DNA of 23,306 bases from a virus, in IMG/VR virus record IMGVR_UViG_3300034101_004574, positions 1 to 23,306 of that record; one strand, written 5' to 3'. Below, one piece after another: positions 1 to 23,306 of the stretch. Below the pieces are notes generated by a model, which worked only from the letters and a program-made list of their open reading frames with translations, ran no database searches and was not told where the DNA came from. Each line of letters opens with the position of its first letter. Position 1 is the stretch's first letter. The translations under genes were made by a program, and so were the position numbers.

Positions 1-2
1 CG

Positions 3-239
3 CTTTCCGCGATCCAGCCTACGGCGGATTCGGGAAGTATTACGGTGGAGCTTCTACCCGCCACTTCGGATGGCCAGCTTGCTTCTGGAGATCAAGTCCA
101 GCGCATGACCGCGCCCCTGAACCCCGAAATCATGGTAGCCGTGCCAGAGCTTAAAGCGGCCTTCGATGCTGTGATTGCGGCCATCCCCGCAACCCAAGCC
201 TACTTGGCCAGCCAACAGGAGGAGACATCCAATGAATAA
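3..239 (+). CDS. Partial hypothetical protein, C-terminal 78 residues
   Basis: The frame is open from the first complete codon of the window, so the start lies outside it. The visible part is Ala/Pro-rich and soluble, ends in a short Gln/Glu tail (SQQEETSNE), and has no membrane segment or recognisable motif. An in-frame GTG at 45 could be an internal start, but the frame continues upstream without a stop, so truncation at the edge is more likely. The stop overlaps the next ATG by 8 nt, which places it in the same operon. From its position ahead of the fibre and lysis genes it may be a virion-related protein; that is inference only. Confidence 0.55.
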   Translation, partial: LSAIQPTADSGSITVELLPATSDGQLASGDQVQRMTAPLNPEIMVAVPELKAAFDAVIAAIPATQAYLASQQEETSNE

Positions 240-396
240 ACAAGTAACACTCACAGAAGCCGAAGCCCGCATTGTCATGCAAGCCTTGGACATCGCCACC
301 AAGGCAGGAGGGCTCAACGCCGCATCCCAGCTATTGCCTGTGGCCGTCTCTATTGAGAAGCAGTTGACGGAGGGTGAGACTCGGAACCCCGAATAG
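232..396 (+). CDS. Small hypothetical protein, 54 aa
   Basis: ATG at 232 is preceded by a good Shine-Dalgarno (AGGAGG at 217-222) and overlaps the end of the upstream frame. The protein has a short beta-like start (NKQVTLTEAEARIVMQALDIA) followed by helix-forming sequence, with no transmembrane segment. The family is not recognised. Small proteins of this shape are common between tail and lysis genes. The strong RBS and the tight overlap support it being real despite its size. Confidence 0.6.
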   Translation: MNKQVTLTEAEARIVMQALDIATKAGGLNAASQLLPVAVSIEKQLTEGETRNPE

Positions 397-416
397 TGAG
401 CCATTTTCACCCTTCC

Positions 417-689
417 ATGAAACAAGTTTACCTCCAAGTTGTCCTTTTCGCTTTAGCGCCGGTGATCGGGTTGGCCAATTGGAGGACGCTGCGCGCGGCC
501 CTGAAGCTGGCTCCTGATCTTTGCGCTTTGGAGGCCAAAACAGACCATATCGGATCGGCCCGCCACCTAATCACCTACAACCGCGTCCGAACGGCGCTGC
601 GGCGGGCTGGCGCTATCGAATCGTCTATTACCGGGGCGGTGGTGCATATCGCGGTCGCGCTGGCTTATTGTAGTCGTCAAAAGATTTGA
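417..689 (+). CDS. Small membrane-associated protein, 90 aa
   Basis: ATG at 417 gives a 90-aa protein. A GTG at 396, overlapping the upstream TAG, would add 7 residues. There are two hydrophobic stretches: residues ~4-20 (YLQVVLFALAPVIGLANW) and ~70-84 (ITGAVVHIAVALAYC), with a basic, Arg-rich segment between. It could be a holin-like or other lysis-associated membrane protein, but nothing diagnostic is present. Its last codons run into the palindrome at 676-690. Confidence 0.5.
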   Translation: MKQVYLQVVLFALAPVIGLANWRTLRAALKLAPDLCALEAKTDHIGSARHLITYNRVRTALRRAGAIESSITGAVVHIAVALAYCSRQKI

Positions 690-690
690 C
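676..690. promoter_or_regulatory. Family B palindrome (site B1)
   Basis: GTCAAA-AGA-TTTGAC is a perfect 6-bp inverted repeat. It belongs to the five-copy family GTCAAAAnnwTTGACA (others at 4247, 16531, 17311 and 20256). The right arm contains a consensus -35 hexamer TTGACA (686-691), ending 32 nt before ATG 724. No convincing -10 follows. Likely operator/activator site for the 724 gene; inferred from recurrence and placement. Confidence 0.6.
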
Positions 691-723
691 ACATTGTTTG
701 TTCCCTGCACTCTGACAACACCT

Positions 724-1362
724 ATGAAATTCCTCATTCTTTTTACAGTGTTGCTACTCACGCTTTTCGTGTCGCTGCCAGCGCAGACGAGTGATCCATC
801 CATCCGCGATACTGCGCTATACAAGCAATTGGCAGAGTATATGCCGCTGCTTTTGGAGGACCGCGGTCTGGGCACAAATTCATTTGCACGGTTCGGGACA
901 GTAACAGTCGGCCTGCCTGGGGGCGGCGCCGCACTTTACATCAACGCAAACGCCGAAGCTGAATTTACTGGCCCGATCAATGTTGACAGCATTGCCTTCA
1001 ATGGTAATCCGGCTACCACCCGCGCGAACATGGGGTTAGGCTGGCCAGCCTTGACCAATAGCAATTCGGCCACCCATTTGCTGGGGTATTTTCATGGGGG
1101 CTTGGGCACAAATCACTATCACGTTGTTTCACCACCCTGGCTCAGATTCACAAACTGGGTTGAAATCAGTCAGCTTTTCATTGGTTTGGAGATAGAATTT
1201 GAGGAGGGTCCAGATGGTATAGCCGCAACCAACACGCGCGCGAATCTTGGATTGGGTGGCGGGATTACCACTAACAAGACGTTTATTTTTAACAGTGGGA
1301 CTAACCTTGTTACTAATACGATTACAATTAGCAATGGCATTATCAAAGGATGGACGCCGTGA
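724..1362 (+). CDS. Putative exported tail-fibre-like protein, 212 aa
   Basis: ATG 724 was chosen over TTG 694 because it begins directly with a signal-peptide pattern: MKF, a hydrophobic core LILFTVLLLTLFVSLPAQ, then a polar mature region. The body is rich in Gly, Asn and Thr. It contains two copies of a motif usual in phage tail-fibre and tail-spike proteins, TTRANMGLG (residues ~98-107) and NTRANLGLG (~175-185), plus beta-rich repeats to the C terminus. A signal peptide on a fibre-like protein is odd, since fibres are normally assembled in the cytoplasm; it may act at the cell surface of the lysogen, or the hydrophobic N-terminus may be an anchor. It sits between family B site B1 and the lysis genes. 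Base composition looks more AT-rich than neighbouring head genes. Confidence 0.6.
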   Translation: MKFLILFTVLLLTLFVSLPAQTSDPSIRDTALYKQLAEYMPLLLEDRGLGTNSFARFGTVTVGLPGGGAALYINANAEAEFTGPINVDSIAFNGNPATTRANMGLGWPALTNSNSATHLLGYFHGGLGTNHYHVVSPPWLRFTNWVEISQLFIGLEIEFEEGPDGIAATNTRANLGLGGGITTNKTFIFNSGTNLVTNTITISNGIIKGWTP

Positions 1363-1649
1363 GTATCGAGCACGACACGCGCGGGCATGCTCGCTTTAGT
1401 TTTTCGGTCCCTGAAACCATCGGGCTTGCGACCGGTGGCATTGCCATCATGTCTGCGGCCAGTTTATGGATGAGCCTTCCACACCGGGTAAATGCCGCGG
1501 AGGAGGCCAATCGGAAACAAGACGCCCATATTGCCTCCCTCACCGAATCGGCCAACCTCCGAAACGAAAAGGTGGCTGCGTTGGTTGCCATTGTCGAAAG
1601 TATTGACAAACGAACGCAACGCATCGAACACTCTCTTTCCAATCAATAA
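1359..1649 (+). CDS. Candidate inner-membrane spanin-like protein, 96 aa
   Basis: One N-terminal transmembrane segment (about residues 18-40, ETIGLATGGIAIMSAASLWM) is followed by a charged coiled-coil region to the C terminus (EEANRKQDAHIASLTESANL onward). This is the layout of phage i-spanins (Rz-like), which span the periplasm and pair with an outer-membrane lipoprotein. GTG 1359 was chosen because AAGGA (1346-1350) lies 8 nt ahead and it makes a GTGA overlap with the previous stop. ATG 1350 (three residues longer) is the alternative but lacks a spaced SD. A hemolysin/XhlA-type lysis protein is another reading. The lipoprotein gene downstream supports the spanin idea. Confidence 0.6.
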   Translation: MSIEHDTRGHARFSFSVPETIGLATGGIAIMSAASLWMSLPHRVNAAEEANRKQDAHIASLTESANLRNEKVAALVAIVESIDKRTQRIEHSLSNQ

Positions 1650-1670
1650 CAACCATGGACCACTAACATT

Positions 1671-1838
1671 ATGAACTGGCGCACCACTTCTTTAGGCCTA
1701 CTTACGGCTTTAACCAGCATCCTATCCATCGTTTCTGCGGTGGTGAAACAGGAGCAGATTCCCGATCTTCCAACCCATATTGCGGCGATCACCGCGGGGT
1801 TCGGTCTGCTATTTGCCCGCGATGCGGCGGCAAAGTAA
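1671..1838 (+). CDS. Small two-helix membrane protein, candidate holin, 55 aa
   Basis: Encodes a 55-aa protein with two hydrophobic segments: residues ~7-25 (SLGLLTALTSILSIVSAVV) and ~38-49 (IAAITAGFGLLFA), a short polar loop between (KQEQIPDLPTH) and a basic C-terminal end (RDAAAK). Size and two-helix topology fit small phage holins, which permeabilise the inner membrane. No SD is evident before ATG 1671. The following lipoprotein gene starts inside its 3' end in another frame, a dense arrangement typical of lysis cassettes. Function is inferred from topology and neighbourhood. Confidence 0.6.
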   Translation: MNWRTTSLGLLTALTSILSIVSAVVKQEQIPDLPTHIAAITAGFGLLFARDAAAK

Positions 1839-2046
1839 ATACATTGCCCTTGCGTGGGCTATCGGCTGCGCCTTGGGCACGGTTTTGCTTCTGACATCGT
1901 GTGTTTCCTGTCCTATCCCTCCGGTCGGAGAAAATGCCGGCCGTTACGGATACATCGACATCCGGGTGCAATACCGACCCAATTTCGACACGGTTTGGAC
2001 AGCCATGAAACCAAAACAAGAACGTGAAATTACATCAAGCAAATGA
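1822..2046 (+). CDS. Small lipoprotein, candidate outer-membrane spanin, 74 aa
   Basis: ATG 1822 gives a basic N-terminus (MRRQSK), a hydrophobic core (YIALAWAIGCALGTVLL) and a lipobox LTSC, so Cys27 is the likely lipidated residue after signal peptidase II cleavage. The short mature domain (~48 aa) contains Pro-Ile-Pro-Pro and ends in a charged tail. Small lipoproteins in a lysis block are typical of Rz1/o-spanins of phages infecting diderm bacteria. The gene overlaps the holin-like gene by 17 nt and the next gene by 4 nt (ATGA). Which protein it pairs with is uncertain; the 1359 product is the best candidate. Confidence 0.65.
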   Translation: MRRQSKYIALAWAIGCALGTVLLLTSCVSCPIPPVGENAGRYGYIDIRVQYRPNFDTVWTAMKPKQEREITSSK

Positions 2047-2384
2047 AACTTCCATTTTTCATCGAGCGATACGTGGTAAAATTGGCTATTAGCCGGTCTG
2101 GCGCGTTTCTCACTAAAGCTGTTAACGGCATGATTGCGGCGGCCATGGCTTACTTGGCGGCCAAAGTGCCCGGAGCCGAACAGTATATCAACGAGTATGT
2201 CCTGACCGGACTGTTGTTTTTGCTCATTGACTACCTCTACAACCTGATTCCGCAAGATATTCAGAAGCGGTTTGGCAAAGAGCTTCAGGAAGCGATTAAC
2301 CAGTTGCGCGGAACCCATCTAAAAACAGACGGATATGTGGGGCCGGTCACGGTGAGCACGGCGGTAACTGAGTTGCAGAAATGA
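2043..2384 (+). CDS. Membrane protein of the lysis block, 113 aa, holin-like
   Basis: Two hydrophobic helices are visible: residues ~21-41 (AFLTKAVNGMIAAAMAYLAA) and ~53-70 (VLTGLLFLLIDYLYNLI). An amphipathic charged segment (QDIQKRFGKELQEAINQL) and a polar C-terminal tail follow. It overlaps both neighbours by 4 nt (ATGA) and directly precedes the amidase, the usual place for a holin. Since the 1671 product also looks like a holin, one may act as antiholin or pinholin. No catalytic motif is present. Confidence 0.6.
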   Translation: MKLPFFIERYVVKLAISRSGAFLTKAVNGMIAAAMAYLAAKVPGAEQYINEYVLTGLLFLLIDYLYNLIPQDIQKRFGKELQEAINQLRGTHLKTDGYVGPVTVSTAVTELQK

Positions 2385-2989
2385 CGATTCGGGATGACCA
2401 CTGGATTGAAGGAGTCCAACACGACCGGATAAAGGGGGGCGCGCCTATGCCGGTGCGCCGGTGCGTGGTGATCCATTTCACAGCCGGCGCGACCGCGCGA
2501 AGCAGTGTTAATTTCTGGAAAACCAAGGCGGCCAAAGGCGCCAGCGCGCATGTGGTGATCGACCGGGACGGCACGATCATTCAGTGTCGGCCGTTTAACC
2601 GGACCGCGGGGCATGCTGGCGTAAGCCGGTGGCATGATCCCAAGACCGGAACCCTATACGATGGCCTGAACAACTGCTCGATTGGCATTGAGTTGGCCAA
2701 TGCTGGAGACAATTCAAAGCTGGCTCGCAAGTGGAGCAAGTTGCCATTGGTGGAGGCCGCACACCACAACGGCGGACGGGTCAAAGAGTGGGAAGCCTAT
2801 CCGCCGGCGCAGCTGAAAGCCGTGACCAAACTGGTGCAGGCATTAGTCAAACGCTACCGGCTGGATGACATCACCGGTCACGATTGTATTGCGCCGGAGC
2901 GAAAAGCCGACCCGGGGCCAGCTTTCCCCATGGAGAAATTGCGGCAAGCCTGCGGACTGTCGGGCTTGCCGGTTGTTCATCGGGTGTAA
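2381..2989 (+). CDS. N-acetylmuramoyl-L-alanine amidase (Amidase_2) endolysin
   Basis: A 202-aa protein with the amidase_2/PGRP fold pattern. It cleaves the bond between N-acetylmuramic acid and L-alanine in peptidoglycan and serves as endolysin. Predicted zinc ligands are His32 (VVIHFTAGA), His167 (ITGHDCI) and Asp177 (KADPGP). Lys175 sits at the usual catalytic position near the third ligand, and SAHVVIDRDGTIIQ (55-68) and SIGIELAN (100-107) are typical core strands. There is no signal peptide and no separate wall-binding domain, so it is a single-domain enzyme that depends on a holin. It is the last plus-strand gene of the lysis block; its last 13 nt overlap the convergent small gene. Confidence 0.9.
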   Translation: MTIRDDHWIEGVQHDRIKGGAPMPVRRCVVIHFTAGATARSSVNFWKTKAAKGASAHVVIDRDGTIIQCRPFNRTAGHAGVSRWHDPKTGTLYDGLNNCSIGIELANAGDNSKLARKWSKLPLVEAAHHNGGRVKEWEAYPPAQLKAVTKLVQALVKRYRLDDITGHDCIAPERKADPGPAFPMEKLRQACGLSGLPVVHRV

Positions 2990-3144
2990 TTGGCCTCCAA
3001 CCACCACACAGCGATTCCGCCGTTTCCCACTTCAGCAACGTGCTCGCAGTTGTCGGAAATAACGCCGTGATCCTGCAAGGCGTTCATTACCTCCACAACA
3101 TCGTATCCTTCGGCTTCGATGTAGGCTTGGAGCGTTTGGCTCAT
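2977..3144 (-). CDS. Small acidic hypothetical protein, 55 aa
   Basis: On the minus strand, ATG at 3144 overlaps the stop of the glycosyltransferase gene (ATGA), and the frame ends at 2977 inside the 3' end of the amidase. The product is acidic (residues 1-20 MSQTLQAYIEAEGYDVVEVM) and has a double Trp near the C terminus (AVWWLE). No membrane segment or known motif is seen. It fills what would otherwise be a 150-bp gap, and the four-base overlap implies translational coupling. Function unknown; a partner or immunity/regulatory peptide for the glycosyltransferase is speculation. Confidence 0.6.
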   Translation of the reverse strand: MSQTLQAYIEAEGYDVVEVMNALQDHGVISDNCEHVAEVGNGGIAVWWLEANYTR

Positions 3145-4217
3145 AAAAGCCAAGAAGGCAGGCGCGAGCGCAAATTGCGCGGTTCGAGCATGGTTTCAAG
3201 AGTGGACACGACTCTTTGCGGCTTAATGTCGGCCAAGGCGACACAGTGACCGGTTTGTTCGCAGGGGCCGCCTTGGGGCCATTCACGGCCGGCGCGCTTG
3301 TGGTGGCGGCACGGGGCGCAGCGGGCGCAGCCTTGCAGGGCTTTGACGCTGGGATAGTAAATAGTCCGCTCCTTCCATGAGAACGGTCCAAACAATGCCA
3401 CGGTGGGAACGCCCAAGGCTCCGGCAACGTGGAGCAGGCCGGAGTCTGGCGCGATAAATCCGTCACAGGTGGACAGGATCGCGGCCGATTGGCGGAAAGT
3501 CAGCGGCCGGTTACACAGGTTAACCAGCCCCAATTCCGCGGAATCGTCGGCTTGGGCCTCGCCGTGCGCGCCGAATAGAAGCACCTCGTATTTGCGCTTG
3601 GAGAGCAGTTCTTCAAGTAGCGGCACCTGATGCGGATAGGTGCGACACAGAGCGGTGGCGCGAACGTGCATGCCGATCCGCGGGCGGCCGGTCTTGGGAA
3701 CCTCCTTTTGGGCGAACTCGGCTTCTTCGAGGCTGATCTTGTAGCGCGGGCGCTTGTCTTGCAGTTCGAGGCCAAGGGCATCGGCGTAAATGTCGGTAGG
3801 ATGGACGCCGGGATTGCGCTGGATGAGCATTTCCACGGCAAACACGTTGTAGGCAAACGAGTAAACCGTTGCCTGTGTAACCGGATACGGCACCTGTTCG
3901 TAATTCAGCCCCAAGCCATCAAAGACGCGGTGATGCTCGGTGCCGACTGTCAGGCCCAAACACGCATCAGGGTTGTTGACTCTCCAACCGCGCAGGACCG
4001 GTTCGAGAAACATCATGTCGCCCCACCCTCCAGGGGCAACGACCAGCAAATCGCCGGCCGTAATTGGATTGAACTCTGTAATACAAGCCTCGAATCGCTC
4101 CGGCCGCATGGCCATGATTTCGCCCACGTTGACATCTTCCGTCAGGCAATCGACGCCGTGCGGGAAATGCAGGTGGGCAACCTGCACGTTTTGATCGAGG
4201 GCCGTGAGCCAATGCAC
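3141..4217 (-). CDS. Glycosyltransferase family 9-like (heptosyltransferase-type) protein
   Basis: A 358-aa GT-B type protein. The N-terminal Rossmann half has the glycine-rich turn DLLVVAPGGWGDMMFLEPVL (56-75). The C-terminal half has the GT9 signature APDSGLLHVAGALGVPTVAL (256-275) followed by FGP. A Cys-rich segment (residues 297-325: CARCAPC, then GPCEQTGHC) resembles the cysteine insert near the C terminus of some heptosyltransferases. GT9 enzymes transfer heptose or related sugars in LPS/glycan assembly; here the acceptor is unknown. It is antisense to every flanking phage gene and has its own promoter candidate: TTGACA (4251-4246) 28 nt before GTG 4217, with TATCAC at 16-bp spacing. 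This fits cargo that alters the host envelope, perhaps for superinfection exclusion. GTG is supported by that geometry. Confidence 0.85.
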   Translation of the reverse strand: MHWLTALDQNVQVAHLHFPHGVDCLTEDVNVGEIMAMRPERFEACITEFNPITAGDLLVVAPGGWGDMMFLEPVLRGWRVNNPDACLGLTVGTEHHRVFDGLGLNYEQVPYPVTQATVYSFAYNVFAVEMLIQRNPGVHPTDIYADALGLELQDKRPRYKISLEEAEFAQKEVPKTGRPRIGMHVRATALCRTYPHQVPLLEELLSKRKYEVLLFGAHGEAQADDSAELGLVNLCNRPLTFRQSAAILSTCDGFIAPDSGLLHVAGALGVPTVALFGPFSWKERTIYYPSVKALQGCARCAPCRHHKRAGREWPQGGPCEQTGHCVALADIKPQRVVSTLETMLEPRNLRSRLPSWLL

Positions 4218-4244
4218 CCCGCCGTGATATTCGGATATTTTGAA

Positions 4245-4263
4245 TTGTCAAAATAATTGACAA
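4245..4263. promoter_or_regulatory. Family B palindrome between divergent genes (site B2)
   Basis: TTGTCAAAATAATTGACAA has perfect 7-bp arms and recurs identically at 17309-17327. It provides TTGACA on both strands. On the plus strand (4257-4262) it ends 29 nt before ATG 4292 of the scaffold gene. On the minus strand it ends 28 nt before GTG 4217 of the glycosyltransferase. This near-symmetry suggests a shared divergent control site. The plus side lacks a clear -10; the minus side has TATCAC. The rest of the 74-bp intergenic region holds nothing else recognisable. Confidence 0.7.
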
Positions 4264-4291
4264 GTTTGGTGCTTGGGCAAAAGTCGCGCCA

Positions 4292-5335
4292 ATGAGCACA
4301 GCCATTGCCAATTTCGACAACGTAGATACCGCCACCCTCGAAGCTGCCCTTTTGGGGGCCAGCACCGAACCGCAGCCGGTGGCGGCTGCCGATCTGGAAC
4401 CTGCCGCCGCGGAGAGCACTACTCCTGAAACTGGCGCGCAGGCCGTCCAACCGGCGGGCGGGGAGCAAGCGCAAACCGAAGCGGAGCAGGGTTCTTCTCC
4501 TTCCACTGCTACCGATGACGCCCCGCCCGCCTCCGCGGACATTGAAAATCCGGCGGCCGTGACCGAATTTTCCAACTTGGCAGAGGACGAGGCCCGCGCC
4601 TTGGAAATCCGCAAGCGAAATCCCGATTTGAGTCTGGAGGAGTCGCTTTCCAGGGCGCGCGAGCAACTTGGACTTGTTCAACATCCTGAACAGCAGGGCG
4701 AGCCGGAACCAACGCTCGAAGATCGAATTGCCGCCGTTGAATCCGCGCTGGACGAAGCCGGAGCCAATGACGGACTTTTCACCACGGAAATTGCCAATTT
4801 GACCAAAGAGCATGCGCGGCTACTGGCTGAACATGCTGTGCAACGCGCAAATCAAGTTCGGCATGATGAGGTCCGCACGGCAGAAATGCGCGAGCAACGC
4901 GAATCCAGTTATCAAAGGGCGGCCTCCATGTGCCCCGAAGCCTTGGATTCCAACAGCACTATCGGACAATCACTTTCAGCGGTCATTGCAGAGGCAGAGG
5001 CGACCCAAAATCCCCTCCTCTACGATCCGCAGGCACCGGAGTTATTTTTGGCTTTGGCCAATGCCCGGTTGCCGGAAGCGCAGCGCGTCGAGTTGAAACG
5101 ACCGGCCGCTACGACCAACCCAACGCCAAGCGAAGCGCAACCCGCGCCAGCGCAGCCCGCCAAGCCTTCACCGGCCGGCGTGCTTCCGGTGGCCGCGAGC
5201 GCGCGAACCGCGCAACCAGCAACCCGAATGATCGACCCTGCCAATCTGGACAGGGCCATCAAAGAAGCCCCGACTGATGTTCTGGAGGCGGCCCTGCTTG
5301 GCGATAGGACGAACAACGTCCTGTTGCGCTTGTAG
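4292..5335 (+). CDS. Putative capsid scaffolding protein, 347 aa
   Basis: Highly Ala/Glu/Pro/Gln-rich, acidic and low in hydrophobic core residues. A long disordered N-terminal third (25-100) is followed by a helical middle (about 100-215, coiled-coil-like, e.g. LTKEHARLLAEHAVQRANQV) and a Pro/Ala-rich linker (275-315). Composition and position directly before the major capsid gene fit a podovirus scaffolding protein, which directs procapsid assembly and then exits. The heptapeptide LEAALLG occurs near both ends (residues 16-22 and 331-337), encoded with different synonymous codons in six of seven positions, so it appears selected as protein sequence. ATG 4292 is the first start after site B2. 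An internal structural or ejection protein is the alternative. Confidence 0.7.
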   Translation: MSTAIANFDNVDTATLEAALLGASTEPQPVAAADLEPAAAESTTPETGAQAVQPAGGEQAQTEAEQGSSPSTATDDAPPASADIENPAAVTEFSNLAEDEARALEIRKRNPDLSLEESLSRAREQLGLVQHPEQQGEPEPTLEDRIAAVESALDEAGANDGLFTTEIANLTKEHARLLAEHAVQRANQVRHDEVRTAEMREQRESSYQRAASMCPEALDSNSTIGQSLSAVIAEAEATQNPLLYDPQAPELFLALANARLPEAQRVELKRPAATTNPTPSEAQPAPAQPAKPSPAGVLPVAASARTAQPATRMIDPANLDRAIKEAPTDVLEAALLGDRTNNVLLRL

Positions 5336-5341
5336 CGCGCG

Positions 5342-5366
5342 GCTTCCGTTCAGCGGACGGAAAAGC
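5342..5366 (+). terminator. Weak hairpin between scaffold and capsid genes
   Basis: TTCCGT (5344-5349) pairs with ACGGAA (5357-5362) around a 7-nt loop, with possible extra pairs GC/GC outside. No T-run follows, so it is more likely an RNA-processing or attenuating structure than an intrinsic terminator. The remaining intergenic sequence to 5435 is A/C-rich and otherwise featureless. Confidence 0.3.
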
Positions 5367-5435
5367 AAACCAACAACCAAACAAACCTAATCGCTTCTGT
5401 TGCCGAAAGGATTGGCAACGACGCAAACCGCCATT

Positions 5436-6923
5436 ATGGCCTCATACGAAAAACCCAATGTGCAAACTCTCTCTGAGATTTTGTCGGCGTCTCCTGACGC
5501 CTCCAAAGTCGCGTGGGCAGAGCTTGCTATCCGCAAAAGCAACGATTACTCGGTGCTTTACGACAACCTGACCGGCAAAATCGGTTCGGGAAAAGCCTTC
5601 ATCGAGCACAGCGATCTGCGCGTCACCGCCGGTAACGAAGTGGTGATCCCGCTGGTCGGCGGTGCTCGCGGTCCCGGCGTCCAAGGCGCGGGCGACCGTG
5701 TTGGCAACGAAAAGAAACTCGTCCCCAAGGACTTCCGCTTCAAAGTGGGTCGCTGGTGGGATGGTTTCGCTATCAACAGCGTTGCCCGCAACGAAACCAT
5801 CATCGGTGGTAAGTGGGACCGCGCGGCCATGGAGTTCCTTGCTCGCAACCTTCGTATCAAAAAGGTTGACGATATGCTGATGGAGCTTCGCCGGCGCGCC
5901 AACGCCCGCAACACCATCCGTCCGAACAACAAAACTTCGCGCAATGCGCTTCGCACCGCGGACGTTTTTTCGACGGCTACCGTCCTTCACGGCGTCAACA
6001 CCCTGACTTCGCTTGCGGCCAAGCCGGTGAGCCTCGGCAAATCTTCTGCCGGTGCCCCGATCCGCGAGTTTGTGTTCCTCGGTGACAACAACGCCTTGGA
6101 GAGCTTCCGCAACAGCGCGACCTACCTTCAGGCCGCTCAATACGCCGATGTGCGTGGTTCGATGAACAGCCTGTTCACCGGCAACATCCTGCCGTGGAAC
6201 GGAAACCTCATCTATTCGTGGGACATCGAAGATCCCGAAGATCTGGCTCCGGCGGGCTGCCCGCTTGTTCCGCGCGCCTTCTTGGGCAACGCGATTGCGT
6301 CCGCCACGACCGCAGTGGACATCACCGGCGGCGGTTCCGCGACCAACGCGGCCGACACGGACGTTCGCTTCTTCGGTTACTTCAGCAACGCGGCTTACAC
6401 CGGTTGCGAAGGCGCCAAGATCACGGCTGACACCGCGACCGACCGCTATGTGGCGATCCTGAACCTCTCCGGCGCAGACGCCGGCAAGGTCATGTTCGCT
6501 TCCTTCCGCGTGAACAACGGAAACAAACTGACGATGGTCAATCGTCTCGGCGCAACCGCCACCGGCGCGCAGGTGACTACCTTGGGTAACATTACTTGGG
6601 GCACCGGCACCTACGGCGGCGTTGACCTCGCCACCAGCGCGGCCTCTGGCAGCCTTGTGGTTGAAGTCAACAGCCATGGCGTTCCGTTCGGCTTCATGCT
6701 CGGCCTCGGTGAGATGGCCGGCGTGATGGGCCACGGCTCCATCGACGGCGCCAGCGCCATCGGCAAACGCACCGAAGAACACCTGAACCACGACATGGAC
6801 CACGCCATCGGCATGGAAACTGTGTTCGGTTCGCGTGCTTTCGAGCGTATCGACGGCCAAGTGGGGGGTTACACCCTCCTCGAAGTCGCCTTGCCGCTGC
6901 GCGGTTTCCCGACCGTCAGCTAA
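5436..6923 (+). CDS. Major capsid protein, N4-gp56/DUF4043-like
   Basis: A 495-aa protein (from ATG 5436) forming the icosahedral head shell. Family resemblance: an N-terminal region with KVAWAELAIRKSNDYSVLY; the positively charged E-loop-like part (IEHSDLRVTAGNEVVIPLVG); the conserved stretch FKVGRWWDGFAINSVARNET; a helical segment LRIKKVDDMLMELRRRANAR; and a C-terminal region with the Gly-Met loop FMLGLGEMAGVMGHGS and a short HD-rich part. Length fits this family, and the protein follows a scaffold gene and precedes adaptor and nozzle genes. An in-frame TTG at 5400 would add 12 residues; no start has a well-spaced SD, so the N-terminus is uncertain. Codon use is strongly biased to C/G third positions, as expected for a highly expressed gene. 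Assignment is from remembered family features, not a search. Confidence 0.85.
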   Translation: MASYEKPNVQTLSEILSASPDASKVAWAELAIRKSNDYSVLYDNLTGKIGSGKAFIEHSDLRVTAGNEVVIPLVGGARGPGVQGAGDRVGNEKKLVPKDFRFKVGRWWDGFAINSVARNETIIGGKWDRAAMEFLARNLRIKKVDDMLMELRRRANARNTIRPNNKTSRNALRTADVFSTATVLHGVNTLTSLAAKPVSLGKSSAGAPIREFVFLGDNNALESFRNSATYLQAAQYADVRGSMNSLFTGNILPWNGNLIYSWDIEDPEDLAPAGCPLVPRAFLGNAIASATTAVDITGGGSATNAADTDVRFFGYFSNAAYTGCEGAKITADTATDRYVAILNLSGADAGKVMFASFRVNNGNKLTMVNRLGATATGAQVTTLGNITWGTGTYGGVDLATSAASGSLVVEVNSHGVPFGFMLGLGEMAGVMGHGSIDGASAIGKRTEEHLNHDMDHAIGMETVFGSRAFERIDGQVGGYTLLEVALPLRGFPTVS

Positions 6924-6944
6924 TTGGTATCTCGATCACGGCGG

Positions 6945-6960
6945 GCCGGAGCAATCCGGC
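6945..6960 (+). terminator. GC-rich tetraloop hairpin after the capsid gene
   Basis: GCCGGA-GCAA-TCCGGC is a perfect 6-bp stem capped by a GNRA tetraloop (GCAA), with outer GGG/CCC pairing possible (6942-6966). No T-tract follows. Hairpins just behind capsid genes often act as partial terminators or 3'-end stabilisers that keep capsid mRNA more abundant than downstream genes. Confidence 0.45.
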
Positions 6961-6991
6961 TCGCCCTATCGGGGTATCACCCGCAAGGAGC

Positions 6992-7342
6992 ATGAACAAA
7001 GTCACCATCGTAATCGAAGTGCAAGAAGCCACGGCATTTGCCGTGCATCCCATCATCGGGGCCAGCGGCAAAACCTACGGCCACGCTATGTATGATCCCA
7101 AGCGCGGCGCCATGGCGTTCCGCATGAGCTTGGAGGAATGGCGCGCGGCCAAGGCTGATCTGTGTCTGGCTAATCGGCCATTCTACGGATTGATCTATGA
7201 TGTCGAAGTCGAGCCAGAGGTTGTTTCAGCCAGCATCGCTCAAACACCACTGACCGCCAAACCGCTTTCGCCACAGGAGGCTTTGGCTGAAACCAACACT
7301 TTGATTGGAAAAATCTCTAAACTTCGCCGCAAGAAGAAATGA
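6992..7342 (+). CDS. Hypothetical head-region protein, 116 aa
   Basis: ATG 6992 follows a good SD (AAGGAG at 6985-6990) at close spacing. The N-terminal half is a mixed alpha/beta domain (VTIVIEVQEATAFAVHPIIG); a Ser/Pro/Ala stretch follows, and a basic tail (KISKLRRKKK) ends the protein. No transmembrane segment. It sits between the capsid and the head-tail adaptor, overlapping the latter by 4 nt (ATGA), so a minor head, decoration or DNA-packaging accessory role is plausible. Family not recognised. The basic C-terminus could touch DNA. Confidence 0.65.
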   Translation: MNKVTIVIEVQEATAFAVHPIIGASGKTYGHAMYDPKRGAMAFRMSLEEWRAAKADLCLANRPFYGLIYDVEVEPEVVSASIAQTPLTAKPLSPQEALAETNTLIGKISKLRRKKK

Positions 7343-8289
7343 CCGTAGCAGAAGCACAGTCTGATTTGCTTGGCCTGATTGGCATCGAGGACGCGCAATA
7401 TGCGTCCACGCAGGTCAACACCCGCATTTTGTCGGACATCAATGCCACCCTGCAAAAGCTGTGGACCATGCTGCCGCCGTGGTGGAGCACCAAGACTACC
7501 GGCGAGCTATTGCGCGCGCCGGTTCAGGTCAGCGGACTCACGGTGACGGCCGGCAGCAAAACAGTGGTGACGGCTGGCACCGGCACCCTGCCGGTCTGGA
7601 GCGAAGCCTGTGCCATCCGCATCACCGGTGATCCGCGGGACAACGAGATTGTGACCAAAGACAGCGCGGCGGCGTCATTTACCTTGGCCCTGCCCTATGC
7701 CGGACAAAACGCGGACGGCGTGACGGCCACGGTTTACAACGACTGCATCACCCTGGGAACGTCTGTCAGCGGCGTCCAGCCTCCGGTTATCATTCTTGGC
7801 GAGCATGAGCTTGTTCCGCTGCGCAGTCAGCGTGACGTTCACACTTTCGCGCCAAGTGTCGGGCACAACCGCGAAGCAGTCTATGGCCAGATGCACGACA
7901 GTTTTGTTGTGGCCGAACAGAGGGATGTGGACGTTCCTATCGGCTATCTGGTCGAGCGCGGCCTGACGGCGACCGGCCGCGTGATCAACCGGCTGCGCGT
8001 ATCCCCCTTCCCTGACAAGCAGTATGTGGTGCAGTTCGAGGAGCGGGCAGAGGCGCCGCGCATTGCCAGCCTTTCGCCGGGGCTGACCGAAATTCCGATT
8101 CCGCAGGATTACGCGGAGTCAATTTTCCTGCCTATCCTCCGGTATCAGTTTACTACGCAGAAGCATTTCGACGCATCCGCCATCCGTGCCGCACTCAAAG
8201 AACAATATCAGGAAGCCTTTCAACTGTTGGCCAAACTGAAGCCCCAAATCGCCCGTGCTGGGCATGTGCGGGTCAGCGATCACTGGTAA
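7339..8289 (+). CDS. Head-tail adaptor / tail tubular protein A-like
   Basis: A 316-aa protein in the position of the P22 gp4 / T7 gp11 type adaptor, which joins portal to tail nozzle. The N-terminal half is helical (SDLLGLIGIEDAQYASTQVN) with a Trp-rich patch (PPWWSTK), followed by an inserted beta domain (about 55-135, rich in Thr, Val, Gly). The C-terminal part returns to a helical bundle (DYAESIFLPILRYQFTTQKH) with long amphipathic helices. It overlaps the upstream gene by ATGA and the downstream gene by TAATG. Supported by gene order and helix-beta-helix layout; no single decisive motif. Confidence 0.65.
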   Translation: MTVAEAQSDLLGLIGIEDAQYASTQVNTRILSDINATLQKLWTMLPPWWSTKTTGELLRAPVQVSGLTVTAGSKTVVTAGTGTLPVWSEACAIRITGDPRDNEIVTKDSAAASFTLALPYAGQNADGVTATVYNDCITLGTSVSGVQPPVIILGEHELVPLRSQRDVHTFAPSVGHNREAVYGQMHDSFVVAEQRDVDVPIGYLVERGLTATGRVINRLRVSPFPDKQYVVQFEERAEAPRIASLSPGLTEIPIPQDYAESIFLPILRYQFTTQKHFDASAIRAALKEQYQEAFQLLAKLKPQIARAGHVRVSDHW

Positions 8290-10844
8290 TGCAATATGCA
8301 CGTATTAACACGTTTTCGGGGCTGAACGCCACCGATGACACGACCAACGCACCGCAAAACAGTCTGGCGGTCGCGGAAAATATCTTTGTTCGTCCCGCGG
8401 GCGCGCTGCGCCGTGCGCCGGCTTTTTCCAAGCTGTGGAACATGCAAAACCTACGCAGTTATGTGGAAGATGATTTGGGGCTTGGGCCGGGGGATGGCGT
8501 TGTTTTATTAAAAGTCCAATGTCCCCAAGGCGGAAGCTCCAGCCAGCGAATGACGGTTTTAGTTGCCTATGATTGCGAGAATTGGACAACGCAAGGATGT
8601 TTTTTTGTTGGCCGCGCAGACGGCTCAATACCGACAACAGACGATTTGGCTGGCATCGCCTTTCCGTCAACACCGGGAGCAGGATCAGACCCAATTTTAG
8701 AACGGCAATTTAATGTTGAGGTTATTGATATAATCACCGGCCTTGCCGCTGGCAAACGCATGTATTTCTCCCGTATTTACTCAGAGATATGGATTGGCAA
8801 CGGCGTGGACCAAAATTGGATTTACAATCCATCAACCGAGCAGATTCGCCCGGCCGGCACTAACAGCACCCCGAGCAAACCTTTAGTTGGATCCGTGCTC
8901 AGTTTGCCGGCTGCCGCCGCGGTGCAGCCAACTTTAAGCGTAGTGACGGCCGGAACCACGGTTGTCACTACCGGAACAACCACAACCACGACAGGCACCT
9001 CAACCTTAACTTTTACAGCTGATCCAATCAACTTTAGCGGAACAGCGGGCCAGAACATTAGAGTGCGCATTATTCCTTCTGGACTAAACACTTCCATTAC
9101 CAGCACTCGAACTGGCGCTGGCACGGCAATTAGCCCGTTTATTTACACTTTGACACTTGGCACCACGGCACCTCAAAGCAGTGCAGATGCTATTCGCAGT
9201 TTTGTCGCTGGTGATTACAACGCAACTGGAGTCCTGTCGGTTTCCGTTACGACTTTTGGACCCGATGCAAACCCTGCCCTGACGCTGGCCACAACGGCGC
9301 TTACCGGTGGCTCCGATGCGGTAGTGGCAGGTGGTCATCCGCCAAACAGCCGTTATAGGTTTGCCGCCACACTGTTCGATCCAGGGCCTTTTGGTGTTGG
9401 CCTTGGCTACGAAGGTCCGGCCGGCGCCTTGAGCGATGAAGTAATAGGGACCGGAGCTAATGACTTTACCGTAACTGTCGCGCAACAGTCGGGTGCAGGA
9501 ATACGCTTTACTAAACAAAACATTTGGATGCGTGAATATCTGGGGCCTTCTTACCCGATAAACCCAGACGGACCGTTTGTGTGGCGCAAAATCATGACGG
9601 TAAACAATGCCAATGGTTCATATCGGATTACCAAAAATTTTGACACGTTGGAAGTCAGCGACGAAGCGCCGGCACAAGGCGTCATTCCTCCTTGCACCAT
9701 GTTTGAGTTTGCCGGCGACCGAGTTTGGGCCAGCGGCAATGCCGCTGAACCATACCGAATATGGCTTTCCAAACTAAAAACCGAGACGGAGCAAGTGCCC
9801 GAAGGATGCGACATCACAAGCTATCTTGACATCGAGGGGAAAAAGGACGAGCCAAGCCGACCGCGTATAACGGCATTAAACAAAATAGAAACGCGCGTTC
9901 AGGTTCACACAGACCGATCTATTACTATGATTGAGGGGAGCACTTTGAACCGCATTGTCAGCCGTTCAGACTTTGGAGCGATTAACCCCGCCTGCCTTGC
10001 AGCATGGAGTCGGCCGGAAATCGTTTATCTGGGTAGCGATGGCGTTTTTTACAAAATGGTCAACTCGCAGTATTACCGGTCACAGCCCGCGGCGGACACG
10101 GGATGGCCAATCATGCGGAAACAAATCAATATCCCGCAGTTAGTTAGCGATCCGCAAAAATGCAATATGCTGGCTGATGCAACCAACAACATTGTCATGG
10201 CTTGGTTGCCGGTGACTGTGGGCGGCGATGGTTTTGCGGCGTTTGCTTTGGATTTAGAATCAAACGCTTTGACCGGACCCATCGAATGGCCGCGTTTGCT
10301 TTCGTGCTCTCCGGTCAGTTCTGGCGACAGCAAGTATGTGGGCTGCGACTACAATGGCGATTTGTTTGTTTTTAATCTGGGAGCAATGTTCAACGATCAG
10401 TTTAGCAGCAATTCGGCTTTTCAGTTGCGAGAAAACGATACCCAGCCCACATATCAGCAACGCGCCAGCGGCTTGCCGATATTTTTTATTGATGACGAAA
10501 CGGGCCGGTGGCTTTCTCGCGGTTTTAAGTGCGTATTTGAGACACAATATCTTGATTTTCAGACACCTAACGAACGCAAGGGCTTTTACACGCTTGAATG
10601 GACCGTAGCGCGCTACACCAGGGCAATCATCAAAATAATCCTGACCAGCGATGATGGCCACACTCAAACATTTGACTGCGGGGAAATGTATGGCAGGGAG
10701 CGAAACAAGATTGCTTTCATGATTAGCGGTAACGCCATCAAAGTGCGGTTTGAGGCTATTGTGGCCGAGGACAAACCCTTCATTGTCCGCGACTTAACTA
10801 TTGGCTACGAATTGCAGACAAACGCCGGCGGATTCTTTTTTTGA
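8289..10844 (+). CDS. Tail nozzle-like structural protein (P22 gp10 / T7 gp12 type)
   Basis: An 851-aa protein starting at ATG 8289 (TAATG overlap). The opening MQYARINTFSGLNATDDTTNAP, the NIFVRPAGALRRAP motif and the later segments ETRVQVHTDRSITMIEG and FGAINPACLAAWSRPEIVYL resemble podovirus nozzle/tail tubular protein B, a beta-propeller ring at the end of the short tail. Residues ~215-345 form an extra domain that begins with an extremely Thr-rich stretch (about 220-241) and has beta-sandwich character; it looks inserted. Base composition is visibly more AT-rich than the capsid gene, suggesting module exchange. The gene ends in a T-run immediately before the early promoter at 10854. Confidence 0.7.
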   Translation: MQYARINTFSGLNATDDTTNAPQNSLAVAENIFVRPAGALRRAPAFSKLWNMQNLRSYVEDDLGLGPGDGVVLLKVQCPQGGSSSQRMTVLVAYDCENWTTQGCFFVGRADGSIPTTDDLAGIAFPSTPGAGSDPILERQFNVEVIDIITGLAAGKRMYFSRIYSEIWIGNGVDQNWIYNPSTEQIRPAGTNSTPSKPLVGSVLSLPAAAAVQPTLSVVTAGTTVVTTGTTTTTTGTSTLTFTADPINFSGTAGQNIRVRIIPSGLNTSITSTRTGAGTAISPFIYTLTLGTTAPQSSADAIRSFVAGDYNATGVLSVSVTTFGPDANPALTLATTALTGGSDAVVAGGHPPNSRYRFAATLFDPGPFGVGLGYEGPAGALSDEVIGTGANDFTVTVAQQSGAGIRFTKQNIWMREYLGPSYPINPDGPFVWRKIMTVNNANGSYRITKNFDTLEVSDEAPAQGVIPPCTMFEFAGDRVWASGNAAEPYRIWLSKLKTETEQVPEGCDITSYLDIEGKKDEPSRPRITALNKIETRVQVHTDRSITMIEGSTLNRIVSRSDFGAINPACLAAWSRPEIVYLGSDGVFYKMVNSQYYRSQPAADTGWPIMRKQINIPQLVSDPQKCNMLADATNNIVMAWLPVTVGGDGFAAFALDLESNALTGPIEWPRLLSCSPVSSGDSKYVGCDYNGDLFVFNLGAMFNDQFSSNSAFQLRENDTQPTYQQRASGLPIFFIDDETGRWLSRGFKCVFETQYLDFQTPNERKGFYTLEWTVARYTRAIIKIILTSDDGHTQTFDCGEMYGRERNKIAFMISGNAIKVRFEAIVAEDKPFIVRDLTIGYELQTNAGGFFF

Positions 10845-10853
10845 AAAAACCGG

Positions 10854-10882
10854 TTGACGGTGACTAACACCGCGGGTATTGT
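10854..10882 (+). promoter_or_regulatory. Promoter of the regulator genes with family C operator in the spacer
   Basis: TTGACG (10854-10859), exactly 17 bp, then TATTGT (10877-10882). The 13-mer GGTGACTAACACC (10859-10871) overlaps the -35 edge and fills the spacer, followed by GCGGG next to the -10. ATG 10889 is only 6 nt after the -10, implying a leaderless mRNA. Binding of a regulator here would block RNA polymerase. The neighbouring ribbon-helix-helix genes make autoregulation the simplest idea. Confidence 0.75.
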
Positions 10883-10888
10883 GTAGGT

Positions 10889-11056
10889 ATGCCAAGCCAA
10901 AGGGCCGCCAATAAAAAGTGTATAGCGACATGGGTCGATAAATCCGTGAAGCGGCAGCTTGAGCAGTTAGCAAAAAAGCAAGGAAAGCCATTGAGTCAGC
11001 TTGTCAATGAGCTTTATGAATATCATCTTAATAAGGCTACGTCTAAAAAACCGTAA
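10889..11056 (+). CDS. Ribbon-helix-helix DNA-binding regulator, 55 aa
   Basis: A short protein with an Arc/CopG/MetJ-type fold pattern: basic N-terminal arm, beta-strand KCIATWVD (residues 10-17), helix A KSVKRQLEQLAKKQG (18-32), turn GKP, and helix B LSQLVNELYEYHL (35-47). Such proteins dimerise through the strand and insert it into the major groove of palindromic operators. It starts directly behind the promoter at 10854, with no leader. The gene lies between structural and replication blocks, a usual place for a regulator. It probably binds the GGTGACTAACACC motif in its own promoter, but that is inference. Confidence 0.8.
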   Translation: MPSQRAANKKCIATWVDKSVKRQLEQLAKKQGKPLSQLVNELYEYHLNKATSKKP

Positions 11057-11075
11057 CCTTGAAATCATTTATTCC

Positions 11076-11249
11076 ATGCCCATCAAGCAAGCCCACCAAG
11101 TCAAGAAAACCGCACGGGACAAGAAGGCCCTGATCGCCATCTATGTTTCGAGAGACGTTCACGCCGGACTCAAAAAGCTGGCCGATCAAGACGGCCGCAC
11201 ATTGAGCAACTACCTCAATCGGATTTTGTCTCCGGTGACTAACACCTAA
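11076..11249 (+). CDS. Second ribbon-helix-helix DNA-binding regulator, 57 aa
   Basis: ATG 11076 was chosen because upstream in-frame starts overlap the first regulator and add non-conserved residues. The pattern again is a basic N-terminal arm, beta-strand ALIAIYVSRD (residues 18-27), helix A VHAGLKKLADQDG (28-40) and helix B TLSNYLNRIL (42-51). It ends SPVTNT, encoded by the second copy of GGTGACTAACACC (11234-11246). Sequence identity with the 55-aa regulator is low, so they are not a recent duplication. The two could heterodimerise or form a switch; both ideas are inference. It lies 19 nt after the first gene, in the same transcript. Confidence 0.75.
   Translation: MPIKQAHQVKKTARDKKALIAIYVSRDVHAGLKKLADQDGRTLSNYLNRILSPVTNT
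11234..11246. promoter_or_regulatory. Family C motif GGTGACTAACACC, copy 2
   Basis: Identical to the 13-mer in the 10854 promoter. It forms the last codons of the second ribbon-helix-helix gene and lies 4 nt before ATG 11251. Imperfect symmetry GGTG-n5-CACC. Candidate operator or roadblock site for downstream genes. Confidence 0.6.
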
Positions 11250-11250
11250 T

Positions 11251-11466
11251 ATGTCGGACGTTTCCCTCATGGCTGTTTACTCGCTAACGCTTGCCGTGTG
11301 CGCCGGATGTTTTGGTTTTACGCTTGGCCGGTGGCTGGGTGAACGCGCCGGCCGCAATGAGGCCATGGTTGAAGAAGCGTTGTGGAAGGCCATCGAGAAC
11401 CAGCGCAAAGCAGAGGCGCGCCAGGTAATGATTTGGGATCCGTCTCTGGGGGGCGGAGCCAACTAA
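11251..11466 (+). CDS. Small membrane protein, 71 aa
   Basis: One N-terminal transmembrane helix (about residues 5-29, SLMAVYSLTLAVCAGCFGFT) with two Cys, followed by a charged, helical cytoplasmic part (ERAGRNEAMVEEALWKAIEN) and a Gly-rich end. It starts 1 nt after the preceding stop and immediately after family C copy 2, so it belongs to the regulator operon. Function not recognised. Small early membrane proteins of temperate phages sometimes act in superinfection exclusion; nothing here proves that. Confidence 0.6.
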   Translation: MSDVSLMAVYSLTLAVCAGCFGFTLGRWLGERAGRNEAMVEEALWKAIENQRKAEARQVMIWDPSLGGGAN

Positions 11467-11494
11467 CTAACCACCCCAGAACAAAGGAGAAACA

Positions 11495-12484
11495 ATGAGC
11501 ATACTGAAAACCGTGCGGACCGGCAAAGTCGTTCGTCCGCAGCGCGGCGTCATTTATGGCGTCGAATCAGTCGGAAAGACCACGCTGGCGGCACAAGCCC
11601 CCTCGCCTCTCTTTCTGGACATCGAAGGCGGATCATCCCACTTGGACGTTCCGCGGCTGGAAATCAAAAACTGGAATGACATGCTGGCCGCGCTGGATGA
11701 ACTGGCCGCCGGCGGTCACGGCTACCAGACAGCGGTTGTGGATTCGGCCGATTGGGCTGAACGCCTCGCCATCGAGAACCTGTTGGCCGAAACCAAGCAG
11801 CCAAGCATCGAATCATTCGGTTACGGCAAAGGCTGGGTTCAGGCCGCGGAGCGGTTCGCCCGCTTTCTTGCCAAGCTGGATGCCTGTGTCGAGGCCGGGA
11901 TGCACGTTCTGGTGATCGGCCACGCGCACATTCGCCGCGTCGAGCCGCCGGATCAGATGGCCGCTTACGACCGCTACGAGCCGAAGTTGGGCAAGCAGAC
12001 TTCGCCTCTCCTCAAGGAGTGGGCGGACGAACTCTACTTTGCGCAGTTTAAGACCAAGCTGATTGAGGCTGACTCCGGCAAAATGAAGGCCCGCGGTGGC
12101 AAAGAGCGCGTCCTCTACACGACCCATTCGGCTGCCTACGATGCCAAGACCCGCGCCGGTCTGGCCGAGGAGTTGCCGCTGGAGTGGGCGTCGATTGCGT
12201 CCGTATTCCCTGACTTGAGTTCAGCCAAACCAAAGGCAAAAGCGGCAAAAGCCAAAGCTCAACCGTCCGCGCCGGCCATTGCCGACCAAGTGCTCGAAGC
12301 CATTGGGGAATCTTTGGCCATCGAGGACATGGAAGGCTTTTTGCGCGCGAAAGGCCAGATCGGGGCCGGTCAATCGTGGAAAGACGCTGACCAAGCGTTT
12401 CTTGAACGGATTGTGGAACACCCCACCCGCTTCATTGGCGCGGTGCGCACCCACTACGTCGAACGTCAAAAGGAGGCGGCATAA
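11495..12484 (+). CDS. Phage RecA-like ATPase, Sak4/AAA_24 type (single-strand annealing recombinase)
   Basis: A 329-aa protein with Walker A GVESVGKTT (22-30), a hydrophobic strand plus acid PLFLDIEGG (38-46), Walker B-like TAVVDSADW (79-87, Asp83) and a later strand VLVIGHAHIRR. This matches the AAA_24 / phage nucleotide-binding family that includes Sak4 recombinases. The C-terminal third (from about 245) has a Lys/Ala-rich linker and a small extra domain. SD AAAGGAG lies before ATG 11495. It is followed by an exonuclease and an SSB-like gene, the usual partners of Sak4, so a role in homologous recombination and repair of phage DNA is likely. It ends in KEAA from the recurring coupling sequence (AGGAGGCGGCAT). 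Confidence 0.85.
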   Translation: MSILKTVRTGKVVRPQRGVIYGVESVGKTTLAAQAPSPLFLDIEGGSSHLDVPRLEIKNWNDMLAALDELAAGGHGYQTAVVDSADWAERLAIENLLAETKQPSIESFGYGKGWVQAAERFARFLAKLDACVEAGMHVLVIGHAHIRRVEPPDQMAAYDRYEPKLGKQTSPLLKEWADELYFAQFKTKLIEADSGKMKARGGKERVLYTTHSAAYDAKTRAGLAEELPLEWASIASVFPDLSSAKPKAKAAKAKAQPSAPAIADQVLEAIGESLAIEDMEGFLRAKGQIGAGQSWKDADQAFLERIVEHPTRFIGAVRTHYVERQKEAA

Positions 12485-12747
12485 TGGACCTCAAGAAAAT
12501 GCGGAACCTTTACAGTCACTTGGACATTAACGAGCGGCCGAAGGTAAAAGATCAGTGGTCTTTTTTGCGCTACCAAGCCATCCAAAAAGAAGTCGAACAT
12601 CTGGAATTGCCCGCGATTGCGCGTGTGCGCGCGGCCGTGTCGGAAACTGTCACATTCCGCCGCCTGATTGCACACAGCGACACGCTCGAAGGCTTGGCCG
12701 AGGCGCTACGCACTTATTACACCCCCGAAGTCGAGGAGGCGGCATGA
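12484..12747 (+). CDS. Hypothetical protein of the recombination operon, 87 aa
   Basis: Soluble, helical, charged; no cysteine or membrane segment. It starts by TAATG overlap with the ATPase gene, with the SD inside AAGGAGGCGGC (12470-12480). The C-terminus VEEAA is again encoded by the GAGGAGGCGGC coupling sequence for the next gene. Residues ~25-60 (WSFLRYQAIQKEVEHLELPA) look like two amphipathic helices. Position between ATPase and exonuclease suggests an accessory role in recombination, but the family is not recognised. Confidence 0.65.
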   Translation: MDLKKMRNLYSHLDINERPKVKDQWSFLRYQAIQKEVEHLELPAIARVRAAVSETVTFRRLIAHSDTLEGLAEALRTYYTPEVEEAA

Positions 12748-12938
12748 CGGCCGAACTTGTCCGCCGGCTTGGAGCCATCGACTACCGCGGCGACCGACCG
12801 TGCGTCCCACAAAGCCGCATGGCTGAACTGGCAATCGCTTTGGACCGTCCGCGTCAAAAGCTGATCGCCCGCGTCCTCGAACTTATCCGCAAACGCTACA
12901 AACACCATGAGCAGAATCCGTCATTCCGCGCTTCCTAA
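12744..12938 (+). CDS. Small basic helix-turn-helix-like protein, 64 aa
   Basis: ATG 12744 overlaps the previous stop (ATGA) and is preceded by GAGGAGG. The protein is Arg-rich with helices SRMAELAIALDRPRQKLIAR and VLELIRKRYK, which resemble the helix pair of a small HTH, ending in a polar tail. It overlaps the exonuclease start by 32 nt. DNA binding is plausible from charge and spacing but not proven. Confidence 0.55.
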   Translation: MTAELVRRLGAIDYRGDRPCVPQSRMAELAIALDRPRQKLIARVLELIRKRYKHHEQNPSFRAS

Positions 12939-13944
12939 ACTGGAGCAGTGTCCCTGCTACGAAAGCAATCCGGTGGCCGGACCGGCTGCGCAACGAGGCT
13001 TGGCTTTGGACGCAGCCCTGCGGTTGCTTCTTCAAGACGATGCCCGCGGCATGGAGCCGTTGCCCGATGCCGACCGCGAGGCGGTGCGCTGGGCGGCCGA
13101 AACCATCATGGCTTTGGCCGGCGATTACGCCATCGAAGTCCGCGAGGAGGAGTTGCGCATGCGAACCCCCGGTATCGAACACCGCGGCACAGCAGATGTC
13201 GTGTGCTCTGGCGCCGGATGGGTGGGTGACTTGAAAACCGGTCAGGTCCGCGATTACTACGGCCAGATGGCCGCGTATGCGTGGGCTTTGATGGAACAGC
13301 ATTTCGCCACCGAATGGACAGCATACCTGATCTTTTGCGATCAGAAACAAGTCGTGACACACAAGTTTACCTATGCGGAGGCAAAGGATGCCGTCGAAAG
13401 GATTGTCAACTACGCCCGCGACCCATACCGCGAGCCGCGCGCCTGCGAATACTGCGGGTGGTGCAAGTTGCAGGACCGGTGCCCCGCTGTTGTGCAGCCG
13501 GTGACTAACACCTTCGAGCTTGTCGAGAAGGAAAAAGGATTAAGTGCTCTCCGTGAGCGGTTGTTGTCCGATCCGGCCAAACTTGGACAGTTCCTTGCGG
13601 ACGCTAAACTGTTCGCCAGTGAATTGATCACCCCGCTGCGTGACGAGGCCAAGAAGATGCTGGCCGCCAACCCTGAAGCCATTCCGGGCTGGCAAGTGTC
13701 GCCGGTCAAAGGCCGCGAGCACTTCGACCATATCGCCATCGTGCAAACGGCGGCGGCCTCGAAGTGCGGCATGGACAGCCTTGTGCTGGCCATGGGCGGG
13801 AAGATGGACGGCAAGGACTATCGCGCATGGTGCGCGAGCATGAACCAGCCGGTCGATGAATCTTTTGCCCGCGTGGGCGAAGGAACAACCCAACTGCGGC
13901 AGGCAAAGGCTTCCGCAAAACCAAAAACCCTGAAGGAGAAATAA
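12907..13944 (+). CDS. PD-(D/E)XK exonuclease with Fe-S-type cysteines (DUF2800/Cas4-RecB like)
   Basis: A 345-aa protein. The nuclease core has HRGTADVVC (92-100, Asp97), GWVGDLKTG (104-112, Asp108 and Lys110) and the QxxxY-like GQMAAY (119-124), matching RecB/Cas4-type nucleases. Cys15/Cys17 and C-terminal Cys180, 183, 186 and 192 (CEYCGWCKLQDRC) fit an iron-sulphur cluster as in Cas4/AddB-like enzymes. The C-terminal third is helical and may contact the ATPase or SSB. It probably resects dsDNA ends for annealing. Residues 199-202 (VTNT) are encoded by family C copy 3. It ends TAATG with the SSB-like gene. Confidence 0.85.
   Translation: MSRIRHSALPKLEQCPCYESNPVAGPAAQRGLALDAALRLLLQDDARGMEPLPDADREAVRWAAETIMALAGDYAIEVREEELRMRTPGIEHRGTADVVCSGAGWVGDLKTGQVRDYYGQMAAYAWALMEQHFATEWTAYLIFCDQKQVVTHKFTYAEAKDAVERIVNYARDPYREPRACEYCGWCKLQDRCPAVVQPVTNTFELVEKEKGLSALRERLLSDPAKLGQFLADAKLFASELITPLRDEAKKMLAANPEAIPGWQVSPVKGREHFDHIAIVQTAAASKCGMDSLVLAMGGKMDGKDYRAWCASMNQPVDESFARVGEGTTQLRQAKASAKPKTLKEK
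13500..13512. promoter_or_regulatory. Family C motif GGTGACTAACACC, copy 3 (inside exonuclease gene)
   Basis: Exact 13-mer, with flanks CC and T shared with copy 2. Located inside coding sequence just after the cysteine cluster, in the reading frame V-T-N-T. No promoter hexamers are evident nearby, so an intragenic operator or roadblock, or a non-regulatory DNA site, is possible. Confidence 0.5.
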
Positions 13945-14459
13945 TGAAATACACCTATTCGGAACCCAAGCCGATGGGCGCGCCTCTGCGCCCTGGGCAC
14001 TACAAAGTCGAGATTACCGATGCCATCGAGAAGCAGTCGAAGGCCGGCAACGAAATGATGGAGTTGGATTTGCTGGTGATCGAGCCGCGCGCGTTCTACG
14101 GCTCCACCATGCGGGACTACATTGTGAACAGTGAGAAAATGCGCTGGAAGGTCAACCAAGTGATCGCGGCCATTGGCATGAGGCTGGAGGAAGGCGACTC
14201 CGGCGACCTCGAACCCAAGCACATTGTCGGCAAAACCGCTATCGTGCGCGTTGAGTTGGAGGCCAACCCCAAGGGCAAAGACCCGGACAAGCTGTGGCCG
14301 CGCCCGAAGAACTACCTCTGGGGCGACCGCGCCGACGAAGTGGACTTGGGACCGGATGCCGATGAGGCGCCGGCCGCTCCGGCTAAAAGTGCGCCTGCGG
14401 TGACTAACACCTCCAAAGACGCCGACCTCGAACTCGCGGACGATGACATCCCGTTCTGA
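13944..14459 (+). CDS. Single-stranded DNA-binding-like protein (DUF669-like) with SSB C-tail
   Basis: A 171-aa protein. The first ~125 residues look like a compact beta domain (GHYKVEITDAIEKQSKAGNE, MELDLLVI, KTAIVRVELEA). A flexible Pro/Ala linker follows (142-156), and the acidic tip LADDDIPF (164-171) matches the SSB C-terminal peptide that recruits partner enzymes. The domain resembles phage DUF669/SSB-like proteins coating ssDNA during recombination and replication. It sits with the Sak4-like ATPase and exonuclease. VTNT in the linker (153-156) is encoded by family C copy 4. SD GAAGGAG precedes ATG 13944. Confidence 0.8.
   Translation: MKYTYSEPKPMGAPLRPGHYKVEITDAIEKQSKAGNEMMELDLLVIEPRAFYGSTMRDYIVNSEKMRWKVNQVIAAIGMRLEEGDSGDLEPKHIVGKTAIVRVELEANPKGKDPDKLWPRPKNYLWGDRADEVDLGPDADEAPAAPAKSAPAVTNTSKDADLELADDDIPF
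14399..14411. promoter_or_regulatory. Family C motif GGTGACTAACACC, copy 4 (inside SSB-like gene)
   Basis: Exact 13-mer in the linker-coding part of the SSB-like gene, read as V-T-N-T, the same frame as copies 2 and 3. It lies 50 nt before ATG 14461 of the winged-helix gene. Confidence 0.5.
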
Positions 14460-14460
14460 C

Positions 14461-14775
14461 ATGAACGCGATTCAACTCCCCCTGTGGGCTGCGGCTGCCA
14501 GCTATCCGCTGGCGGCCGGCAGCAAAACCGGCGGAACATCCGAGGAGGCAGCCAAGAAGATTCACGCCGCACGGCTGCGCAACAAAGCATTGCGCGTCTT
14601 GCAAACGAATCCGGGCGGTCTGACCGCGGATGAAATCGCGGCCGAGCTTGGAGAGTCCATTCTTTCCATTCGGCCGCGGGTTTCCGAACTGAAACGGCTT
14701 GGCGAAGTGGAAAAGACCCGCGAACGCCGGCGCAACTTCAGTGGCATGTCTGCCAGCGTTTGGAGAGCGGTATGA
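14461..14775 (+). CDS. Winged-helix DNA-binding protein, 104 aa
   Basis: ATG 14461 begins 1 nt after the SSB stop. Residues ~40-100 form a winged HTH: helix AARLRNKALRVLQTNPGGLT, helix-turn-helix DEIAAELGESILSIRPRVSE, LKRLGEVEKTRERRRN as recognition helix end and wing, then a short strand. This is the common phage 'HTH domain' protein near replication genes. Likely a transcription regulator or replication accessory protein. The first 30 residues are Ala/Gly/Ser-rich and probably flexible. Confidence 0.7.
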   Translation: MNAIQLPLWAAAASYPLAAGSKTGGTSEEAAKKIHAARLRNKALRVLQTNPGGLTADEIAAELGESILSIRPRVSELKRLGEVEKTRERRRNFSGMSASVWRAV

Positions 14776-14858
14776 TCGAACAACTGGCGCTTTGCTTGGC
14801 CATCGGCGCGTTCATTTACCTCGTTCTCGTTGTGTTTATCGACCCATGGGACAGATAA
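14772..14858 (+). CDS. Tiny membrane protein, 28 aa
   Basis: ATG 14772 overlaps the previous stop (ATGA). The product is almost entirely one hydrophobic helix (LALCLAIGAFIYLVLVVFI) with a charged end (DPWDR). It overlaps the start of the nuclease gene by 13 nt. The clean transmembrane pattern and overlaps at both ends suggest a real gene, but at this size it may only serve translational coupling. Confidence 0.4.
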   Translation: MIEQLALCLAIGAFIYLVLVVFIDPWDR

Positions 14859-15319
14859 CCGTAGGCCGCATCAGCTTCGGGCCGGTGCTCCCCGACAACA
14901 TCCTTACCAAGATGTCCGTCGAGGACCGCCGGCAGCTTGGCAAGGCCGGCAAGACGGCCGCGGAGTGCCGCGGAGAGGCCATCGTCAAGGACGAGAAGGA
15001 GATTCAGAAGCAGGTAGGCAACTACCTGCGCCTCCTGAACCTCTGGCACGACCAAGACGGCATGCACAAACGCCGCACCGGCACCTTGGGCGCCCCCGAC
15101 TTCCAGTTCCCCTACCGAGGCCGGTATGTCGCATGGGAAGTGAAGTGCCCCTGGAGCCGGTCGCTGCGGCCGGACCAGCAAAAGGCGGCGGACGCCATCG
15201 AGAAGCAGGGCGGCCGGTGGAGGCTCATCACCGGACTGCATGAGGCGCAAGCCCACCTGCGAGAAATTGACCAAGAGGATGAGCCGAAAATGCAACTGGA
15301 ATCGGCACAAATCAAGTAG
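14846..15319 (+). CDS. VRR-NUC domain nuclease, 157 aa
   Basis: ATG 14846 gives the natural start MGQITVGRISFGPV; longer frames run back through the winged-helix gene. The VRR-NUC core covers ~49-140: helix EKEIQKQVGNYLRL (50-63, Glu52), GTLGAPDFQF (79-88, catalytic Asp85), YVAWEVKCP (94-102, Glu98 and Lys100) and LRPDQQKAADAIEKQGG (107-123). These PD-(D/E)XK enzymes act on branched DNA such as Holliday junctions or flaps, often in phage replication clusters. It follows the recombination genes and precedes the replication protein. Confidence 0.85.
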   Translation: MGQITVGRISFGPVLPDNILTKMSVEDRRQLGKAGKTAAECRGEAIVKDEKEIQKQVGNYLRLLNLWHDQDGMHKRRTGTLGAPDFQFPYRGRYVAWEVKCPWSRSLRPDQQKAADAIEKQGGRWRLITGLHEAQAHLREIDQEDEPKMQLESAQIK

Positions 15320-15323
15320 CAGC

Positions 15324-16211
15324 ATGAAGATTGAACCGTCTTTTTGCGATCACTGGAAAACCAAGCGTCTGCACAAGACCTGTGGCGCGGAAGCCGTCTT
15401 GGGCCTCCTGCGCTTATGGGGCCAAGCCAAGATCAAAAGGCAATACACCGGACTTGTGCTCAACCCTACAAGACTCGCTGCCGTAATGGAGTATTGCGGC
15501 GACGAGGATGCCCTGTGGCGAGTTATGACCGATCCGGCGGCCGCATGGCTTGACGAGGAGCCAAACGGCACATGGGCGTTGCACGGCTACGCGGAACACC
15601 AATCGCAGATTATTCGTTTGTGGGAAATTGGGAAGAAGGGCGGCAGACCTAAGTCTGACTCTCCTCCCCCCACACCCCCTACCTCTATTAATACATCTTC
15701 TTCCACTTCCACTTCACCCATTAGCGAACCAAATGGAAACCATATGGTTTCGGAGCCTCCGGTTTATTCCACGCCTTCTCTGAAGGATTGGATTGAGCAG
15801 TGCGGTATGGCGGGGATTGAGAAAGGAGTGGCAGAAGAAATCTGGCACGACAACGAGGGACGAGGCATGGACCGGTGGGGATATTGGCTCGATTACCGCG
15901 GCAATCCTATTCGCAACCCGATTTCAAACGCGAAAAGCCGCGCGGTCGGAATGACTCGCCGGAGCGGTGGTAGCGGCGGACAGTTGAAGGGCGGGACTTC
16001 GAGCGCGCCGAGCGTCTGGAGCCTGAAGGAGCGTATCGCGGCCGCACAGGTCGAAATAGACCGCATCCGGGCAAATCCCGAAAACAAAGAACAGGTCGAT
16101 GGGTCATGGGACCGCCGGCTAAAGGCCGAGCCGGCCGCCAAGGTCAAGGAACTCAAAGCCAAGATCGACGGATGGCGGGCGCAGATGACCGAAGGAAAGG
16201 AGGCAGCATGA
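15324..16211 (+). CDS. Putative phage replication initiation protein, 295 aa
   Basis: ATG 15324 is 2 nt after the nuclease stop region. The N-terminal domain (1-105) is helical and resembles replisome-organiser/primosomal domains: KIEPSFCDHWKTKRLHKTCG, VLGLLRLWGQAKIKRQYTGL, then MTDPAAAWLDEEPNGTWALH and AEHQSQIIRLWE. A low-complexity linker of Pro/Ser/Thr (111-150) joins it to a central domain (150-200) with WHDNEGRGMDRWGYW and a C-terminal coiled coil (235-290). No helicase or primase motif is present, so it more likely loads a host helicase. It ends GKEAA in the coupling sequence. Assignment is from layout and neighbourhood. Confidence 0.6.
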   Translation: MKIEPSFCDHWKTKRLHKTCGAEAVLGLLRLWGQAKIKRQYTGLVLNPTRLAAVMEYCGDEDALWRVMTDPAAAWLDEEPNGTWALHGYAEHQSQIIRLWEIGKKGGRPKSDSPPPTPPTSINTSSSTSTSPISEPNGNHMVSEPPVYSTPSLKDWIEQCGMAGIEKGVAEEIWHDNEGRGMDRWGYWLDYRGNPIRNPISNAKSRAVGMTRRSGGSGGQLKGGTSSAPSVWSLKERIAAAQVEIDRIRANPENKEQVDGSWDRRLKAEPAAKVKELKAKIDGWRAQMTEGKEAA

Positions 16212-16549
16212 ACAAACAATTAGCACAGGAACTTGATTCTTTTGCGCAAGATGTTGCGCGCCGGTTTTCAAAAAAAAGCCGCGCTGGAAACTTCAACAAC
16301 GAAACTTTTGAAGTTGATTCGATTATACCAATGACAGATGCGACTGCGACCGTCATTTTTAAGAAGAATACAGGGAAAAAGGCTGCATTTTTCTTTTACC
16401 ATGTTGGCCGCGGAAGCAGCGCAGGGTGGAAATACTTTGTGCCGACAGATGCCCACATTTTAGGCATGCACTCGTTCAATCACTACAAACTTGAAATTGA
16501 AAGGGGCAACTATTCTTTTAATTTTGAGTCGTCAAAAGCATTGACATGA
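16208..16549 (+). CDS. Hypothetical protein, 113 aa
   Basis: Starts inside AAGGAGGCAGCATGA (16197-16211), coupled to the replication protein. An N-terminal helix (QLAQELDSFAQDVARRFSKK) is followed by a beta-rich domain with many Phe/Tyr (AAFFFYHVGRG, KYFVPTDAHILGMHSFNHYK). No membrane segment or catalytic motif is recognised. The region is AT-richer than its neighbours, which may indicate recent acquisition. Its final codons lie in family B site B3. Confidence 0.6.
   Translation: MNKQLAQELDSFAQDVARRFSKKSRAGNFNNETFEVDSIIPMTDATATVIFKKNTGKKAAFFFYHVGRGSSAGWKYFVPTDAHILGMHSFNHYKLEIERGNYSFNFESSKALT
16531..16545. promoter_or_regulatory. Family B palindrome (site B3)
   Basis: GTCAAAAGCATTGAC with one mismatch in the 6-bp arms. 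It fits GTCAAAAnnwTTGACA together with base 16546, which is the A of the next ATG. Unlike the others, it abuts the start codon rather than lying ~30 nt upstream, so it may repress rather than start transcription, or be a weaker site. Confidence 0.45.
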
Positions 16550-16743
16550 GCCGATCACAGCAAACAAACAGGGCCGGTGACAAGACCGGCTACGATACCC
16601 TGGTTGCCGCGCTGGCTGCCCGACACGGCATTGCCAAAAGCCGCGGCAAACGCTTTGCCAAACTTCGCCCCTACAAAGACTCAGACGGCCGGTGGTATCT
16701 GACCAAGATGACCAAAGGCCAACTTAAACCCCCCAAGACATGA
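16546..16743 (+). CDS. Small basic hypothetical protein, 65 aa
   Basis: Lys/Arg-rich, soluble. It begins with a polar stretch, then helix YDTLVAALAARHGIAKSRGK and a short strand pair (KDSDGRWYLTKMTK). The N-terminal helix followed by a basic patch could be a small DNA- or RNA-binding fold, but no family is recognised. ATG overlaps the previous stop by 4 nt (ATGA). Confidence 0.55.
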   Translation: MSRSQQTNRAGDKTGYDTLVAALAARHGIAKSRGKRFAKLRPYKDSDGRWYLTKMTKGQLKPPKT

Positions 16744-16943
16744 TGGATCGAGAAGCCATAGCCAGCGGCATCATCAACCACCCCGAGTTGTATAAAGTCT
16801 GCGGTGGCTGCGGAGGCATCGCCAAAAAAGAAACCAACGTCTGCCCGATATGCAAAAGCTACCACTTCAACGACAATCCGTGGACCGTGATGAAACAGGC
16901 GGCTGATCTTGGGCAACGGCCGCCGGAAACCGTATTTGAATAA
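16740..16943 (+). CDS. Small zinc-ribbon protein, 67 aa
   Basis: Contains two CxxC knuckles, CGGC (residues 21-24) and CPIC (35-38), separated by ~10 residues, a compact zinc ribbon. ATG 16740 (or 16743, adjacent) overlaps the previous stop. Such tiny zinc ribbons in phage early regions bind nucleic acid or host proteins. The C-terminal half (NPWTVMKQAADLGQRPPETV) is helical. Confidence 0.6.
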   Translation: MMDREAIASGIINHPELYKVCGGCGGIAKKETNVCPICKSYHFNDNPWTVMKQAADLGQRPPETVFE

Positions 16944-16948
16944 CACTT

Positions 16949-17308
16949 ATGCCAAGAGGAGCTGACAGAAAAGACACCAGAACCGCCGGCCAACACTTGA
17001 TCGAGGCGCCGTATTGGAGCCGCGAAATCAGCCGCGCTGAATGGAGGGAAAAAATCTCCGAATTAGATAACCCCTTGCGCGGCGCCGTGGCCGCCATTGT
17101 CTGGTGGGATGTTTTTGCCGTGCGCATGTGGATTGACCGGTGGGATGACCTTGATGATCTGATTGGCAGCGCCGCGGCCGTCGAACCGGAGGCTTTGGTC
17201 GCCGGTCTGGTGCAGGTTGGCTACGCCGAGCATCGCGCCCGTAACCGCGTGTTCCCGCAACAAAACGCCGGCGCCCGCGGACGGCCGCGGAAAGTGCGCG
17301 CGGCATAG
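16949..17308 (+). CDS. Hypothetical protein, 119 aa
   Basis: Helical protein with a Trp-rich middle (IVWWDVFAVRMWIDRWDDLD, residues ~50-69) and a basic end (GARGRPRKVRAA) like an AT-hook. An N-terminal DRKDTRTAGQHL stretch is polar. No enzyme motif seen. It ends exactly at family B site B4, closing a transcription block. The GRPRK tail suggests minor-groove DNA contact; otherwise unknown. Confidence 0.6.
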   Translation: MPRGADRKDTRTAGQHLIEAPYWSREISRAEWREKISELDNPLRGAVAAIVWWDVFAVRMWIDRWDDLDDLIGSAAAVEPEALVAGLVQVGYAEHRARNRVFPQQNAGARGRPRKVRAA

Positions 17309-17327
17309 TTGTCAAAATAATTGACAA
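17309..17327. promoter_or_regulatory. Family B palindrome (site B4)
   Basis: TTGTCAAAATAATTGACAA, identical over 19 bp to site B2 at 4245. TTGACA (17321-17326) ends 31 nt before ATG 17358. No TATAAT-like hexamer stands at 17 bp (ATTTTG is the best). It opens the unit containing the 17358 gene, metallophosphoesterase and acetyltransferase. Confidence 0.7.
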
Positions 17328-17357
17328 TGTGAATAAGTGCGCGATTTTGCGCGGACT

Positions 17358-17822
17358 ATGGCAAACAAACCATCCGGCGCGCGAGAGCGCGTCAAAGCGT
17401 TCGTCGCGCGCAATGGGTTCGTGTCAGTTGAACGAATCCGGCGTGCCCTGAAAAACCCACCCGTCCCATCGGCCACGATCCGCACCATCCTCAAAGAACT
17501 TGGTGCGCCAGCCGAGGCAGAGGCAACCACCACACCGGCCAAGGCCGCCAAACCGGCAAAAGTGCGCGTGCGTTCCCTGACCGATTTCCGCGCCGAGCAC
17601 GACTACGCCGCGAAAATCGCGGTGGCTATCAAGGCGCATTTGTCAGACGGCTACCTGACCGAGCAGGAATTTAAGCTGGTGGCCGGCGTGCCCAACCATG
17701 AATGGCGCCGTTTTGCCGACCTTCCCGAGTTCAACGAAAACAAATTCAGGCGCCGCGACGTGACCTATTGGGCATCACCCAAGGTCATCCGGCAAATGAA
17801 AGAAATTGTCGGAGCAATATGA
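17358..17822 (+). CDS. Putative DNA-binding protein, two domains, 154 aa
   Basis: ATG 17358 was preferred over GTG 17337 because of its 31-nt spacing from B4. Residues ~8-48 look like a winged-helix/HTH (RERVKAFVARNGFVSVERIR, then ATIRTILKELG). An Ala/Lys linker follows (50-72). The C-terminal ~80 residues are helical with a conserved-looking patch (LTEQEFKLVAGVPNHEWRRF, then FRRRDVTYWASPK). The shape, HTH plus linker plus second domain, would suit a regulator or replication accessory factor. It overlaps the phosphoesterase by ATGA. Family not recognised. Confidence 0.6.
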   Translation: MANKPSGARERVKAFVARNGFVSVERIRRALKNPPVPSATIRTILKELGAPAEAEATTTPAKAAKPAKVRVRSLTDFRAEHDYAAKIAVAIKAHLSDGYLTEQEFKLVAGVPNHEWRRFADLPEFNENKFRRRDVTYWASPKVIRQMKEIVGAI

Positions 17823-18664
17823 AAACCAAGCGCAAAACGAAATCCCTTGCGGAGTTTGCCGCGGACTACGAGAAAAGTCCCGAAGGACAGCAACGATACA
17901 GCGCCATGGCGCGCGTGTTGGAGCACTTGGAGTCAACCCGCCGCCAAACCAAGATTCAGGTGCCGGACGAAACGGTGGTCTTTGGCGTTTTCGGGGATAC
18001 TCACTTTGGCAGCCACTTCGAGGACTTGGATGCACTCAACGCTTACGCGCAAGCGTGCCGGGACCGCGGAGTTACCTGCATGATTCATGCCGGCGACATT
18101 CTCGAAGGCCATAAACTTTACCGCGGGCAGGAGTTCGAGGTTCACGCTTTGGGATGGGAAGCGCAAAGCCAGTGGTTCAAAAAAGTCGCGCCGGATTTCG
18201 GCGTGCCAGTCTATTTCATCACCGGCAACCACGACATCAGCCTAAAGCGGGCCGCCGGCATCACGGTCGGCAAGGGCTTGGAGTTGCTGCGGCCAGATTG
18301 GAAGTTCATCGGGGAGGATCACGGCAACGTGACGCTGGAAACGCCATCGGGCCGGTCTTTCAAGGTCGGCGTGCTCCACCCTGGAGGCGGCAGCAGCTAC
18401 GCCCTTTCCTACCGTCCCCAAAAAATTGTGGAGCAGATCGAGGGCGGCGCCAAGCCGGACATCCTCGCCATCGGGAATTACCACAAAGCAGATTGGCTTC
18501 CCTCCTATCGCAACGTCTCGGTGATCCAAGTAGGATGCTTCCAACGCCAAACGCCATTTATGATGACCAAGGGGTTGTCGGCCATGGTGGGCGGTTGGAT
18601 TATGGAATACGCTCCGGGCAAGGCTTGCAGCCGCCAGCGGGCCGAGTTTTTTCCTTTTTATTGA
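17819..18664 (+). CDS. Calcineurin-like metallophosphoesterase, 281 aa
   Basis: All metallophosphoesterase motifs are present: GDTHFGS (59-65, Asp60 and His62), GDILEG (92-97, Asp93), GNHD (136-139), LHPGGG (His187) and GNYHK (219-223, His222; the last is a variant of the usual GHTH). The two-metal centre hydrolyses phosphoesters, possibly nucleotides, RNA or DNA ends. The first ~50 residues are a charged helical extension (KSLAEFAADYEKSPEGQQRY). ATG 17819 overlaps the upstream stop (ATGA). Phage copies are often of unknown substrate; an SbcD-like nuclease role is possible but no capping domain is evident. Confidence 0.85.
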   Translation: MKTKRKTKSLAEFAADYEKSPEGQQRYSAMARVLEHLESTRRQTKIQVPDETVVFGVFGDTHFGSHFEDLDALNAYAQACRDRGVTCMIHAGDILEGHKLYRGQEFEVHALGWEAQSQWFKKVAPDFGVPVYFITGNHDISLKRAAGITVGKGLELLRPDWKFIGEDHGNVTLETPSGRSFKVGVLHPGGGSSYALSYRPQKIVEQIEGGAKPDILAIGNYHKADWLPSYRNVSVIQVGCFQRQTPFMMTKGLSAMVGGWIMEYAPGKACSRQRAEFFPFY

Positions 18665-18674
18665 GGCGCCGGTT

Positions 18675-19103
18675 ATGAAGCGCGGATACCGCATCGCCTT
18701 GGCTGATGTGCCGGTGGCCGTGCTCCCGCTGGACGAAATCTGCTTCCCCACCGACGAGCGGGTAAATACCGGCGATTCGCTCTGGTGGATCGTCTGGCGC
18801 GGAAAAAAACCGGTTGCCTACGCCGGCCTCCGGCCCTGCAAAAACCCGCAAAACAAAGGGATCGGCTTTTTCTGCCGCGCCGGAGTCTTGCCCGATCACC
18901 GCGGCCGTGGACTGCAAAAACGCCTGATCCGGGTTCGCGAGCGCGCTGCGCGCCGGCTTGGGCTGAAAGAAGTGGTCACTTACTGCGCCCTGTGGAATTG
19001 CGCCTCGATCAACTCCCTCATCCGGTGCGGCTACAAATTGTATTGGCCCGCCTCGAAGTGGGCTGGCTCCGGCTCCGTTTACCTCTGCAAAAAACTCAAA
19101 TAA
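18675..19103 (+). CDS. GNAT-family N-acetyltransferase, 142 aa
   Basis: Single GNAT domain: strands SLWWIVWRGKKPVAYAGLRP (35-54), then FFCRAGVLPDHRGRGLQKRL (65-84) holding the acetyl-CoA pyrophosphate-binding loop RGRGL, helix RVRERAARRLG, and ALWNCASINSLIRCGYKLYW (105-124) resembling the C-terminal GNAT motif. It transfers an acetyl group from acetyl-CoA to an amine; the acceptor is unknown. It follows the phosphoesterase by 10 nt. In phages such enzymes may modify host proteins or DNA-linked amines. The family A promoter begins right after its stop. Confidence 0.8.
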   Translation: MKRGYRIALADVPVAVLPLDEICFPTDERVNTGDSLWWIVWRGKKPVAYAGLRPCKNPQNKGIGFFCRAGVLPDHRGRGLQKRLIRVRERAARRLGLKEVVTYCALWNCASINSLIRCGYKLYWPASKWAGSGSVYLCKKLK

Positions 19104-19107
19104 CCGG

Positions 19108-19136
19108 TTGACGTTATCCCAACAGTTGGGTATATA
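19108..19136 (+). promoter_or_regulatory. Family A promoter with spacer operator (A1)
   Basis: TTGACG (19108-19113), 17-bp spacer, TATATA (19131-19136). The spacer contains the perfect palindrome CCCAACAGTTGGG (19118-19130) abutting the -10. ATG 19145 is 8 nt after the -10, so the mRNA would be leaderless. A repressor bound there would exclude RNA polymerase. Confidence 0.85.
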
Positions 19137-19144
19137 TTGGTTGT

Positions 19145-19465
19145 ATGAGAAACCCAACCAAAGCAGAAGTCGCGGAAGCGGGCAGCTTCGCGGGCCTTAA
19201 AGCCTACGAATCCGGCCAGTTTGACGCGGATAACGATGCCGCGGCGGAATACGAGCGGGCCGAACAATTCTTCGAGGAGTCCGACCCGAACGACCTCCGC
19301 ATGCGGTTCAACCAGCAAATCAGCCAACTCCAAGAAACCGAGTCAGATGCCTACATCGTGGGGCGCCTGTCAGCAATGATCGGGTTCGCCTTGCAAGCCT
19401 CGCACTACGCACCGCTGACCAAGCACAACATGGAAATCTACTTCGCACTGAAGGAGGCAGCATGA
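19145..19465 (+). CDS. Early hypothetical protein, 106 aa
   Basis: First gene of the unit from promoter A1. Acidic, helical, with Ala/Glu-rich part (DNDAAAEYERAEQFFEESDP) and a hydrophobic helix (IVGRLSAMIGFALQASHY, residues ~70-87) that is amphipathic rather than a clear membrane span. ATG is supported by the promoter spacing. It ends LKEAA in AAGGAGGCAGCATGA (19451-19465). Family not recognised. Confidence 0.65.
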   Translation: MRNPTKAEVAEAGSFAGLKAYESGQFDADNDAAAEYERAEQFFEESDPNDLRMRFNQQISQLQETESDAYIVGRLSAMIGFALQASHYAPLTKHNMEIYFALKEAA

Positions 19466-19662
19466 AGAAAAACAAAACGCAATCGGCAGCCTTTCGCGTG
19501 GCCAGCAAAGCCACCTTCGACAATCCGGTGAGCATCATGCTCCTTGGCAAAGTCAGCAAGTTCGCCGCGGACCGGCTGGCGGAAGGCATGTCAGAGGATG
19601 ACGCAGTGGCCTCGACGGCCGACTACATCCGGCAACTCAACGGCGAAAAGGAGGCGGCATGA
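19462..19662 (+). CDS. Early hypothetical protein, 66 aa
   Basis: Coupled by ATGA to the previous gene. Basic N-terminus (MKKNKTQSAAFRVASKATFD), then helix with hydrophobic face (PVSIMLLGKVSKFAADRLAE) and an acidic helix. Ends EKEAA in AAGGAGGCGGCATGA (19648-19662). No motif recognised. Confidence 0.6.
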   Translation: MKKNKTQSAAFRVASKATFDNPVSIMLLGKVSKFAADRLAEGMSEDDAVASTADYIRQLNGEKEAA

Positions 19663-19925
19663 GTGATTGGACATCATACCGCGACCGGATGCGCGATGCC
19701 TATGCCCCTGCGGCACCCGCCCCAAAACAAGATGACCCTCCGTGGCAACTCGACATCGAGCGCATGAAGGCAAGGGCCGCAAAAGACAACAAGACCCTAC
19801 GCGACGAGTTGGAGGACAGCTACGCTGACTACCGCCAGAGCGTGAACAATGGATATTGCGAAAACGACCAGAGTGTTTGCGATCAATACAAAGCTGCCAT
19901 CAGAGCCGCAAAGGAGGCAGAATGA
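19659..19925 (+). CDS. Early hypothetical protein, 88 aa
   Basis: Soluble, charged, with helices WTSYRDRMRDAYA and IERMKARAAKDNKTLRDELE. Two Cys near the C terminus (GYCENDQSVCDQY). Starts by ATGA coupling and ends AKEAE in AAGGAGGCAGAATGA (19911-19925). No family recognised. Confidence 0.6.
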   Translation: MSDWTSYRDRMRDAYAPAAPAPKQDDPPWQLDIERMKARAAKDNKTLRDELEDSYADYRQSVNNGYCENDQSVCDQYKAAIRAAKEAE

Positions 19926-20086
19926 ATGATCAGCCGGACCACAACCACACGGCGGAAACCATCATCCCCTGCGATTGCGGCAGCGATCAAGCCAACTGGC
20001 GCGGTGACAAACACGGACAGAGAATGTATCTCTGTCCTGATTGCGCCGCTCACTACCCTGAACTACTGGCCGCGGAGAACCACTAA
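19922..20086 (+). CDS. Small zinc-finger-like protein, 54 aa
   Basis: ATG 19922 within the coupling sequence. His-rich start (NDQPDHNHTAE) followed by IPCDCGSDQANWRG and MYLCPDCAAH: paired CxC and CxxC knuckles ~18 residues apart, fitting a zinc ribbon. Likely nucleic-acid or protein binding. Function unknown. Confidence 0.6.
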   Translation: MNDQPDHNHTAETIIPCDCGSDQANWRGDKHGQRMYLCPDCAAHYPELLAAENH

Positions 20087-20090
20087 AACC

Positions 20091-20246
20091 ATGAAACTGA
20101 CCTGTCACCAATGCGGGGCCACCATACCCCGCAATCGCGTTATGAAGGCTGCCATGTCCGCAGCCGGTTCCAAGACCAACCAAGCAAAAGCTGAAGCGGC
20201 TCGACGCAACGGCAAACTTGGGGGTCGCCCCAAAAAAGCGGTGTAA
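20091..20246 (+). CDS. Small zinc-knuckle / basic-tail protein, 51 aa
   Basis: ATG 20091 is 4 nt after the previous stop. One CxxC knuckle (LTCHQCGA, residues 3-10) and a basic C-terminal helix ending GKLGGRPKKAV, an AT-hook-like GGRPKK. The KAEAARRNGKLGGRPKK type of ending is common in small phage and plasmid DNA-binding proteins. Probably a small DNA-binding accessory protein. Confidence 0.55.
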   Translation: MKLTCHQCGATIPRNRVMKAAMSAAGSKTNQAKAEAARRNGKLGGRPKKAV

Positions 20247-20255
20247 AACAAAGTA

Positions 20256-20270
20256 GTCAAAATGTTTGAC
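20256..20270. promoter_or_regulatory. Family B palindrome (site B5)
   Basis: GTCAAA-ATG-TTTGAC, perfect 6-bp arms. TTGACA (20266-20271) ends 30 nt before ATG 20302. No -10-like hexamer at 17 bp (CACGTT). Same layout as B1, B2 and B4. Confidence 0.65.
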
Positions 20271-20301
20271 ACCTGACCGGTTCGGTCGCACGTTCCCCGA
20301 C

Positions 20302-20598
20302 ATGAAGGGGAAAAAGAAAGCGGCCGGCCGGTCGGCCTATTGGCGCAAATACTACGCGGAAAACCTCGAGCGGGAGCGCGCCCGCAAACGCCAATGGTAT
20401 CTCGACAACCGGGATGACACCATCGAGCGCGTAAAAGCCAGCCAGCGCAAAGCCGACCCCATCGGGCCGGTTTATCGGGTTGGCATCAAACGCCGGTATC
20501 TCATTGCCGGCGGCCGCGTTTATTTCAATTCCCGCTTGGGCTTCTCCGCATCAGAGCTTCGCCTGATCGCCCGCGAAATGGGGGCCGCTGCGAAATGA
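20302..20598 (+). CDS. Basic hypothetical protein next to attP, 98 aa
   Basis: ATG 20302 was chosen by its distance from B5. Very rich in Arg/Lys/Tyr: GRSAYWRKYYAENLERERAR and KRQWYLDNRDDTIERVKASQ resemble the N-terminal helix of some HNH-associated phage proteins, but no HNH or other catalytic motif follows. The C-terminal part (RYLIAGGRVYFNSRLGFSAS) is beta-like, and the final helix carries ELRLIAREMG. Position directly before attP would suit an excisionase or recombination directionality factor (small and basic); this is inference from location and charge only. Confidence 0.55.
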   Translation: MKGKKKAAGRSAYWRKYYAENLERERARKRQWYLDNRDDTIERVKASQRKADPIGPVYRVGIKRRYLIAGGRVYFNSRLGFSASELRLIAREMGAAAK

Positions 20599-20600
20599 CC

Positions 20601-20750
20601 TTTTTCTCACTCGACAGTTTTTTTTCTCACTCAAAAGAAAGGCGAGGGACGGAATCGAACCGTCGCATAGGGCTTTTGCAGAGCCCTGCCTTACCCGTCT
20701 CTGTCGGACATGAAAAATCCTACACTGTCATTTCTCACCTTTTCTCACCT
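20601..20750. other. Putative phage attachment site (attP) with flanking arm-type repeats
   Basis: The 157-bp gene-free interval before the integrase. The centre is the 3' part of a tRNA-Cys. To its left, the 12-mer TTTTTCTCACTC occurs at 20601-20612 and 20621-20632. To its right, TTTCTCACCT is tandemly repeated at 20731-20740 and 20741-20750. All share TTTCTCAC. Four like-oriented short repeats around a tRNA-derived core match the arm-type/core layout of tyrosine-integrase attP sites. The integrase gene begins 5 nt after the last repeat, so integrase binding could also repress its own gene. Confidence 0.8.
20641..20697 (-). pseudogene. 3' fragment of tRNA-Cys (attP core identity)
   Basis: On the minus strand the sequence reads, from the D-loop onward, GGGTAAGGC, then an anticodon arm with loop CTGCAAA (anticodon GCA, Cys) on a GGGCT/AGCCC stem, the T-arm GACGGTTCGATTCCGTC, and the acceptor 3' half CCTCGCC. 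The matching 5' acceptor half (GGCGAGG) and D-stem 5' half are missing; what precedes is unrelated. This is not a functional tRNA but the piece that restores the host gene upon integration. Confidence 0.85.
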
Positions 20751-20755
20751 GCCTA

Positions 20756-21772
20756 ATGGCCTCGCTTCATCGTCGCCACAATTCGGGCTATTGGCATGTG
20801 AGCTACCTCGAAGCCGGCCAGTGGAAAAAGAAATCCACCGGCTTCCGGTGTGACGATCCCGACGAGACGCGCAAGGCCCAAGCCTTGGCCGCCAAGCTGA
20901 CTTGCCGCGAGAAGCTGGCACCGGCCGCCGCGGCAGCGCCGGGATGGGATTGGGTGCCGGTCTTTATCAAGGCAGTCGCCCGCGCGCCTCGAACCCTCGA
21001 AGCCTACAAGCTGCGCTGGCGGCGAGTCCTGCAATTCCTAATCGAGCACAACCTGAAGCACCCGCAATCCGTCCGATACGAACATGCGGAAGCCTACCTG
21101 CGCTGGCGCGAGGCCCAAAAACGCCACGCCGGTAAGCCGATCTGCCACAACACAGCGGTTATGGAGGCCAAATTCATGAAAACCGTGCTGGCCGAGGCCG
21201 CGTTGCGCGAAATGGTAGATCGCAGCCCATGGGCCGCCTTCCGGCCCCGCAAGGACGATACCGACGAGAAACCGGAAATCACCGTCACCGAGGCTGCCCA
21301 AATCGAGCGCGCCCTGGATGCGGCACCGCCCTGGATGCGCCGGTCATGGCAGATTGCAATGGCCACCGGCTGCCGGTTGCGCGAGACGCGCATCGAGATC
21401 CGCCGGCAAGTCAACTTCGAGGAAGGCACCATCTTGTTCCCCTCGCCCAAAGGCGGCCGCCGGAAGGCTTACGCAATCCCGCTCCCCAAATCCCTCCGGC
21501 CGGCTTTCGAGGCGTGGCTGGCCGCCGGGGACCGGTGGACCCTGACCATGCCGCCCTGCCCCTCGAAGGATTGGCGGTTCTTCCTCGATGACTTGGGCAT
21601 GCCTCACCTGTGCTTCCACTGCACCCGCGTCACCTTCATCACCAAGCTGGCGCGCGCCAACGTGCCGCTGGCCGTGGCTATGCGGCTGGTGAACCACGCG
21701 AGTAAGACGATCCATCGCATCTACCAGAGGATAAACTTGGACGATCTGCGCCAATGGGCGGACAAGGTATGA
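20756..21772 (+). CDS. int: Tyrosine-type integrase, 338 aa
   Basis: Site-specific recombinase that would integrate the phage at host tRNA-Cys. An N-terminal arm-binding region (1-60) with HRRHNSGYWHVSYLEAGQWK is followed by a SAM-like core-binding domain (65-160). The catalytic domain (175-338) has Arg207 (ATGCRLRETR), Lys232 (SPKGGRRK), His288-x-x-Arg291 (FHCTR), His314 (LVNHASKT) and the nucleophile Tyr323 (HRIYQR). All five conserved positions are filled, so it should be active. No SD precedes ATG 20756, and the repeats end 5 nt before it. A strong hairpin follows the gene. Confidence 0.93.
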   Translation: MASLHRRHNSGYWHVSYLEAGQWKKKSTGFRCDDPDETRKAQALAAKLTCREKLAPAAAAAPGWDWVPVFIKAVARAPRTLEAYKLRWRRVLQFLIEHNLKHPQSVRYEHAEAYLRWREAQKRHAGKPICHNTAVMEAKFMKTVLAEAALREMVDRSPWAAFRPRKDDTDEKPEITVTEAAQIERALDAAPPWMRRSWQIAMATGCRLRETRIEIRRQVNFEEGTILFPSPKGGRRKAYAIPLPKSLRPAFEAWLAAGDRWTLTMPPCPSKDWRFFLDDLGMPHLCFHCTRVTFITKLARANVPLAVAMRLVNHASKTIHRIYQRINLDDLRQWADKV

Positions 21773-21780
21773 GCCATGAA

Positions 21781-21806
21781 AGGGGGGAGGCAATTCGCCC
21801 CCCCCT
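21781..21806 (+). terminator. GC-rich hairpin after integrase
   Basis: GGGGGG-A-GG (21782-21790) pairs with eight C (21798-21805) around the loop CAATTCG, leaving one bulged A; A21781/T21806 extends it. Very stable stem but no T-run afterwards. It probably terminates or insulates integrase transcription from promoter A2 about 45 bp downstream. Confidence 0.6.
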
Positions 21807-21849
21807 ATCAAAAAGTGATGAGTTTTCGTGACATGCTTCAAAATACCGG

Positions 21850-21878
21850 TTGACCGAAACCCATCTGTTGGGTATGTA
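21850..21878 (+). promoter_or_regulatory. Family A promoter with spacer operator (A2)
   Basis: TTGACC (21850-21855), 17 bp, TATGTA (21873-21878). The spacer holds CCCATCTGTTGGG (21860-21872), the A1 palindrome with one arm mismatch. TATTGGTTG follows the -10 as in A1. ATG 21886 is 7 nt after the -10, implying a leaderless mRNA. Confidence 0.8.
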
Positions 21879-21885
21879 TTGGTTG

Positions 21886-22167
21886 ATGAAAGCAAAACCC
21901 CTGACAGTCAAACTGGCCCACCGGCCAAACCCCGACCTGTTCGACCGCGGCGGATACTGGGACGAACCGGCCGAAAGCGGCAAAACCCAAGCCGTGCCGG
22001 TCAACACCTACGCCGAAGCGTCGAAAGTCTGCCAAGACTACATCCGGCGCAACTCCCTCGGCGCCGGTAACTGGACCGGCGGCAACATCTACCAAGGACG
22101 CACCAAGGTCGGCCATGTGAGCTACAACGGCCGCGTCTGGGACATCGAGGGCAAGGAGATCAAATGA
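21886..22167 (+). CDS. Early hypothetical protein, 93 aa
   Basis: ATG 21886 is fixed by promoter A2; longer frames would read through the promoter. Soluble protein with an extended Pro-rich N-terminal third (LAHRPNPDLFDRGGYWDEPA), a helix (TYAEASKVCQDYIRRN) and a beta-rich Gly/Asn/Tyr end (NWTGGNIYQGRTKVGHVSYN). No catalytic motif recognised. First gene of the unit right of attP; operator control suggests expression opposite to lysogeny or as an early gene. Confidence 0.65.
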   Translation: MKAKPLTVKLAHRPNPDLFDRGGYWDEPAESGKTQAVPVNTYAEASKVCQDYIRRNSLGAGNWTGGNIYQGRTKVGHVSYNGRVWDIEGKEIK

Positions 22168-22379
22168 CCGACCAAATGCGCGCCAAGTTCGACGATCTGG
22201 CCGACTACATCGTGACCAGCATCAAATACAACATGCCGGTCACGAAACAAGATATGCGCTTCCTCGAAGCCTACAACGCCATGAGAAAGGCGCAGGATGC
22301 AATCGCGGCCGGTAAGCCGGTGCCGCGCTGCGGCCGCGCCGGCAAACGCAAAATCGTCCCAACTGGACGCGGCAAATGA
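22164..22379 (+). CDS. Small basic hypothetical protein, 71 aa
   Basis: Coupled to the previous gene by ATGA. Helical N-terminal half (MRAKFDDLADYIVTSIKYNM, then QDMRFLEAYNAMRKAQDAI) and a basic C-terminal tail (CGRAGKRKIVPTGRGK) suited to nucleic-acid contact. Family not recognised. Confidence 0.6.
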   Translation: MTDQMRAKFDDLADYIVTSIKYNMPVTKQDMRFLEAYNAMRKAQDAIAAGKPVPRCGRAGKRKIVPTGRGK

Positions 22380-22708
22380 GCGGCATCTTTGGATGGAGTT
22401 ACCCGCCGGGTTGCAGCGGTCCGCCCAACGAGGACTACCGGTGCGAAGTATGCCTCAAGGACTGCGACGATTGCATCTGCCCCGAATGTCCAGAGTGCGG
22501 AGTCCATGGCGACCCCGATTGCTACGAACCTACCGCCACCGGCCACGCCTTGGTGCGCTCGCCCGAACAAATCGCCTCCCACAAGGAGGTGATGGACTAC
22601 ATCGAGGCCCAAGCCGAAGCAGAGCACGAATACTGGAGCAAACGCGCCGAGGAAGATAAGAAACTGGTTGACGAAAACCCAACTGCTGGGTATTATAGAA
22701 GCGTATGA
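22376..22708 (+). CDS. Cysteine-rich hypothetical protein, 110 aa
   Basis: Residues 13-49 hold ten cysteines: one at SGIFGWSYPPGC, then CEVCLKDCDDCICPECPECG and the C of GDPDCYE. Repeated CxxC/CxC spacing fits binding of two zinc ions or a metal cluster. The C-terminal half is a charged helix (SHKEVMDYIEAQAEAEHEYW). Starts by ATGA overlap. Its last 40 nt contain promoter A3, so the C-terminus DENPTAGYYRSV is partly dictated by regulatory DNA. May bind host proteins or nucleic acid; no family recognised. Confidence 0.65.
   Translation: MSGIFGWSYPPGCSGPPNEDYRCEVCLKDCDDCICPECPECGVHGDPDCYEPTATGHALVRSPEQIASHKEVMDYIEAQAEAEHEYWSKRAEEDKKLVDENPTAGYYRSV
22668..22696 (+). promoter_or_regulatory. Family A promoter inside coding sequence (A3)
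   Basis: TTGACG (22668-22673), 17 bp, TATTAT (22691-22696). The spacer contains CCCAACTGCTGGG (22678-22690), one mismatch from the palindrome. ATG 22705 is 8 nt after the -10. The whole promoter lies in the 3' end of the Cys-rich gene. The start context GTATGAGAAACC is shared with the A1-driven gene. Confidence 0.8.
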
Positions 22709-22935
22709 GAAACCAAAGAAACCTGAAAACCCTCGCGGACATCAAGGACGCGGTGCGCGCCGGCTCGGAGGTGCGCTGGAGCAACGACAACTACAAGGTT
22801 GTCGCAAACAAACGAGGCGACGAGTTCTTCATCGTCTCGCAGTTCAACGGATACACCATCGGCCTCACCCACACGGATGGGGTCACGATGAACGGCAAGA
22901 TCGAGGACTTCTACACCAAGGAGGCCGCAGCCTAA
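22705..22935 (+). CDS. Early hypothetical protein, 76 aa
   Basis: First gene after promoter A3, ATG overlapping the upstream stop (ATGA), so it can be made both by coupling and from its own leaderless mRNA. The fold looks like a small beta-rich domain: helix TLADIKDAVRAG, strands SEVRWSNDNYKVVANKRGDE and FFIVSQFNGYTIGLTH, then DGVTMNGKIEDFYTKEA. No known motif. Ends KEAAA ahead of the next ATG. Confidence 0.65.
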   Translation: MRNQRNLKTLADIKDAVRAGSEVRWSNDNYKVVANKRGDEFFIVSQFNGYTIGLTHTDGVTMNGKIEDFYTKEAAA

Positions 22936-23138
22936 TGAAAATCGTCCACAACCGACTCTTGGGCGGCTGGTTCATCGTCCGCGGGGCACACCAAACGCCC
23001 ATCAGTGGCCGCTTCGACAGCAAACAACAGGCACAAGCCCACCTTAACCGGAGGCACCTGCCAGAACCCGACGAAACCTACCCAACACCAACGAGGGGAA
23101 TCCGCATGTCCGGTTCCCCCTTCGCCAGAGGATACTGA
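22935..23138 (+). CDS. Small hypothetical protein, 67 aa
   Basis: Starts by TAATG overlap at 22935. N-terminal beta-like part (KIVHNRLLGGWFIVRGAHQT) with a helix rich in Gln/Ala (DSKQQAQAHLNRRH), then a Pro-rich, basic tail. It looks like a small single-domain protein. No family recognised. Confidence 0.6.
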   Translation: MKIVHNRLLGGWFIVRGAHQTPISGRFDSKQQAQAHLNRRHLPEPDETYPTPTRGIRMSGSPFARGY

Positions 23139-23140
23139 CC

Positions 23141-23306
23141 ATGCAAACACCATACCGCGACTACACGATCACCTACAAACGCGACCGAAAGACCAAGAAA
23201 ACCAAAGCGATCATTTCGACAGCCGGCATGAAAATGCACACGACAACTGGATGCCTTACCAAAGCGCGCGCGCGCGAATACGCCGCGCACTACCTCCGGC
23301 ACTACG
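23141..23306 (+). CDS. Partial hypothetical protein, first 55 residues
   Basis: ATG 23141 is 2 nt after the previous stop; the frame runs off the right edge. Very basic (YKRDRKTKKTKAIIST), then MKMHTTTGCLTKARAREYAA, which looks like beta-strand followed by helix. Similar beta-beta-alpha patterns are found in small DNA-binding domains, but only half may be visible. A CG-alternating run at 23266-23277 encodes ARAR. Confidence 0.5.
   Translation, partial: MQTPYRDYTITYKRDRKTKKTKAIISTAGMKMHTTTGCLTKARAREYAAHYLRHY

Follow-up and report, generated by a model that had tools for sequence, protein, structure and literature searches.

Does a near-palindrome that occupies the same place inside the spacers of three phage promoters act as the operator of a common repressor? 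The question is raised by a 23.3-kb virus record, analysed here as one stretch (the window), in which the original prediction described three promoters of one family, each with a dyad locked into the spacer, ahead of units of small genes that lie to either side of the integrase. Re-reading of the sequence confirmed the coordinates and letters of the three sites (family A), including the 17-bp spacer. The family also stands at the same three places in G001 (IMGVR_UViG_3300042321_002434, 51.9 kb), a close relative of the window phage and the only relative found to carry family-A sites.

Three promoters share a dyad that abuts the −10 element

The family-A promoters and the genes around the integrase are the following.

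19108–19136, + strand: family-A promoter 1 (TTGACG 19108–19113, 17-nt spacer, TATATA 19131–19136)
19118–19130, unstranded: dyad 1, CCCAACAGTTGGG, perfect
19145–19465, + strand: 106-aa gene of unknown function, first behind promoter 1, ATG 8 nt 3′ of the −10, 96% identity in G001
19462–20246, + strand: remainder of unit 1 (ORFs 19462–19662, 19659–19925, 19922–20089 and 20091–20246)
20640–20740, − strand: probable attP core, a tRNA-like sequence adjoining the integrase (weak match to the tRNA clan of Rfam, under the gathering threshold, E 0.013)
20756–21772, + strand: tyrosine integrase
21850–21878, + strand: family-A promoter 2 (TTGACC 21850–21855, 17-bp spacer, TATGTA 21873–21878)
21860–21872, unstranded: dyad 2, CCCATCTGTTGGG, one departure
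21886–22167, + strand: 93-aa gene, first behind promoter 2, ATG 7 nt 3′ of the −10, non-homologous 63-aa gene in G001
22668–22696, + strand: family-A promoter 3 (TTGACG 22668–22673, 17-bp spacer, TATTAT 22691–22696)
22678–22690, unstranded: dyad 3, CCCAACTGCTGGG, one departure
22705–22935, + strand: 76-aa gene of unknown function (PHROG 35422), first behind promoter 3, ATG 8 nt 3′ of the −10

All three sites have σ70-type −35 and −10 hexamers within the 16–18 bp spacing. The layout common to 19108, 21850 and 22668 is TTGAC(G/C), a spacer of exactly 17 bp and CCCAACWGTTGGG abutting the −10; read in order, each site has TTGAC(G/C), four bases that vary from site to site, the 13-bp dyad with at most one departure, and TAT directly after it. 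Likeness among the copies spans CCGG or ACCGG 5′ of the −35 to ATGAGAAAC at the gene start, at most about 50 bp. Among the six copies (three in the window, three in G001) the gene starts with ATGAGAAAC in five and the dyad is perfect in one; GGG in the right arm is invariant and the left arm is variable.

This pattern far exceeds chance. With base composition considered, 0.068 occurrences of the 13-mer at ≤1 mismatch are expected in the window. When TTGAC 5 nt upstream is added, the expectation is 5e-5 and three were observed, these three being clearly related copies and hence not independent events. Common descent also accounts for part of their identity, since the copies share up to ∼50 bp including ATGAGAAAC. 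At ≤2 mismatches the window holds four matches; each of 100 shuffles gave fewer. Taken alone, a site with one departure would be unremarkable, as ∼15% of random 17-mers score equally well. The strict σ70 consensus scan passes site 3 only, and its promoter-like matches across the region are not above shuffles (2 versus 2.7). Given this weak outcome, it is the repetition and conservation of the sites that speak for family A, rather than how closely they fit the consensus.

First genes behind the family-A promoters are predicted to be leaderless

At all three sites only 7–8 nt separate the −10 from the ATG, and the first genes are therefore predicted to be leaderless; from the usual σ70 start distances, transcription would start within ∼3 nt of the start codon. 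A Shine-Dalgarno sequence is absent before the family-A first genes, while GGAGG precedes most of the downstream genes of unit 1 (GGAGG-type ribosome sites at the first three ORFs of its remainder). Thus both features by which leaderless promoters are recognized, a −10 placed near the start codon and the lack of a Shine-Dalgarno sequence, are present at each site. The original prediction had omitted the −10-to-ATG distance and, at 10854, a fourth promoter whose dyad is a different one.

This geometry is found phage-wide. TTGAC at 34–39 nt 5′ of the first ATG occurs 6 times in the window against 0.39 expected, and 10 times in G001 against 0.72 expected, the two enrichments not being independent because many of the sites are homologous. 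The enriched sites take in family A as well as a class in which a further dyad, C (GTCRAAAnnWTTGAC), overlaps the −35 before many other phage genes; the fourth promoter fits too (34–35 nt). As the host loci available show no such enrichment (1 versus 1.08 expected), they give no sign that the geometry is a host habit. A literature search found no paper on leaderless genes of Verrucomicrobia. In Deinococcus-Thermus, a −10 directly before an ORF gives leaderless mRNA, and a correctly spaced −35 enhances expression from it (PMC12340547). Those promoters serve host genes of another phylum and have no built-in operator; their layout is otherwise like that of family A.

The geometry also bears on whether the dyad could be the site of a MerR-like activator working from the spacer, or an RNA element forming a hairpin in the transcript. 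Dyads in the spacer are typical of MerR-type activators, and dyad 1 is listed among the weak terminator-like matches of a generic scan. MerR-type promoters, however, have stretched spacing, and the spacer here has the optimal length of 17 bp. The predicted start lies downstream of the dyad, so that the dyad would not be in the RNA of its own promoter, which argues against a hairpin. We consider both versions very improbable.

Promoter and dyad are kept in G001 while neighboring genes are exchanged

G001 is probably nearly complete, as 69-bp tandem repeats lie at both its ends. Its three family-A sites are at positions equivalent to those of the window, and a fourth copy was not found anywhere in its 51.9 kb. 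The dyads are unchanged between the two phages at 38 of 39 positions; letters of a promoter spacer are ordinarily free to vary, and the spacer dyad is conserved in the pair beyond the needs of a promoter.

Promoter 2 is the one clear case of a promoter module kept while the adjacent gene was exchanged. A block of ∼38 bp, from ATACCGG to beyond the −10, is almost unchanged, both flanks are unalignable, and the genes downstream are unrelated (93 aa in the window versus 63 aa in G001). Judged by this alignment, the block is the phylogenetic footprint of a promoter cassette. Promoter 3 sits within the 3′ end of ORF 22376–22708 in the window; it is kept in G001, where the upstream flank is replaced and this ORF does not adjoin it. 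At promoter 1 the surroundings are kept and the letters before the dyad change from TTAT to GGAA; in G001 one base of the left arm is altered (CCAAAC, arm broken) and one base is lost 5′ of the ATG. The conserved cores of promoters 2 and 3 amid swapped surroundings suggest that the unit under selection is the promoter with its dyad and not the gene behind it. The retention of three copies in a relative despite swapped neighbor genes indicates that this is probably a real, if fairly ordinary, phage-encoded control circuit.

The explanation that we favor, with moderate confidence, is that the dyad is the operator of a phage repressor, placed in the spacer and co-controlling three leaderless accessory operons around attP-int. 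The three sites would be copies of one phage cassette with a σ70-type −35/−10 pair and a 17-bp spacer, from which transcription would start 0–3 nt 5′ of the ATG and yield a leaderless first gene. The 13-bp pseudo-palindromic operator would take up the portion of the spacer nearest the −10. A dimeric phage-encoded repressor, conserved in the window phage and G001, would occupy the operator and exclude RNA polymerase, and in this way the three accessory small-gene operons flanking attP-int would be switched jointly. We infer promoter activity, leaderless transcripts and repressor binding from the sequences and their comparison.

The main rival to an operator is the duplication of a strong leaderless promoter/start-codon cassette, ∼50 bp through ATGAGAAAC, in which the dyad is incidental or only GGGTAT matters for the polymerase. 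We take it as a possible but rather unlikely account. It would explain that the likeness continues past the dyad, from the upstream ACCGG to the first codons, with ATGAGAAAC in five of six copies, and that the GGG arm is invariant next to a variable left arm. Regulatory cassettes are also known to spread among phage genomes; the title of a study of T4-type phages names mobile modules of this sort, repeated in front of genes that are exchanged (Arbiol et al. 2010, as cited in PMC4177764). It does not explain as readily why both arms are kept in the relative, even at promoter 2, whose flanks cannot be aligned, when the letters just before the dyad vary by site. The family-A module also differs from the T4-type cassettes in its spacer dyad and in being leaderless, and the window phage, which bears an integrase, is of a different kind. 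T4-type cassettes belong to lytic phages and consist of early promoters with stem-loops.

Searches in host genomes and other viruses

The closest cellular relatives of the integrase (34–44% identity) are nearly all from Verrucomicrobia genomes, several labelled Akkermansia, with one Armatimonadetes MAG; the host is probably a verrucomicrobium. In 388 genomes of this phylum the cassette gave 36 matches, all with two mismatches and none cassette-like, and the reversed-pattern control gave fewer matches of the same order. The 13-mer with TA added, CCCAACWGTTGGGTA, had no match in the 388 genomes, and its reversed controls had a few. Since the motif is missing from these genomes, a host-wide regulator is unlikely.

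These searches weigh on the idea that the dyad is a borrowed binding site of a host regulator, either repressor or activator. Phages do borrow host regulators, and the idea has this precedent in its favor; against it stand the absence of CCCAACWGTTGGGTA and the occurrence of the cassette only at two mismatches, although a regulator specific to the host genus is possible. Overall we regard a borrowed host site as improbable.

The cassette was likewise searched for in other viruses and loci. The pattern scan of IMG/VR returned no plausible copy outside the window phage and G001: two matches (L004 and L006) represent one and the same stretch, lack a suitably spaced start codon and have a GC content of 40–44%, and a looser pattern matched two copies of one AT-rich sequence; we attribute all of these to chance. 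The cassette was not found in integrase-bearing loci of Verrucomicrobia, Akkermansia and Armatimonadetes genomes or near Sak4 relatives (52–62% identity). None of 12 other contigs with PHROG_35422 relatives of the promoter-3 gene has the promoter, and the first gene behind promoter 1 had no relative except in G001. The dyad C pattern gave only single matches in unrelated contigs. Therefore, the expectation of further copies in relatives held for the same three places in G001 and failed beyond them, with no fourth copy in G001, none plausible elsewhere in IMG/VR and near-chance numbers in the 388 genomes. On present data the regulon does not extend beyond these three promoters.

Two RHH-like genes lie behind a fourth promoter with a different dyad

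The original prediction saw no classical repressor gene within the window. This view is not supported, as two tandem ORFs for RHH-like (Arc/CopG type) proteins, plausible repressors, are present at 10889–11249, behind the fourth promoter.

10854–10882, + strand: fourth promoter, predicted leaderless, not family A (TTGACG, 17-bp spacer, TATTGT)
10889–11056, + strand: R1, 55-aa RHH-like (Arc/CopG type) candidate regulator (Pfam, PHROG)
11076–11249, + strand: R2, 57-aa RHH-like candidate regulator (Pfam, PHROG, fold model)

R1 and R2 match several RHH families with E values of 2e-4 to 4e-2, all below the Pfam cut-offs (R1: RHH_5, 0.0011, and Antitox_RHH, 0.0018; R2: RHH_5, 0.00022), and both weakly match PHROG families named 'Arc-like repressor'. 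The R2 model, built from two sequences, has two helices after an extended N-terminal stretch, and RHH proteins (Arc, CopG, NikA, VapB and others) account for nearly all of its top matches in a PDB comparison, at probability ≤0.99 and E >0.1. The R1 model is poorer and the strand is absent from it.

The ATG at 10889 lies 6 nt beyond the −10 of the fourth promoter, and the spacer opens with a separate dyad, GGTGACTAACACC, at 10859–10871 (family B). A second copy forms the end of the R2 gene (11234–11246). Apart from GGTGACTAACACC and the 13-mers shifted from it by one base, no 13-mer occurs at least three times in the window; the copies of GGTGACTAACACC at 10859, 11234, 13500 and 14399 are all on the + strand and two are inside genes. 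In G001 both copies flanking the rhh pair read GGTGTGTAACACC, the second one inverted, while those within the exonuclease and SSB genes retain GGTGACTAACACC. The G001 form of the flanking dyad is also carried by another fragment, L069. The rhh genes of the two phages are 36–45% identical. As the flanking dyads and the rhh genes are both altered in G001, repressor and operator seem to have been exchanged together. Such an exchange seems to resemble phage immunity cassettes, and the co-variation would be the expected pattern of an autoregulated repressor pair. Other IMG/VR matches to the fourth-promoter pattern have no RHH gene and were set aside as chance.

The fourth promoter also speaks to the duplicated start-codon cassette. 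Its GGGTAT in the window, outside family A, is in keeping with a role of these letters for the polymerase; the G001 counterpart, TTTGTATGTG, lacks the GGG before the −10, which argues against such a role.

Under the operator explanation, which protein would read family A? The rhh promoter bears a different dyad, and there is thus no direct link of the RHH proteins to family A. Because the family-A dyad is unchanged between the phages, its regulator should be a conserved protein. An ungapped alignment of R1 from the window and G001 shows no change at C11, A13 and W15, residues that fall in its predicted strand, and the strand residues of R2 differ. From this one comparison, family A might be assigned to R1 as a candidate regulator, and family B to R2. 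A different small protein of the family-A operons that is conserved is a possible alternative binder, for example the 51-aa zinc-ribbon/basic product encoded at 20091, 100% identical between the phages.

The dyads differ in position as well: A adjoins the −10, B (GGTGnnTAACACC, at the rhh operon) adjoins the −35, and C lies over the −35. It is conceivable, though we hold it only tentatively and think it somewhat doubtful, that the phage uses one promoter grammar (TTGAC ∼37 nt 5′ of the ATG, leaderless) with exchangeable operators A, B and C that set expression classes, the RHH pair being part of the decoder and operator/repressor alleles being exchanged together.

Comparison with known systems

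The nearest precedent is CopG at promoter Pcr, a small RHH repressor that the R2 model resembles. CopG (RepA) of pMV158/pLS1 is an autoregulator; the title of del Solar et al. 1990, cited in PMC5717011, places a 13-bp symmetric element within the DNA that it binds. CopG serves plasmid copy control from one operator, whereas here there are three putative operators of another sequence in predicted leaderless promoters. Arc of phage P22 is a phage RHH repressor, to which the PHROG families and the R2 fold matches point; its sequence identity to R1 and R2 is very low. The Arc arrangement is not known to consist of three dispersed cassettes with a 13-bp dyad.

In L5-like mycobacteriophages, a 13-bp repressor site (stoperator) is repeated along the genome, with some copies in promoters (PMC9283540). 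Family B, with four copies on the + strand and two of them in genes, resembles this layout. The L5 type is marked by numerous asymmetric sites, twenty-odd in L5, which also lie away from promoters and bind a monomeric helix-turn-helix repressor. Family A departs from this type: its three copies are near-symmetric, each sits in a promoter, and no copy lies elsewhere in G001.

Implications

To our knowledge, regulation in Verrucomicrobia phages has been little studied. The arrangement described here is of a known kind with a new sequence, and it is a conserved feature in an understudied phage group. The earlier view that the window holds no repressor may simply reflect overlooked small RHH-like genes. 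If the operator explanation is true, the 13-mer, the three promoters and the two small RHH-like genes would make a compact test set for accessory-gene control, and the leaderless geometry would indicate where transcript starts should be sought.

Additional dyad repeats

We observed four exact copies of GGTGACTAACACC in the window:

10859, 11234, 13500 and 14399, all on the same strand: GGTGACTAACACC copies

The first lies in the rhh promoter (the predicted leaderless promoter before the tandem RHH-like ORFs R1 and R2) and the second where R2 ends. The exonuclease gene and the SSB gene each contain one of the other two, which encode VTNT. The G001 (51.9-kb near relative of the window phage) counterparts of the four copies were either kept or had co-varied.

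An additional dyad class was present in the window phage and in G001, the latter having 12 exact sites:

676, 1593, 4247, 16531, 17311 and 20256, coding strand: GTC[AG]AAAnn[AT]TTGAC sites

Its longest form, TTGTCAAAATAATTGACAA, occurs as perfect copies at window 4245 and 17309. Its TTGAC often has an ATG 34–39 nt downstream and no clear -10. This dyad may represent an operator that overlaps the -35, or else a phage-specific promoter.

Integrase region and the related genome

A tRNA-like sequence (window 20640-20740), whose loop resembles a GCA anticodon, adjoins the integrase gene. It matched the tRNA clan weakly and is probably attP. The first gene behind the third family-A promoter (one of three with a spacer dyad) is:

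22705-22935, + strand: PHROG_35422 protein, 76 aa, function unknown

Many unrelated phages, among them Xanthomonas phage XacN1, also have this protein.

About one-third of the G001 genome is a single ORF of 5881 aa (31984-49629; L037-L038). Both contig ends (1-200 and 51633-51896) carry 69-bp tandem repeats, which suggests that the assembly broke within one repeat array and that this genome is circular or terminally redundant.
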